Assembly: GCA_902560625.1 (NCBI GenBank)
Contig: CACEMD010000001.1
Location: forward strand, 124,001-188,000
Source of the DNA: an uncultured Pelagibacteraceae bacterium
Lineage (GTDB): Bacteria; Pseudomonadota; Alphaproteobacteria; Pelagibacterales; Pelagibacteraceae
Direction of reading: 5' to 3'
DNA: 64,000 bases
The notes below the pieces were generated by a model. That model searched no databases. It worked only from the letters and a program-made list of their open reading frames with translations, and was not told the DNA's origin. Shown in pieces: positions 1 through 64,000 of this stretch (the stretch's first letter is position 1; every line of letters begins with the position of its first letter). Both the position numbers and the translations under genes were made by a program.

Positions 1-1
1 T

Positions 2-250
2 AGAGTTAATGCAATTTGCCCAGGAACAATTAAAGGCGATAGAATGGTAAGAGTTATTAGGGATAAATCGAAATTCACAAAAATATCAAAAAAAACAATT
101 GAAAAAGAATTTATTTCAATGGCGTCAATGAATTGCTGGATATCTGAAGAAGATATAGGTAAAATGTGTAGTTTTTTAATTTCTGAAGACGCTGCTAGAA
201 TATCTGGACAAATAATAGCAGTAGATGGAAATGCAACAAGATTAGATTAA
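2..250 (+). CDS. SDR family oxidoreductase, C-terminal fragment (truncated by window start)
   Basis: Frame is open from base 2 (RVNAICPGTIKGDRM...); VNAICPG and the C-terminal SGQIIAVDGN motif are typical of short-chain dehydrogenases. Confidence 0.85.
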   Translation, partial: RVNAICPGTIKGDRMVRVIRDKSKFTKISKKTIEKEFISMASMNCWISEEDIGKMCSFLISEDAARISGQIIAVDGNATRLD

Positions 251-258
251 ATATATTT

Positions 259-1044
259 ATGAAAAAAATTAGCAATGTTAAAGTCAGTACAATCGACAAG
301 GGTATTAAATCTGTTTTAATTGACGATGCTAGTAGTTATAATTCATTATCTTCTGTAACACTAAAATCACTTTTAACCGTATTTAAGAATTTAAACAAAG
401 ACAACACAACAAAGGTTATAATTATCGAGGGTTCGGGCAAAGGATTTAGCGCAGGACACAATCTAAAAGAATTAAAATCATATAAGAAAAAAAAAGATTA
501 CCAAAAACTTTTTAATTTATGCTCTGATTTAATGATGGAAATTGTAGATGGAAGAAAACCTGTGATTGCTAAAGTTCATGGATCTGCATATGCAGCAGGA
601 TGTCAATTAGTTGCGAGTTGTGATTTAGTTTTAAGCACTGACGATGCAAAGTTTGCTACACCTGGAGTTAACATAGGTCTGTTTTGTAGTACACCAATGG
701 TAGCTGTTAGTAGAAAAGTTAGTAAAAAAAGAATGATGAAAATGTTGTTAACAGGTGAACCAATTGATGCCATTACTGCAAAAGAATTTGGATTAATAAA
801 TGATTTTTATCCAAAAGAAAAATTACAGGATGAAGTTCTATCTTTAGCAAGAACTATTGCATCAAAGTCTAACTTAACAATTAAGTTAGGTAAAAGAGCC
901 TTTTATAAACAAGCAGAGATGCCTTTAAAAAAGGCTTATAAATTTACAAGTAAAGTGATGACAGAAAATATGATGGCGATGGATGCTAAAGAAGGTATTT
1001 CAGCATTTGTGGAAAAAAGAAAACCAAATTGGAAAGATAAGTAA
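259..1044 (+). CDS. Enoyl-CoA hydratase/isomerase family protein
   Basis: Crotonase-fold motifs GKGFSAGHNLKEL and KVHGSAYAAGCQLVASCDLVL. Confidence 0.9.
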   Translation: MKKISNVKVSTIDKGIKSVLIDDASSYNSLSSVTLKSLLTVFKNLNKDNTTKVIIIEGSGKGFSAGHNLKELKSYKKKKDYQKLFNLCSDLMMEIVDGRKPVIAKVHGSAYAAGCQLVASCDLVLSTDDAKFATPGVNIGLFCSTPMVAVSRKVSKKRMMKMLLTGEPIDAITAKEFGLINDFYPKEKLQDEVLSLARTIASKSNLTIKLGKRAFYKQAEMPLKKAYKFTSKVMTENMMAMDAKEGISAFVEKRKPNWKDK

Positions 1045-1514
1045 TGAGAGATGAAGAAATAAAAGAAATTCTATCAAGCTCAAAGACTATTGCAATGATT
1101 GGTATAAGTTCTGAAAAAAAAAAAGAAGATCCAAAAAATATAAAAAGAAAACCTGCAAATGTTGTGATGAAGTATATGCAAAGTTTTGGATATAAAGTAA
1201 TTCCTATAAATCCTTTCGCAAAGGGAGAGATTATAAATGGAGAAACTGTAGTTGATGATATAGAGAATATTACTATCCCGGTTGACATCGTTGATGTTTT
1301 TCGTCCATCAAAAGAAACTCCTGGTTTTGCAGAAAAAGCAGTAAAGATTGGATCTAAGGTTTTGTGGCTACAATTTGGAATTCAAAACGAGGAAGCAAAA
1401 AAAATTTCTGAAGATGCAAAATTAAAATACGTTTCTAACAAGTGTATTAAGCAGGAATATCAAAAGTTATTTCAAAATTCTAATCCTGTTTATCCAGTTT
1501 TAAGAAACGATTAA
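1044..1514 (+). CDS. CoA-binding domain protein (YccU-like)
   Basis: KTIAMIGISS...KRKPANVVMKYMQSFGYKVIPINP...VDIVDVFRPS typical of the CoA_binding_2 family. Confidence 0.85.
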   Translation: MRDEEIKEILSSSKTIAMIGISSEKKKEDPKNIKRKPANVVMKYMQSFGYKVIPINPFAKGEIINGETVVDDIENITIPVDIVDVFRPSKETPGFAEKAVKIGSKVLWLQFGIQNEEAKKISEDAKLKYVSNKCIKQEYQKLFQNSNPVYPVLRND

Positions 1515-2083
1515 TGAAGAAAATTTTTCTAGTTTATAGTCATTATAATGAAAAATCTTTTAATGCCTCAATAAGAGATACCTTTACAAAAACAGCCAAG
1601 GAAAAAGGTCATGAAGTCGATATAGTAGATTTATATAAGGAAAAATTTGATCCAGTTTTTGCAGGAGAAGATCCAACACCTGATGTTCTTGATCATAGAA
1701 AAAGAATAGAAAATTCAGATGTTATTGTGTTAGTAGCTCCAATCTGGAATTTTAGACTTCCTGCAATTGCCGAAGGGTGGATTGATAAAGTCTTAGCACC
1801 ACCATGGGCTTTTAGATTCAAAAAAATTATTGGAAATTATGGATTCCCAGTTGGGAATTTGGTTGGAAAGAAAGCTGTAATATTTTGTACTTATGGATCT
1901 CCTCAATTTGCAGTCAAAACATTCTTTTTAAATATGCCAACTAAAAGATTAAAGCGTGGCGTTTTTAACATTTGTGGAATTACAGACATTATATATAAGA
2001 GATTTTTTGCTGTACCTTTTGTAAGTGAAAATAAAAGACAAAAATTTTTAAAAGATGTAGAAAAAGTAGCATTAAATTTATGA
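1514..2083 (+). CDS. NAD(P)H dehydrogenase (quinone)/flavodoxin-like fold protein
   Basis: N-terminal MKKIFLVYSHYNEKSFN; VLVAPIWNFRLPAIAEGWIDKVLAPPWAF motif. Confidence 0.85.
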   Translation: MKKIFLVYSHYNEKSFNASIRDTFTKTAKEKGHEVDIVDLYKEKFDPVFAGEDPTPDVLDHRKRIENSDVIVLVAPIWNFRLPAIAEGWIDKVLAPPWAFRFKKIIGNYGFPVGNLVGKKAVIFCTYGSPQFAVKTFFLNMPTKRLKRGVFNICGITDIIYKRFFAVPFVSENKRQKFLKDVEKVALNL

Positions 2084-2541
2084 TTAAAGTTGTAAATGTT
2101 GTTTTTATATTTATTTTTATATTTTCAAATGCAAATGCTAAAATTATAAAGCCCTCAAACAATATTAAACCATTTGAAGTAGTTGAAATTCAACTTAATG
2201 GATTGAAGAAAAATAACAAACCATCAATAGATAACGGCATTATCCAAACTTGGGAATTTGCTCATCCAAATAACAAAAAATATACAGGTCCACTAGAAAG
2301 ATTTAAAAAAATGATCAAAGGAAACTCTTATTCAATGTTATTAGATCACGTGGAACATAAAATAACTGAAAAATTTATTTCAAATGATGTTGCAACATAT
2401 GAAGTTATAGTTTTAGATTTTGAAAAAAAATATTTTAAATTTAAGTGGCAAGTTGAAAAATACAATAAAGATGGTCCCTTAAAAGATTGCTGGCTGACAA
2501 CTGTTGTTTCTCAACCTGTGCCATATGGTTCAGCTATATAA
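2080..2541 (+). CDS. DUF4864-like secreted hypothetical protein
   Basis: Signal peptide, then FEVVEIQLNGL...GIIQTWEFAHPNNKKYTGPLERFKKMI; overlaps preceding stop. Confidence 0.6.
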   Translation: MIKVVNVVFIFIFIFSNANAKIIKPSNNIKPFEVVEIQLNGLKKNNKPSIDNGIIQTWEFAHPNNKKYTGPLERFKKMIKGNSYSMLLDHVEHKITEKFISNDVATYEVIVLDFEKKYFKFKWQVEKYNKDGPLKDCWLTTVVSQPVPYGSAI

Positions 2542-2744
2542 TGAAAAAACCTCCTTTTATTTATAGAATTCCAATTTTGATGGCAATCCTCTGCATTCCA
2601 CCAATAGGAATGACACAACTTGGTTGGTATTTTTTTGGGAAAGAGATGGGATTTAATCTAGGTATGATTGCAGGTGTAATATCAGTCACTATAGCTGCAT
2701 ATTTGTTATACCGTATGGATTGGCGTGACGATGATGATTATTAA
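2541..2744 (+). CDS. Small membrane protein, unknown function
   Basis: ORF 2487..2744 probably starts at ATG 2541 (MKKPPFIYRIPILMAILC...) directly after the preceding stop. Confidence 0.6.
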   Translation: MKKPPFIYRIPILMAILCIPPIGMTQLGWYFFGKEMGFNLGMIAGVISVTIAAYLLYRMDWRDDDDY

Positions 2745-2787
2745 AATTATGTTTCTTAAATATTAAAAATTTAGTAGAAATCTCATA

Positions 2788-5220
2788 ATGAAATCAAAAG
2801 CAAAAGTTGTAGTAGTTGGAGGTGGTGTAGTAGGGGTAAGTGCCCTTTATCACTTAGCAAAAAAAGGGTGGTCTGATGTAGTTCTTGTTGAGAGAAAAGA
2901 ACTTACCTCAGGTTCTACTTGGCATGCAGCTGGTTTATTACCTTTATTTAACATGAGTTATTCAGTAGGGCAGCTACATAAATATGCAGTTGATCTTTAT
3001 AAAACTCTAGAGGAAGAAACTGGAAAAAATGTAGGATTTAGTGTTGTTTCAAATATTAGATTAGCAAGTAACAAAGATAGAATGGATGAATATTATCAAT
3101 ATGCAGGTGTTGCTCAAACAATTGGAGTTAAAGTAAATTTCTTAAAACCAGAACAGGTAAAAGAAATTTGGCCCCTATGTCATACAGATGATTTAGTTGG
3201 AGCAATTCAACACCCCGAAGATGGATATATTCAACCAGCAGATTTAACACAAGCATTAGCAACAGGCGCGAGAAATAGAGGTGCTGAAATTTATAGAAAC
3301 ACTACAGTTACCAATATTAAACAGACAAAAACTGGATGGGTTGTTGAGACTGATAAGGGATCAATTGAATGTGAACATGTAATTTCATGTTCAGGAAATT
3401 TTGCAAGACAAACTGGTAAAATGGTTGGTTTAGATATTCCAGTAATACCAGTTGAACACCAATATATTGTCACTGAACCTCATCCTGAAATCCAGAAAAG
3501 AAAAAAAGAAGGTTTACCAGAAATGGGAGTTTTAAGGGACAGTGATAGTAGATGGTATATGAGAGAAGAAGCTGGTGGTTTAATTCTTGGACCATATGAA
3601 GATGGTGCACCAGCATGTTATGTAAATGGTCCATCAAAAGATTCAGAGTATGAATTATTTCAAGAAGATTTGGAGAGACTAGCACCACATATCGAGGGAG
3701 CAATACACCGTGTACCTGCTTTTGGTGAAGTTGGTGTTAAAAAAGTTTATAATGGTGCAATTTGTTATACTCCTGATGGAAATCCGATAGTTGGACCTGC
3801 CTGGGGATTGAAAAACTTCTGGATTAATGAAGGACATAGTTTTGGAATTACAGCAGCAGGAGGTGCTGGATGGCAGCTTGCAGAGTGGATAGTTGATGGC
3901 GAACCTACAATTGATATGTTAGGTGTAGAACCTAGAAGATATGGAGATTATTGCTCAAAATCTTATTTAAAAACAAAAAATGAAGAAGCTTATAGCCACG
4001 TATTTATAACTCACTTTCCAGACGAAGAACGACCAGCAGCAAGACCATTAAGAACTGCACCTTGTTATGATCGAATGAAAAAACTTGGAGCAGTATTTGG
4101 ACAAAAGTTTGGTTGGGAAAGACCAAACTTCTTTGCCACTGATGGAATGGAACAAAAAGATGATTGGTCATTTAGAAGATCAAAATGGTTTAAGGCAGTT
4201 GAGAAAGAATGTAAAAATGTTAGAGAAAATGTAGGTCTTTTAGATATGTCAGCATTTGCAAAATGCAGAATCAAAGGACCAAAAGCAGAGGAATTTTTAG
4301 ATAATCTTGTAGCAAACAAATTACCAAAAAAAGTTGGGAGAATAAACTTATGTCACGCTCTAAATACAAAAGGTGGAGTACATTCCGAGTTTACAATAAT
4401 GAGAGAATCAGAAAATAGTTTCTATTTAGTATCTGCAGGTGCGTTTCAAAGACTAGATCATGATTGGATTTTAAAATGGATGCCAACTGATGGTTCGGTA
4501 CAATTTGAAAATCTTACTAATAGTACTGGAGTTCTTGTTGTATCAGGACCAAAAGCTAGAGAATTAATGACAAGAGTTTCAAAGGATGACTTTTCTAATG
4601 AAAATTTTAAATGGTTAAGTGCAAAAAACGTTGATGTTGGATATGCCCCTGTTAATGCAATGAGAGTTAACTTTGTTGGAGAGCTAGGTTGGGAACTTCA
4701 TCATCCAATAGAATATCAAAACCATATATTTGATAAATTGATGGATGCAGGTAAGGACTTAGGTCTAAAACCTTTTGGTATTAGAGCAATGAATAGTTTA
4801 AGGATTGAAAAATCTTATAAGCTTGTTGGCACTGAATTATCAATTGAATACTCACCATACGAAAGTGGTTTAGATAGGTTTGTACATCCTAATAAAGGAA
4901 GTTTTATAGGCCTAGATGCTTTAAATAAATGGAGAGAAAAAGGTTTTAATAACAAATTAGTCACATTAGATGTTCAAAACATAGACGATGCAGATGTTTT
5001 AGGTAATAATCCTATTTATGAGAATGGCAGTGTAATCGGAAGAGCAACAGGTGGTGATTATGGTTTTAGATTAGGAAAATCAATTGCTTTAGGCATGGTA
5101 AAACCAGAGTTAGCAAATGTTGGTCAAAAATTGAAAATTGAAATACTTGGAAAAAAACATGAGGCTACAATTTTAGAAGAAAGTCCTTATGATCCAGAAA
5201 ATAAACTATTAAGGGCATAA
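2788..5220 (+). CDS. FAD-dependent oxidoreductase with C-terminal GcvT/aminomethyltransferase domain (dimethylglycine/sarcosine dehydrogenase-like)
   Basis: N-terminal [29 protein letters not shown] motif; C-terminal GcvT-like half ([30 protein letters not shown]). Confidence 0.88.
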
Positions 5221-5969
5221 TGAAAATTTTAGTAGCTGTAAAAAGAGTAATTGATTACAACGTTCAGATAAGAGTCAAAGAAGATAACAGTGGTGTTGTA
5301 ACTGATAATGTAAAGATGTCTACAAATCCACCAGATGACAATGCAATCGAGGAAGCAGTAAAAATAAAAGAAGCTGGAAAAGCAAAAGAAATTGTTGCAA
5401 TCACAATAGGTGACGATAAAGCCCAAGAAACAGTTAGAAAAGCATTAGCTGTAGGTGCGGATAGAGGAATTCATGTAAAAGCTGACGGAATAGTAGAACC
5501 ACTAGCAGTTTCAAAAATTTTAAAAGCTGTTGTAGAAAAGGAAAAACCTGATTTAGTATTTATGGGAAAACAAGCTATTGATGACGATTGCAATCAAACA
5601 GGTCAAATGTTGGCAGCTTTACTTGATTGGCCGCAAGCCACATTTGCCTCTAAAATAGAAGTTAGTGAAAAGAGTTTAACAGTTACTAGAGAAATTGATG
5701 AAGGGTTAGAAACAATTGAAGTAAATATTCCTGCAATAGTCACCTGTGATTTAAGGTTAAATGAACCACGATATGCTTCATTACCAAATATAATGAAGGC
5801 TAAAAAGAAACCTTTAGATCAAATGACTGCTTCAGATTTAGGTATTGATACTAAACCAAGAATCGAACAAATTAAGGTAGAAGAACCGCCAAAAAGAAAA
5901 GCAGGTATAAAAGTTTCTAACGTGGCTGATTTAGTAAATAAATTAAAAAATGAAGCAAAGGTAATATAA
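5220..5969 (+). CDS. etfB: Electron transfer flavoprotein beta subunit
   Basis: [22 protein letters not shown]...[18 protein letters not shown]. Confidence 0.95.
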
Positions 5970-6922
5970 TGTCAGTTCTTTTGATAGCAGAGCATAATAA
6001 TAAAGAGTTAAAGCCTTTTACACTTAATGTGATAAATGCTGCAACTCAAATAGACGAAGATGTTCATGTCCTATTAATGGGTCATAGCGCAGACGCAGTT
6101 GCAAAATCAATATCTGAAGTTTCAGGTGTTAAAAAAGTAATTCATGTTGATAATCCAACATATGAAAATTATCTTGCTGAAAATTATGTTCCTGTAATAT
6201 TAAATCTTGCGCAAAACTATAATCATATTGTAAGTGCAGCTAATACGTTTGGGAAAAATTTAATGCCAAGAGTAGCTGCGAAACTTGATACCTCTCAAGT
6301 TAGTGATATTATTAAAGTAATATCTGAAGATACATTTTTGAGACCAATCTATGCTGGCAATGCATTTGCAACAGTAAAAAGTAATGATCCTAAAAAATGT
6401 ATAACTGTAAGACCAACATCTTTTGATCCTGCTCCATCTTCAGGAGGATCAGCAGAAATTGTTAAAGGTGATACTGCAGAAGCATTTTCATTAACAAAAT
6501 TTATAAAAAAAGAGGAAATAAAATCTGATAGACCAGAGCTTGGAACGGCAAGAGTAGTAATTTCAGGTGGCAGAGGAATGCAAAGTGGAGATAATTTTAA
6601 ACTAATAACTGCTATTGCAGACAAATTAAATGCTGCAATTGGCGCATCAAGAGCTGCAGTTGATGCTGGTTATATAACAAATGACCATCAAGTTGGACAA
6701 ACAGGTAAAGTTGTAGTCCCAGACCTTTACATTGCGGTTGGAATATCTGGAGCAATCCAGCATTTGGCAGGAATGAAAGAGAGTAAAGTTATTGTCGCAA
6801 TCAACAAAGATGGAGAAGCACCTATATTTAGTGTTGCAGATTATGGCTTAGAAGCAGATCTTTTTGAAGCACTTCCTCAATTCTTAGAAGAACTGAACAA
6901 ATTAAACACTATACAAAAATAA
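5969..6922 (+). CDS. etfA: Electron transfer flavoprotein alpha subunit
   Basis: VVISGGRGMQSGDNFKLI...GASRAAVDAGYITNDHQVGQTGKVVVPDLYIAVGISGAIQHLAGM. Confidence 0.95.
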   Translation: MSVLLIAEHNNKELKPFTLNVINAATQIDEDVHVLLMGHSADAVAKSISEVSGVKKVIHVDNPTYENYLAENYVPVILNLAQNYNHIVSAANTFGKNLMPRVAAKLDTSQVSDIIKVISEDTFLRPIYAGNAFATVKSNDPKKCITVRPTSFDPAPSSGGSAEIVKGDTAEAFSLTKFIKKEEIKSDRPELGTARVVISGGRGMQSGDNFKLITAIADKLNAAIGASRAAVDAGYITNDHQVGQTGKVVVPDLYIAVGISGAIQHLAGMKESKVIVAINKDGEAPIFSVADYGLEADLFEALPQFLEELNKLNTIQK

Positions 6923-6946
6923 CAAATACTGTAAAAAAATATCACT

Positions 6947-8566
6947 ATGTCCAGAGAAGTAATGGAATATGATGTTGTAATTGTTGGAGGAGGTCCATCA
7001 GGACTTTCTACTGCAATAAAACTTAAACAACTTAAGTCAGATTTAAATGTTTGCGTCTTAGAAAAAGCATCAGAGATAGGTGCACATATACTTTCTGGAA
7101 ATGTTTTTGAGACAAAAGCACTAGATGAACTTCTTCCAAAATGGAAAGAGATGGGAAGTCCAATTAAAACAAAAGTGTCAAAAGAAAAATTTTTATTTTT
7201 AAGTAAGACTAAATCTTTGAGCTGGCCAACTTGGCTATTACCAAAAGTGCAACAAAATCATAAAAATTATATTATCAGTCTAGCTAACCTATGTAGATGG
7301 TTAGCAGAGCAAGCGGAGTCACTTGGAGTAGAAATTTTTCCTGGTTTTCCAGCAAGTGAGATTATTTATCATGATGATGGTTCAGTCAAAGGTATTGCAA
7401 CTCAAGATATGGGTGTAGACAAAAATGGAAACAAAAAAGATAGCTTTGAGTCTGGTATAGAGCTTCATGCCAAGGTTACTGTATTTGCGGAAGGTTGCAG
7501 AGGTCATTTAGGAAAGCAATTAATAAAAAAATTTGAATTAGATAAAGGCAAAAACCCACAGCAATATGGAATTGGGTTTAAAGAAATTTGGGAAATAGAT
7601 GAAAATAAACATGAAGAGGGATTAGTTATGCATACAGCAGGCTGGCCACTTGATAATAAGACATATGGAGGGAGTTTTATTTATCATGCAGAAAATAAAC
7701 AAATTTTTTTAGGTTACGTAATAGGTTTAGATTATCAAAATCCTTATCTCTCACCTTTTGATGAATTTCAAAGATTTAAAACTCATCCATCAATAAAAAA
7801 AATAATAGAAGGCGGAAAAAGAATTTCATACGGTGCAAGAGCATTAATTGAAGGTGGTCTACAGAGCTTACCAAAGATGTATATGCCAGGAGCTTTACTT
7901 GTTGGTTGTGACGCCGGAACTTTAAATATGCCCAAGATAAAAGGGTCTCACACTGCAATGAAAAGTGGAATGATAGCTGCCGAAACAATCTTCAGTCACT
8001 TAACAGAGAAAAAAAGCTTATCTATTTTTGAAGAAAATTTTAAAAAGAGTTGGGTTTATGAAGAGTTACATGCTGCTAGAAATGTTAAACCTAGTTTTAG
8101 TTGGGGACTAATTTTAGGAATAATATTTACAGGTATAGATCAAATAATTTTCAGAGGCAAACTTCCATTTACTCTAAAACATAAGCATGCTGATCATGAA
8201 ACTCTAAAACCTGCAAATAAGATGCCTAAAATTGTGTATCCAAAACCAGATAATGAAATAACTTTCGATAAAACTAGTTCAGTTTATCTATCTGGTACAA
8301 ACCATACTGACAATCAACCAGTTCATCTTAAGCTTAAAAACCCTAATTTACCTATTGATTTTACATTAAAAGAATATGATGAACCTGCTCAGAGATATTG
8401 TCCCGTTGGTGTTTATGAAGTTCAAATTCAAAATAAAATTCCTAAATTTGTAATCAATTCTCAAAACTGTATACATTGTAAAACATGCGATATTAAAGAA
8501 CCTTCACAAAATATTACTTGGGTCACACCAGAAGGCGGTGGCGGTCCAAAGTATGGAAATATGTAA
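6947..8566 (+). CDS. Electron transfer flavoprotein-ubiquinone oxidoreductase
   Basis: FAD motif VVIVGGGPSGLSTAIKLKQL; C-terminal ferredoxin motif NCIHCKTCDIKEPSQNITWVTPEGGGGPKY. Confidence 0.95.
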   Translation: MSREVMEYDVVIVGGGPSGLSTAIKLKQLKSDLNVCVLEKASEIGAHILSGNVFETKALDELLPKWKEMGSPIKTKVSKEKFLFLSKTKSLSWPTWLLPKVQQNHKNYIISLANLCRWLAEQAESLGVEIFPGFPASEIIYHDDGSVKGIATQDMGVDKNGNKKDSFESGIELHAKVTVFAEGCRGHLGKQLIKKFELDKGKNPQQYGIGFKEIWEIDENKHEEGLVMHTAGWPLDNKTYGGSFIYHAENKQIFLGYVIGLDYQNPYLSPFDEFQRFKTHPSIKKIIEGGKRISYGARALIEGGLQSLPKMYMPGALLVGCDAGTLNMPKIKGSHTAMKSGMIAAETIFSHLTEKKSLSIFEENFKKSWVYEELHAARNVKPSFSWGLILGIIFTGIDQIIFRGKLPFTLKHKHADHETLKPANKMPKIVYPKPDNEITFDKTSSVYLSGTNHTDNQPVHLKLKNPNLPIDFTLKEYDEPAQRYCPVGVYEVQIQNKIPKFVINSQNCIHCKTCDIKEPSQNITWVTPEGGGGPKYGNM

Positions 8567-8568
8567 TT

Positions 8569-8946
8569 TTAGGAAAGATCTATTGCAAATTTTTTCAATG
8601 TTTCAATTGGAATAAATTTAAGTGTATTTTCGTGTGTTTTTTTTAAGTATACAGGACAACTTTTTCCAGCCTTTATAGCTCTATCATACCAACTTGCACA
8701 TACACACCAGTTATCACCATCTTTTAAACCAGGAAAACCAAATTCTGGATGAGGTGTTATCAAATCGTTACCAGCTTGTTTACACCATTCTAAAAAATCA
8801 TTACTTACTTTCACACAAACAGTATGAACACCAGTATCATTTTTATCCGTATTACAACAACCATCTCTATACCATCCAGTTAAAGGATTTTTTGAACAGA
8901 TTTCTAAATTTTCACCAAGTACGTTTTTTTGAAATTTATTTTCCAT
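8569..8946 (-). CDS. DUF2237 family protein
   Basis: NVLGENLEICSKNPLTGWYRDGCCNT...VCVCASWYDRA; probable start MENKFQ at 8946. Confidence 0.85.
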   Translation of the reverse strand: MENKFQKNVLGENLEICSKNPLTGWYRDGCCNTDKNDTGVHTVCVKVSNDFLEWCKQAGNDLITPHPEFGFPGLKDGDNWCVCASWYDRAIKAGKSCPVYLKKTHENTLKFIPIETLKKFAIDLS

Positions 8947-9580
8947 AAACGTTATAAATTTCATCATCAACTAATGCATTAAATGAAATAGATCTTCTTT
9001 CTTCATTAGAATTTGTAAATGGATATACTACATGCATTAAGTAATTTGGAAAAAAATAAAATTCACCAACTTTTGGTTTGATGTTGTATGTGGCTGGAGA
9101 ATTAAATAATTTTGAACCATTAACCAAAGACAAGACTCCATTAAAATTTTTTGTTTTTGTCTTTTGACTATATTCACCAAAATCATTTGGTAATTTTAAA
9201 TATCCAACACCAGAAATATGCCCACCATGAACATGTAATGGATTATAATCATTCTGAAATTGTCTTACTATCCAAGAATTAATTATATGAAATTTTGTAA
9301 TTTTTTTTTTCTCTGTACTTTCAATCCATTTAGAGCTAGCTTCAGCTAAAAAATTTGCCCAACCAGACGATTTCATAAATTCTTCCTCTAATTTAAACTC
9401 TTGAAGAACGTTTCCTGCCAACATATTACCATAATCTAGTTCTTTGGATTTTTTGTTATCTTTTGTAATTTTATCAACATACTCATTAAGTAATTTTATT
9501 GTTTCATCTGGTATTTTCACTTTAGCAATCGATGGACCGAATGGTCTAAAAATCTGAATTTTGCTTTGTTCTGATGACAT
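8936..9580 (-). CDS. Putative 2-oxoglutarate-Fe(II) oxygenase
   Basis: HVHGGHISGVGYLKLP...GEFYFFPNYLMHVVYPF...RRSISFN (HxD/H-type double-stranded beta-helix); start inferred at MSSEQSK. Confidence 0.75.
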   Translation of the reverse strand: MSSEQSKIQIFRPFGPSIAKVKIPDETIKLLNEYVDKITKDNKKSKELDYGNMLAGNVLQEFKLEEEFMKSSGWANFLAEASSKWIESTEKKKITKFHIINSWIVRQFQNDYNPLHVHGGHISGVGYLKLPNDFGEYSQKTKTKNFNGVLSLVNGSKLFNSPATYNIKPKVGEFYFFPNYLMHVVYPFTNSNEERRSISFNALVDDEIYNVYGK

Positions 9581-9581
9581 C

Positions 9582-10046
9582 CTAAATTTTTGTTGGATTA
9601 GGTTGACCCTTATAAACTTTCTCTGGATCAAATTTTTTTTCTTTTTCTTCAAATTTCATTTCAATTTGTCTTGCATTATTAATTCTTCCAAGTGGTATTG
9701 ATCTATAAAAACAAGATTTGTAACCAACATGGCAACTTGCTCCATCACCTATGTCTACTGACAACCAAACAGAGTCTTGATCATCATCTATTCTTATTTC
9801 TTTTATTTTTTGGACAAAACCACTGGTTTTTCCTTTGTGCCATAGTTGTTTTCTTGATCTACTCCAATAATGAGCCTCTTTAGTTTCTATAGACAATTTA
9901 AATGCTTCAACGTTCATATAGCCATGCATCAAAATTTCTTTTGTATTATAACAAGTGGTTACAACTGGTATCAATCCGTCATTATCAAATTTAGGTGATA
10001 ATAAATTACCCTCTTCAATTTCTACAATATTTTCTCTTTTTTTAAA
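9582..10046 (-). CDS. hisI: Phosphoribosyl-AMP cyclohydrolase
   Basis: GLIPVVTTCYNTKEILMHGYMN...YWSRSRKQLWHKG; start inferred at MFKKREN. Confidence 0.92.
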   Translation of the reverse strand, partial: FKKRENIVEIEEGNLLSPKFDNDGLIPVVTTCYNTKEILMHGYMNVEAFKLSIETKEAHYWSRSRKQLWHKGKTSGFVQKIKEIRIDDDQDSVWLSVDIGDGASCHVGYKSCFYRSIPLGRINNARQIEMKFEEKEKKFDPEKVYKGQPNPTKI

Positions 10047-10127
10047 CATAATGGTCGCAGTTAGTACCATATTATTGGATATATTAAATATTTCAAATTA
10101 TAAAAAAAACCTTATAAACCAATAGCT

Positions 10128-10733
10128 ATGAAATTAGTTAAAAATATAAATAAAGAAACTAAAAATAATGACGTATCCGACAAAGAAGCTGAAGAAGCAT
10201 TTGTTAAAATACTAAAATGGTTAGGTGAAGATCCTCAAAGAGAAGGATTGTTAGAAACTCCGAAAAGAGTTGTAAAAGCTTTTAAAGAATATTTTAAGGG
10301 ATACCAAGAGGATCCAAGAGAAATGTTACAAAAGACATTTGGTGATGTTGAAGGTTACAGTGATATGGTCGTTCAGAAAAATATTTCAGTTCAAAGCCAC
10401 TGCGAACACCATATGGCACCGATAATTGGAATTGCTCATGTTGCATATATTCCAAACCAAAGAGTTATTGGATTGAGTAAAATTGCAAGACTTGTTGAAG
10501 TGTTTTCAAAAAGGCTTCAAACGCAAGAAAGATTAACAGTTCAAATTGCAACAACTCTAATGGAAGCAATAGATGCGAAAGGAGTTGCGGTAACAATAGA
10601 TTCAACTCATCAGTGTATGACTATGAGAGGTATAAAAAAAGAGCAAGCGACAACAGTTACAAATTATTATTTAGGTCAATTTAAGGAAGATTTAAGTTTT
10701 CAAAATAGATATTTGAGATTCATAGCAAAATAA
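10128..10733 (+). CDS. folE: GTP cyclohydrolase I
   Basis: EDPQREGLLETPKRVVKA...SHCEHHMAPIIGIAHVAYIP...CMTMRGIKK. Confidence 0.96.
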   Translation: MKLVKNINKETKNNDVSDKEAEEAFVKILKWLGEDPQREGLLETPKRVVKAFKEYFKGYQEDPREMLQKTFGDVEGYSDMVVQKNISVQSHCEHHMAPIIGIAHVAYIPNQRVIGLSKIARLVEVFSKRLQTQERLTVQIATTLMEAIDAKGVAVTIDSTHQCMTMRGIKKEQATTVTNYYLGQFKEDLSFQNRYLRFIAK

Positions 10734-10748
10734 TATTTACTATAATTA

Positions 10749-11750
10749 ATGCCAGATAAATTTAAAGCCTTGGTTATTAACCAAGAGGGAGAGAATTTTA
10801 CAAGAGAAGTAAAAGAACTTGATTTAAGTTTTTTAAATGAAGGTGAGATCTTAGTTAAAGTTGACTATTCAGATTTAAATTTTAAAGATGCAATGATTTT
10901 AAAAAATGGCGGAAAACTAGTTAAGGAGTATCCACGTATTCCAGGTATTGATTTTTCAGGAACGGTTGAAGAAAGTAATGATGTGGAATTTAAAGCAGGG
11001 GATGAAGTTATTCTAACAGGATGTAAAGTAGGAGAATTATTTCATGGTGGATATTCACAATACGCAAAAGTAAAAAAAGATTTTTTAATTAAAAAACCAG
11101 AAGGTATCAATAGCAAAGAGGCAATGATGTTAGGGACAGCTGGTTTTACAGCTTTGCTTTGTGCATTCGCAGTAAAAGCCAAAGAAGAACTCTTAATGCA
11201 AAGCAAAGTAAATGATGTTTTAGTAACAGGTTCAACAGGTGGAGTTGGAATGGTTGCTGTAATGGTACTTTCAAAAATGGGAATTAATGTAACAGCTATA
11301 ACTGGTAAACCTGACAAAGCAGATTATCTTAAAGAGCTAGGAGCAAAAAACGTTGTAGATCGTAAAGAATTTGAGGGCGAGCCAAAATTAATTGGAAAAG
11401 GAATATGGGACGGAGTTGTCGATACAGTAGGTGGAAATATTTTAGCAAACGCAATCTCTCAAACAAAACCAAAAGGAATTGTTGCTGCATGCGGAAATGC
11501 TAGTAGTAATAATTTAAATACATCAGTACTTCCTTTCATACTAAGAGCAGTAAAATTATGGGGTGTTGACTCAATTAATGTAAGCAAAAAAAGAAAAGAA
11601 TTCGTTTGGAGTGAAGTTCCAAATTTAGTTGATTTTAAAGTTTTAGAAAAATCTATAAAAATTGTAGGCTTAAACGAATTAATAAATATTTATCCAGATA
11701 TGCTCAAAGGAAGTTTGCCAAATAAAATTGTGGTAGATGTTAATAAATAA
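10749..11750 (+). CDS. Zinc-independent MDR oxidoreductase, AcuI/YhdH (acryloyl-CoA reductase-like) family
   Basis: VDYSDLNFKDAMILKNGGKLVKEYPRIPGIDFSGTV; VLVTGSTGGVGMVAVMVLSKMG. Confidence 0.85.
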   Translation: MPDKFKALVINQEGENFTREVKELDLSFLNEGEILVKVDYSDLNFKDAMILKNGGKLVKEYPRIPGIDFSGTVEESNDVEFKAGDEVILTGCKVGELFHGGYSQYAKVKKDFLIKKPEGINSKEAMMLGTAGFTALLCAFAVKAKEELLMQSKVNDVLVTGSTGGVGMVAVMVLSKMGINVTAITGKPDKADYLKELGAKNVVDRKEFEGEPKLIGKGIWDGVVDTVGGNILANAISQTKPKGIVAACGNASSNNLNTSVLPFILRAVKLWGVDSINVSKKRKEFVWSEVPNLVDFKVLEKSIKIVGLNELINIYPDMLKGSLPNKIVVDVNK

Positions 11751-12640
11751 TGGATTGGGATAAATTAAAGATATTTCATGCAGTTGCGGAAGCTGGAAGT
11801 TTCACAAGCGCAACTGTAAACCTTAATCTAAGCCAATCTGCAATAAGTAGGCAAATTCAATCTTTAGAACATGATCTTAAAGTTAAATTATTTGAGAGAC
11901 ACGCTAGAGGTTTAACGCTTACAGAAAATGGCGAGTATGTTTTTAAAACAGCCCATGACGTAATTACCAAGCTAAAAGAAGTTGAGACAACACTAAGTGA
12001 CAAAAAAACTAAACCTTCAGGAAAATTAACTGTCACTACAGTCAGAAGTTTTGGCACACACTGGCTTACACCAAGAGTTCAAGAATTTATGTCTTTAAAC
12101 CCAGAAATAGACATTGAGCTTATATTTGACGATAAGGAACTCGATTTAAGCACTAGACAAGCAGATATAGGGATTTTTATGAGAAGACCTAAACAATTAA
12201 ATTATATTCAAAAAAAATTGATAGATATTAATTACCATATTTATGGTTCTAATAAATATCTTGAAAAAAATGGTTTTCCAAAAACTGTTAATGATTTGAA
12301 CAATCACCGATTTATATCATATGGAAGAGGAAACCCTTCTCCTGTATATAATCCGGACTGGGCTTTAAAACTTGGTATGAAAGATAATAAGAAAAGAAAA
12401 ACTGTTATGAGAGTCAATAGTGTTATGGGGCTATTGCTTGCAGTTGAGAGTGGAGTAGGCCTAGCAGCATTACCAGACTATTTAGTATTTCAATCTAGCA
12501 ATTTGATTAAAGTCCTGCCTAAAGTTGAAGGTCCTATTACAGAGGCTCATTTTGTATATCCACAATCAATGAAAAATGTAGCTAAAGTTCAAGCTTTTAG
12601 GAATTTTCTTTATTCTAAAATCTCAGAGTGGAAATTTTAA
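11750..12640 (+). CDS. LysR family transcriptional regulator
   Basis: N-terminal HTH: LKIFHAVAEAGSFTSATVNLNLSQSAISRQIQSLEHDLKVKLFERHARG. Confidence 0.93.
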   Translation: MDWDKLKIFHAVAEAGSFTSATVNLNLSQSAISRQIQSLEHDLKVKLFERHARGLTLTENGEYVFKTAHDVITKLKEVETTLSDKKTKPSGKLTVTTVRSFGTHWLTPRVQEFMSLNPEIDIELIFDDKELDLSTRQADIGIFMRRPKQLNYIQKKLIDINYHIYGSNKYLEKNGFPKTVNDLNNHRFISYGRGNPSPVYNPDWALKLGMKDNKKRKTVMRVNSVMGLLLAVESGVGLAALPDYLVFQSSNLIKVLPKVEGPITEAHFVYPQSMKNVAKVQAFRNFLYSKISEWKF

Positions 12641-12671
12641 TATCTTCTTGACCACTGCGTCATTATATGAG

Positions 12672-12706
12672 ATTGATAATCATTATCAATGAGAATAATT
12701 CTCATT
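12672..12706. promoter_or_regulatory. Two overlapping Fur-box-like palindromes upstream of iron ABC transporter
   Basis: ATTGATAATCATTATCAAT (12672-12690) and AATGAGAATAATTCTCATT (12688-12706), each a perfect 19-bp odd-centre palindrome with GATAAT/ATTATC Fur-type half sites. Confidence 0.85.
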
Positions 12707-12729
12707 ATCAATTACATAAAGGAGATTAA

Positions 12730-13755
12730 ATGAAAAAAATAGCGATAATATCAATATTATTTTCTTTTATTTATAGTTTTACGATAGCTGCGGAGGTCAA
12801 TGTGTTTAACGCAAGACACTACAAAGCTGATGCTGAATTATATGGCAAGTTTACAAACAAGACTGGGATAAAAGTAAATTTAATAAACGGAAAATCAGGT
12901 GCTTTAGAAAAAAGAATCATAAGTGAAGGTGCAGACTCATCTGCTGACTTATACATTACTGCAGATGCAGGGAGATGTGGAGCTATGGATTCAAAAGGTG
13001 CTCTTCAAGGTGGTTTAACATCTGGACCTATCAAGGCGGCAGTTCCAAAAAGCTTTAGAACAAGCAAGTGGGTTGGAATCGCAAAAAGAGCAAGAATAAT
13101 TTATTATTCACCTGAGAGAGTTACTGGCGCAGAATTATCTGGAATGACTTATGAGGGTCTAGCTGATCCTAAATGGAAAGGTAGACTAGTAATTAGAAAA
13201 TCTAGTAACATTTATAATAAATCACTTGTTGCATCATTAATTAAAAACAATGGAAAAGCTGCAACAGCAGCTTGGGCTGAGGGAGTTGTTGCTAACATGG
13301 CAAGAACACCAACAGGTAACGACAGAGCACAAATTATGGCTGTAGCAGCTGGTGAGGCTGATATTGCTGTAGCTAACACCTATTACTTAGCACTTATGTT
13401 GTCTGGTAAAAAAGGTCCAGAACAACAAGAAGCTGCTAAAAAAGTTAAAGCTTTTTTCCCTAATCAAAATGATAGAGGAACGCATATGAACGTTAGTTGT
13501 GCTGCTTTAGTTAAAGGTGCACCTAATAAAGCTAATGCAATCAAACTTGTAGAGTTTTTATTAACTCCAGAATCTCAAGAGCACTTTACAAATAATACTT
13601 TTGAGTTTCCAATGATTGATGGTGTTTCACCAAGTCCATTAGTAGTGAATAACTTAGGATTAGATTTCAAACAAGACATGAAAACTAAGTTAGCTTCTTA
13701 TGGAAAAAATCAAGCTGCTGCAGTAGAGGTAATGACGGCTGCTGGTTGGAAATAA
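12730..13755 (+). CDS. Iron(III) ABC transporter substrate-binding protein (FbpA/FutA family)
   Basis: Signal peptide then AAEVNVFNARHYKADAELYGKFTNKTGIKVNLINGKSGALEKRI; downstream permease and ATPase. Confidence 0.93.
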   Translation: MKKIAIISILFSFIYSFTIAAEVNVFNARHYKADAELYGKFTNKTGIKVNLINGKSGALEKRIISEGADSSADLYITADAGRCGAMDSKGALQGGLTSGPIKAAVPKSFRTSKWVGIAKRARIIYYSPERVTGAELSGMTYEGLADPKWKGRLVIRKSSNIYNKSLVASLIKNNGKAATAAWAEGVVANMARTPTGNDRAQIMAVAAGEADIAVANTYYLALMLSGKKGPEQQEAAKKVKAFFPNQNDRGTHMNVSCAALVKGAPNKANAIKLVEFLLTPESQEHFTNNTFEFPMIDGVSPSPLVVNNLGLDFKQDMKTKLASYGKNQAAAVEVMTAAGWK

Positions 13756-13757
13756 AT

Positions 13758-13931
13758 ATGGTTGAACAAAAAAAAGAATTTATTACTGAAGTTGATTACA
13801 ATAAATCTTCTGTAGCTTGTCCTACTTGTTCTACAGAGTGTAAAAAAATTAATGACAGGATAAATGGTAGAGATCTATCAAAGATAAAACCTAAGGAGGT
13901 TCCGCACATTCTTAAAGTTTTTAATTTTTGA
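13758..13931 (+). CDS. 57-aa Cys-rich small protein of unknown function
   Basis: MVEQKKEFITEVDYNKSSVACPTCSTECKKINDRINGRDLSKIKPKEVPHILKVFNF; starts 3 nt after the FutA stop. Confidence 0.65.
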   Translation: MVEQKKEFITEVDYNKSSVACPTCSTECKKINDRINGRDLSKIKPKEVPHILKVFNF

Positions 13932-13942
13932 TATTCTTGATT

Positions 13943-13979
13943 AGTGATCTTGATATGATTTAGCTCTATCAAGATCACT
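13943..13979 (+). other. Intra-operon stem-loop (13-bp perfect stem, 11-nt loop) between SBP-side genes and permease
   Basis: AGTGATCTTGATA (13943-13955) / TATCAAGATCACT (13967-13979); no U-run follows. Confidence 0.8.
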
Positions 13980-14012
13980 TTAGATTTTCATAATTATAAG
14001 GCGGATTATAAT

Positions 14013-15626
14013 ATGAGAAAAATAAATTTTTGGTACATTAGCTCATTTTTAATCTCTTTTGTTGTTTTAATTCCAATTGCAACAGTTTCATTCAGCTTTT
14101 TTGAAGAAACTAGTAACTATTATCAAATATTAAAAGAGACTTTTCTTATTGAATATATTTTTAATTCAGTATCACTACTTGTTGGTGTTTTACTATTAAC
14201 TTTTATATTTGGTACGGGATCTGCTTATTTAGTTTCTTTTTATAATTTTCCTGGAAGTAATTTTTTTAAGTGGGCATTGATACTTTCCTTTGCCGTTCCA
14301 CCTTACATATACGCATATTCCTTATTTGCTTTCTTTGACAATTATGGAACTGCTTACTCTATTTTAAAAAATTTATTTGGTGATGGAAATTATAATAAAA
14401 TTATTCCTAAATTTGATGGTATGTTAGGAGCTATACTATCTCTATCTTTTTCTTTGTTTGCTTATGTTTATATATTAGCTAGAGCTTCATTTTTATATCA
14501 ATCACAAAATCTGATAGATTTAGGTAAAAATCTTGGTTTTTCAAAAAGTAAATCATTTATTAATATTATTTTACCATCCGCTAGACCAGCCATTGTAGCG
14601 GGATTATCTTTAGTAGCTATGGAGACTTTAGCAGAATTTGGTGCTGTAGACTTCTTTTCAATTAATACACTTACAACAGGTATATATAATTCATGGATAA
14701 CATTTGATGATTTAGCTTTTGCAAATCGATTATCTTTCTTTTTGTTACTTTTTATATTTGCACTTTTCATATTAGAAAACATATCTCGAAAACAAGCAAG
14801 ATATCATTCAAATATATCTGGTGGTTTTAAAACAATAGAAAAATATAATCTAAGTATGGGCAAGGGTATTGCTGCTTTTCTTTTTTGTTTTATAATATTT
14901 TTTTTAAGTTTTATCTTCCCATTTGGTCAAATGTTATATTGGACAATTTTATATTCAGAAAACATTTTAAATTCAGAAACAGTTGATCTTATCTATAATA
15001 CCTTATATTTAGTTTTTCTTTCTTGCTTAACTCTGATTACTCTTTCTTTTATATCTAATTATGGAATGCGAATTTCAAAAAGCAAACCTTTAAATATATT
15101 AAACACTCTATCTATATCAGGTTACGCAATACCAGGTGTGATCTTAGCGATTGCGTATATTACATTTATAGCTTGGTTTGATGAAAATATAATAAAAGTA
15201 TATGATTTTCCTTCAATTAAAAAAATATTTTTTGGTTCAATCATTGGGCTAGTAATTGTTTACTTCATAAGATTTTATTCTCTAGCTTGCAATGGAATTA
15301 AATCTGGTTATGAAAAAATAAATGTTTCTGTTGACGAGAGCGCTTATTTACTAGGTTACTCAAAAGCAAAAACCTTTATGAATATTCACATTCCTCATTT
15401 AAGAAATTCTGTTTTATTTGTTGGAATTTTAATCTCGCTTGAAATAATTAGAGAACTGCCGATTACTCTTATTTTGAGGCCTTTTAATTTTGAAACTTTC
15501 GCTACTACTGCATATATTTATGCGTCAGAAGACTTATTAGAAGCTGCAGCTGTTCCATCTTTATTTTTAATTTTAATTGCTAGTATATTTATTTTAATAT
15601 CTTCTAGGTATATATTAAGGGACTAA
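14013..15626 (+). CDS. Iron(III) ABC transporter permease (FbpB/FutB family)
   Basis: Multi-TM protein with two permease halves (AGLSLVAMETLAEFGAVDFF; ISLEIIRELPITLILRPFNFETFATTAYIYASE). Confidence 0.93.
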   Translation: MRKINFWYISSFLISFVVLIPIATVSFSFFEETSNYYQILKETFLIEYIFNSVSLLVGVLLLTFIFGTGSAYLVSFYNFPGSNFFKWALILSFAVPPYIYAYSLFAFFDNYGTAYSILKNLFGDGNYNKIIPKFDGMLGAILSLSFSLFAYVYILARASFLYQSQNLIDLGKNLGFSKSKSFINIILPSARPAIVAGLSLVAMETLAEFGAVDFFSINTLTTGIYNSWITFDDLAFANRLSFFLLLFIFALFILENISRKQARYHSNISGGFKTIEKYNLSMGKGIAAFLFCFIIFFLSFIFPFGQMLYWTILYSENILNSETVDLIYNTLYLVFLSCLTLITLSFISNYGMRISKSKPLNILNTLSISGYAIPGVILAIAYITFIAWFDENIIKVYDFPSIKKIFFGSIIGLVIVYFIRFYSLACNGIKSGYEKINVSVDESAYLLGYSKAKTFMNIHIPHLRNSVLFVGILISLEIIRELPITLILRPFNFETFATTAYIYASEDLLEAAAVPSLFLILIASIFILISSRYILRD

Positions 15627-16684
15627 TGACAAAAAATTTTTTAGAAGTTGAGAACGTTACATTTATTGCTGGAGGCAATAATAAAGTTAACAATGTCTCA
15701 TTTTCGATAGAAAAAGAGGGTGATGTTGTTTGCCTTCTTGGACCTTCTGGAATTGGAAAGACGACTATATTAAGAACAATTGCTGGCTTGGAAAAAGTTA
15801 AAAAAGGAACAATACGTTTAAAAAATAAAATTATTTCATCGGAAAAAAAACATACTGAGCCTGAACTTCGAAATATTTCTTTATCATTTCAAGATAACTC
15901 CTTGTTTCCGCATTATTCTGTTGAAAAAAATATTTATTTAGGAGCTGAAAAAAAACTAAATGCTAAAAAGAAAATTGATGACAAAAACTTAATTGAAATT
16001 TTAGATTTAGAAAAAATTCTAGATAAATATCCTCATCAAATTAGTGCAGGTGAAGCACAAAGAGCTTCTCTTGCCAGATCAATATTATTTCAGCCAGATT
16101 TATTATTATTAGATGAACCTCTATCTAACGTTGACCAAAGTTTTAAGGAAGAGATACAAGTACAATTAAAAAAGTTGCTCAAAAAGTTAAAGATTACAAC
16201 AATTATTGTTACTCATGACTCTTATGAGGCTTTCTATTTAGGAAACAAATGTGGGATCATACTAGATGGTCAATTAAAGCAATTTGATGAACCATATAAC
16301 GTTTATCATTTTCCTAACTCTGTTGAAGTTGTTAATTTTTTAAATAGAGGAATACTTATTCCAGCTAAAGTTACAGGTGAAAATAGTTTAGAAAATAAAG
16401 ATTTAGGAACAATCAAGGGTAATTTTATAAAGCATTATCCAAAAGGATCTGATGTGCAATTACTATTGCAACCTGAGGACTTAGAGCATGATGATAAGAG
16501 TAATTTAAAATTAGAGGTTGTTGATAGAAAGTTTAGAGGAACAAGCTTCATTTATACATTAAGAACTTTAAGTAAAATGTTAATTCCTGTATTTGTTCAC
16601 TCGCATCATATTCATCAACATGAAGTGGATGAAAAATTTGGAATTAAACGTCCAATTTACATTGAACACATTGTTTGTTTTTAG
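15626..16684 (+). CDS. Iron(III) ABC transporter ATP-binding protein (FbpC/FutC family)
   Basis: Walker A LLGPSGIGKTT, signature ISAGEAQRASLARSI, Walker B LLLLDEPLS. Confidence 0.95.
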   Translation: MTKNFLEVENVTFIAGGNNKVNNVSFSIEKEGDVVCLLGPSGIGKTTILRTIAGLEKVKKGTIRLKNKIISSEKKHTEPELRNISLSFQDNSLFPHYSVEKNIYLGAEKKLNAKKKIDDKNLIEILDLEKILDKYPHQISAGEAQRASLARSILFQPDLLLLDEPLSNVDQSFKEEIQVQLKKLLKKLKITTIIVTHDSYEAFYLGNKCGIILDGQLKQFDEPYNVYHFPNSVEVVNFLNRGILIPAKVTGENSLENKDLGTIKGNFIKHYPKGSDVQLLLQPEDLEHDDKSNLKLEVVDRKFRGTSFIYTLRTLSKMLIPVFVHSHHIHQHEVDEKFGIKRPIYIEHIVCF

Positions 16685-16687
16685 TAT

Positions 16688-17128
16688 CTATTTTTCTAAA
16701 GAAGATAACTTTTTTTTTAATTTACTTGATAAGCTATTAAACCACGAACGTTCCTTACCTGAGGCTGGTAAAACTGCACCATATTCAATCATTTGGGATG
16801 GTGGTAAATCTACAATGTAAACCCATACTTGGGTTTCGTCCAGCTTAGATTTTCTAATTAAAATATCTCTTAAGTCCGCTATTAGTTTATCTTTTACTTT
16901 TTTAGATCTACCAGCTCTTATCTGCCCATGTAAAAAAAGAGATGGTTCTTTTACCTTTTTTCCACCCATAAAGTGATCAGTATTTTTTGTTTTATTAAAT
17001 ATTACTTGTGCAAAATAAGTATTCGCTCCTGTAACAACGTTATGAATTTTAGTAATGCCCTTTGCTAACTCATTTTTTTGCTTTGATTTCAAGCTAAAGT
17101 TTGAATTAATGACTGTGTATGTTGGCAT
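16688..17128 (-). CDS. Tautomerase-like protein (cis-CaaD/4-oxalocrotonate tautomerase-like)
   Basis: Starts MPTYTVINSNFSLKSKQKNELAKGITKIHNVVTGANTYFAQVIF, with catalytic-type N-terminal Pro. Confidence 0.7.
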   Translation of the reverse strand: MPTYTVINSNFSLKSKQKNELAKGITKIHNVVTGANTYFAQVIFNKTKNTDHFMGGKKVKEPSLFLHGQIRAGRSKKVKDKLIADLRDILIRKSKLDETQVWVYIVDLPPSQMIEYGAVLPASGKERSWFNSLSSKLKKKLSSLEK

Positions 17129-17180
17129 AGGAATTTAAAATCTACTATCAATAATTTTAATTTTCAATTATATTATTAAT

Positions 17181-17244
17181 AAGGGGTGTCATAATAGACT
17201 GAGAATATACCCTCAAAACCTGTCCGATAATTCAGAAAGGGAGA
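17181..17244 (+). ncRNA. TPP riboswitch (thi-box)
   Basis: GGGGTGT...ACTGAGAATATACCCTCAAAACCTGTCCGATAATTCAGAAAGGGAG matches the conserved CTGAGA / ACCC / ACCTG..C.GATAAT.C / AGGGA layout; lies directly before a transporter ORF. Confidence 0.92.
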
Positions 17245-17246
17245 CA

Positions 17247-18677
17247 ATGGAGAGTTTAAATTTACTATCACAACAATCAGCCATACTATTAATTTTATCA
17301 TTAAGTTTTATATTTGTATTTTTTGGAATAATTTATTCAAATAAATTTATAGGAATAAATAATTATCTTGTTGCTAATAGATCAGTAGGAACCTTTTCTT
17401 TATCGACAAGCTTGGTTGCCTCAGCTCTAGGTGCCTGGATTCTATTTGGCCCAGCCTCAGCTGCAACATGGGGAGGTATTGGAGCAGTAATTGGATATGC
17501 GTTAGGTACAGCTTTCCCTTTTTTCATATTGATTTATTTAGGTGAAAAATTTAGAAAAGTATATCCAGAAGGAAAAACTTTAACTCAAATTATAAGAATA
17601 AAGTTTGGTAAAAAATTATTTAAGTTGATTTTATTTTTATCAATTTTTTACATGACCATATTTTTAATAGCAGAACTAACTGCTGTTTCAATTTTAATAA
17701 AATATATTTCTGGAGTTGATTTATGGATTACAGCTTCGATTGTTATATCTAGTTCTCTGATTTATACATTACGTGGTGGATTAAGAGCATCAATTTTCAC
17801 CGACAATATTCAGTTTATTATTATTGGGATATTATTGTTAATTGGATTTAGTTATTTAATTCAATTTAATTCTAATGAGTTTAATTTTGAATATATAAAC
17901 ATAAACAAACCTTATTTATTAGATACTAAATATTTACCAAACTTTACTGCAGGATTAACTTTTTTCATTGCAGTTGCTGCAACCAATTTATTCCACCAAG
18001 GTAATTGGCAGCGCGTCTATGCAGCGAAAGATAATAAAGTTTTGAAGAAAAGTTTAGTAATTTCATTTTTAATTACAATTCCAATTGTGTTTTTAATGGG
18101 CTTTACTGGTCTTATTGCAGCATCAAGTGACAGCAATGTTATTCCTGATTTAGCTTTCTTTTCTCTTTTACTTAATGAACAAACTATATCTCTATCAATT
18201 ATAATTATTATTTTAGGAATATCTTTAACTATAAGCAGCATAGATACTCTTATAAATGCAATTTCAAGCTTAGTAGTAGTAGATGGTAAAAGTGTTTTTA
18301 ATTCAAAAAGAGATTATTTAGTATTCTCTAAATATATTATCATTTTCCTCTCAATTCTAGCATTTATTGTTGCTTCAAATGGATTAAGTATTTTGTATCT
18401 TTTTTTACTTGCAGATCTTTTTTGTTGTTCAGCCGTCTTAACAATTTTTTATAGCTTTTATAATAAACAGATTAAGGAAAAAAATGCATATATTTCTATT
18501 ATAGTTGGCCTTACTTCAGGATTGTTACTGTTTCCGAGTACAGATTTTTCAAATTCTATTTTAATTGGAATTTTACTTCCACATGACTTTTTTCCTGCAT
18601 TTATGTCACAGTCTTTACTATTTATGTCATTTTTAGTCGCTACTTTTGTTCCATATCTAACTTGGAAAATTAAATAA
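17247..18677 (+). CDS. thiV: Sodium:solute symporter family transporter under TPP riboswitch, putative thiamin-precursor transporter
   Basis: SSS-family multi-TM protein (NKFIGINNYLVANRSVGTFSLSTSLVASALGAWILFGP...); immediately downstream of the TPP riboswitch. Confidence 0.85.
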   Translation: MESLNLLSQQSAILLILSLSFIFVFFGIIYSNKFIGINNYLVANRSVGTFSLSTSLVASALGAWILFGPASAATWGGIGAVIGYALGTAFPFFILIYLGEKFRKVYPEGKTLTQIIRIKFGKKLFKLILFLSIFYMTIFLIAELTAVSILIKYISGVDLWITASIVISSSLIYTLRGGLRASIFTDNIQFIIIGILLLIGFSYLIQFNSNEFNFEYININKPYLLDTKYLPNFTAGLTFFIAVAATNLFHQGNWQRVYAAKDNKVLKKSLVISFLITIPIVFLMGFTGLIAASSDSNVIPDLAFFSLLLNEQTISLSIIIIILGISLTISSIDTLINAISSLVVVDGKSVFNSKRDYLVFSKYIIIFLSILAFIVASNGLSILYLFLLADLFCCSAVLTIFYSFYNKQIKEKNAYISIIVGLTSGLLLFPSTDFSNSILIGILLPHDFFPAFMSQSLLFMSFLVATFVPYLTWKIK

Positions 18678-18697
18678 AATGATTACAATTAAAATAT

Positions 18698-19807
18698 ATG
18701 CTTAATTTTATAATACCATTCATAGTATTAATATTGGTAGTGGTATTCATTCATGAATACGGCCATTACTATTTTGCTAAAAAATATGGAGTAGGAGTTA
18801 CAGACTTTTCTATTGGTTTTGGTAAAGAAATTTTTGGTTGGAACGATAAGTCAGGTACGAGATGGAAAATATGTATGATTCCATTAGGAGGATATGTAAA
18901 GTTTTTTGGAGATAGAAATGTTTTTTCTCAGAGCGATCAAGAAGAATTAATTAAACAATATAATGAAAAAGATAGAGAAAAACTTTTTGTTCTAAAGCCA
19001 CTTTATCAAAGATCTCTTATAGTTGCAGCAGGACCTATAGCAAATTTTATATTAGCAGCTGTAATTTTTTGTTTTATATATATGTTTGTAGGTAAAGATT
19101 TTACTCCAGCAGTTATAAGTGAAGTTCAAAAAGATAGTCCGGCAGAAATTTCTGGAATGAAAAATAACGATATAATACTTGAAATAGATAATACAAAAGT
19201 AAAAAGTATATTAGATGTTTCAAAACTTATTATGATGTCAACATCTGAAACTATTGATTTTAAAGTGATGCGTTACGATCAAAACATTTTGTTAAAAGTA
19301 AAACCAAATGTGATTGAAGCTGAAGATAATTTAGGCAATAAGGTTAAGAAAAGAATTATAGGTATTAAACTCGGCACAGAAAATACTCAAATAAATCATA
19401 AGAAACTTAATCCAATAATGGCAATTTATCATTCTATAAATGAAGTTTACTTTGTTTCTATTTCTTCATTAAAATATCTTGGATCTATGCTAACAGGTAA
19501 AGGAGATAGTTCTCAATTGGGCGGACCAATTAGAATAGCTAAAATAACTGGACAAGTAGCAGAATTTGGAATTGTACCTTTCCTTAGTATCATGGCATAC
19601 ATTTCAATAAGCTTGGGCTTAGTCAATTTATTTCCTATTCCATTGCTTGATGGCGGTCATTTAATGTTTTATGGATTTGAAAAAATATTAGGAAGACCAT
19701 TAAGCCAAAAAACACAGGAAGGTTTTTTTCGAATCGGAATGTTTTTGTTGTTATCTTTGATGTTTTTTGCGACCTTTAACGATCTTAAAGATTTAGGTTT
19801 ATTTTAA
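18698..19807 (+). CDS. rseP: RIP metalloprotease RseP (site-2 protease, PDZ domain)
   Basis: HEYGHYYFAKKYGVGVTDFSIGFG zinc motif; NLFPIPLLDGGHLMFYGFE. Confidence 0.93.
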   Translation: MLNFIIPFIVLILVVVFIHEYGHYYFAKKYGVGVTDFSIGFGKEIFGWNDKSGTRWKICMIPLGGYVKFFGDRNVFSQSDQEELIKQYNEKDREKLFVLKPLYQRSLIVAAGPIANFILAAVIFCFIYMFVGKDFTPAVISEVQKDSPAEISGMKNNDIILEIDNTKVKSILDVSKLIMMSTSETIDFKVMRYDQNILLKVKPNVIEAEDNLGNKVKKRIIGIKLGTENTQINHKKLNPIMAIYHSINEVYFVSISSLKYLGSMLTGKGDSSQLGGPIRIAKITGQVAEFGIVPFLSIMAYISISLGLVNLFPIPLLDGGHLMFYGFEKILGRPLSQKTQEGFFRIGMFLLLSLMFFATFNDLKDLGLF

Positions 19808-19822
19808 AGGGTTTTTAGGCAT

Positions 19823-19853
19823 AAAAAAAACAAGTAAAATCAATGTTTTTTTT
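19823..19853 (+). terminator. A/T-only stem-loop with U-run, probable rseP terminator
   Basis: AAAAAAAACA (19823-19832) / TGTTTTTTTT (19844-19853). Confidence 0.45.
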
Positions 19854-19956
19854 ACACTATATATTGTGTGAAAAACTTACCCACATACTAAAAAAAAGCT
19901 TGAAAATTAAAGGATTTTGTTAACTATGAATATTAACCTTTAAAACCGGAGCTAAA

Positions 19957-20232
19957 ATGAACAAAAAACAATTAGTGGCTAAATTGGCTGGTTCTTTAAA
20001 TCAAAGTAAAGCTGACGCTGAGCGTACTTTTGATACTATAACCAACACAATACTGGATGCCCTAAAAGGGGACGACTCAGTGAAAATTGCTGGTTTTGGT
20101 ACTTATAAAGTAGCCAAAAGAAAAGCAAGAATCGGACGTAATCCAAGAACTGGAGAGCAGATTCAAATAGCTGCATCGCAAAAAGTTAAGTTTTTGCCAG
20201 CTAAAGCACTTAAGGAAATATTCAACAAATAG
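19957..20232 (+). CDS. hup: HU family DNA-binding protein
   Basis: MNKKQLVAKLAGSLNQSKADAERTFDTI...GFGTYKVAKRKARIGRNPRTGEQIQI. Confidence 0.96.
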   Translation: MNKKQLVAKLAGSLNQSKADAERTFDTITNTILDALKGDDSVKIAGFGTYKVAKRKARIGRNPRTGEQIQIAASQKVKFLPAKALKEIFNK

Positions 20233-20242
20233 GTTATTTCTC

Positions 20243-20279
20243 ACAGCCTTTATTATAGTTTAAATATAATAAAGGCTGT
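20243..20279 (+). terminator. 15-bp perfect stem-loop after hup
   Basis: ACAGCCTTTATTATA (20243-20257) / TATAATAAAGGCTGT (20265-20279); 7-nt loop. Confidence 0.7.
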
Positions 20280-20384
20280 AAGTGTATGCAAATATCGCAT
20301 AACTAATTTATTCATTCAACATTAGTTTTTTAAAAGACCAAAATTTATAAGGGACTCTCTTAATTAAACATGAAGGGAGTTTAT

Positions 20385-21677
20385 ATGAAGAAACTTTTAA
20401 AGATGTTAACGGGCTTCTCACTTGGTTTGTTAATATTTTCAGTGCCAGCACAAGCAGCGACCACAGTTTCTGCTGAAGTTGGCTTTATTTTTAATACTTT
20501 CCTTTTTTTAGTTTGTGGATTTTTAGTCATGTTCATGGCAGCAGGATTCGCAATGCTAGAGTCAGGAATGGTAACATCAAAAAGTGTATCAGTTATTTGT
20601 GCTAAGAACATAGGATTGTTTTCTATAGCCGGAATTATGTTTTGGTTAGTTGGATATAATCTTGCTTATGGGATACCAGAGGGTGGATACATTGGTAAAT
20701 TTATACCATGGTCAGACTCAAGTAAATTAGAGACAGGTTATTCTGCTGGATCTGATTGGTATTTCCAAATGGTTTTCTGTGCAACGACTGTTTCAATCGT
20801 ATCAGGTACATTAGCTGAAAGAATTAAATTGTGGCCGTTCTTTTTATTTGCTGCAATTTTATCAGGAATAATTTATCCAATTGTCATGGGATGGCAGTGG
20901 GGTGGAGGCTGGTTAGCAGCTAGAGGCTTTTCAGACTTTGCTGGATCAACCCTTGTACACTCAACCGGAGGTGCTGCAGCATTAGCAGGAGCAATTCTTT
21001 TAGGACCTAGAATAGGCAGATTTAAAAAGAAAGGTGAACCTGCACCATTAAAACCTTTTGCCGCTTCATCAATTCCATTAGTCACAATCGGAGTATTTAT
21101 TTTATGGCTAGGTTGGTTTGGATTTAACGGTGGATCACAATTAGCAATGGGAACTTTTGATGATGCAGTAGCTGTTTCAAAAATTTTCATCAATACTAAT
21201 CTTGCAGCGTGTGGTGGAGTAATGGCTGCAGCAATTGTAACTAGATTAGCCGTTGGTAAAACAGATGTTGTGCAAATGTTAAATGGAGCTATTGGTGGTT
21301 TAGTAGCGATTACTGCGGAACCATTAATGCCATCTCCAATAGCAGCAATTTTAATAGGTGCTGTAGGTGGAGTAATTGTTGTTTATGGAACAAAATTACT
21401 TTTCGCTCTTTCAATTGACGATGTAGTTGGAGCAGTACCAGCTCACTTGTTTGCTGGAATTTGGGGAACACTTGCTGTGCCAATAACAAATTCAGGTGCA
21501 AAATTTGGAACACAACTTTTAGGAGTGATTTCAATAAATGTGTTTGTTTTTGTTGTAGCATTTATAGTGTGGGCAATTATGAAAAATACTTTTGGTATAA
21601 GGTTAAGTAAAGAGGCTGAACTTAAAGGTACAGACGTTACTGAAACCGGAGTAATTGCATACGCAATAAGAGATTAA
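20385..21677 (+). CDS. amtB: Ammonium transporter
   Basis: FMAAGFAMLESGMVTSKSV...DFAGSTLVHSTGGAAALAGAILLGPRIGRF; likely start MKKLLKML after an upstream in-frame ATG at 20370. Confidence 0.95.
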   Translation: MKKLLKMLTGFSLGLLIFSVPAQAATTVSAEVGFIFNTFLFLVCGFLVMFMAAGFAMLESGMVTSKSVSVICAKNIGLFSIAGIMFWLVGYNLAYGIPEGGYIGKFIPWSDSSKLETGYSAGSDWYFQMVFCATTVSIVSGTLAERIKLWPFFLFAAILSGIIYPIVMGWQWGGGWLAARGFSDFAGSTLVHSTGGAAALAGAILLGPRIGRFKKKGEPAPLKPFAASSIPLVTIGVFILWLGWFGFNGGSQLAMGTFDDAVAVSKIFINTNLAACGGVMAAAIVTRLAVGKTDVVQMLNGAIGGLVAITAEPLMPSPIAAILIGAVGGVIVVYGTKLLFALSIDDVVGAVPAHLFAGIWGTLAVPITNSGAKFGTQLLGVISINVFVFVVAFIVWAIMKNTFGIRLSKEAELKGTDVTETGVIAYAIRD

Positions 21678-21694
21678 CATTAGTTAGTTAATAT

Positions 21695-21752
21695 GGGGAC
21701 CCTTTGTAACTCCTTTATGATGTCTAAAGAAGCTCATTAACAAAGGGTCCCC
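21695..21752. repeat. GC-rich perfect 13-bp inverted repeat with 32-nt spacer, between convergent genes
   Basis: GGGGACCCTTTGT (21695-21707) / ACAAAGGGTCCCC (21740-21752); nested CTTTA/TAAAG stem in the spacer. Confidence 0.9.
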
Positions 21753-22805
21753 CTAAAATTTAAATTCGTTCTCCTCCCAAACTTTTTTCCAATCAAAATT
21801 AGGTGGCAATCCATAAACAGAATTAATATTTGTGCAATGCATTGAAATAGAGGGAATTGGAGATAAACAAGTCTCTTTTTCATATATTTCATGTAATTTT
21901 TTTTCCATTGGGTGATGCCTTTTTATAGACATTTCCTTCATTTGATCGATGTATTTTACGATCATCTCTTTACTTGTAAGGAAAGTTATCAAGGTTTCGT
22001 TTATTTGTCTCCAATGTCTCTGGTTACCAAAATAAACTGAAGTTTTATCAATATTTGAGTATAGATAAGGATAATCAGCAGGACATAAAAATAACTCCTT
22101 GTTTAATTGAGAAGATATTTTTTCGTACGTAAATAGCATTTCTGAAATAGCAATTTTTTCATGAACATAATCATCCTCTAAGAAATAAAATAAATCTGAA
22201 TTTTCAGATTTAGCAATCTCTAACGATTTATAAATATTTCTCATATTTGATATCATGTTAGATGATATTTCTTTTCCATTTTCATCAATGGATTGAATTT
22301 CTCGATTAAATTCATCTTGTTTGATGTTAATAATTTCACTGTCTAATGTTGTTTGGCTTAAAATTTTATCTATTTTATTTAAATTTTCTGAATTTGACCT
22401 GTCATCAGAAATTATGATCTTAAATTTTATATCTTTAAAAAATTTTTTTGCATATTCGCAGGATTTAATTACTGAATTTATTGTTCTAAAAGTATATTCA
22501 GATTTTGGAAATTCAAAGATTCTTTGTTTATTTTGATCAAGCATAACTTGATTAGTCTCTTTATCACCAAAAGTATAAGATCTTATTATAATTGTTAAAC
22601 TTTTAACTTTTCTTGTAATTGTGGTCTCACCTAAAGGGATAACAACTGATTTTATACCTGCTTCACTTAGATTTTCTTTTATGTATAAATCTTTATTTGA
22701 AAGTGTCAGATTTGATTGATCAACAAACTCGTAACCAATTTTTCTAATTATTTTGATTAGTATTTTTTTTAGAAAACTCTGATTTTTGGATATTTTATTT
22801 TTCAT
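21753..22805 (-). CDS. Glycosyltransferase-like protein (GT-A fold type)
   Basis: KSLTIIIRSYTFGD...KFKIIISDDRSNSENL...DLFYFLEDDYVHE. Confidence 0.65.
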   Translation of the reverse strand: MKNKISKNQSFLKKILIKIIRKIGYEFVDQSNLTLSNKDLYIKENLSEAGIKSVVIPLGETTITRKVKSLTIIIRSYTFGDKETNQVMLDQNKQRIFEFPKSEYTFRTINSVIKSCEYAKKFFKDIKFKIIISDDRSNSENLNKIDKILSQTTLDSEIINIKQDEFNREIQSIDENGKEISSNMISNMRNIYKSLEIAKSENSDLFYFLEDDYVHEKIAISEMLFTYEKISSQLNKELFLCPADYPYLYSNIDKTSVYFGNQRHWRQINETLITFLTSKEMIVKYIDQMKEMSIKRHHPMEKKLHEIYEKETCLSPIPSISMHCTNINSVYGLPPNFDWKKVWEENEFKF

Positions 22806-22867
22806 TATAATAATTAATTTAATTTTAACTTTTATTAATTATAATCATAAGTTATATTTATACTACA

Positions 22868-23254
22868 ATGACTATAAAATCACCACAAACTCTTATTTCT
22901 GAAGCTCTAAAAGATGTTAAAACAATTACGCCTGATGAAGCTTTAAAACTTTCTAATGAAAATAAATGCAATCTAATTGACATAAGAGATGCAAACGAAC
23001 TTCAGAAATTAGGACAAATTGAAAATTCTTATAATATTTCCAGAGGACTTTTAGAATTCTCCATTCATCCTGATAGTGCTTTAATACAAAGAGAAGAAAT
23101 TGATCTTAATAAAGAATTAGTATTATTTTGTGCTGCTGGTGGAAGATCCGCGCTTGCTGCAAAAACATTAAAAGAAATGGGATTTAAAAATGTTTCTCAT
23201 GTAGAGGGTGGGTTTGGCGCAATGGTTAATAGCGGATTTAAAATCAAAAAGTGA
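22868..23254 (+). CDS. Rhodanese-like domain protein
   Basis: NLIDIRDANELQKLGQIENSYNISRG...LVLFCAAGGRSALAAKTLKEMGF. Confidence 0.92.
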   Translation: MTIKSPQTLISEALKDVKTITPDEALKLSNENKCNLIDIRDANELQKLGQIENSYNISRGLLEFSIHPDSALIQREEIDLNKELVLFCAAGGRSALAAKTLKEMGFKNVSHVEGGFGAMVNSGFKIKK

Positions 23255-23728
23255 TTAGTCGTATAGTGAAATTTTCTTAGCAACAAAGATTCTAAAAAGC
23301 CAATAAAAAAAAATTCCAAATGGTCCAATAAAATAAGTTATTACAATTGGAAGAATAACTAATGATCTTGACATTGAAATTTTTTGACTATCTCTAACAA
23401 TCCACCCACCACAAAATAGGTTTATTGCTAAAAAATGAGTCCAGAAAAGCATTATAAATGATTTGCTAGAAAATAACTCTCTTAAATACTCCAAACCTAG
23501 ATACAAATTAAAATTATCTAAAAAATTATAATCATTAGAGTAAAAAATATATAATAAATAAAAATACACACCTGTTAGAATGAAAATGGGAAAAATTGAA
23601 GTAACAAAAAAACCACAAACCTTAGAATTTGGAAAGAAAATTAATAAAAACCAAAAAGGTATTACACCAATATTTAGCCATAGATAAATCATCTCAATAG
23701 TAAAAAATGTTGAAATTTGCTCGAACAT
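23255..23728 (-). CDS. Membrane protein, unknown function
   Basis: ORF with four or so predicted TM segments; abuts rhodanese ORF. Confidence 0.65.
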   Translation of the reverse strand: MFEQISTFFTIEMIYLWLNIGVIPFWFLLIFFPNSKVCGFFVTSIFPIFILTGVYFYLLYIFYSNDYNFLDNFNLYLGLEYLRELFSSKSFIMLFWTHFLAINLFCGGWIVRDSQKISMSRSLVILPIVITYFIGPFGIFFYWLFRIFVAKKISLYD

Positions 23729-23752
23729 ATGAATTTATAATATATTACATCA

Positions 23753-24319
23753 TTGATGATTCCTATTAAAAATAGAAAAAAAAGTCTTGAAATAACAGTT
23801 GAGGAAATGAGAAATTTTTCTCTTTCTTACATTGAAAAATATTCACCATCAAAACAACAACTTAAAACTTACTTATTAAAAAAGTATTTAAAAATTAAAG
23901 TTCAAAATGTTAACAAAAAAAATGTAGTAGATTTAATTGATATTGTTTTAAAAGATCTAGAAAAATCAAAATTTATAAATGACAAATTTTATTCTAATTC
24001 AAAAGCAAAAAGTTTAATACAGAGAGGTAGTTCAATTAATAAAATAAGAAATTACTTATTCGTCAAAGGAATAAGAAATGAATTTATAAACGAAACCATT
24101 GACCAGATTAAAGAGAATAATGAAGATCAAGATTTTTTCTCAGCAATTAAACTATGCAAAAAAAGGAGAATTGGACCCTCAAGAGAAGAGAACAACAGAC
24201 CATTATTTTATAAAAAAGACATAGGTGTGCTTGCAAGATCTGGATTTGACTTTGAAACTTCTAAAAGAGTAATGGATCTTAAAAAAGATGATTATCTAAA
24301 AATAATAAACTTATTATAA
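23753..24319 (+). CDS. recX: Regulatory protein RecX-like
   Basis: RecX-type repeats: SPSKQQLKTYLLKKYLK...YSNSKAKSLIQRGSSINKIRNYLFVKGI...DQDFFSAIKLCKKRRIGPSR. Confidence 0.8.
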   Translation: MMIPIKNRKKSLEITVEEMRNFSLSYIEKYSPSKQQLKTYLLKKYLKIKVQNVNKKNVVDLIDIVLKDLEKSKFINDKFYSNSKAKSLIQRGSSINKIRNYLFVKGIRNEFINETIDQIKENNEDQDFFSAIKLCKKRRIGPSREENNRPLFYKKDIGVLARSGFDFETSKRVMDLKKDDYLKIINLL

Positions 24320-24457
24320 TTTATTTTTTTTATTTTTTTCTTCTAAATAATAATCTAATTTTTTCCTGATAAAATTTTTAACAAAAACAAAAACAATCAA
24401 ACCAAATATAGATACTGAAACAATTATAATTAAAATTATTCTTATAGTCTCATCCAT
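24314..24457 (-). CDS. 47-aa single-TM small protein (not in supplied ORF track)
   Basis: Minus-strand translation MDETIRIILIIIVSVSIFGLIVFVFVKNFIRKKLDYYLEEKNKKNKL*; fills recX-cysQ gap exactly. Confidence 0.5.
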   Translation of the reverse strand: MDETIRIILIIIVSVSIFGLIVFVFVKNFIRKKLDYYLEEKNKKNKL

Positions 24458-24459
24458 AT

Positions 24460-25233
24460 TTATAAATTTTTTGTTCTTTTTAAGATTATACTTGGATTCT
24501 TAAAATTTTTCTTTCCATATATTATTTCATTTCCTTCAAAATCTGTAATAGTACCTCCTGCATTTTTTAAAATTACATGTCCTGCAGCAATATCCCACTC
24601 TGAAGCTCTAGGTTCTGTAACATATAAATCGTACTCACCAGCAGCGACTACACAAAATTTTAGCGAACTTTTCATTTTTACAAATTTCTTTACACCAAAT
24701 TTTTTATGAAATTCAGAAATGACTGGCTTAAGATCATTTGAATATGAAACTGCCTTAATACCTTCAAAGTCACTTCTTTTCTCTCCAGTCAGTCTTACTA
24801 GTTTATCATCAACAATTTCAAAACTTTGACCTGAGCTGTAAGAATAAAAAAGTCTATTTTTTGCTGGAGCAAAAATGATACCTAGCTCAGGTTTTTTATC
24901 GATAATTAAAGCAGCGTTTAAAGTAAATTCGTCTCCGTTATTAATATAATCATAAGTACCATCAATAGGATCGATTAACCAAAACATATTAAGATCTTCC
25001 CTAGATTTATTTGACGAACTTTCCTCAGACACAATTGGAATATCGGGTGTAAGACTTTTAATTTTTTCAGTAATTATTTTATTTACTTCAATATCTCCGT
25101 TAGTGACTGGGGTATTATCAGATTTAATTTCTTTTTTTAAACCTTTGTTTCGAAGATCAATTGATTCCTTTCCTGCAATAAGGAAGGTTTTGATCAATTC
25201 GTCATTAATTTTTTTTTTGTGATGATTATCCAT
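24460..25233 (-). CDS. cysQ: 3'(2'),5'-bisphosphate nucleotidase (inositol monophosphatase family)
   Basis: DNTPVTNGDIEVNKII, FWLIDPIDGTYDYINNGDEFTLN, EWDIAAGHVILKNAGG. Confidence 0.85.
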   Translation of the reverse strand: MDNHHKKKINDELIKTFLIAGKESIDLRNKGLKKEIKSDNTPVTNGDIEVNKIITEKIKSLTPDIPIVSEESSSNKSREDLNMFWLIDPIDGTYDYINNGDEFTLNAALIIDKKPELGIIFAPAKNRLFYSYSSGQSFEIVDDKLVRLTGEKRSDFEGIKAVSYSNDLKPVISEFHKKFGVKKFVKMKSSLKFCVVAAGEYDLYVTEPRASEWDIAAGHVILKNAGGTITDFEGNEIIYGKKNFKNPSIILKRTKNL

Positions 25234-25399
25234 TATGTATTTTTCTTAATTCAATCAAATTTGCATTAATTACTTTCTTTCCAACATTTTCAAAATTTAC
25301 AGTTACTTTATTATCAATAATAGATTGGACTTGTCCGATACCCCAATCATTATTTGCTGGATTGAGCACTTTGTCTCCTGGTTCATAATCTAAAATCAT
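25226..25399 (-). CDS. DUF3553-like small protein (not in supplied ORF track)
   Basis: Minus-strand translation [57 protein letters not shown]; 8-nt overlap with cysQ start. Confidence 0.75.
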
Positions 25400-25441
25400 T
25401 TAATTTATTTTATAATAGAAATAAGTATAAGTAACATCAAT

Positions 25442-26560
25442 ATGACAATTAAAACTAATTCTATTGGTTTAAACAAAGACCCAAAAGACACAACAGTTGT
25501 TGTTGCAATGTCGGGTGGAGTAGATTCATCTACTGTAGCAGGCATGATGAAAAGAGATGGGTATAAAGTTATAGGCATAACTTTAAAATTATATGATGAT
25601 ACAAAGGAAACATCTAGCTCTAAACAATGCTGTGCAGGCCAAGATATTATGGATGCAAAAAGAGTTGCTAACAAACTAAATATTGAACATAAAATTTTAT
25701 ACTATCAAAATAAATTCAAAGATGGTGTCATAAATAATTTTATAGATAGCTACCTAAAAGGAGAGACTCCAGTACCGTGTATTCAATGTAACAAAACAGT
25801 AAAATTTAATGATTTGTTTGAAGAGTCTAAAAATTTAAAGGCCGATGCATTAATTACAGGTCATTATGTAAAAAGTCTAACTAAAAATAATATTACAGAA
25901 ATGTATAGAGCCATTGATGAGAATAGAGATCAAAGTTACTTTTTATTTAACACAACTAGAGAACAATTAAATTATTTAAGATTTCCCTTAGGTGGAATGT
26001 TAAAATCAGAAACAAGAGAAATTGCAAAAAATCTTGATTTAAATGTTGCAGATAAACCCGACAGCCAAGATATTTGTTTTGTCCCAAATGGCGACTATTC
26101 AACTGTTATTGCTAAATTAAAACCTGATGCATTTAAAAAAGGAAATATTAAAAATACAGAAGGTAAAGTACTAGGTGTTCATGATGGAATAGTTAATTTT
26201 ACAATTGGACAGAGAAAAGGAATTAAAGTATCTGCAAAAGAACCGTTTTATGTCATAGACATTAAACCTGATAAAAACGAAATCATTATAGGATCAAAGG
26301 AAGAATTAAAAAAAAAAGAAATAATTTTAAAAGATTTAAATTTATTATCTGAAAAGAAAACTTTTGAAAATAATATTTTTGTTAAAGTTAGATCTACCGG
26401 AAGATTAATAAAATCCAAATTAAATTTAATAAATGGAAAGGCAAAATTGACTCTTTACGAGGATGAATATGGAATTTCTCCAGGGCAAGCATGTGTTTTT
26501 TATTTGAAAGATGAAAATGGTGATAAAGTTCTAGGTGGTGGCTGGATTGTTAAGAATTAA
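25442..26560 (+). CDS. mnmA: tRNA-specific 2-thiouridylase
   Basis: [35 protein letters not shown]...[28 protein letters not shown]. Confidence 0.95.
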
Positions 26561-27603
26561 TTTCTTTTCCACATTATAGAAGATAAAAAATAAAAAAGTA
26601 ATAATAATAAAAAATAATTCCACTCTAAAATATAATCTACCTTTGGATCTAAATTGTAGACTGTTAATATAATTAGAATTATTAATGTTGAAAGACAAAC
26701 TATAGTTACAAAACCAAGTTTCAGATATACAATTATATTATTTATATATTTTGATATTTCATTTCTTATTTTGTAAATCTCCTTAATTAAAAAAGCTTGA
26801 GCTAAAACTTCAAATAAAATAAAAAAAATAATATATGACCTTCTGAGTTTGGTTAGAAATTCACTTTCAAAAGTCCAACCTAAAAAAATAACATGAAGTA
26901 GTAAAAATATTGATGATAATAAACCAAAAATTAAAAAAATATTGGTTCTTCTTTTAATTAATATTTTGTTTAAAATTAAATTATAATATAGCCAGTAAAC
27001 AATCATAAAAAATACACTCAAATACAATAATGGTTTAAAAATGAATTTAAGCGGGTATCTTTTTACAATGTTGCTAATTGAGCTTTCTCCGTAAATAATT
27101 GGATTTATTGTCTCGCTTGTACCAAGAGAGGTATTTTTATTATTTAGCAAATTAGCAATCTTTTCAAAGAAAAATGGAACAAAATTATAATATTTTAAAG
27201 TTTTTGGATAATTAAGAATGCAACTTTTTTCTAAATTGCTGGACACCTCTAAAGTCATAAAAACTTGTTGACTAAAGTTTTTGGTATTATCTAACATTTT
27301 ATCTATTGCAAATTTTTTTCCAGGTATAGAAGAATATTGCAAATATAGATTGTATTTACTGCAATCAGTAAGTTTTTTGGAAACTATTTTATCATTACTA
27401 CAAAATCCATTTTCCTCGGAGCATAATATTTTTATTTTTTTACCTGGAGTATAATCTTTAATTTTTATAATTTTAATTTTTTCATGGTGATTAAATTTAA
27501 AAGATACCAAAATGTTATGAAAAATCAGAGATCCTAAGAGTGCTATTGCTGGTGTTAAAAATAGTAACAATGATACTATTCGAAGAATTCGAATATTAGA
27601 CAT
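26557..27603 (-). CDS. Membrane protein, unknown function
   Basis: Several TM stretches and a Cys-containing soluble domain; probable start MSNIRILR at 27603. Confidence 0.55.
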
Positions 27604-27785
27604 TACATGCATTATCACTTAATAATTATTTTTTCTTATTTTTTTTTCTAGCTCTTCTTTTTTTTGAGCCCATTTTTCTTCGGCCCCTATGCTTTTTTGG
27701 ATATCCCATAATCTCCTTTGTTTTATAATTTTATTGACTTCTTTGTGGGATATAGCATTGTCGTTCTTACATATCAAATTTATTT

Positions 27786-28961
27786 ATGGATAAATCATTT
27801 AAAACTTATCTTAAACATAGTTACAAAGACTATAAAATTCGTTCAGTAAATCCTCCATTAGTCAGAACGTCTACTGTAGTTTTTAAATCAATGAAGGATT
27901 TAAGGAATATTCAAAAGAAAAATTTAAAGAATCCTAGAGGAGGTCACTTTGAATATGGAAGACAAGGCACATCAACAACTTACGAACTTGAAAAAATTTT
28001 GAATAATATAGAGGAGTCATATCATACTTTTTTAACGCCAACAGGTTTTGGAGCAGTTTTTTTGACTTTATTTAGCATTTTAAGACCTGGCGATGAAATA
28101 ATAATAGCTGACCCAGTTTATAGTCCTACAAGATTATTATCAGAAAATTATTTAAAAGAATTTAATATTAAAGCTAAATTTTATGATCCAAATAATCTTA
28201 ATACTATTAAGAGCAACATTACAAAGAAAACTAAACTTATTTATGTAGAAAATCCAGGTAGTAATACGTTTGAATTTCAAGACTTGGGTAAAATCTTATC
28301 TTTGGCAAAAAGAAATAGTATTTGTACTGCAATTGATAACACATGGGGAACTCCATATTTTTTAAAACCAATAAAATTAGGCTTTGATTTATCAATTGTA
28401 TCAGCTACTAAATATTATTCAGGTCATTCAGATGTAATGGGAGGAAGTTTAGCAGTTAGTAAAAAGGTATTTAAAAAAGTACTACAAGCACAAAATATGA
28501 CAGGTTTAAGGTTAAGTCCTGATGATGCTTATTTTATAATGAGGGGTATACGTACGTTAGATGTAAGATTGGATAAACATCAACAAAATGCAAAACAAAT
28601 AGCTAAATTTCTCTCAACAAAAAAAAATATTGAAGTTTTATATCCACTCAAGAAGAATACGAAAAACTATAAACTCTGGAATAAATATTATTCTGGTTCT
28701 TCTGGATTGATGGGAATAAAAATAACTTCTAAAAACAAAAAGTCTGTTGATAAATTTGTAAATTCTTTAAAACTATTTGGACATGGTTATAGCTGGGGAG
28801 GTTATGAAAGTTTAGCATTACATCAACAAATCAAAGAACAAGGGAATAGAAAGTTCCTTCAGTTAAAAAAAAATGAACATATTGTAAGATTACATATTGG
28901 ATTAGAAGATCCAAAAGATCTTATCCAAGATTTAAGAAGATCAATTAAATTCATAAAATGA
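27786..28961 (+). CDS. metC: Cystathionine beta-lyase (Cys/Met metabolism PLP enzyme)
   Basis: RQGTSTTYELEKILNNIEE...LSIVSATKYYSGHSDVMGGSLAVSKKV. Confidence 0.88.
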   Translation: MDKSFKTYLKHSYKDYKIRSVNPPLVRTSTVVFKSMKDLRNIQKKNLKNPRGGHFEYGRQGTSTTYELEKILNNIEESYHTFLTPTGFGAVFLTLFSILRPGDEIIIADPVYSPTRLLSENYLKEFNIKAKFYDPNNLNTIKSNITKKTKLIYVENPGSNTFEFQDLGKILSLAKRNSICTAIDNTWGTPYFLKPIKLGFDLSIVSATKYYSGHSDVMGGSLAVSKKVFKKVLQAQNMTGLRLSPDDAYFIMRGIRTLDVRLDKHQQNAKQIAKFLSTKKNIEVLYPLKKNTKNYKLWNKYYSGSSGLMGIKITSKNKKSVDKFVNSLKLFGHGYSWGGYESLALHQQIKEQGNRKFLQLKKNEHIVRLHIGLEDPKDLIQDLRRSIKFIK

Positions 28962-30178
28962 GTTCTGAAAAATTTATAAATAATAACGCTGCTTTATTTA
29001 CTCTTATAGCCGCTTCGCTTGTTGTTTTTATCTCACTGAGTGTAAGGCAAGTTTTTGGAATGTTTTTTATGGATTTTAATAATGATTTAGGTATTTCAAA
29101 TACAGAATTCGGGTTAGCAATTGGTATACAAATGTTAGGTTGGGGTTTATCTGGACCTATTTTTGGAGCCATAGCTGATAAGTATGGTGGTCATAAAGCC
29201 ATAAGTATTGCTTTTATTTTTTACATTCTTGGTGTTTACTTTTTATACTCTGGACCAAACACAGGTCTTTATTTTCAGTTAAGTTTAGGTGTTCTCATAG
29301 GAATTGGATGCGGTGGAACTGCTATTAGTATCCCTATGTCTGTAGTTGGAAAACATTTTCCATTATCGAATAGAACAATAGCGATGAGCATCGTCACAGC
29401 TGTTGGATCTTTTGGGTACTTTCTATCTCCAATATTTACTAATTACTCCTTAGGTAGCAACGGTTGGATCGAAACACTATTCTTTTTTATGATTTTTCTT
29501 TTATTTGGATTTATTATTGCTTTTTTTGTTCGATCTCCAAGCTTAAATGAGTCAACAGATCAAAATATAGGCCAAACAACCGTAGAGGCATTAAAAGAAG
29601 CATTTCAAAATAAAAGTTATTTACTTTTAATTTCAGGTTTTTTTGTGTGTGGGTTTCATATTACACTAGTTGGAACGCATGTACCAAAATATGTAATAGA
29701 CAGAGGGCTTGAAGACTGGACTGCAGCAATGATTTTATCATTGATAGGTTTTTTTAATATTATTGGATCACTGACTAGTGGGTATTTGTCTACCAAAAAA
29801 AGTAAAAAAATTATTTTAAGTTGCATATATTTTTTAAGAGGACTTTCTCTTTGCTTATTTATTTTCACGCCGCCAAGCACAATAACTTCGATCATATTTG
29901 GTGCTAGCTTTGGTATTTTATGGTTATCAACTGTTCCAGCAACGAGTGGCATTGTGGCACACATATTTGGGACGCGGTATCTCGGATTACTTTATGGTTT
30001 AGTATTTTTAAGTCACCAAATAGGATCATTTTTTGGCGCTTATTTAGGAGGATTATTTTATGATTTATATGGATCTTATGACTATGCGTGGTATTTGGCG
30101 ATTGCATTATCTGTTTTTGCAGGTTTAATACACTTACCAATTAAAGAGAAAGCAATTGAAAGAACACAAGCAGCATAA
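28958..30178 (+). CDS. MFS transporter
   Basis: 12-TM type protein; GLSGPIFGAIADKYGGHKAI. Confidence 0.88.
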   Translation: MSSEKFINNNAALFTLIAASLVVFISLSVRQVFGMFFMDFNNDLGISNTEFGLAIGIQMLGWGLSGPIFGAIADKYGGHKAISIAFIFYILGVYFLYSGPNTGLYFQLSLGVLIGIGCGGTAISIPMSVVGKHFPLSNRTIAMSIVTAVGSFGYFLSPIFTNYSLGSNGWIETLFFFMIFLLFGFIIAFFVRSPSLNESTDQNIGQTTVEALKEAFQNKSYLLLISGFFVCGFHITLVGTHVPKYVIDRGLEDWTAAMILSLIGFFNIIGSLTSGYLSTKKSKKIILSCIYFLRGLSLCLFIFTPPSTITSIIFGASFGILWLSTVPATSGIVAHIFGTRYLGLLYGLVFLSHQIGSFFGAYLGGLFYDLYGSYDYAWYLAIALSVFAGLIHLPIKEKAIERTQAA

Positions 30179-31370
30179 ATTAAAATTTAATTCTTTTTTA
30201 GAAAAAATTTATCAGTCGGACAAACCATTAATTATTTATAAAGTTAATAATGGCTATAATATATTTACAGATTTTTCTAAAAAAATTATTTTAAACAAAA
30301 ATAATTTAGACAATTTTTTTAACAATTTTAAAAATAAATTATACAAAAAAGAGACGGATCTATTAATTGGGTTTTTTGGTTACGAAATATTATGCAATCT
30401 ATTAAATATTAATATTAAAAAACAAAAAAAACTTAATTTTTATAAAGGAATTTTTTATAAACCAGAAACAATAATAAAAATCAGAAAAGATATAAAAGTT
30501 TTTTCTACAAAAAAAAATGTTTCATATAGAAAATACTTTAGCAAAACACAAATTTTAAGCCCATTTAAATTGAATATAAATTATAAAAAATACAATAAAA
30601 TATTTAATAAATTTGCACAAAAAATTAAAGAAGGAGATACTTATCAAATTAAAATTTGCACAAAGTACAAAAATAGATCAACAATTGATCCAGTGAATTT
30701 TTTTTGGAAACTAATGAAGGTTAATTCATCACCAGAATCTTTTATGATTAGAGACAAAGATTTTTCGATAGTAAGCTGCTCACCAGAAACATTAATTGAT
30801 AAAAAGGGTAAAAATATAATAACAAAGCCTATAGCTGGAACTTTGAAAAAAAATAGCAAAATAAAAAAAAAACATGCTTTAAAATTTTTTATGAATAACA
30901 ACAAAGAAACAAAAGAACATAATATGATTGTTGATATGGAAAGAAGCGATTTATCACGAATTTGTTTACCTGGAACTGTTAAAATTTTAAAACAAAAATA
31001 TGTTGAAGAATATAAGCATCTTTTTCATTATGTGACGTCAATTCAAGGAAAACTAAGAAAAAATGTTACTTTAAAACAGATTATTAAATCAATGATGCCT
31101 GGTGGATCAGTTATAGGGTGTCCTAAAATTAGAACCTTAGAACTTTTAAATGAACAAGAAGCTGAAGATAGAAATATTTTTACTGGAAGTTTTGGATATA
31201 TTAAATTTAATCAAGATATGAGGTTTAATGTTATTATTAGATCAATACTTAATTTCAAAAATATTTCAGAAGTTTCGGCTGCTTCCGGTGTAGTTTTAGA
31301 AAGTACTGCTTCCAAAGAATTTAGAGAAAATTTTATAAAAGCAAAGTCGTTGTTGGAGTTATATAAATGA
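30156..31370 (+). CDS. pabB: Aminodeoxychorismate synthase component I (chorismate-binding)
   Basis: IKEGDTYQIKICTKYKNR...KPIAGTLKK...MVDMERSDLSRICLPGTV...MMPGGSVIGCPKIRTLELL. Confidence 0.87.
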   Translation: MKEHKQHKLKFNSFLEKIYQSDKPLIIYKVNNGYNIFTDFSKKIILNKNNLDNFFNNFKNKLYKKETDLLIGFFGYEILCNLLNINIKKQKKLNFYKGIFYKPETIIKIRKDIKVFSTKKNVSYRKYFSKTQILSPFKLNINYKKYNKIFNKFAQKIKEGDTYQIKICTKYKNRSTIDPVNFFWKLMKVNSSPESFMIRDKDFSIVSCSPETLIDKKGKNIITKPIAGTLKKNSKIKKKHALKFFMNNNKETKEHNMIVDMERSDLSRICLPGTVKILKQKYVEEYKHLFHYVTSIQGKLRKNVTLKQIIKSMMPGGSVIGCPKIRTLELLNEQEAEDRNIFTGSFGYIKFNQDMRFNVIIRSILNFKNISEVSAASGVVLESTASKEFRENFIKAKSLLELYK

Positions 31371-31924
31371 TTTATATTATTGATCATCAAGACTCATTTA
31401 CCTGGAATGTAGTTCATCAATTTTCTAAGTTTGATAAAGTTTATTGCTCTAATTATTTTGAAATAAATAATCAAAAAATTACTAAAGCAGATGCTATAGT
31501 CTTATCACCTGGACCCGGATCACCCAAAGACTACCCTTTAACATCAAAAATATATAAAGCTTTTAGGGGAAAAAAAAAAATTATAGGTATTTGTCTCGGT
31601 TACGAACAAATTTTATTTAATGAAAACGGCAAAATTGTTCAACAAAGGAATATTTTTCATGGCTATCAATCAAATGTAAAGGTAACAAATGAAAGTAAAA
31701 TATTTAAAAAAAATAAAATATTTAAAGTAGGAAGATATCACTCATTAAAGCTTCATGAACCATTTCAGTCCCAAAATGTTAAAGTCACAATGAGATGCGC
31801 TAAAACGAACATTGCAATGGCTGTAGAAGACAGAGTAAGAAATGTTTATGGATTTCAATTTCATCCAGAATCTTTTTTAACAGAAAATGGCAACTTTATT
31901 ATTAAAAAAATCTTATCGGCATAA
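31367..31924 (+). CDS. pabA: Aminodeoxychorismate/anthranilate synthase glutamine amidotransferase
   Basis: IIDHQDSFTWNVVHQFSKF, LSPGPGSPKDYP, GICLGYEQILF, GFQFHPESFLTENG. Confidence 0.9.
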   Translation: MIYIIDHQDSFTWNVVHQFSKFDKVYCSNYFEINNQKITKADAIVLSPGPGSPKDYPLTSKIYKAFRGKKKIIGICLGYEQILFNENGKIVQQRNIFHGYQSNVKVTNESKIFKKNKIFKVGRYHSLKLHEPFQSQNVKVTMRCAKTNIAMAVEDRVRNVYGFQFHPESFLTENGNFIIKKILSA

Positions 31925-32657
31925 AGATCTTAAAGAAATTCCATTTAAGGATCTATGGAGCTCTTATGGTATATTTACAACAATGAGAGTTGTTGGCAAA
32001 CCATTAAAAATTATATTATTTAAAAATCATATAGATAATCTAATTAAATCTTTAAAAATTTATAAAATTTATAAAAAAGATTTAAAAAAAAAAATTCTTC
32101 ACATTATTAAATTGAATTTGAATAAAAATAAAAAATACGACCACTTATTAAGAATTGCGTCTAATAAAAAAATGATATCTATTTCACTGAGAAAAAGACT
32201 TAAACCAAAAAGAAATTTTAATCTTCATCTTATAAATTATAAAAGAATTGAGCCTGAATATAAAAATTTAATGTATAAAAAAATATTAGGTATCCTAAAA
32301 AAGCTGGACACTACTAAAAATGATATTGCTCTTTATAAAGACAAGAAACTTTTAGAAAGTGGCACTTCTAACTTATTATTCGCAAAAAATAATAAAATTT
32401 ATACACCAGTTAATGGATTTTATAAGGGGAATACATTTAATTTTATAAAAAAGAAAATTAAAATTTATAAAAGGAATATTTACCTTGATTCCCTTGACCA
32501 GTATGATGAAATAATTTTGCTTGGATCTGGAAAAGGTATTGCATCAGTTAGTGGTATTAAAAATAATAAATGGAGAAGAAAAAGCTTTAAAAGCTATAAG
32601 ATTTTGGACAATTTTTACCAAAAAGCTGTTACTAAGTGTCCAAGATATTACAGTTGA
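31887..32657 (+). CDS. pabC: Aminotransferase class IV, putative 4-amino-4-deoxychorismate lyase
   Basis: Class IV PLP layout; LLESGTSNLLFAKNNKIYTP; follows pabB-pabA with overlap. Confidence 0.78.
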   Translation: MATLLLKKSYRHKDLKEIPFKDLWSSYGIFTTMRVVGKPLKIILFKNHIDNLIKSLKIYKIYKKDLKKKILHIIKLNLNKNKKYDHLLRIASNKKMISISLRKRLKPKRNFNLHLINYKRIEPEYKNLMYKKILGILKKLDTTKNDIALYKDKKLLESGTSNLLFAKNNKIYTPVNGFYKGNTFNFIKKKIKIYKRNIYLDSLDQYDEIILLGSGKGIASVSGIKNNKWRRKSFKSYKILDNFYQKAVTKCPRYYS

Positions 32658-32716
32658 TCTATTAATTTATCTATACTACAAATTTAGTAACTTTTTAAAT
32701 TGCGGAGGTTTTAAAA

Positions 32717-33517
32717 ATGTTTTCAACAAACCCATTCTATGTTCTTTCAGAAAGCGTATCTCCAATATTTATGCAAATTTTTGTAATTTTGATGATTGCG
32801 CTGATAGTGATTGGTACAGTTATGGATATTATACACAAAAAAAATGTAAAATATTTTTTCGATAATGCAAAAAAAGCAAAAAAAAACGCTACCAAAAGTT
32901 TATCAGCAGGAGAGAGAATAAAAGTTCTTTCAAAAACATTGGTGAGTGATATTGCAACTACTTCAGAGTTAGGTGCTGGTAAAAGACGTATCGCCCACGT
33001 AATGGGAATGTACGGAACAATTTTGTTTTGGGTTTCAACAGTTGTGATGATTTTTATGTATACAGATCCATCCTCAACAACTCCAAACGTTTGGCCTATA
33101 GTATGGCATGCAGGTGGAATATTAACAGTTTTAGGTGGTTGTTGGTTTTGGTTTTTTCTTAGAGTTGATGTGTATTCTGAAGCTCAACCTTGGTACAGAA
33201 TAATTAAAGCAGATTTATTTGTATTAGCATTAATTGCAACATCATTATTTGGATTAATTTGGTCTTATTTGCAAAACTTAGATTTAGGAAATAGATGGGA
33301 TGACAAAGTCTTTTTTGTTTTTTATGTTGTTGCCAATCTGATTCTTTTTGGAGGTGTATATTGGTCTAAATTTGCACACATGTTTTATAAACCTGGAGCT
33401 GCTATCCAAAAAAATCTTGCAGAGGCTGATGGATCAAGAGACAATTTACCCCCTGAGGCTGATGCACCTGAGCAATTTGGCCTAGGTATAAAAAGAGAAG
33501 AGCCAAAACACTATTAA
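32717..33517 (+). CDS. aprM: Membrane subunit associated with adenylylsulfate reductase
   Basis: Multi-TM protein immediately 5' of aprB-aprA. Confidence 0.75.
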   Translation: MFSTNPFYVLSESVSPIFMQIFVILMIALIVIGTVMDIIHKKNVKYFFDNAKKAKKNATKSLSAGERIKVLSKTLVSDIATTSELGAGKRRIAHVMGMYGTILFWVSTVVMIFMYTDPSSTTPNVWPIVWHAGGILTVLGGCWFWFFLRVDVYSEAQPWYRIIKADLFVLALIATSLFGLIWSYLQNLDLGNRWDDKVFFVFYVVANLILFGGVYWSKFAHMFYKPGAAIQKNLAEADGSRDNLPPEADAPEQFGLGIKREEPKHY

Positions 33518-33551
33518 TATGTTATGAAAATAAAAGGAGATTTATAAAATT

Positions 33552-34022
33552 ATGTCAACATTTGTATATATGACTAGATGCGATGGCTGTGGACATTGCG
33601 TTGATATATGTCCCTCAGACATTATGCATATTGATGAAACAATAAGAAGAGCAAAAAATATAGAGCCAAATTTTTGTTGGGAATGTTACTCATGTGTTAA
33701 AGCATGCCCCAACCATGCAATTGATGTAAGAGGATATGCTGACTTTGCACCCATGGGTCATAGCGTAAGAGTAAGACGTGAAGAAGAAAAAGGAACTATT
33801 TCATGGAAAATAAAATTTAGAAACGGAACAACTAAAGATTTTGTTTCTCCGATAACAACCAAACCATGGGGAAAATTTATTCCTAAATTAGCTGATGGAG
33901 ACAAACCTAACCAGGGTGAAATAAATTCTCAAATTCTTTATAATGAACCGCACGGTTTAAATACAAATAAAGATTTACCAAAAGTTGAAAAAAGCTCATT
34001 CAAAAAAGGTGTTTATTATTAA
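33552..34022 (+). CDS. aprB: Adenylylsulfate reductase beta subunit
   Basis: CDGCGHCVDICPSDIMHID and CWECYSCVKACPNHAIDVRGYADFAPMG. Confidence 0.95.
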   Translation: MSTFVYMTRCDGCGHCVDICPSDIMHIDETIRRAKNIEPNFCWECYSCVKACPNHAIDVRGYADFAPMGHSVRVRREEEKGTISWKIKFRNGTTKDFVSPITTKPWGKFIPKLADGDKPNQGEINSQILYNEPHGLNTNKDLPKVEKSSFKKGVYY

Positions 34023-35878
34023 TGGCTAAAAAAACCATAGTTGAAAATTGTGATGTTTTAGTAGTTGGTGGAGGTATGGCTGGAACAGGTGCTGCTTTTG
34101 AAGCTAGACACTGGGGAAGAGATTTAAAAATTATTTGTGTAGAAAAAGCAAACATTGATAGAAGCGGAGCTGTTGCTCAAGGTTTATATGCAATCAATTG
34201 TTATATGGGAATGCAATGGGGAGAGAATCAACCAGAAGATCATGTGAGGTACGCAAGAAATGATTTGATGGGACTTGTTAGAGAAGACCTTGGTTACGAT
34301 ATGGCTAGACATGTTGACTCAACTGTACACATGTTTGATGAGTGGGGTTTACCAATGATGAAAAATCCTAAAACTGGTCGTTACCAGAGAGAAGGGAAAT
34401 GGCAGATAATGATTCATGGTGAAAGTTATAAACCAATTGTAGCCGAAGCAGCAAAAAAATCTGCAGATAAAATTTATAATAGAATAATGATTACTCATCT
34501 TTTAATGGATGAGGATAATGAAAATAGAGTTGGTGGTGCCGTTGGATTTAATATGAGAACTGGTGACTATTATGTTTTTAAAGCAAAGACTGTGATAGTA
34601 GCTGCAGGCGGAGCATCTCACATATTTAAGCCTAGGGCAGTTGGTGAAGGTATGGGTAGAACCTGGTACGCTCCTTGGAGTAATGGTTCAGCATATGCAT
34701 TACCAATTGCAGCTGGTGCCAAAATGACTCAAATGGAAAATAGAATTGTATTATGTAGATTTAAAGATGGATATGGTCCTGTTGGTGCTTATTTTTTGCA
34801 TCTTAAAACTTACACACAAAATGCTAATGGAGAAAACTACGAAAAAAAATGGTATAATCAAACTAAAGAGCTCGTTGGTGAATATATTGATCATCACCCA
34901 ACTCCAACATGTTTAAGAAACCACGCATTTGTCCAAGAAGTTATGGCTGGCGGTGGTCCAATTCATATGGTTACAAAAGAAGCATTCCAGGATCCACATT
35001 TAGAAACTGTGGGATGGGAAAATTTTTTAGGTATGACTGTTGGTCAGGCAGTAGTTTGGGCATCTCAAAATATAGATCCAAAATATACTAACCCTGAATT
35101 AACTACTTCAGAACCTTATGTTATGGGATCACATGCAACTTGCTCAGGTGCTTGGGTAAGTGGCCCAGAAGATTTATCTCCTCCTGAATATTTTTGGGGA
35201 TATAACAGAATGACAACAGTCCAAGGGTTATTTGGTGCAGGTGATACGGTGGGAGGTAGTGCGCACAAATTCTCTTCTGGTTCTTTTACAGAAGGACGCT
35301 TGGCTGCAAAAGCTGCTGTAAAATATATTGAGGAGAAAAAAGGTGATAATATAAAAGTTTCAGATAAGCAATGTGCTGATTTTAAAAAAATCATATATAA
35401 GCCATTGGAAAATTACACAGTTGGCAGAAATGAAATTACTGGTGGAACTGTTTCTCCAAGTTATATATCTCCAATTCAAGGGCTACAAAGACTTCAAAAA
35501 ATCATGGATGAATATGTAGGTGGTATTTCAGTAAATTACATGACTAACGAAAATCTTTTAAAAAAGGGTCTAGAATTATTAGATTGGTTACAAGAAGATT
35601 TGGAGCATGTTGGAGCTGAAGATTATCATCAACTAATGCGAGCTTGGGAGCTTAAACACCGAGCATTAACATCCCAATGTGTTACAGAACACACACTTTT
35701 CAGGAAAGAAACTCGTTGGCCCGGATATTATTACAGGGGAGACCACATGAAATTAGATGATGAAAACTGGCATTGTTTAACAGTTTCAAGAAGAGATCCT
35801 AAAACAGGCAAGTTTTCTTTAGAGAAAATGCCTGTCTATCATATAATTGACGAAAAAGAGAAAAAAGAAGCTTCCTAG
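34022..35878 (+). CDS. aprA: Adenylylsulfate reductase alpha subunit
   Basis: CDVLVVGGGMAGTGAAFEARHWG; GLFGAGDTVGGSAHKFSSGSFTEGRLAAKAAVKYI; ETRWPGYYYRGDHMKLD. Confidence 0.96.
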   Translation: MAKKTIVENCDVLVVGGGMAGTGAAFEARHWGRDLKIICVEKANIDRSGAVAQGLYAINCYMGMQWGENQPEDHVRYARNDLMGLVREDLGYDMARHVDSTVHMFDEWGLPMMKNPKTGRYQREGKWQIMIHGESYKPIVAEAAKKSADKIYNRIMITHLLMDEDNENRVGGAVGFNMRTGDYYVFKAKTVIVAAGGASHIFKPRAVGEGMGRTWYAPWSNGSAYALPIAAGAKMTQMENRIVLCRFKDGYGPVGAYFLHLKTYTQNANGENYEKKWYNQTKELVGEYIDHHPTPTCLRNHAFVQEVMAGGGPIHMVTKEAFQDPHLETVGWENFLGMTVGQAVVWASQNIDPKYTNPELTTSEPYVMGSHATCSGAWVSGPEDLSPPEYFWGYNRMTTVQGLFGAGDTVGGSAHKFSSGSFTEGRLAAKAAVKYIEEKKGDNIKVSDKQCADFKKIIYKPLENYTVGRNEITGGTVSPSYISPIQGLQRLQKIMDEYVGGISVNYMTNENLLKKGLELLDWLQEDLEHVGAEDYHQLMRAWELKHRALTSQCVTEHTLFRKETRWPGYYYRGDHMKLDDENWHCLTVSRRDPKTGKFSLEKMPVYHIIDEKEKKEAS

Positions 35879-35886
35879 ACACTTCA

Positions 35887-36240
35887 ATGAGTCTTCTTGA
35901 TAAGTCCGACAAAGATATTATTGAAATAGCTAACCCAATCTGGATTAACCTAATTAAGTCCTCAAATATGAAAGATTATGGAGGTTTTACTAAGGATTTC
36001 TCATCACAGATGCTTTATGGAGCCAACGAGGTTGAGTTAGGTAAGCAGTGGGCATCGAACGATCTAATCTCAAACCTATCAGAGGAGCGTTTTGAGGCAT
36101 TTGGTTGTCTTAGAAGAGGCCTTTATGTGACTGTACTTTATAAACAAACTAGCACAAAACTACCTGGAGATTTTCTTGGTCGACTTGTTTTAGGGCTAGA
36201 GGGTGATCAGGTTAAAGTTTTTGGTGCAACTATTTTTTAA
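35887..36240 (+). CDS. Conserved-looking hypothetical protein next to aprMBA
   Basis: 117-aa ORF 8 nt after aprA stop, same strand; no recognised motif. Confidence 0.65.
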   Translation: MSLLDKSDKDIIEIANPIWINLIKSSNMKDYGGFTKDFSSQMLYGANEVELGKQWASNDLISNLSEERFEAFGCLRRGLYVTVLYKQTSTKLPGDFLGRLVLGLEGDQVKVFGATIF

Positions 36241-36296
36241 TCAGTATTTAACAAATTAAGCTTGCAAATTTTATTCTTCAGGTGTATTTCCTGAGT

Positions 36297-36446
36297 ATGC
36301 TTAATAAATTTTATAAAAATGCTAATGATATTATTAAGCTTCTTCCAATAAAAATTTTTAAAATAAGCGCAAAAACATTTACTTTAATTGGTCTTGGGAT
36401 TTATTGGAGTGTAATAATTGTTGGTACTTTTCTCCAAATAAATTAA
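36297..36446 (+). CDS. 49-aa small membrane protein (not in supplied ORF track)
   Basis: MLNKFYKNANDIIKLLPIKIFKISAKTFTLIGLGIYWSVIIVGTFLQIN*; one clear TM helix. Confidence 0.5.
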   Translation: MLNKFYKNANDIIKLLPIKIFKISAKTFTLIGLGIYWSVIIVGTFLQIN

Positions 36447-36503
36447 GCAAAATCACACTATCAAATTGTTGACTTTAATATTTTAGAGGAATAATTACTA
36501 TTT

Positions 36504-37586
36504 ATGGAATTTTTTCTTCCTATAGCAGAAGTATATGTAAGCCTACCTGTTATCTTCATACTCAGTTTAGTTGTTGGAATTTTGTCTGGACTTTTTGGTG
36601 TAGGCGGAGGTTTTTTAATGACACCTTTTTTAATTTTTTTGGGAATTCCTCCATCTTATGCAGTTGCAAATGAAGCAAACAATATATTAGGAACCTCAGT
36701 GTCTGGTTCAACTACCCATTGGTATAAAGGAACTTTAGATTACAAAATGGGATTTATGATTGTTATAGGAGGTGCTTGTGGAACAATTCTTGGAATTTTA
36801 ACATTCACTTACTTCAAAGATATTGGTAAAATAAATATAGTTATTGCACTAGCGTATATGTATATTTTAGCAATAATTGGTACCTTTATGTTAGTTCAAG
36901 GTGTTACAGAGCTTGATAGAGCAAGAAAAAAAATAGTTTTAAGAAAAAAACTACATGTTCATTATTGGATTCATGGTTTACCGATAAGAATGAGATTTAA
37001 AAAATCTAAAGTGTATGAAAGCGCATTCACACCAATCACTATTGGTTTAATAGTTGGCTTCATTGCAGCAATTATGGGAATTGGAGGTGCTTTTATTTTG
37101 GTACCAGCCATGATTTATATAATAGGCATGCCGACCAAATTAGTCCCAGGTACATCTTTGTTTGTTACAGTCTTTGTAAGCGCTATAGTAACAATACTTC
37201 ATGCATTCAATTACGGTTCAATAGACTTAATTTTAGTTATAGTTTTAATATTGGGATCAATATTAGGTGTTCAAGTAGGTCAGAAATTGGGTGAAAAGGT
37301 TGATAGCTCTCAATTTAAAACAATATTAGCAATACTTTTATTGCTTGTTGGTATCGCTATGGCTTACGAAAGCTTTTTTAGAGAGTCTCAATCTACAATT
37401 AACAATTTATCATTAAACAAACCAGAGTTGACTGGCTTCTCGCAATTTATTTCAAATATGTCTAATGATTTCCCAATTGTCTACGGCGTGTTATCAATAA
37501 TACTAGCAGTTACTCTTGCCATATTGGCAGCATTTGTGAGAAAACTATTCAGCGACTATCAAGATAAAAAGAAAAAACCAGCCTAA
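36504..37586 (+). CDS. TauE/SafE family sulfite/organosulfonate exporter
   Basis: GVGGGFLMTPFLIFLGIPPSYAVANEANNILGTSVSG and second-half repeat MGIGGAFILVPAMIYIIGMPTKLVPGTSLF. Confidence 0.9.
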   Translation: MEFFLPIAEVYVSLPVIFILSLVVGILSGLFGVGGGFLMTPFLIFLGIPPSYAVANEANNILGTSVSGSTTHWYKGTLDYKMGFMIVIGGACGTILGILTFTYFKDIGKINIVIALAYMYILAIIGTFMLVQGVTELDRARKKIVLRKKLHVHYWIHGLPIRMRFKKSKVYESAFTPITIGLIVGFIAAIMGIGGAFILVPAMIYIIGMPTKLVPGTSLFVTVFVSAIVTILHAFNYGSIDLILVIVLILGSILGVQVGQKLGEKVDSSQFKTILAILLLLVGIAMAYESFFRESQSTINNLSLNKPELTGFSQFISNMSNDFPIVYGVLSIILAVTLAILAAFVRKLFSDYQDKKKKPA

Positions 37587-38668
37587 TTAATAACTAAACT
37601 ACCAAAAAATTCTATAGCACTTAAACTTACAATTCCAACTGTCAATAATGAAATAAAACCAACTATAAACGGTTTATATCCCATAGATCTCAGATCTTTT
37701 AAATTTGTTGACAATCCTATTGCACCCATTGCCATAGTCAAAAATACCTTTGCAGAAAATTTAATTACAGACACAAATTCTATCCAAACTTCTTTGTTTG
37801 AGTTATTAGAGTTTAAAAATATATAATCTCCTCCATTTCTAATAATAATAAAGGCTATAAATCCTAAAACGAAATAGGGAAAAATTTTAATAAGTGAATA
37901 ATTTTTAGATTGCTTCTGCCCTCTATTATAGAGGTATGCAAACAAAGGTATCATAATTACCAAAAAAGTATTTCTAATTAATTTTGTAACTGTTGAAATA
38001 TTTAAAGTTTCTGGGCTATTAAATTGTTGATCGTATATTAAACCAGCAGCTGCGACTTGTGCTGTTTCATGTATAGCAGTTCCTAAAAACAACCCTGAAA
38101 ATAATGGATCACCTTCAAAATAATAATTTGCAAAATAGGGATAAAAAAGCATGGCTATAATTCCAAATACAGTCATATTAGCTACTGCATATGCAATTTC
38201 ACTTTTTTTGGCCTTTATTATAGGACCAGTTGCCATTATAGCTGTTGTTCCACAAACTGTACTACCAATAGCAATTAAGTATGACATTCTTCTTGAAATT
38301 TTTAATTTCTTAATGAGAAGTTTAATGGCAATCAAAACACTTATAATGCAAATAATAATAAGTGGAATAGCAATTGTACCAAATTTTAAAAATTCGAAAG
38401 GTTTTAATTGAATACCTAAACATATTATACCTAACTTCAAAATATATTTTTGAGTAAAATCTAAGCCTATTAGAAAACCTTTTCTAATTTTGAAAATATT
38501 ACTTAAGGTTAAACCTATAATAATTGCAAACATAGCTGTAGAGATCGGACTTTTTTCGTATCCAAAAATTGCAATAGAAATAAAGTTATTTATACCTTCT
38601 GATAAAGAATATAATATAAATGCTAGAAATATTCCTGGAATTAAATTTATAGGAAATTTTAATTTCAA
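37583..38668 (-). CDS. YeiH-family putative sulfate exporter
   Basis: LKLGIICLGIQLKPFEFLKFG..., STVCGTTAIMATGPIIKAKKSEIAYAVA, GTAIHETAQVAAAG. Confidence 0.85.
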   Translation of the reverse strand: MKLKFPINLIPGIFLAFILYSLSEGINNFISIAIFGYEKSPISTAMFAIIIGLTLSNIFKIRKGFLIGLDFTQKYILKLGIICLGIQLKPFEFLKFGTIAIPLIIICIISVLIAIKLLIKKLKISRRMSYLIAIGSTVCGTTAIMATGPIIKAKKSEIAYAVANMTVFGIIAMLFYPYFANYYFEGDPLFSGLFLGTAIHETAQVAAAGLIYDQQFNSPETLNISTVTKLIRNTFLVIMIPLFAYLYNRGQKQSKNYSLIKIFPYFVLGFIAFIIIRNGGDYIFLNSNNSNKEVWIEFVSVIKFSAKVFLTMAMGAIGLSTNLKDLRSMGYKPFIVGFISLLTVGIVSLSAIEFFGSLVIN

Positions 38669-38679
38669 TTTAGAATTTT

Positions 38680-39846
38680 TTAGGCGCTTCTATATAGTTT
38701 GGTCATTACAAATTCTTTATGACCCAAGGCTTCTGCGCATGTTAATCTACCGTTAGCAACTCTTATTGTAGATTTGATTAATTCATCTCCTGCTTGATCT
38801 AAATTCATCTGTCGAGATAAAATTTTAGAAACATCAACATCAATATGTTCACTCATTGTTTTTACTGTTAAAGGATTAGCAGTTAGTTTTATAACCGGTT
38901 CAATGGGGTTTCCAATAATATTTCCTTGTCCAGTTGGAAATAAATGAATATTGAAGCCTCCCGCTGCTTGGAGTGTAACACATTCTGCAGCTGCAGATGA
39001 TGTATCCATAAAATATAATCCTTTACCCTTAGTTGGTTCCTCTGCTGGTTCCAATACATCAATAAATTGTCTTGAACCTATTTTTTGAAAATTTCCGAAA
39101 GCTTTTTCCTCGATTGTAGTTAATCCTCCAGCGATATTGCCTGCTGTAGGTTGACTTTCTGAGAGATCGTCTGTTGCTTCTTTTAAAATAAAATCATTAT
39201 AATCATTCCAAGTTTTCATGAATTTTTTTTGTGCTTCTGTTGTTTTTCCTCTTTTAGCACAGACTTTTTCAGCACCAGTTAATTCAGAAGTTTCACCAAA
39301 ACATAAATGAACTCCAAGTGGTTCTAACTTATCCATTAAATTTCCCACTGTAGGATTTGATGCAAGTCCTGAAGTTGTATCAGACTCTCCACATTTTACA
39401 GAAATCCATAGATCACTAATTGGACATTCCTGTCTCTGCTTTTCTGAGGACCACATTGAAAACTCTTGAGCTTTTTTTGAAACTTTTGCAATTGTATCAA
39501 TGTCACCAACTCCCTCAATACTAAATCCTTCAACAGGTTTTCCAGTCTTTGCAATTTCATCTACAATTCTTTTTGTCCATTTGGGTTCTATCCCAATTAC
39601 AATTACTGCTGCAACGTTAGGATTCTTCCCAGTACCTATCATTGTTCTAAAATGCAATTCTAAGTCTGCACCAAATTGTAATCTTCCATAAGAATGAGGC
39701 AATGCAATTGTACCTTTAATGTTATTTGCAACTGCTTCGGCACATGCATTTGATATGTCATCTACAGGTAAAATTATTACATGGTTTCTGGTACCAGCTC
39801 TTCCATTTTCACGTTTATAACCTAAAAAGCTTTTTGGAATTTCCAT
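38680..39846 (-). CDS. suyB: UxaA-family lyase large subunit, putative (2R)-sulfolactate sulfo-lyase beta subunit
   Basis: [52 protein letters not shown]; split-subunit architecture next to xsc. Confidence 0.75.
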
Positions 39847-39847
39847 T

Positions 39848-40135
39848 TTACCATTTCTTCGTTTTTACATTGTGAACGTGTACATGCTCACCTTTTTTAA
39901 TAGATTTAACCACTTTTCCAATATCATGGCCGTACTTAATAATAGTGTCTCCTTCATTTAAATCTGTCATAGCGATTTTGTGACCTAATGGAATTTCATT
40001 TTTAGATTGAATTTTTGTAGAATCGTCATTTTCCATTATCCAGCAATCACAGTCCTGATTTGGTGTAATCTTTTCAATAACTACAACACCAACATTATCT
40101 TTTTTATCGTGAATAATTATATCTGTATTTACCAT
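39848..40135 (-). CDS. suyA: SAF-domain small subunit, putative (2R)-sulfolactate sulfo-lyase alpha subunit
   Basis: 95-aa SAF-like protein ([45 protein letters not shown]) directly upstream of suyB. Confidence 0.75.
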
Positions 40136-40221
40136 TGTGACGATTTCTTGTTTGAAATTCTTTCAATCTTATATATTAATCCAATTGTAATAAAATAAAT
40201 TTTTTAAAAAGATATAAAATA

Positions 40222-42003
40222 ATGACTAAAATGACAACAGAAGAAGCCTTTATAAAGGTTCTTCAAATGCATGGAATTGAGCACGCTTTTGGTATCATAG
40301 GTTCTGCGTTCATGCCAATTTCTGATTTATTTCCTAAAGCAGGTATTACATTTTGGGATGTTGCTCATGAGACTAACGGTGGATTAATTGCAGATGGGTA
40401 CACAAGATCAACAGGAAAAATTTCAATGGTCATTGCACAAAATGGTCCAGGAATTACAGGGTTAGTCACTCCGATTAAAACAGCTTATTGGAATCATACT
40501 CCATTATTAGTTGTAACTCCTCAAGCAGCTAACAAAACTATGGGTCAAGGGGGATTTCAAGAAGTTGAACAAATGAATTTGTTTAAAGATATGGTTTGTT
40601 ATCAAGAAGAAGTTAGAGATCCATCTAGAATGGCAGAAGTTTTAAATAGAGTAATCGAAAAAGCAGTTAGAGGATCTGCTCCTGCACAAATAAATGTACC
40701 AAGAGATTATTGGACTCAAGTTATAGATATTGATCTTCCACCGATTGTAAGATTTGAAAGACAAGGTGGAGGCAAAGAAGCAATTGAGAAGGCCGCAAAA
40801 ATGTTATCAGATGCAAAATTTCCAGTAATATTATCAGGTGCTGGAGTAGTCATTGGTGATGCAATAAAAGAATGCAAGGATCTAGCAGAAAAATTAGATG
40901 CTCCAGTTTGTAATGGTTACCAGCATAATGATAGCTTTCCAGGAAGCCACCCATTAGCTGTTGGACCTCTTGGTTACAATGGCTCAAAAGCAGCAATGCA
41001 ATTAATTTCAAAAGCAGACGTTGTTTTAGCACTTGGCACAAGACTAAATCCTTTCTCAACATTACCTGGCTATGGAATTGACTATTGGCCAAAAAAAGCA
41101 AATATCATTCAAGTAGACATGAACCCAGATAGAATTGGACTTACTAAAAAAGTAACAGTTGGAATAGCTGGTGATGCAAAACAAGTAGCAAAGCAAATAT
41201 TGGATAAATTATCTTCAAATGCAGGAGATAAAGGAAGAGACGAGAGAAAAAATTTAATTCATCAAACAAAATCAGCGTGGTTACAAACTTTAACAAGTCT
41301 TGACCACGAGGATGATGATCCAGGAACAGTTTGGAACAAAGAGGCCAGAGAAAGAGACAAAGATAGAATGTCACCAAGACAGGCTTGGAGAGCAATTCAA
41401 GCAGCGATGCCTGAGGATGCTATTATTTCAAGCGATATAGGAAACAATTGTGCAATTGGTAATGCATACCCAACTTTTGAAAAACCAAGAAAATATTTAG
41501 CACCTGGATTATTTGGACCTTGTGGTTATGGTTTTCCGTCAATCTTAGGTGCAAAAATTGGTTGTCCAAACACACCAGTAATCGGTTTTGCAGGTGACGG
41601 AGCTTTTGGGATAAGTATGAATGAGATGAGTTCATGTGCCAGAGAAGAATGGCCAGCAATTACAATGGTAATATTTAGAAATTATCAGTGGGGTGCAGAA
41701 AAAAGAAATTCAATATTATGGTTTGATGATAACTTTGTTGGTACAGAACTTGATCCGGAATTAAGCTATGCAAAAGTTGCTAATGCATGCGGTTTAAAAG
41801 GAGTTACAGTCAAAACTATGGAGGAAACAACAAAAGCTATTAAACAATCCTGTGAAGATCAAAAAAAAGGCATCACAACATTTATAGAAGTAATTTTAAA
41901 TCAAGAACTTGGTGAACCATTTAGAAGAGATGCAATGAAAAAACCTGTTCAAGTTGCTGGCATTAGCAAAGAGGATATGAAACCTCAAAAACCATTAGTT
42001 TAA
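40222..42003 (+). CDS. xsc: Sulfoacetaldehyde acetyltransferase (ThDP enzyme)
   Basis: MTTEEAFIKVLQMHGIEHAFGIIGSAFMPISDLFPKAGI...TNGGLIADGYTRSTGKISMVIAQNGPGITG typical of Xsc. Confidence 0.92.
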   Translation: MTKMTTEEAFIKVLQMHGIEHAFGIIGSAFMPISDLFPKAGITFWDVAHETNGGLIADGYTRSTGKISMVIAQNGPGITGLVTPIKTAYWNHTPLLVVTPQAANKTMGQGGFQEVEQMNLFKDMVCYQEEVRDPSRMAEVLNRVIEKAVRGSAPAQINVPRDYWTQVIDIDLPPIVRFERQGGGKEAIEKAAKMLSDAKFPVILSGAGVVIGDAIKECKDLAEKLDAPVCNGYQHNDSFPGSHPLAVGPLGYNGSKAAMQLISKADVVLALGTRLNPFSTLPGYGIDYWPKKANIIQVDMNPDRIGLTKKVTVGIAGDAKQVAKQILDKLSSNAGDKGRDERKNLIHQTKSAWLQTLTSLDHEDDDPGTVWNKEARERDKDRMSPRQAWRAIQAAMPEDAIISSDIGNNCAIGNAYPTFEKPRKYLAPGLFGPCGYGFPSILGAKIGCPNTPVIGFAGDGAFGISMNEMSSCAREEWPAITMVIFRNYQWGAEKRNSILWFDDNFVGTELDPELSYAKVANACGLKGVTVKTMEETTKAIKQSCEDQKKGITTFIEVILNQELGEPFRRDAMKKPVQVAGISKEDMKPQKPLV

Positions 42004-42479
42004 ATATTATTTATTTCTTCAAATACAGATTTAGCATGATCTTTAACTCTTACATTTAACCATATTTTGTGAACTTTACCCTTAGAATTTATTAAAAAAG
42101 TAGACCTTATAATTCCTTTAAATTTTTTACCTAAAAAGGATTTCATACCCCAAACTCCGTATTTTTTAATAACCACAAGTTTTTCATCAGATAATAAATC
42201 GAATTTCAATTTATATTTTTTTTTAAATTTTAAATGACTTTCAATACTGTCCTTTGAAATGCCAAAGACAATTGTCTTTTTCTTATTAATCATAGAATTT
42301 AGTTTATTAAAGTCCTTAGACTCTAACGTACAACCAGGTGTATCGTCTTTCGGATAGAAATAAAGAATTATATTTTTATTTTTAATTTGATTTAATTCGA
42401 CAATTCTACCGTCTGTACTGGGTAATTTAAAATTAGGTGCTTTTAAATTTTCTTTTAATTTCATGAGTTTTAAATACAC
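42000..42479 (-). CDS. bcp: Thioredoxin-dependent thiol peroxidase (BCP family)
   Basis: APNFKLPSTDGRIVELNQIKNKNIILYFYPKDDTPGCTLES. Confidence 0.92.
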   Translation of the reverse strand: MYLKLMKLKENLKAPNFKLPSTDGRIVELNQIKNKNIILYFYPKDDTPGCTLESKDFNKLNSMINKKKTIVFGISKDSIESHLKFKKKYKLKFDLLSDEKLVVIKKYGVWGMKSFLGKKFKGIIRSTFLINSKGKVHKIWLNVRVKDHAKSVFEEINNI

Positions 42480-42541
42480 TAAAGATGGTTTGTGTCAATG
42501 AGGCTCTTTGTGATTTAAATTTTAGATGGTATTAATTTTAA

Positions 42542-42997
42542 ATGAGAAGAAAATTTTTAAAATTCATAAATCTTTCAATCATATCATTTATAATATTACC
42601 TTATAAATTTTTATATTCTCAAACCAAAAAAATTATCAACAAAAGCCTCACTAAAGAGCAAAAGAACATTTTATTTAATGAAGGTACTGAAAAACCATTT
42701 TCAAGCGCACTTTTACATGAAAAAAGAAAAGGCTTTTATCATTGTGCAAATTGTGGGAATAAATTGTTTAGCTCTGACTCAAAATTTGATAGTGGAACTG
42801 GATGGCCGTCTTTTTCTGAAGCGTTGCCTGGAGCTTTTAAAACAAAAATAGATTATTCTTTTGGAATGAAAAGAATAGAGTATCATTGTGCCGTATGTGG
42901 CGCGCATCATGGACATGTTTTTGATGATGGTCCTAGTGAAACAGGTAAAAGATTCTGTAATAACGGTCTATGTTTGATATTTAAACCCACAAAATAA
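42542..42997 (+). CDS. msrB: Peptide-methionine (R)-S-oxide reductase
   Basis: GFYHCANCGNKLFSSDSKFDSGTGWPSF...YHCAVCGAHHGHVFDDGP...GKRFCNNG. Confidence 0.93.
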   Translation: MRRKFLKFINLSIISFIILPYKFLYSQTKKIINKSLTKEQKNILFNEGTEKPFSSALLHEKRKGFYHCANCGNKLFSSDSKFDSGTGWPSFSEALPGAFKTKIDYSFGMKRIEYHCAVCGAHHGHVFDDGPSETGKRFCNNGLCLIFKPTK

Positions 42998-43016
42998 TAT
43001 TTATACTAAACAATGC

Positions 43017-43220
43017 ATGTCCAAAAATTTTTATTTTTTACTATTCATAATTATTGCATCTTTACTGTTATACTTTACTCAGTCAAAGTATGGAAAAGTT
43101 AGCCTCAATAAAACTATTTCTGCATGTGTAATTGCACAAATGAAAAAAAATAATAATTTACCTAAAATTGATGCAGAGGCATATTGTAAAAAAGAAATTA
43201 CAAAAAATATAAATGATTAA
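43017..43220 (+). CDS. Small secreted/membrane hypothetical protein
   Basis: 67-aa ORF with N-terminal hydrophobic segment. Confidence 0.5.
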   Translation: MSKNFYFLLFIIIASLLLYFTQSKYGKVSLNKTISACVIAQMKKNNNLPKIDAEAYCKKEITKNIND

Positions 43221-44255
43221 TCATTTTTCGAATGTATCATTGTATTGACTGGAAACTCTTACGAATGTAGTACATTTGCTTAATTGTTTTAATGAGGGAG
43301 CGCCCACGTAGGTGCAACTACTTCTAATTCCACCCAGTATATTAGATATAGTATCATTAATTTTACCTCGATATTTTACTCTTACTGTTCTTCCTTCACT
43401 ACTTCTGTAGTTAGATAAGCCACCATAATGTTTTTTATTTGCTGTATCGGAACTAGAACCATAAAATTCTATATATTTAGATCCATTTGATTTTACTATT
43501 TTTCCTTTGCCTTCATCGTGTCCAGCAAACATTCCTCCCAGCATTACAAAATCTGCACCACCTCCAAATCCTTTAGACACGTCACCTGGACAAGTACATC
43601 CACCATCAGCAATTATATGAGATCCTAAACCATGAGCAGCATCTGCACATTCCATTACAGCACTTAATTGAGGATAACCTACACCAGTCTGTATTCTTGT
43701 TGTACAAACACTACCAGGACCAATCCCAACTTTCACGATATCTGCGCCACTTAAAATTAATTCTTGTGTCATATCAGCTGTAACTACATTGCCAGCAATA
43801 ATAGTTTTCGTTGGATACTTATCTCTTACTGATTTTATAAAATTACTAAAATGTTCTGAATAGCCGTTAGCTACATCTATACAAATAAATTTGAAAAAAC
43901 TAAATTCTTTTAAGATTTTATCTAGTCTATCAAAATCTTCTTTCTTAATTCCTATACTTAAAGAAATATTATTATAAATATTTTTTATTTTTTTAAATTT
44001 AGTAATTTTTTTAACATCATGCTGTTTTGTAAGACAAGTTATCATTCCATACTCTGATAGTTTTTCTGCAATTTCTAGTTCACCAACACCATCCATGTTA
44101 GCAGCCATTATAGGTATACCTGACCATTGATTATTGCTATATTTAAACCGATACGTTCTTTTTAAATTAACATCTTTCCTACTTGAAAGAGTACTTCTTT
44201 TTGGTCTAAATAATACATCTGAATAATCTAACTTTAGATCTTCTTCAATTCTCAT
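43221..44255 (-). CDS. guaC: GMP reductase (IMPDH/GMPR family)
   Basis: [65 protein letters not shown]. Confidence 0.9.
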
Positions 44256-44368
44256 ATGATCAAAGTTAGCTAATCAAAAATATTTTGCAAACTAATTATT
44301 AAGGTATTTTATGGTTTTTTTTATAATTTGTATTTTAATTAAATTTTAATACTAATATAACTTGTAAT

Positions 44369-46915
44369 ATGAAAAAAATAGTGATTACAGGGGGACTTGG
44401 GTATATAGGCACAGAGTTATGTAAAATCTATTCTGGCTATAGTTGGAACGATAAGATTACTGTAATTGATAATAGATTTATATCTGAAAGAGTTAATCAA
44501 ATAAGAAATTGGAATATGAATTTTGTTCATGGGGACATTTTAGATAAAGATTTAATTAAGAAATATTGTCATGATGCAGATATCGTTCACCACTTAGCAG
44601 GGATCACCTCAGTACCAAGAGTTAGTAGTGAAGCTAATTCTGATAAAGAAAAGTTAATTGAAGAGGTTGCAGTAGATGGAACTCGAAATATCTTAGAAGT
44701 TATTAGCGATAATTGTAAAATTATTTTACCATCAAGTCATGTAGTTTATGAAAGCATGAATGAAGTAAAAAAAAATATTAATGAAAATGAGGAAACTTGC
44801 CCACGACTCTCATATGGAAAATCAAAAGACTATAATGAAAAACAACTGAAAAATTCAGGTAAAAATTATATCATTTTAAGACTAGGTTCTGTTTATGGTT
44901 ATTCATCAGACGCAACTAGATTAGACATTATGACAAATTTATTTTCAAAAATAACATCTCAAAACGGAACATTAAAACTTTATGCAGGTGGCAGACAAAT
45001 TAAAAGCCTCGTACCGGTAATTGATGTTGCAAGGTGTTTTAAGTTTATGGAAGAAAGAGAAAATATATCTAAAGAACTTTTTAATGTTACCAAAGATACT
45101 ATTGCAGTTAAAGATGTTGCTGAAATATGCAAAAAATATAATCCAAAAGTTCAATTGAAAGAGACAAATGACGAGGTTCCTAACCTAGGTTTTTCATTAT
45201 CTAATCAAAAATTACTAAGAACAGGATTTAAATTTCTTTATGCATTAGACGAAAGTATTAATGAAATGATATTTAAGTGGTCAAAACAAAATTTAATTAA
45301 AGATTTAGAATATGTACGCGACGGCACAGATGAGTTTAAAGACAGTAGAGGCAAAATAAGTAATTTTCAACTAACAGAACCAATTAATATGGTTGGTTTG
45401 ATAGATTCTAAGAGAGGAACTATAAGAGCCAATCACTATCATCCTCAACAAGAGCAAAAATGTCTTTTTACTAAAGGACAAATAATTGAAATCTTTCAAG
45501 ATATAATTAACCCTAACTCACCAAAGATTACGCAGGTTGTAAATGCTGGTCAAATTTCTGTTATAAAACCAAATGTTGCGCATACAATGGTATTTACAAA
45601 AGATACAACCTTTTTAAACTTGGTAAGAGGAGAGAGAGAACATGATAATTATGGAATTACTCACACAATAAAACATGTTTTCGTTGACGAAAATGAAAAA
45701 AATCTTTTATTAAGTTGTTATAAATATGAATGTAGATCCTGTGGAAATGAAAATTTAAAAAGAGTAGTTTCATTAGGATATCAGCCACTTGCAAACAATC
45801 TACTTAAAAAGAAAGACGAAAAAACAGAATTATATCCATTAGAATTAAATTATTGTGGTAAATGCCATAACTGTCAGTTGTCTGTTGCAGTAGATCCAAA
45901 AAAGATGTTTTTAAATTATTTGTATACATCCTCTACATCTAAAGTTTTTAGAGATCATTTCGTTGCTGCTTCAAAGAAATATATTAAAGAACTAAAGCTT
46001 AAGCCTCAGAAATCATATATAATTGATATTGGCAGTAATGATGGTGTAGCATTAAAACCTTTTAAAGATCAAAAATTTAAAAATCTATTAGGTATTGAAC
46101 CAGCGAAAAATTTAGCAAAACTTGCAAATAAAAATAAAATAAAAACATTTAACGGTTTTTTAGAAAAGAAAAATATCAAAAGAATAAAAAAAAATGCTGA
46201 CTTAATACTAGCATCTAATGTTTTTGCGCACTCTGATAATTTAAAAGAAATGGCACAATGTATGATAGATGTTTTACATCCTAAAGGAACTATAATAATA
46301 GAAGTACAATATCTTATGAATACTTTGAAAGATTTAACGTTTGATAATATTTACCATGAGCATTATAATTATTGGTCACTAACTTCCTTAATAAACTTCT
46401 TCAAACAGTTTGATGCAATTATTTACAAAGCAGAAAAAATTGATACACATGGTGGATCTATTAGAATTTATTTAAAAAAAGGTAAAAAATTTCAAATTGA
46501 AAGAAGTGTGAATAATTTAGTTAAAGAAGAAAATGAATTCGGCATTAAAAATTTTAAAACCTATCAAGATTTTGGTCAAAAAATTTATAAAATTAGAGAG
46601 AATACAATTAAAAATATCAACAAATTAAAAAAAGATAATAAAAAAATTGTTGGTTATGGATCTCCAGCTAAAGCTACAACTGCATTAAATTTTTTTGGAA
46701 TATCGAAAGAAATTGATTTTGTGATAGAGGACAATGCACTGAAACATGGTAAATTTATTCCAGGTGTTAATATCCCAATAAAGTCCAAAAAGAAAATCAC
46801 TGGGAAAATTGATAATCTAATAGTTTTAGCATGGAATTTTTTTGAGGATATAAAAAAAAACAACAGTCATTTAGCTAAAAATATTTTGAGTATTAAAGAT
46901 TTAGAAAATAAATAA
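44369..46915 (+). CDS. Three-domain nucleotide-sugar enzyme: NAD-dependent epimerase/dehydratase + cupin + SAM-dependent C-methyltransferase
   Basis: Single ORF; N-term VITGGLGYIGTELCKIY; middle RGTIRANHYHPQQEQKCLFTKGQIIEIFQD cupin; C-term CRSCG...YCGKCHNCQLS zinc motif, DIGSNDGVALK SAM motif and GYGSPAKATTALNFFGI...DNALKHGKFIPGVNIPI. Confidence 0.88.
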   Translation: MKKIVITGGLGYIGTELCKIYSGYSWNDKITVIDNRFISERVNQIRNWNMNFVHGDILDKDLIKKYCHDADIVHHLAGITSVPRVSSEANSDKEKLIEEVAVDGTRNILEVISDNCKIILPSSHVVYESMNEVKKNINENEETCPRLSYGKSKDYNEKQLKNSGKNYIILRLGSVYGYSSDATRLDIMTNLFSKITSQNGTLKLYAGGRQIKSLVPVIDVARCFKFMEERENISKELFNVTKDTIAVKDVAEICKKYNPKVQLKETNDEVPNLGFSLSNQKLLRTGFKFLYALDESINEMIFKWSKQNLIKDLEYVRDGTDEFKDSRGKISNFQLTEPINMVGLIDSKRGTIRANHYHPQQEQKCLFTKGQIIEIFQDIINPNSPKITQVVNAGQISVIKPNVAHTMVFTKDTTFLNLVRGEREHDNYGITHTIKHVFVDENEKNLLLSCYKYECRSCGNENLKRVVSLGYQPLANNLLKKKDEKTELYPLELNYCGKCHNCQLSVAVDPKKMFLNYLYTSSTSKVFRDHFVAASKKYIKELKLKPQKSYIIDIGSNDGVALKPFKDQKFKNLLGIEPAKNLAKLANKNKIKTFNGFLEKKNIKRIKKNADLILASNVFAHSDNLKEMAQCMIDVLHPKGTIIIEVQYLMNTLKDLTFDNIYHEHYNYWSLTSLINFFKQFDAIIYKAEKIDTHGGSIRIYLKKGKKFQIERSVNNLVKEENEFGIKNFKTYQDFGQKIYKIRENTIKNINKLKKDNKKIVGYGSPAKATTALNFFGISKEIDFVIEDNALKHGKFIPGVNIPIKSKKKITGKIDNLIVLAWNFFEDIKKNNSHLAKNILSIKDLENK

Positions 46916-46943
46916 AATTAAAGAATATTTTTAATTTACTTAT

Positions 46944-47624
46944 ATGGAAAAAATTAAAATTATTATTATTACACCATCTTATAGAGTTCAAAACCTACCC
47001 AAAATATTTCAAAGTATAAATTTCGATTATATATTTAAATGGTTAATAATATATGATGGATCCAAAATATCACCAAATTTTAAACAATTTCAAGGTAATC
47101 AAAAAATTGTAGAATTAGTTTATAAATCTCTTGAGGGCGAAATACAAGGAAACGCTCAAAGAAATAAAGGACTTGATTATCTTAGTAAAAACTTTTCTGA
47201 CCAAAACATTTTTGTATATTTTTTAGATGACGACAATATAATAAATCCAAATTTTTATAAATTATTGAGTGAAATAAAAATTAATCATTTTTATACTTTT
47301 GACCAACAAAGAAATAGGTACGTTTTCTGCGGTGAAAATCCTAAAGTTTATCACATAGATTTAGGCATGTTTCTTTTTGATTTTAAATTAGTTAGCAATA
47401 TTAGATTTAGACTGGATAAATATGAAGCTGACGGTATGTATGTCGAAGAATGTTGCAACACAGATATAAAAAAACATATTTATGTTCCAAAAATTTATAA
47501 TTATTATAATTATTTAGGAAGAAATCTGTTAAGAAGAAGTTATTATAGACTTTTTTGGTTCATTAGACATTTTTTTTCAAATAAGCTTAAATTATTTAAA
47601 ATCATAAAACAAAAAAAACCATGA
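46944..47624 (+). CDS. Glycosyltransferase resembling GT43 (beta-glucuronyltransferase-type) motifs
   Basis: IIITPSYR...EGEIQGNAQRNKGLDYL...VYFLDDDNIINPNFYKLL. Confidence 0.65.
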   Translation: MEKIKIIIITPSYRVQNLPKIFQSINFDYIFKWLIIYDGSKISPNFKQFQGNQKIVELVYKSLEGEIQGNAQRNKGLDYLSKNFSDQNIFVYFLDDDNIINPNFYKLLSEIKINHFYTFDQQRNRYVFCGENPKVYHIDLGMFLFDFKLVSNIRFRLDKYEADGMYVEECCNTDIKKHIYVPKIYNYYNYLGRNLLRRSYYRLFWFIRHFFSNKLKLFKIIKQKKP

Positions 47625-47677
47625 TTAAATATTTGAAAGAAAAAATACATAGTAGTATATATCAGTGTGAATTTAAT

Positions 47678-47754
47678 GGCGGGGTAGCTCAGTTGGTTAG
47701 AGCGCGGGACTCATAAGCCCGAGGTCAGTGGTTCGATCCCACTTCCCGCTACCA
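47678..47754 (+). tRNA. tRNA with CAT anticodon (elongator Met or lysidine-type Ile), CCA encoded, copy 1
   Basis: GGCGGGGTAGCTCAGTTGGTTAGAGCGCGGGACTCATAAGCCCGAGGTCAGTGGTTCGATCCCACTTCCCGCTACCA folds as a cloverleaf. Confidence 0.95.
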
Positions 47755-47794
47755 TTTTATGAGGATATTTATTGTAATTGTATAAACTTAATAA

Positions 47795-48589
47795 ATGAAA
47801 AAATATTTTTTTACAATAACCGCAGGAAGAACAGGATCGAATTGGTTAGCAAATTTTATGTCTGCAAACCTTAAAACAAAAAGTATTCATGAGCCTTTGG
47901 AAATAAATGACTTTGGTCTAAAAATGCCTGATATTAAAATAATGCGCACATTTAATGATATTGGAAATAATATTTTAATTAAGAATTTTTGGAATAACAA
48001 ATTAAAATTGATTGAAAATGAAAATATTTATGTAGAAACTAATCATACTTTATCAAAATGCGGTTTAGTTGAAAATTTAGCAAATTCTAATATGTCGGAA
48101 AACAGTATACTTATTCTATTAAATAGAAATATTGTTGACCAATGTGTCAGTTATTTAACAAGACATGATTTTACAAATATTACAATTGTATGGCAATGGT
48201 ACTTACATACAAGTTATAAAAAAAAGATTGTAAATCCAGTACCTTTTGAAAAATTTGGAAATGCAGGGTTAGCTTTGTGGTATTGTTATGAAATGTTAGC
48301 TAGACAAGCTTATTACAAAAAACTTTTTAGTAAAAAAATTAAAATGATAGAGATAGATCTTGAGGATCTAAATTCAGAAAAGGGTGCAGAAAATTTTTTA
48401 AAAAACATAGGTATAATGAATAAATGTATTATTCCAAAAAAAACAAATCAAAACAAAAGAGTATTTTCCCAAAAACTATATGATGATATTGCTAAACTAG
48501 TGTCATCAGTTAAATTTAATGCAGAAGATATAGTAAATACAGCTTTGCAAAATGGGTTTACATTTGAAGAAAGCCAAAACGAATTATAA
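47795..48589 (+). CDS. Sulfotransferase-like (P-loop PAPS-type) protein
   Basis: FFTITAGRTGSNWLANFMSANLKTKSIHEP 5'-PSB-like motif; SILILLNRNIVDQCVSYLTRH 3'-PB-like segment. Confidence 0.75.
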   Translation: MKKYFFTITAGRTGSNWLANFMSANLKTKSIHEPLEINDFGLKMPDIKIMRTFNDIGNNILIKNFWNNKLKLIENENIYVETNHTLSKCGLVENLANSNMSENSILILLNRNIVDQCVSYLTRHDFTNITIVWQWYLHTSYKKKIVNPVPFEKFGNAGLALWYCYEMLARQAYYKKLFSKKIKMIEIDLEDLNSEKGAENFLKNIGIMNKCIIPKKTNQNKRVFSQKLYDDIAKLVSSVKFNAEDIVNTALQNGFTFEESQNEL

Positions 48590-48671
48590 TAATCTGTAAT
48601 AAAAACTGTTTAAAGCAGTATTGTTTATTGGATCAGAAATAAAAAGTATCATATATCATTACAAATTAGTT

Positions 48672-48748
48672 TGCGGGGTAGCTCAGTTGGTTAGAGCGCG
48701 GGACTCATAAGCCCGAGGTCAGTGGTTCGATCCCACTTCCCGCTACCA
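48672..48748 (+). tRNA. tRNA with CAT anticodon, copy 2 (identical to copy 1 from position 2 to CCA)
   Basis: 76-nt exact match to 47679-47754; position 1 is T instead of G. Confidence 0.93.
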
Positions 48749-48753
48749 AGATT

Positions 48754-49623
48754 TTATAAAATAATCTTTTTTAAATAATTTGAATACTCGCAATTCCCAT
48801 AAAATTTTATAGAATTTAAAATATCTTTTTTCCCAATCCATTTATTGTTAAAGGCTATTTCTTCCAAGCAAGCTATTTTAAGTCCTTGTCGTTTTTCAAT
48901 ATTTGAAACAAAAGCAGAAGTATTATAAAAATCTTCAATTGAGCCTGTATCTAACCACGCGCCACCTCTTCCAATGAATTCAGCACTTAGTTTATTTTTT
49001 TTTCTATATTTATTCAATAAGTCGGTTATTTCTAACTCACCTCTTTTTGATGGCTTAAGTTTCTTTGAGTATTTGACAACATTTTTATCAAAAAAATAAA
49101 ACCCTGTAATTGCTAAATCAGAAAAAAATTTTTTTGGTTTTTCTTTAATACTTAAGATTTTATTTTTATTTTTAATTTTGGCAACACCGAATAATTCTGG
49201 TTTAGAAACTTTATGCAGAATTACTTTAGCCCCATTTTTAATATTGATACAATTTTTTAGTGTATTTGACAAAGATTGACCATAAAAAAAATTATCCCCT
49301 AAAATTAATGCAACATTGTTTTTATTAATAAATTTTTCACCAAGAAGGAAAGCATCAGGTAATCCCTTTGGATATAATTGTTCCTTATATGCAATATTAA
49401 TTCCCAAATTTTTTCCATCTGGTAATAATTTTTTGTACTGATTAAGTTGACCTTTATTTACAATAATAAGAATATCTTTAATTTTTGCCAGCATAAGAAT
49501 TGATAGAGGATAATAAATAAGAGGTTTGTCATAGATAGGTAAAAGCTGTTTATTAACTGCCTTAGTTATTGGACTCATTCTTGTACCCATTCCACCAGAT
49601 AAAATAATTGCTTTTTTAATCAA
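48754..49623 (-). CDS. rfbA: Glucose-1-phosphate thymidylyltransferase
   Basis: KKAIILSGGMGTRMSPITKAVNKQLLPIYDKPLIYYPLSILMLAKI; LILGDNFFYG. Confidence 0.95.
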   Translation of the reverse strand: MIKKAIILSGGMGTRMSPITKAVNKQLLPIYDKPLIYYPLSILMLAKIKDILIIVNKGQLNQYKKLLPDGKNLGINIAYKEQLYPKGLPDAFLLGEKFINKNNVALILGDNFFYGQSLSNTLKNCINIKNGAKVILHKVSKPELFGVAKIKNKNKILSIKEKPKKFFSDLAITGFYFFDKNVVKYSKKLKPSKRGELEITDLLNKYRKKNKLSAEFIGRGGAWLDTGSIEDFYNTSAFVSNIEKRQGLKIACLEEIAFNNKWIGKKDILNSIKFYGNCEYSNYLKKIIL

Positions 49624-50641
49624 ATTTTACTCCCAACCTTTTAACAATATTTTTTTTTGGAATTTTATTATAATAACCAATATTATTTAAATACCATAAA
49701 AAAGTATTTTTTAATCCAACTTTAAAAGAAGTTTTAGGTTTCCAGTAGAGTTTTTTCTTAATTTTTTTGCTGTTAAGAGCATATCTTAAATCATGACCAG
49801 GTCTATCTTTAACAAATTTGATTTTTACTTTTGAGCCTATCTTTATAATTGATTTTGATATTTTCAATAATTCTTTTGTAATTTGTAAATTATTCAAATT
49901 TTTATTAGATCCAATGTTGTAAAACTCGCCAACTTTGCCTTTTTCAAAAACTTTAATTAATGCTTCACAGTGATCGTCTACATATATCCATTCTCTTGAG
50001 TTTTTTCCATTACCATAAATCGGCAAAGGTTTATTATTTATAATATTATAAATCAATTTGGGTATTAATTTTTCAGGATGTTGTCGTGGTCCGAAATTAT
50101 TAGAACAATTAGTTACTATGGAATCGATTTTATAAGTTCTTAAATATGAACTTACCAAGTGATCTGAGGAAGCTTTCGATGCTGCATATGGCGAGCTCGG
50201 TTTATATTTAGAATTTTCATTACTTCTTCCAAACAAAACATCACCATAAACTTCATCGGTTGAAATATGAATTAACTTTATATTTTTTTTGATCTTAGAG
50301 TATTTTCTTAAGGCTTCTAATAAATTAAAAACATCTATAATATTATTATCTATAAAAGCCTTTGGACCATCAATTGATCGATCAACATGAGTTTCTGCAG
50401 CAAGATTAAAAATAGCATTAGGTCTATATTTCTTCAATACAGATAATATTTTATTATAATTTCCAATACTTAATTTAATGTATTTATAATTTTTATTGTT
50501 ACTAAATTCCTTGGTATTATAAAAATTCGAAGCATACGTTGCTTTATCAATATTGATGACATAATATTTTTTTTTTAATAATAGTTTAATTAGATTACTA
50601 CCAATAAAACCTAGTCCACCTGTTACAATAACTTTATTCAT
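49616..50641 (-). CDS. rfbB: dTDP-glucose 4,6-dehydratase
   Basis: VIVTGGLGFIGSNLIKLLL; NLAAETHVDRSIDGPKAFIDNN; STDEVYGDV; PYAASKASSDHLV. Confidence 0.95.
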   Translation of the reverse strand: MNKVIVTGGLGFIGSNLIKLLLKKKYYVINIDKATYASNFYNTKEFSNNKNYKYIKLSIGNYNKILSVLKKYRPNAIFNLAAETHVDRSIDGPKAFIDNNIIDVFNLLEALRKYSKIKKNIKLIHISTDEVYGDVLFGRSNENSKYKPSSPYAASKASSDHLVSSYLRTYKIDSIVTNCSNNFGPRQHPEKLIPKLIYNIINNKPLPIYGNGKNSREWIYVDDHCEALIKVFEKGKVGEFYNIGSNKNLNNLQITKELLKISKSIIKIGSKVKIKFVKDRPGHDLRYALNSKKIKKKLYWKPKTSFKVGLKNTFLWYLNNIGYYNKIPKKNIVKRLGVKFD

Positions 50642-50696
50642 TTATTTTTTTTTAATATAATTTAAAAAGAAGTATATAGTTAATTAAGACTAAATT

Positions 50697-51587
50697 ATGG
50701 ATAAAAAACTATCAGATTTAACAATCATTATTGTAACTTTTAGAACAAATATTTCTATTTTAAAAGATTGCTTAAAATCAATTGACCCATCTGTAAAAGT
50801 TTTAATAGTAGAGAATTCAGATAATTTTATTAATTCAGAGGAAATTAAAAAAAATTTTAATAATGTAAATATTTTATGTACAGGATCAAATTTAGGAATG
50901 GGGGGTGGAAATAATTTTGGATTAGAAAAAGTTAAAACGAATTTTTCTTTAATTTTAAACCCAGATATAATATGTGAAAAAAATTTTTTTGAAAATATAA
51001 TACAATACCTTAATGATGAATTTGAGTACTCTATAATAGGCTCTCAATATCTTGATAATACAATTTGGAAACCAGCTGGATTCTTTTCAAAAAAAAAAAA
51101 TATTGATATTAAATTTGATAAACATTTAACCAAAGTAGATTGGGTAGTTGGTTGCTCGATGTTGATTAATTTGAAAAAATTTAAAACTAAAAAAATTTTT
51201 GATGAAAATTTTTTCTTATTTTTTGAAGAATTTGATCTATGCAAAAGAACTTTAATCAATGGGAATTTAATTTATTCTTCAAACAAACTTCTAGTTAAAC
51301 ATCTTGGATTTAAAGGATCATTTGCATCAGATGCAAAATATGAAATTGATGCATTAAAGTTAAAAAACTGGCATTATATGTGGTCTCAATTTTATTTTAA
51401 TAAGAAATACGAAGGAATTTTTATTTCTTATATCAAAGGACTGGCAAGTTTATTAAAAAATTCTATTAAAATATTATTTAATGTTATTACAAATAATAAA
51501 TTAGAGACTATAAAATATAAATTTAGATTCTCTGGATTATTAAGCTCTATGCTTTCAAAAAAATCTTCTTTTAGAATTAATTTTTAA
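50697..51587 (+). CDS. Glycosyltransferase family 2 protein
   Basis: LTIIIVTFRTNISILKDCLKSI; GSNLGMGGGNNFGLEKVKTNFSLILNPDI; FFLFFEEFDLCKR. Confidence 0.88.
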   Translation: MDKKLSDLTIIIVTFRTNISILKDCLKSIDPSVKVLIVENSDNFINSEEIKKNFNNVNILCTGSNLGMGGGNNFGLEKVKTNFSLILNPDIICEKNFFENIIQYLNDEFEYSIIGSQYLDNTIWKPAGFFSKKKNIDIKFDKHLTKVDWVVGCSMLINLKKFKTKKIFDENFFLFFEEFDLCKRTLINGNLIYSSNKLLVKHLGFKGSFASDAKYEIDALKLKNWHYMWSQFYFNKKYEGIFISYIKGLASLLKNSIKILFNVITNNKLETIKYKFRFSGLLSSMLSKKSSFRINF

Positions 51588-52111
51588 TGACCAGGAAAAT
51601 CCATTAAATTTTCTACTTTGTATCCTTTTTCAATTAATTTATTGCAACCACCAAGATCAAATAAATTAATTACAAAAATAAAAGCTGATACATTTCCATT
51701 CGATATTTCCACAAGTTTTGCAGCTGCTTCAGCTGTTCCGCCAGTAGCTATTAAATCATCTATAATTAAAATATTATCATTTTTCTTTATTGAATCTTTG
51801 TGAATCTCAATTGTTGCTGTTCCGTATTCTAATTCAAAATTTACACTGTGTGTATCCGCAGGAAGTTTATTTTTTTTCCTTAGCATTATGAATGGTTTCT
51901 TTAAAATGTATGAGACAGCGGATGCAAACACAAAACCACGAGACTCAATTGCTGCAATTTTATCAATTTCAAATTTTTCAGACTTTTTTACAATCAAATC
52001 AATTGTTTTTGAAAATGCTTTTTCATCTTTAATAAGCGTTGTTATATCTCTAAACAAAATTCCCTTTTTTGGATAGTCGGGTATTGATCTAATATATTCT
52101 TTTAAATCCAT
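51584..52111 (-). CDS. apt: Adenine phosphoribosyltransferase
   Basis: IRSIPDYPKKGILFRDITTLIKD; AAIESRGFVFASAVSYIL; NILIIDDLIATGGTAEAA. Confidence 0.96.
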   Translation of the reverse strand: MDLKEYIRSIPDYPKKGILFRDITTLIKDEKAFSKTIDLIVKKSEKFEIDKIAAIESRGFVFASAVSYILKKPFIMLRKKNKLPADTHSVNFELEYGTATIEIHKDSIKKNDNILIIDDLIATGGTAEAAAKLVEISNGNVSAFIFVINLFDLGGCNKLIEKGYKVENLMDFPGH

Positions 52112-52151
52112 AAATATTTGAGTTATAAATAATTAAATCATTTTAAATAAT

Positions 52152-53021
52152 ATGACAAATAAATTAGCTATTATAGGTGGAAGCGGTTTGTATGACGTTG
52201 AAGAATTTAAAAATAGAGAATTTTTGGATATTAGTACACCATGGGGAAAACCATCAGATCAAATTTTAAAGACAAATTTCAATAAAAAAGAAGTTTTCTT
52301 TCTACCTAGACACGGAAAAGGTCACTTTATTTCTCCTACAAATATTAATTTTAGAGCAAATATTGATGCGCTAAAACAACTAGGCGTTACAGACATTGTC
52401 TCTATTTCTGCAGTTGGTTCTTTAAAAGAAAAATTAAGTCCAGGAAAATTCGTTATTATTGATCAATTTATCGATCGAACATTTGCAAGGATTAAAACAT
52501 TTTTCGATGATGAAATTATAGCACATGTATCTATGGCTCATCCAACATCAAATGGATTAATGAATGCTTGCGAGGAAGCAATTAAAAAAGAAAAAATTGA
52601 ATATCAAAGAAATGGAACTTATGTTGTTATGGAAGGACCACAATTCTCTACTTTAGCAGAGTCAAATTTATATAGGTCTTGGAAAGCAGATGTAATTGGC
52701 ATGACAAATATGCCTGAGGCAAAACTAGCAAGAGAAGCAGAAATTAGATATGCTTCAGTTTCAATGGTAACAGATTATGATTGTTGGCACCCAGATCATG
52801 AAAATGTTGATGTACAAAAAGTTATTAAAGTACTTTTAGGAAATGCTGCTAAAGCAAAAAATGTTATTAAAAATTTAATAGAAAATTTTGAAAAACATAT
52901 TGAACCAAATGATCCAACAAATAATTGTTTAGATGTAGCAATTATCACTTCACCAGAAAAAAGAACACAAAAAACAAAAGATAAATTAAAAACAATCGCT
53001 GGTAGAGTTTTAAATAAATGA
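52152..53021 (+). CDS. mtnP: S-methyl-5'-thioadenosine phosphorylase
   Basis: NKLAIIGGSGLYDVEEFKNREFLDISTPWGKPSDQI...RHGKGHFISPTNINFRANI. Confidence 0.95.
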   Translation: MTNKLAIIGGSGLYDVEEFKNREFLDISTPWGKPSDQILKTNFNKKEVFFLPRHGKGHFISPTNINFRANIDALKQLGVTDIVSISAVGSLKEKLSPGKFVIIDQFIDRTFARIKTFFDDEIIAHVSMAHPTSNGLMNACEEAIKKEKIEYQRNGTYVVMEGPQFSTLAESNLYRSWKADVIGMTNMPEAKLAREAEIRYASVSMVTDYDCWHPDHENVDVQKVIKVLLGNAAKAKNVIKNLIENFEKHIEPNDPTNNCLDVAIITSPEKRTQKTKDKLKTIAGRVLNK

Positions 53022-54088
53022 AAATTGAAGGTAAAGAATATAGTACTATTTGGTTTGAAAATAATATTGTAAAAATTATTGATCAAACAAAACTTCCACA
53101 TCAATTTGTTATTAAAGATCTTAAAACAGTTAAAGATGTAATAAATGCAATTAAAGCAATGGAGGTAAGAGGTGCTCCACTAATAGGAGCCACGGCTGCT
53201 TATGGTTTGGTTCTTTCAATTATTGAAAATAACGATCAATCTTTTCTAAATAAATCTGCAAATAATTTAATTAATTCAAGGCCAACAGCAATTAACTTAA
53301 AATGGGCAGTGGATAGAATGATAAAAAAACTGTCAGGTGTAAATAGTGAAAAAATTTTACACATTGCTTTAAACGAAGCGAATAGCATTTGTGAAGAAGA
53401 TGTAAATTTTTGTAAAAATATCGGATTAAATGGCCTTAAGATAATTGAGGAAATTTATAATAAAAAAAAAGATACAGTTAATATTTTAACTCATTGCAAT
53501 GCTGGATGGCTTGCAACAATAAATTGGGGTACAGCAACCTCACCTATTTATCATGCACATAAAAAAGGTATCCCAGTTCATATTTGGGCTGATGAAACAA
53601 GACCAAGAAACCAAGGTGCTAATCTTACATCTTATGAGTTAAACGAAGAGGGAATTAAAAATACGATTATTGCTGACAACACTGGTGGAATTTTAATGCA
53701 AAGAGGGGAGGTTGATATGTGCATTGTTGGGACAGACAGAACGTTAGCTAGTGGAGATGTTTGTAATAAAGTTGGAACCTATTTAAAAGCTTTAGCTGCC
53801 CATGATAATAATATTCCTTTTTATGTTGCGCTACCTAGTTCAACAATTGATTGGAATATAAAAAAAGCTAAAGATATTCCTATAGAAGAAAGAAATTCTG
53901 AAGAGTTATCACAAATAGAAGGAATGGATGAAAATGGAAATTTTAAAAAAGTGAAAATTTATCCAAAAAAAAGTAAATCTTTAAATTTAGCTTTTGATGT
54001 AACTCCAGCTAAATATATAACCGCTTTAATTACAGAAAAAGGAATTTGCAACGCATCAGAAGAGGAGTTAAGTAAATTATTTAAATGA
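53018..54088 (+). CDS. mtnA: S-methyl-5-thioribose-1-phosphate isomerase
   Basis: AIKAMEVRGAPLIGATAAYGLVLS; HCNAGWLATINWGTATSPIYHAHKKGIPVHIWADETRPRNQGANLT. Confidence 0.95.
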   Translation: MKIEGKEYSTIWFENNIVKIIDQTKLPHQFVIKDLKTVKDVINAIKAMEVRGAPLIGATAAYGLVLSIIENNDQSFLNKSANNLINSRPTAINLKWAVDRMIKKLSGVNSEKILHIALNEANSICEEDVNFCKNIGLNGLKIIEEIYNKKKDTVNILTHCNAGWLATINWGTATSPIYHAHKKGIPVHIWADETRPRNQGANLTSYELNEEGIKNTIIADNTGGILMQRGEVDMCIVGTDRTLASGDVCNKVGTYLKALAAHDNNIPFYVALPSSTIDWNIKKAKDIPIEERNSEELSQIEGMDENGNFKKVKIYPKKSKSLNLAFDVTPAKYITALITEKGICNASEEELSKLFK

Positions 54089-54402
54089 ATCCACTAATTT
54101 TATCTTTAATTTGTTTAATTTTAGTTGCTATATCAGCAAATTTTTTAAATCTAATAAAAGAAAACAGAACCTTGTTGTACATTTCAACTATTCCATGCAT
54201 TTATATTATTATTTATGGAGTTTATTTAATTTTAGGTCCAGTAGATTTATATGAGGACGGTACCACAAATTTTTTTAATAAAAATCCTAAGGAAAAAGAT
54301 TTACCTATGGTGTTTATTATTCTTAAATTTTATCAGTATATTTTGATTTTAGTTGGAATTATATTTGGTTATATTTTTTACAAAAAAAGTAAAAAAAATT
54401 AA
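54085..54402 (+). CDS. Membrane protein, unknown function
   Basis: 105-aa three-TM type ORF overlapping mtnA stop and abutting the aldolase. Confidence 0.6.
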   Translation: MNPLILSLICLILVAISANFLNLIKENRTLLYISTIPCIYIIIYGVYLILGPVDLYEDGTTNFFNKNPKEKDLPMVFIILKFYQYILILVGIIFGYIFYKKSKKN

Positions 54403-55031
54403 TGACAGAAGCAGAGCAAATAATTAAATATGCAAATATGTTGAATAGTGAAAAACTTTCAACATTAAGATCTGGTAATGTGTCCCTTAGGTATAAAAAT
54501 GGTTTTTTAATTACACCGTCAGGTGTTAAATACTCATTATTGAAGGTAGATGATATAGTTTTTGTATCTTTAGATGGAAAATTTGATGAAACAAAAAACA
54601 AACCATCATCTGAATGGAGATTTCACAAAGATATATATTCATCCAATAATGAAGCTAATGCAATAGTTCATGCACATTCGACTCACGCTACTGCTGTGTC
54701 TGCACACAATAAAGATGTACCTGCATTTCACTACATGGTTGCCTTAGCAGGTGGAAATGATTTGAAATGTGCAAAGTATGCAACTTTTGGAACACAAGAA
54801 TTGTCAGATAATATTATTAATGCTCTTAAAAATAGAAAAGCATGCTTAATGTCAAATCACGGCCAAGTAGCATTTGGAGATAACTTGGAACAAGCCTTTG
54901 AACTTGCTCAAGAAGTTGAAAATATTTGCCATCAATACATAAATGCAATAAAAATAGGAGAACCTAAGATTCTTTCATCAAGTGAAATGGATGTGATCCT
55001 AGAAAAAGTTAAAAATTATAAAAAAGGTTAA
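54402..55031 (+). CDS. Class II aldolase/adducin family protein
   Basis: SGNVSLRYKNGFLITPSGVKYSLL; AIVHAHSTHATAVSAH; LMSNHGQVAFGDNLEQAFELAQEVE. Confidence 0.9.
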   Translation: MTEAEQIIKYANMLNSEKLSTLRSGNVSLRYKNGFLITPSGVKYSLLKVDDIVFVSLDGKFDETKNKPSSEWRFHKDIYSSNNEANAIVHAHSTHATAVSAHNKDVPAFHYMVALAGGNDLKCAKYATFGTQELSDNIINALKNRKACLMSNHGQVAFGDNLEQAFELAQEVENICHQYINAIKIGEPKILSSSEMDVILEKVKNYKKG

Positions 55032-55036
55032 CTTTT

Positions 55037-56077
55037 ATGATTAAAGTTGGTGAACATATTACCCTTGATTTAATAGGCACAGAGAAAGAATATGAACCAA
55101 AATTTTTCGAAAAACTAGTATATAAAATTGCAAAAAAAGCAAAGGTAACTGTTCTTGAAATTTCAAAATATAAATTTGAACCTCAAGGTTTTACTTTAGT
55201 AGCGTTATTGGCTGAATCTCATATAAGTTTCCATACTTTTCCTGAAAAAGGAATTATAAGTTTTGATTTTTTTACATGTGGAAAGGTTAACCCCAATGTT
55301 GCATTAGATATTTTAAAAAAAGATATTAAGCATTCAAGAATTGTTAAAAAAGAATTTAATAGAGATACAGTTGATTATTATGACGATATATACAGTTCTC
55401 CAGGATTAAAAAAATTTTATATTGTGAAAAATGTTCTTGAAGATTTTACATCTAAGGTTGGTCAACATATACAAATATTAGACTTAGAACAATTTGGTAA
55501 ATCTCTATTTATTGACAGTGAGCTTCAAGTTGCAGAAAAAGATGAGCATCTTTACAGCTCAACGTTCGTAAACTCCGGATTGAAATTAAACCCAGAAAAA
55601 ATTAACGCAGCAATTATCGGTGGAGGAGACGGTGGAGTTGCTAGAGAATGTATAAGTAAAGAATTTAATTATATTGATTGGTATGAACTAGACCCCCAGG
55701 TTGTTGAGGTCTGTGAAAAATATTTAAGCAAAGTGGGGCAGAAAGCGACTAAGAAAAATTCAATTAAATGTATTTGGGGAGATGCTTTTGAAAGTATTAA
55801 AAAGGTTGAAGATAATAGATATGATAAAATTTTTGTAGACCTTAATGATGATCAATATTGTATAGATTTAGCAGCAAAAAATATTAATTCTTTAAAGAGA
55901 ATTCTAAAATCAAATGGAACAATAACAGCTCAAGTAGGAAGTCAGGATAAAAAACCAAAACAGGTAAAAAAATGGCTTAATTTGTTCGAAAAAAACTTTG
56001 GGAATACATCTTTAGATAGAATTTATATTCCTAGCTTTGATTGTTCTTGGAATTTTGCATCATCACTAAATAAATAA
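55037..56077 (+). CDS. SpeD-SpeE fusion: S-adenosylmethionine decarboxylase + spermidine synthase
   Basis: N-term GEHITLDLIG...LAESHISFHTFPEKGIISFDFFTCGK (self-processing site ESHIS); C-term AAIIGGGDGGVARECISKEFNYIDWYELDPQVVEV. Confidence 0.93.
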   Translation: MIKVGEHITLDLIGTEKEYEPKFFEKLVYKIAKKAKVTVLEISKYKFEPQGFTLVALLAESHISFHTFPEKGIISFDFFTCGKVNPNVALDILKKDIKHSRIVKKEFNRDTVDYYDDIYSSPGLKKFYIVKNVLEDFTSKVGQHIQILDLEQFGKSLFIDSELQVAEKDEHLYSSTFVNSGLKLNPEKINAAIIGGGDGGVARECISKEFNYIDWYELDPQVVEVCEKYLSKVGQKATKKNSIKCIWGDAFESIKKVEDNRYDKIFVDLNDDQYCIDLAAKNINSLKRILKSNGTITAQVGSQDKKPKQVKKWLNLFEKNFGNTSLDRIYIPSFDCSWNFASSLNK

Positions 56078-56134
56078 TTACTTTTTAAATCTTTAGTTTT
56101 GTGAAATACTTCTTAAAAAAATATTGGAGGGTAA

Positions 56135-56962
56135 ATGAATATTATTAAAAAATTCAGCTTAGGAATATTGATATCTTTATTTTTAACAATATCTGCTAAT
56201 GCTGATAAAATTAAAATCGGAACAGAAGGTGCTTATCCACCTTGGAATTCTAAAGACGCTTCAGGTAAGCTTATAGGTTTTGAAGTAGAGTTAGCATGGA
56301 CACTTTGCAGATACATCGGTGAACAGTGCGAGATAGTTGAACAAGATTGGGATGGAATGATACCTGCGCTAATTATGAGAAAATTTGATGCAATAATGGC
56401 AGGTATGTCAATTACTGCTGAAAGACAAAAAGCAATTAGTTTTTCACAAGGTTATGCTGATGAGGTTGCTTCTCTAGCTGTTATGAAAGGTTCAAGTCTT
56501 GAAGGTATGGATACACCAGCTGGAATAAACTTAACTAAGCCAAACACTGCAGCAAAAAAAGCATTAAAAACTCTTACTACAGCCTTAGCTGGAAAAACAG
56601 TTTGTGTACAGACAGCTACAATTCACCAAAACTTTTTAGACTCTGGTGATGTAGGAAAAGTAAATGTAAGAACTTACAAAACTCAGGATGAAGTTAATTT
56701 AGATCTTGCATCAGGTAGATGTGATGCTGCATTAGCTGCTGCAGTAGCGTTCAGTGATTATGCAGAAAAATCTGGTAAACCAGTCGTTTTAGTCGGACCA
56801 ACTTTTTCAGGTGGTGCGTTTGGTAATGGCGTGGGTGTAGGTATCAGAAAAGATGATACAGAACTTTTAAATGCCTTTAACAAAGCAATCGATAAAGCGA
56901 GAAAGAACGGAGACATTAGTAGAATTGCTACTAAATGGTTTGGTTTTGACGCATCTATGTAA
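56135..56962 (+). CDS. ABC transporter family 3 substrate-binding protein (Lys/Arg/Orn/His type)
   Basis: DKIKIGTEGAYPPWNSKDASGKLIGFEVELAWTLCRYIG...WDGMIPALIMRKFDAIMAGMSIT. Confidence 0.92.
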   Translation: MNIIKKFSLGILISLFLTISANADKIKIGTEGAYPPWNSKDASGKLIGFEVELAWTLCRYIGEQCEIVEQDWDGMIPALIMRKFDAIMAGMSITAERQKAISFSQGYADEVASLAVMKGSSLEGMDTPAGINLTKPNTAAKKALKTLTTALAGKTVCVQTATIHQNFLDSGDVGKVNVRTYKTQDEVNLDLASGRCDAALAAAVAFSDYAEKSGKPVVLVGPTFSGGAFGNGVGVGIRKDDTELLNAFNKAIDKARKNGDISRIATKWFGFDASM

Positions 56963-56975
56963 TTAATTTTAGATT

Positions 56976-57000
56976 TGGCGACTATAATATATAGTCGCCA
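56976..57000 (+). other. Stem-loop (11-bp perfect stem, 3-nt loop) between substrate-binding and permease genes
   Basis: TGGCGACTATA (56976-56986) / TATAGTCGCCA (56990-57000), ending 6 nt before the next ATG. Confidence 0.8.
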
Positions 57001-57006
57001 GTCTGT

Positions 57007-57699
57007 ATGGAACTTCTAGCATTTGGAAAAACTGGTTGGGGTGATGAATTATTTATTGCCACTCTAATGACTGTAGCTGTTTCAATAACAGCAATGTTTA
57101 TAGGTTTTCTTTTTGCACTTATATTTACTCCACTTAAACTCTCTAAAAATAAATTTTTTAATCTTATAGGTAATTCTTACACAACAATAATAAGAGGAGT
57201 GCCAGAATTATTAGTAATTTATTTATTTTTTTTTGGTGGAAGTGGAGCAGTTATGTATGTTGCTTCTATATTTGGGTATAATGAATATATTGAAATTAAT
57301 GCATTTATAACAGGATCTTTTGCTATTGGCATTATATCTGGTGCTTATTCAACAGAAGTTTTTAGAGGAGCAATTCAATCAATAGACAAAGGTCAATTTG
57401 AAGCATCTCAGGTTTTAGGACTTAAAAGATTTGTTTATTTTTTTAGAGTAATCATGCCTCAAATGTTAAGATTAGCAATTCCAAATTTAAGTAATGTTTG
57501 GCAAATAACTTTGAAAGATACATCACTTATTTCCGTAACAGGCTTGGTTGAAATAATGAGGCAATCTTACATTGCAGCTGGATCAACAAGAGATCCACTG
57601 TTTTTTTATTCTTTTGCTGCAGTTTTATATTTATTGCTAACATATTTAAGCATGAAATTGATTAACAGATTAGAAATTAAATATAGTAGGGGTTTTTAA
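57007..57699 (+). CDS. Amino-acid ABC transporter permease (HisQ-like)
   Basis: IRGVPELLVIYLFFFGG...GAYSTEVFRGAIQSIDKGQFEASQVLGL. Confidence 0.92.
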   Translation: MELLAFGKTGWGDELFIATLMTVAVSITAMFIGFLFALIFTPLKLSKNKFFNLIGNSYTTIIRGVPELLVIYLFFFGGSGAVMYVASIFGYNEYIEINAFITGSFAIGIISGAYSTEVFRGAIQSIDKGQFEASQVLGLKRFVYFFRVIMPQMLRLAIPNLSNVWQITLKDTSLISVTGLVEIMRQSYIAAGSTRDPLFFYSFAAVLYLLLTYLSMKLINRLEIKYSRGF

Positions 57700-58370
57700 T
57701 GGATTTTGAATTAATGGTTAACAGTTTTCCAAAATTACTTAATGCAACAGCTATCACATTAAAATTATTATCTGCATCATTATTTTTTGGATTATTAATT
57801 GGACTTCTATTTGCAGTTTTAAGAATTAGCAAAAATCCAATAATAAATAAATTTGCTTATGGCTACTCCTACGTATTTAGAGGAACACCTCTTTTGGTAC
57901 AAATTTTTATAATTTATTTTGGATTAGGTCAGATAGAATATTTAAGAACAACAGTATTGTGGGTGATATTAAAAGAACCATACTGGTGCGCCATAATTGC
58001 CTTCGCACTTAACACTGGCGCTTACACTTCTGAAATTTTACGATCTGCGTTTCAAACAATAAAACCAGGTTTTATTGAGGCAGGAAAAAGTCTTGGTATT
58101 TCAAATAAAATAATTTTTTATAGAATTCAAATACCAATAGCAATCAGACAATCTTTGCCAGCGTATGGAAATGAGATAATTTTAATGCTTAAAGGCACAT
58201 CCTTGGCAAGTACAGTGACATTAATGGATTTAACAGGTGTTGCAAAATATATTATATCAACAACATTTAAACCTATCGAGGTATTTATTGTAGCCGGAAG
58301 TATTTATTTATTTATGACTTTTTTAATACACAATTTAATAAAATTTTTGGAAAAAAAATATAGTTTTTAA
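57699..58370 (+). CDS. Amino-acid ABC transporter permease (HisM-like)
   Basis: VFRGTPLLVQIFIIYFGLGQI...GAYTSEILRSAFQTIKPGFIEAGKSLGIS. Confidence 0.92.
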   Translation: MDFELMVNSFPKLLNATAITLKLLSASLFFGLLIGLLFAVLRISKNPIINKFAYGYSYVFRGTPLLVQIFIIYFGLGQIEYLRTTVLWVILKEPYWCAIIAFALNTGAYTSEILRSAFQTIKPGFIEAGKSLGISNKIIFYRIQIPIAIRQSLPAYGNEIILMLKGTSLASTVTLMDLTGVAKYIISTTFKPIEVFIVAGSIYLFMTFLIHNLIKFLEKKYSF

Positions 58371-58756
58371 TATTTTGTATATTCTTTAATTTCTTTAATT
58401 TTTGAGCCTGTATGATTATTTATTTCTAATTTAATTTTTCCTCTCTCATCATTTAAAAAATGAATATCTCTTGAGGTTTTGATGAATTTTTCTCCAAAGT
58501 CTAAATTTTTTTCACACAATCTTTTTTCATTTTCAATGTTCCAAAGTTTAGCGTTTATTTCCTTTAAAGATTTGAAAAGATTCTCAATTTTATCATCAAT
58601 TTGCACATTTTTTTCAAATTCATTCTTTAAAATGACATATTCGTCATTTATAAATTTAATTTTATCAAGATCTTTAATGTTATTTTTTTTAATTTCTAAA
58701 ATAGATATTTTATCTAAAAGCTCACCTACAGATACTTCAACAAGAATTTTATTCAT
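58367..58756 (-). CDS. DUF6165-like protein
   Basis: ILVEVSVGELLDKISILEIKKNNI...LWNIENEKRLCE. Confidence 0.7.
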   Translation of the reverse strand: MNKILVEVSVGELLDKISILEIKKNNIKDLDKIKFINDEYVILKNEFEKNVQIDDKIENLFKSLKEINAKLWNIENEKRLCEKNLDFGEKFIKTSRDIHFLNDERGKIKLEINNHTGSKIKEIKEYTKY

Positions 58757-58788
58757 AAAAATATATAGTATGTTAAATTGTTAAAAAT

Positions 58789-59724
58789 ATGTCCAACATT
58801 TTAATTATTAAACATGGTTCTCTAGGTGATATTGCCCAAGCTTGTGGTGCAATTCAAGATATTTCTGAGAATCACAAAAATGATGAAATCTATTTAATGA
58901 CAACCAAACCTTTTGTAGATCTCTTTAAAAAAAACCCCTTAATTAAGGAGGTAATTTTAGACAAAAGACTATCAAGATTTAATGTTTTTTATTTATATTC
59001 ATTGATGCGCAAACTAAAGAAATTAAAATTTTCAAAAGTTTATGATTTACAAAATTCGTCTAGAACTAACTTTTATAAGAAAATATTATTTCCAAATTCT
59101 GATTGTAACACCTGGTCTTCGTCTATAACAACATTACCTATTGAAAACTCAAAGAAAGAATTTGATAAACAACCAGTACTAGATAGATTTGATCACCAAC
59201 TTAAAACATCCGGCGTTAATACTAAAAATACTTTATCACCAGATTTTACTTGGAGTTGTGAAAATATTGAAAGTATAATTAGGGAGTTTAACTTAAAAAA
59301 ATATATTCTTTTATTTCCTTTTTGTTCACCACATCTAACTGCAAAAAAGTGGCCTTATTTTAATGAATTGATAAAAATTATTAAAAATAAACATAATGAT
59401 AATTATAAAATTTTAATTGCTCCTGGACCAAATGAAATTAGAGAGTCTAAACAAATAGATGCTCTCTGCATTTTAAATGATGGAAGAGCATTGAATATTT
59501 CAGAATTATCTTCGTTAATTAAAAATAGCTCTTTTGTGATCGCAAACGATACTGGCCCAGCGCATATGGCAGCTCACCTAGGTGCCAAAGGAATTACTTT
59601 ATTTGGATCTCATACAACTGCACATAAGGTAAGTATTGAGAGAAAAGATTTCAAACCAATACAAGTAAATGATTTATCTAAGTTAAGTGCAGAAAAAGTG
59701 TTTGAAAAAATAAAAATCGATTAA
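58789..59724 (+). CDS. Glycosyltransferase family 9 (heptosyltransferase-like)
   Basis: ILIIKHGSLGDIAQACGAIQDI; FVIANDTGPAHMAAHLGAKGITLFGSHT. Confidence 0.9.
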   Translation: MSNILIIKHGSLGDIAQACGAIQDISENHKNDEIYLMTTKPFVDLFKKNPLIKEVILDKRLSRFNVFYLYSLMRKLKKLKFSKVYDLQNSSRTNFYKKILFPNSDCNTWSSSITTLPIENSKKEFDKQPVLDRFDHQLKTSGVNTKNTLSPDFTWSCENIESIIREFNLKKYILLFPFCSPHLTAKKWPYFNELIKIIKNKHNDNYKILIAPGPNEIRESKQIDALCILNDGRALNISELSSLIKNSSFVIANDTGPAHMAAHLGAKGITLFGSHTTAHKVSIERKDFKPIQVNDLSKLSAEKVFEKIKID

Positions 59725-60137
59725 ATATAAATTTTATCAGCTAAACCGTAACATAAAATAGCACTAAGTATTGTAAATACTAAAGGTGCGATAACACCCT
59801 CGTTAGAGTCAGTTTTCATTCCAGTTTTATCTATTTTAATAGAATAAGTATTTACAAGAAATATACAAAGGTTTTGTATGAATACTAGATTGAAAAACCC
59901 CCAAGTACCTTCAACACCATTAGGTCTTACAAGCATTATATAAATTGCCATTAATACTGCACCAAGGAATAGAGCTCCAGCCATTCTCATGATGGTAGAG
60001 GCGGTTTCATCAATTTGAAACCTTTCTCTAAATTTTTTTGTTCCTACGATTAATTGAAAAGCATAAACACCAGTTCCAATAAAGTGAACTAAAAATATTA
60101 TTAAATAAAAAATTCCATTAAATTTTTCAATCATCAA
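59721..60137 (-). CDS. Membrane protein, unknown function
   Basis: 138-aa four-TM type ORF. Confidence 0.65.
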   Translation of the reverse strand: MMIEKFNGIFYLIIFLVHFIGTGVYAFQLIVGTKKFRERFQIDETASTIMRMAGALFLGAVLMAIYIMLVRPNGVEGTWGFFNLVFIQNLCIFLVNTYSIKIDKTGMKTDSNEGVIAPLVFTILSAILCYGLADKIYI

Positions 60138-60143
60138 AAAACT

Positions 60144-61226
60144 TTACAAGATTCTTTTATAATCTTCAATAATCTTATTCCAATGAAACCTTTGTGAATT
60201 TTCTTTGGCGGTTTTACCGAGCTCTTTATACTTGTCATTTTGCAAAAGTTGATTAATTGACGCATAAATACTTTCAAGATTATTTCCATCACATATAAGT
60301 CCTGTTTTTTCATGGATTATTGCATCTGATGCTCCACCGTCTTTACCACCAATAGATGGAATTCCATATTGTGCAGCTTCAACAAATGCTATTCCAAATC
60401 CTTCTACTGAATTTTTATGTATAACTGATGGCATTATAAAAATATTAGATTTAGCCACTAATGCATTTTTTAGGTCATTTGAAATATTTTTTAAAAACAA
60501 CACATGCTTATTTAACTTTAATTCTTTAACTAATCTTTTTAGATTTTCCTCCTCTTCACCATATCCGATACAAATATAAATAATATCAGGATAAATTTCC
60601 TTGAGATTTCTAAGAGCCATTATCACTTTCTCATGATTTTTTCGTTTATCAAACCTTGATACAGTAATTAATCTCTTGGATTTATGTTTTAATAATTTTT
60701 CAGCTTCATCAAAATACTTATTCGGTATTTTGCTTATTGGATCTACTCCAGGATTAATAACTATTATTTTATCTTCTTTAACACCAAGATTAGTAGCTAA
60801 TTTTTTTGTAAATCTTGAATTTGATATAACAAAATCAACATTGTTTAAAACTTTAAGTACTCTTTTATTCATTATTGAGCTTATGGGATGATTAATTTCT
60901 TTAGAATGAATTAAACAGATTTTTTTTTTTTCTGATTTAATTAATTCTAAACTTTTCCAATGATCTCCGATAATACAACTAATATTTTTATTTTCTTTTA
61001 TGTATTCATTCACTAAATACGATTTTCTATATTTTCTAATTATTTTTGGTCCATCTATTCTTTGTATTGTAAAGTTAACCTTTTCATCAAAATCAATATG
61101 TTTTTCGTGGTACTCAGCAAAAACTTTAACAATGTCTAATGTTGCTAATGATTTAGTTAAACCCCACATTAGATTCTGCATGCCACCTATCTCAGGAGGA
61201 AATGATCTTGTAATTACTAAATACAT
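60144..61226 (-). CDS. Glycosyltransferase family 4 protein
   Basis: RSFPPEIGGMQNLMWGL; LITVSRFDKRKNHEKVIMAL; EGFGIAFVEAAQYGIPSIGGKDGG. Confidence 0.9.
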   Translation of the reverse strand: MYLVITRSFPPEIGGMQNLMWGLTKSLATLDIVKVFAEYHEKHIDFDEKVNFTIQRIDGPKIIRKYRKSYLVNEYIKENKNISCIIGDHWKSLELIKSEKKKICLIHSKEINHPISSIMNKRVLKVLNNVDFVISNSRFTKKLATNLGVKEDKIIVINPGVDPISKIPNKYFDEAEKLLKHKSKRLITVSRFDKRKNHEKVIMALRNLKEIYPDIIYICIGYGEEEENLKRLVKELKLNKHVLFLKNISNDLKNALVAKSNIFIMPSVIHKNSVEGFGIAFVEAAQYGIPSIGGKDGGASDAIIHEKTGLICDGNNLESIYASINQLLQNDKYKELGKTAKENSQRFHWNKIIEDYKRIL

Positions 61227-61783
61227 TAGTTTTCAATCCATTTAATATTACAACCCATGCTTGGAATTTGATCTTTTGGACCCATTCCAGATTTAGAAAT
61301 TTCTAACATAGCTTTCATTAAATCACTTTCACCATTTTTAATCGGGTTTAAATCTTTTAATTCTCTAATTCTACCTCGATATTGAAGTTCGAGATTACCA
61401 TTATACCCAAAAAAATCTGGAGTGCACACAGCACCAAATCTTTTTGCAATTTCTTGTGTTTCATCATGTAGATATGGAAAAGTGAATTCATTTTCATTTG
61501 AAAATTTGATCATTTTTTCAAATGAGTCCTCTGGATAGTTAATTACATCATTAGAACAAATTGCAACGGAATTAACACCTTTTTTTTTTAAATTATTGCA
61601 ATCTTCAACAATATTTTTGATAACTGCTTTTACATAAGGACAATGATTACAAATGAACATGATTATTGTTCCATTTTCGCCCTTAACATCGTCTAAACTT
61701 AAAATTTTGTTATCAGTTGATTTAAGTTTAAAATTTTCAGCTTTTTTACCAAAATCGCATATTGGTGTTTTTGTAAGTGACAT
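61226..61783 (-). CDS. Thioredoxin/AhpC-TSA family protein
   Basis: NFKLKSTDNKILSLDDVKGENGTIIMFICNHCPYVKAVI. Confidence 0.87.
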   Translation of the reverse strand: MSLTKTPICDFGKKAENFKLKSTDNKILSLDDVKGENGTIIMFICNHCPYVKAVIKNIVEDCNNLKKKGVNSVAICSNDVINYPEDSFEKMIKFSNENEFTFPYLHDETQEIAKRFGAVCTPDFFGYNGNLELQYRGRIRELKDLNPIKNGESDLMKAMLEISKSGMGPKDQIPSMGCNIKWIEN

Positions 61784-61803
61784 GTTAAAACAATATATAA
61801 ATT

Positions 61804-62316
61804 ATGTTTTATGATTTAAAAGATAAAAAACCAAAAAACTCTGGCGAAAATTGGGTAGCTCCAAACGCAGTTATTATTGGAGACGTAACATTAGAAAAAA
61901 ATACAAGTATTTGGTTTAATGCTACACTTAGAGGAGATATAGAGAATATTCATATTGGAGAAGGTTCAAATGTTCAGGATAGTAGTGTTTTACATACTGA
62001 TCCTGGTTGTCCTTTGAAAGTTGGAAAAAATGTAACAGTTGGACACATGGTTATGTTACATGGTTGCACAATAGGTGATAATAGTTTGATTGGAATTGGC
62101 GCAGTGATTCTCAATAACGCCAAAATAGGAAAAAATTGTATAGTAGGAGCAAAAGCCCTGGTTACTGAAAATAAAGTAATACCTGACAATTCTTTAGTGA
62201 TAGGTTCACCCGGAAAAATTGTTAGAGAAATTACTGAAGATGAAAAAAAAGCTATAATTGAAAACACTAAACGTTACCAAGATAATTGGAAAAAATACTC
62301 ACAATCAGTATACTAA
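61804..62316 (+). CDS. Gamma carbonic anhydrase family protein (hexapeptide repeat)
   Basis: PNAVIIGDVTLEKNTSIWFNATLRGDIENIHIGEGSNVQDSSVLHTDPG...GHMVMLHGCTIG. Confidence 0.92.
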   Translation: MFYDLKDKKPKNSGENWVAPNAVIIGDVTLEKNTSIWFNATLRGDIENIHIGEGSNVQDSSVLHTDPGCPLKVGKNVTVGHMVMLHGCTIGDNSLIGIGAVILNNAKIGKNCIVGAKALVTENKVIPDNSLVIGSPGKIVREITEDEKKAIIENTKRYQDNWKKYSQSVY

Positions 62317-62319
62317 AAA

Positions 62320-62913
62320 ATGAAAAAAATATTTATTATTGTAACTACAATTTTACTCTTAACAAATGTATCTATAGCTAATGAAAGATTTATCCCTTTA
62401 GAATTGTTCACAGGTGGCGATATTAGAAACGATCAAGAAATTAGATATACTCCTGCAGATACAATTTTTGGTGAAAAACGCAGAAAGAAAATTGTAGGCC
62501 CAATAGACTGGAAATATCCAGGTACTGATGAAATTATTAAAGTTTATAAGAGAACACAAAAAAATAAATCTGGAAAAGTAAAAAAAACACAATTATTTAC
62601 GGTTACAAATGATGGTCAGTGTATGGGAAGAGTTTATGACCAAAGAAAATCAGGAACTAAATATATTAAAAATGGATGTAAATTTCCTTTAGGTTTATGG
62701 AAAAAAGGCGAAACTAGAACCTTCTCGGTTACAGATCGTGGTTCAAGAACTGTAGAATTGAAAATATTGAAGTTAGGAAAAAAACCAACAAGTTGTGTTA
62801 AATATAACTGGAAATTATTTAATACGAGTGGAAAAAAATTAGCAGACAATGATTATAAGTTTTGTAAAAAAAGAGCTATGACCAGTTTATTAATCAGAAA
62901 AATTAAAGATTAA
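62320..62913 (+). CDS. Secreted hypothetical protein
   Basis: Signal peptide (FIIVTTILLLTNVSIANE); no recognised domain. Confidence 0.6.
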   Translation: MKKIFIIVTTILLLTNVSIANERFIPLELFTGGDIRNDQEIRYTPADTIFGEKRRKKIVGPIDWKYPGTDEIIKVYKRTQKNKSGKVKKTQLFTVTNDGQCMGRVYDQRKSGTKYIKNGCKFPLGLWKKGETRTFSVTDRGSRTVELKILKLGKKPTSCVKYNWKLFNTSGKKLADNDYKFCKKRAMTSLLIRKIKD

Positions 62914-63509
62914 GGAACTAACCAAGAATTTTTATTAGCTTCCAAATCAAACTTTGCTCTTCGATGTCCTTTAGCTGCAAGATATAGCCATTCTATAGAT
63001 TTAATTTTACATTTAATAACAGTAAAATTTTTATAACCCTCTTCGCTTTGTTCCATTGTATAATCAAAATCTTCTAGTTTAGATATCATCCCAGATGTTG
63101 GATTTTCAGATATAGTCCCAGGAGGACTATCAGTTAAATAACATCTTCTACTTATATGTTGAGTTTTTTTCCATGAATCTTCTGTTATTGAATTTTGATT
63201 GTTAACCTGACACTCAACCTTAACTCTTAATTGTATCTTTTCATCTTTATCATAAAAAAGTAATGATGCTTTGTTATTTTTGTTAATTATATCTACCTTT
63301 GGAGATCTTAAATCAGTATGAAATTGTAATAGATTATTCTCTCTATCTGACTTGCGTAAAACAATTATTCTGCCATCAATTTCATTTTGATGAGCACAAA
63401 TAAAAACCGGAATTCTAAATGGTGAAGCTCTATTAGTCACAGCATCATCTAGCATAGACCAATACTTATTTTGAATTTCTATTAAATCCTCATAGTATGC
63501 TGGTTGCAT
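62910..63509 (-). CDS. Pyridoxamine 5'-phosphate oxidase-like FMN-binding protein
   Basis: SPFRIPVFICAHQNEIDGRIIVLRKSDRENNLLQFHTDLRSPKVDIINKNNKASLLFYDK. Confidence 0.82.
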   Translation of the reverse strand: MQPAYYEDLIEIQNKYWSMLDDAVTNRASPFRIPVFICAHQNEIDGRIIVLRKSDRENNLLQFHTDLRSPKVDIINKNNKASLLFYDKDEKIQLRVKVECQVNNQNSITEDSWKKTQHISRRCYLTDSPPGTISENPTSGMISKLEDFDYTMEQSEEGYKNFTVIKCKIKSIEWLYLAAKGHRRAKFDLEANKNSWLVP

Positions 63510-63512
63510 CCA

Positions 63513-64000
63513 TTACTTTCTAAATCTTTTAATTAAGCTAGATGTATCCCATCTATTTCCACCCATGCCTTGAACTTCTCCATAAAATTTATCTACAAGT
63601 TCAGTAACAGGTAATAATGAGCCATTATTTTTAGCCTCTTCCATTGCAATTTTTAAATCTTTTCTCATCCAATCTACTGCAAATCCGAAATCAAATTTAT
63701 CATCAATCATTGTTTTATATCTGTTTTCCATTTGCCAAGATTGAGCTGCACCTTTTGAAATAACCTCAATTACATCTTCCATTTTCAATCCTGCTTTCAT
63801 TCCAAAGTTAATTCCCTCAGATAATCCTTGTACTAATCCTGCAATGCAAATTTGATTGACCATCTTTGCTAATTGACCACTACCTGTTGGGCCTAACAAT
63901 TTCATTTTTTTGCTATAACAATCAATTTTATCTTTAGCTTTTTCAAAGTCTGTTTGATCTCCACCAATCATTACTGTTAGCGCCCCATTTTCTGCACCTG
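63513..64000 (-). CDS. 3-hydroxyisobutyrate dehydrogenase-family NAD-binding protein, C-terminal part (truncated by window end)
   Basis: Open to window end (...GAENGALTVMIGGDQ); KLLGPTGSGQLAKMVNQICIAGLVQGLSEGINFGMKAGL. Confidence 0.88.
   Translation of the reverse strand, partial: GAENGALTVMIGGDQTDFEKAKDKIDCYSKKMKLLGPTGSGQLAKMVNQICIAGLVQGLSEGINFGMKAGLKMEDVIEVISKGAAQSWQMENRYKTMIDDKFDFGFAVDWMRKDLKIAMEEAKNNGSLLPVTELVDKFYGEVQGMGGNRWDTSSLIKRFRK

Follow-up and report, generated by a model that had tools for sequence, protein, structure and literature searches.

A private sulfotransferase-like gene between two complete tRNA-Met genes at an apparent insertion hot spot of a SAR11-like genus

SAR11 bacteria, whose genomes are very small, rank among the commonest cells of the surface ocean, and the route by which they gain or swap single genes is an open question. 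The 64,000-nucleotide stretch analysed here (the window) comes from the draft genome of an uncultured Pelagibacteraceae bacterium (1.07 Mb in 26 contigs, 88% complete, GC 29.6%), where it lies within a 218-kb contig, and raises that question at one locus: how did a single sulfotransferase-like gene come to lie between two near-identical tRNA genes, with glycan genes on both sides? Gene content, genome size and GC suggest that the bacterium belongs to SAR11. A reading of the sequence alone had taken the arrangement as a trace of island insertion or tandem duplication, and had proposed a hot spot where cassettes could be swapped by recombination between the tRNA copies. The features of the locus are as follows.

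46944..47624, + strand: glycosyltransferase-like gene, 226 aa, left of T1; role guessed from context, no Pfam match
47630..47677, + strand: 5′ flank of T1, promoter-like, of a type common in the genus (flank comparison with relatives)
47678..47754, + strand: T1, tRNA-Met(CAT) copy 1, complete with CCA, G at position 1 (ARAGORN, sequence comparison)
47755..47794, + strand: T1–ORF junction, 40 bp, without arm-type repeat (sequence, repeat search)
47795..48589, + strand: P-loop sulfotransferase-like ORF, 264 aa (ORF call, weak PF00685 match, homologues)
48602..48626, + strand: possible weak terminator hairpin 3′ of the ORF, ACTG-TTTAAAG-CAGT then ATTGTTT (by eye)
48624..48671, + strand: 5′ flank of T2, promoter-like and plainly of the tRNA-Met kind, from a lineage other than that of T1; closest to G192, G020, G157 and G109 (flank comparison)
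48672..48748, + strand: T2, tRNA-Met(CAT) copy 2, complete with CCA, T at position 1 (U1.U72) (ARAGORN, sequence comparison)
48754..49623, − strand: rmlA-like nucleotidyltransferase, right of T2 (Pfam, comparison with the sister species G297)
51584..52111, − strand: apt, which in relatives marks the conserved right-hand limit of the variable stretch (Pfam, relatives' loci)

According to ARAGORN the window contains two tRNAs and no others; they lie at 47678-47754 and 48672-48748, both on the + strand and both called tRNA-Met(cat), a label that does not separate elongator Met from CAU-reading Ile tRNA. The two genes are spaced 994 bp apart in direct orientation, each complete with an encoded CCA; nucleotides 2-77 (76 nt including CCA) are identical, and the sole difference is at position 1, G in T1 and T in T2. 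The initial description of two tRNA(CAT) genes sharing 76 bases in direct orientation is therefore borne out. Across the fetched loci, position 1 is G in 138 other exact tRNA copies and T in T2 alone, which gives T2 a predicted U1.U72 mismatch, and hence no 1-72 pair, where the other copies have G.U. The anticodon stem shared by both copies apparently contains an A31.G39 mismatch (by eye). Both copies are called as tRNAs and possess CCA and a promoter-like flank, consistent with a functional pair. Among 201 genomes of the genus (the relatives' being drafts, one per species), the 76-nt query gave one strong match per genome among the matches listed, very often identical; two exact copies occur in the window genome only, and a second near-full copy was found in none of the others. 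Since most related species have these 76 nt without any change, the identity of T1 and T2 gives no age and no proof of a recent tandem duplication, a conclusion that we therefore reject as drawn from identity; the conservation points to strong selection on the tRNA body, and the identical copies may be old. It is the presence of two copies that is unusual, not their identity.

The cargo is equally restricted in distribution. One 264-aa ORF lies between the tRNAs, as had been claimed, and its sulfotransferase-like character rests on a retained P-loop and a weak match to Sulfotransfer_1 (PF00685; E 9e-4, 19.2 bits against a curated gathering cut-off of 22). Homologues in marine Rhodobacteraceae and in G602, which belongs to the same genus, share 43-53% identity with it and have the same P-loop residues. 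NCBIfam gave no match, and a PDB search nothing significant. The ORF was rejected as a phage gene: at the sensitivity used, neither IMG/VR nor cultured phages yielded a match, and PHROGs had none. No homologue was found in the other 200 of the 201 genus genomes searched. The 53% homologue in G602 occupies another locus, among conserved genes that lie more than 10 kb to the right in the window, and no tRNA was found in the 19 kb examined around it; G602 was consequently rejected as a donor carrying the ORF beside tRNA-Met. Nor was a tRNA found near the homologues of Rhodobacteraceae and of a Flavobacteriaceae MAG contig, and among the homologue loci examined no donor had the order ORF-tRNA or tRNA-ORF. 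To the left of the pair, at 44369-46915, the window also encodes an 848-aa protein fusing an NAD-dependent epimerase and a C-methyltransferase (Methyltransf_13, Methyltransf_14), and the DNA of this gene is 77-78% identical in loci L136 and L155.

The same tRNA in related species provides an opportunity to place the pair in context. In 40 long relative loci, tRNA-Met lies within a variable stretch left of apt-mtnP-mtnA, and its right neighbour is often rmlA, apt or a glycan gene that starts or ends no more than ~100 bp away, which shows that there are empty alleles. In a pooled count, 130 loci have a single tRNA copy and 25 relatives (~16% of ~155) have more, with 28 copy-to-copy intervals among them; the last 19 loci of this count were picked for likeness to the T2 flank, and the less biased first survey gave 19/~137. 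The 28 bracketed segments are small (0.55-5.5 kb), often single genes and sometimes tandem, and are bounded by partial tRNA-Met copies in two arrangements. In type A, one cassette or two come after a full tRNA, and a 3′ tRNA fragment (nt 23-30 to nt 76) closes each of them; in type B, a 5′ tRNA fragment (nt 1 to 54-62) precedes the cassette, which brings the promoter of the full tRNA that follows. Direct repeats of 6-10 nt spaced 11 bp (for example TGGTCCACTG, TGATCACAC, TGACACAC, TGCTCCAAT and TGCGTC) occur at the left end of 24/28 intervals and in 5/260 control flanks, four of these five looking like scars of such elements; similarly spaced repeats occur at the right end of 13/28 intervals. 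These repeats resemble arm-type integrase sites and may function as such, and all exact matches of two arm patterns in the 201 whole genomes fall at the tRNA-Met locus. Integrase genes are absent from most of the cassettes. Elements in G187 and G222 carry a tyrosine integrase of 328-329 aa with a primase or helicase-like gene, and the integrase-bearing element of G187 has end sequences in common with the integrase-free cassette of G077, which suggests movement of cassettes in trans.

Several further observations concern these cassettes. In four loci (L096 of G089, L058, L102 and L138), repeats of phage type or B2 type lie immediately upstream of a single tRNA-Met and look like scars left by elements since lost. 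Cassettes of type B2 (L062, L072, L130, L203, L214) have in common, at their right end and irrespective of cargo, a conserved 55-aa ORF (MKIIIQSIKNYFKSKKDRGLEPVFFEKIGDQ...); it has no Pfam or PHROG match and is possibly an accessory recombination factor. Cargo proteins of L045, L084, L085, L128 and L202 begin with a near-identical signal peptide (MKKLLGIVVLGLLL...) and are otherwise different, as if new coding regions had been joined to one leader. The B2 cassettes of L203 (G298) and L130 (G008) encode a 1090-aa ResIII/DEAD helicase protein and an HNH endonuclease protein, a possible phage-defence cargo.

The sister species G297 allows the most direct comparison. From tRNA nt 26 as far as position 53941, a stretch comprising the rmlA-like gene and its right neighbours, its identity with the window is 95.8%, and left of its tRNA it has a gene 79% identical to the left gene of the window, followed by a methyltransferase-like stretch between that gene and the tRNA (by eye). 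Between its full tRNA and rmlA lies a 2.1-kb type A cassette with cargo other than the window's. G297 is thus an alternative-cargo allele at the place of insertion in the window. The sequence-only reading had expected of a hot spot that some strains would have one tRNA and no ORF, and others different cargo; both kinds were found, the former in several relatives where the tRNA is directly followed by rmlA or apt, the latter in relatives with other cargo beside partial tRNA copies, including G297 at the same spot. The order at this tRNA therefore varies, and no relative examined has a tRNA-ORF-tRNA arrangement carrying the window's ORF.

Phage-like sequences carry this tRNA as well. The exact 47-nt 3′ part of tRNA-Met occurs in three IMG/VR contigs (L225, L226, L227), each with a tRNA-Met copy that is full-length and slightly altered ahead of the anticodon loop. 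A 424-aa tyrosine integrase lies directly beside the tRNA in two of them (L225, L227; L226 was examined over 755 bases), and the same integrase and gene order occur directly 3′ of tRNA-Met in G393 (L204), apparently as a prophage. In G089, a phage-type flank lies directly upstream of the single tRNA with an older promoter further up, an arrangement that looks like a scar. The only cultured-phage match to the 424-aa integrase is in Pelagibacter phage HTVC028P, at 24% identity, and no exact attP junction patterns of type A and B elements were found in IMG/VR. The tRNA-Met copies in the phage contigs are putative attachment sites. Since full-length sites probably exist, a pair of full tRNAs is a possible product of integration.

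The window's cassette shares its position with type A and B cassettes, at the conserved tRNA-Met between glycan genes and apt. However, neither tRNA of the window pair is a partial copy, both spanning nt 1-76 in full, and no 11-bp-spaced arm repeats were found at the cassette. Between the copies (47755-48671) there is neither an integrase nor an arm repeat, nor any phage gene by PHROGs, so the pair falls outside both types; assignment to type A or B was rejected on tRNA extent and the missing arm repeats. A prophage or satellite with its own integrase was likewise rejected, as the bracketed segment encodes no tyrosine integrase. PF00589 has a single match in the window genome, a 325-aa protein on contig C4 and probably XerC/D, which together with the single ORF between the tRNAs upholds the earlier statement that no integrase is visible.

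The flanks of the two tRNAs had been said to differ, which is only partly so: similarity extends ~36 nt 5′ of the tRNA, giving a 112-nt repeat of 89% identity overall, because both copies carry a tRNA promoter. The T2 flank is clearly related to those of relatives (mean score 11.5, against 4.4 ± 1.3 for the shuffled T2 flank). Over the ~48 bp compared, T1 and T2 score 11.4 with each other, T1 reaches 38.8 with its best match and T2 28.0 with its own. On these ~48 bp, the two promoters appear to be of different lineages, each nearer to other lineages than to the other. The divergence speaks against T2 having been copied recently from T1, and in favour of two alleles having been joined. Most species pairs with 94-97% identical right flanks have a common promoter (score 30-48); a few do not, including the pair of the window genome (G000) and G297. 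Scores against G297 are 6.2 for T1 and 14.2 for T2, with a background mean of about 12. As neither promoter is clearly orthologous to that of G297, the native and the incoming copy are not safely separable.

Our leading explanation, held with about as much confidence as doubt, is that recombination inserted the ORF and, along with it, a second complete tRNA-Met allele at a hot spot, the window preserving the trace of a one-off event. It is based on two full copies, promoters of different lineages, private cargo, empty and alternative-cargo alleles, and the absence of integrase-type ends. A diverged allele of this locus would have supplied the sulfotransferase-like gene along with a second complete tRNA-Met and its promoter. 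The most likely route is recombination, either homologous or homology-assisted, anchored in the conserved 76-nt tRNA and leaving two full tRNA alleles as a direct repeat with one cargo gene between them. A single crossover alone would be insufficient; the T1–ORF junction would require a circular intermediate or a second, illegitimate join. We infer the recombination route, the direction of transfer and any later excision or exchange between T1 and T2 from the present arrangement rather than from observed events.

Of the other readings, the one we rank next, though we consider it improbable, is that the pair is the relic of an integrase-driven element with a complete tRNA-Met attachment site, reduced by later deletion to one cargo gene. 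Integration at a full site would give host promoter, full tRNA, element, element flank, full tRNA and host flank, as in the window; the three IMG/VR contigs with full-length tRNA-Met (two with the adjoining 424-aa tyrosine integrase), and the same integrase with its neighbour genes 3′ of tRNA-Met in G393, indicate a candidate agent, and type B elements, like T2, come with a tRNA promoter of their own. Yet the cassette has no integrase, phage gene or 11-bp-spaced arm repeat, its cargo was not detected in IMG/VR or in cultured phages at the search sensitivity applied, and the T2 flank is like the chromosomal promoters of the genus and unlike the phage flank. An old tandem duplication of tRNA-Met and its promoter, with the ORF inserted later and the tRNA bodies held by selection while the flanks drifted, seems a little less probable again. 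The invariance of the tRNA body in most species makes identity compatible with great age, and both promoters are still recognisable, but the T2 promoter is nearer to other lineages than to T1, no other relative searched keeps two full copies, and the ORF is private to the window genome (not in the other 200). We rank last, as doubtful, an assembly or amplification artefact in which strain variants or amplification products were joined at the 76-nt repeat. The genome is indeed a draft (26 contigs, 88% complete), and a repeat common to all strains can mislead assemblers; however, both tRNA–ORF junctions lie inside the 218-kb contig and differ from each other, and jumping from one repeat to the other would simply lose the ORF rather than make a second copy with another promoter and a private base at position 1.

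Whichever event produced the pair, comparison of the relatives' sequences indicates that, in this SAR11-like genus, insertion and recombination have recurred at the tRNA-Met that separates the surface-glycan genes from apt-mtnP-mtnA. The hot spot proposed initially is thus supported as a locus, by empty alleles and by other cargo in relatives including G297, but not in its engine: in most relatives the cassettes have what appear to be integrase-type ends, namely a partial tRNA repeat and 11-bp-spaced arm-like repeats, and not two complete tRNAs. In a flank-swap comparison, swapping at the tRNA was not clearly commoner than at mtnP or apt, and one-sided sharing was common everywhere. A broader and speculative view, which we consider unlikely as a whole, would make the SAR11 tRNA-Met a cassette platform: integrases of phages or satellites, acting in trans, would place tiny units, mostly without integrase, to the left or right of the tRNA, recombination through the tRNA would exchange them, and the window would represent a third kind of unit with a complete expressed tRNA as its own anchor. 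In about one-sixth of the species examined, a fixed tRNA landing site is in use, for the most part by cassettes that lack an integrase and in a few cases by elements that encode one. Such a mixed site makes it testable which integrase moves which cassette, and whether whole-tRNA repeats exchange cargo.

A literature search, mostly outside subscription papers, found no account of a tRNA-Met cassette site in SAR11, and related systems are known. In SAR11 itself, the available part of one study places surface-glycan genes and an integrase gene in the variable region HVR2 and tRNAs at the borders of HVR4, finds no integron sites, and proposes exchange by homologous recombination at conserved 23S and 5S RNA genes (PMC2217521). 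The locus described here is alike in having surface-glycan genes in a variable region and a conserved RNA gene as proposed exchange anchor, and unlike in that the anchors named for HVR2 in that part are rRNA genes, with no tRNA-Met cassette site described there. Tycheposons, known from Prochlorococcus and reported in Methylophilaceae at tRNA-Met(cat), are 4-200 kb long and carry a tyrosine recombinase (PMC10872708). They are likewise tRNA-anchored cargo carriers with tRNA-Met(cat) as a border; compared by description only, most cassettes here differ in their size of 0.55-4 kb and their lack of an integrase, and the window's 994-bp unit without recombinase was rejected as a tycheposon on the same grounds. 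Integrative elements in tRNA genes (prophages, phage satellites and genomic islands) similarly produce direct tRNA repeats around cargo at a tRNA gene. The relatives' locus resembles them in its partial tRNA repeats, paired arm-like repeats and occasional tyrosine integrases, whereas in the window both tRNAs are complete, each has a promoter of its own, and the cassette lacks an integrase and arm repeats. Finally, 'Ca. Methylopumilus' has additive flexible genomic islands beside tRNA-Lys with recurring repeats of the tRNA end (PMC10872708); the tRNA-Met locus shares recurring partial repeats beside one tRNA with variable cargo, and is distinguished by having both 3′-type and 5′-type repeats at a single tRNA, in another bacterial group.
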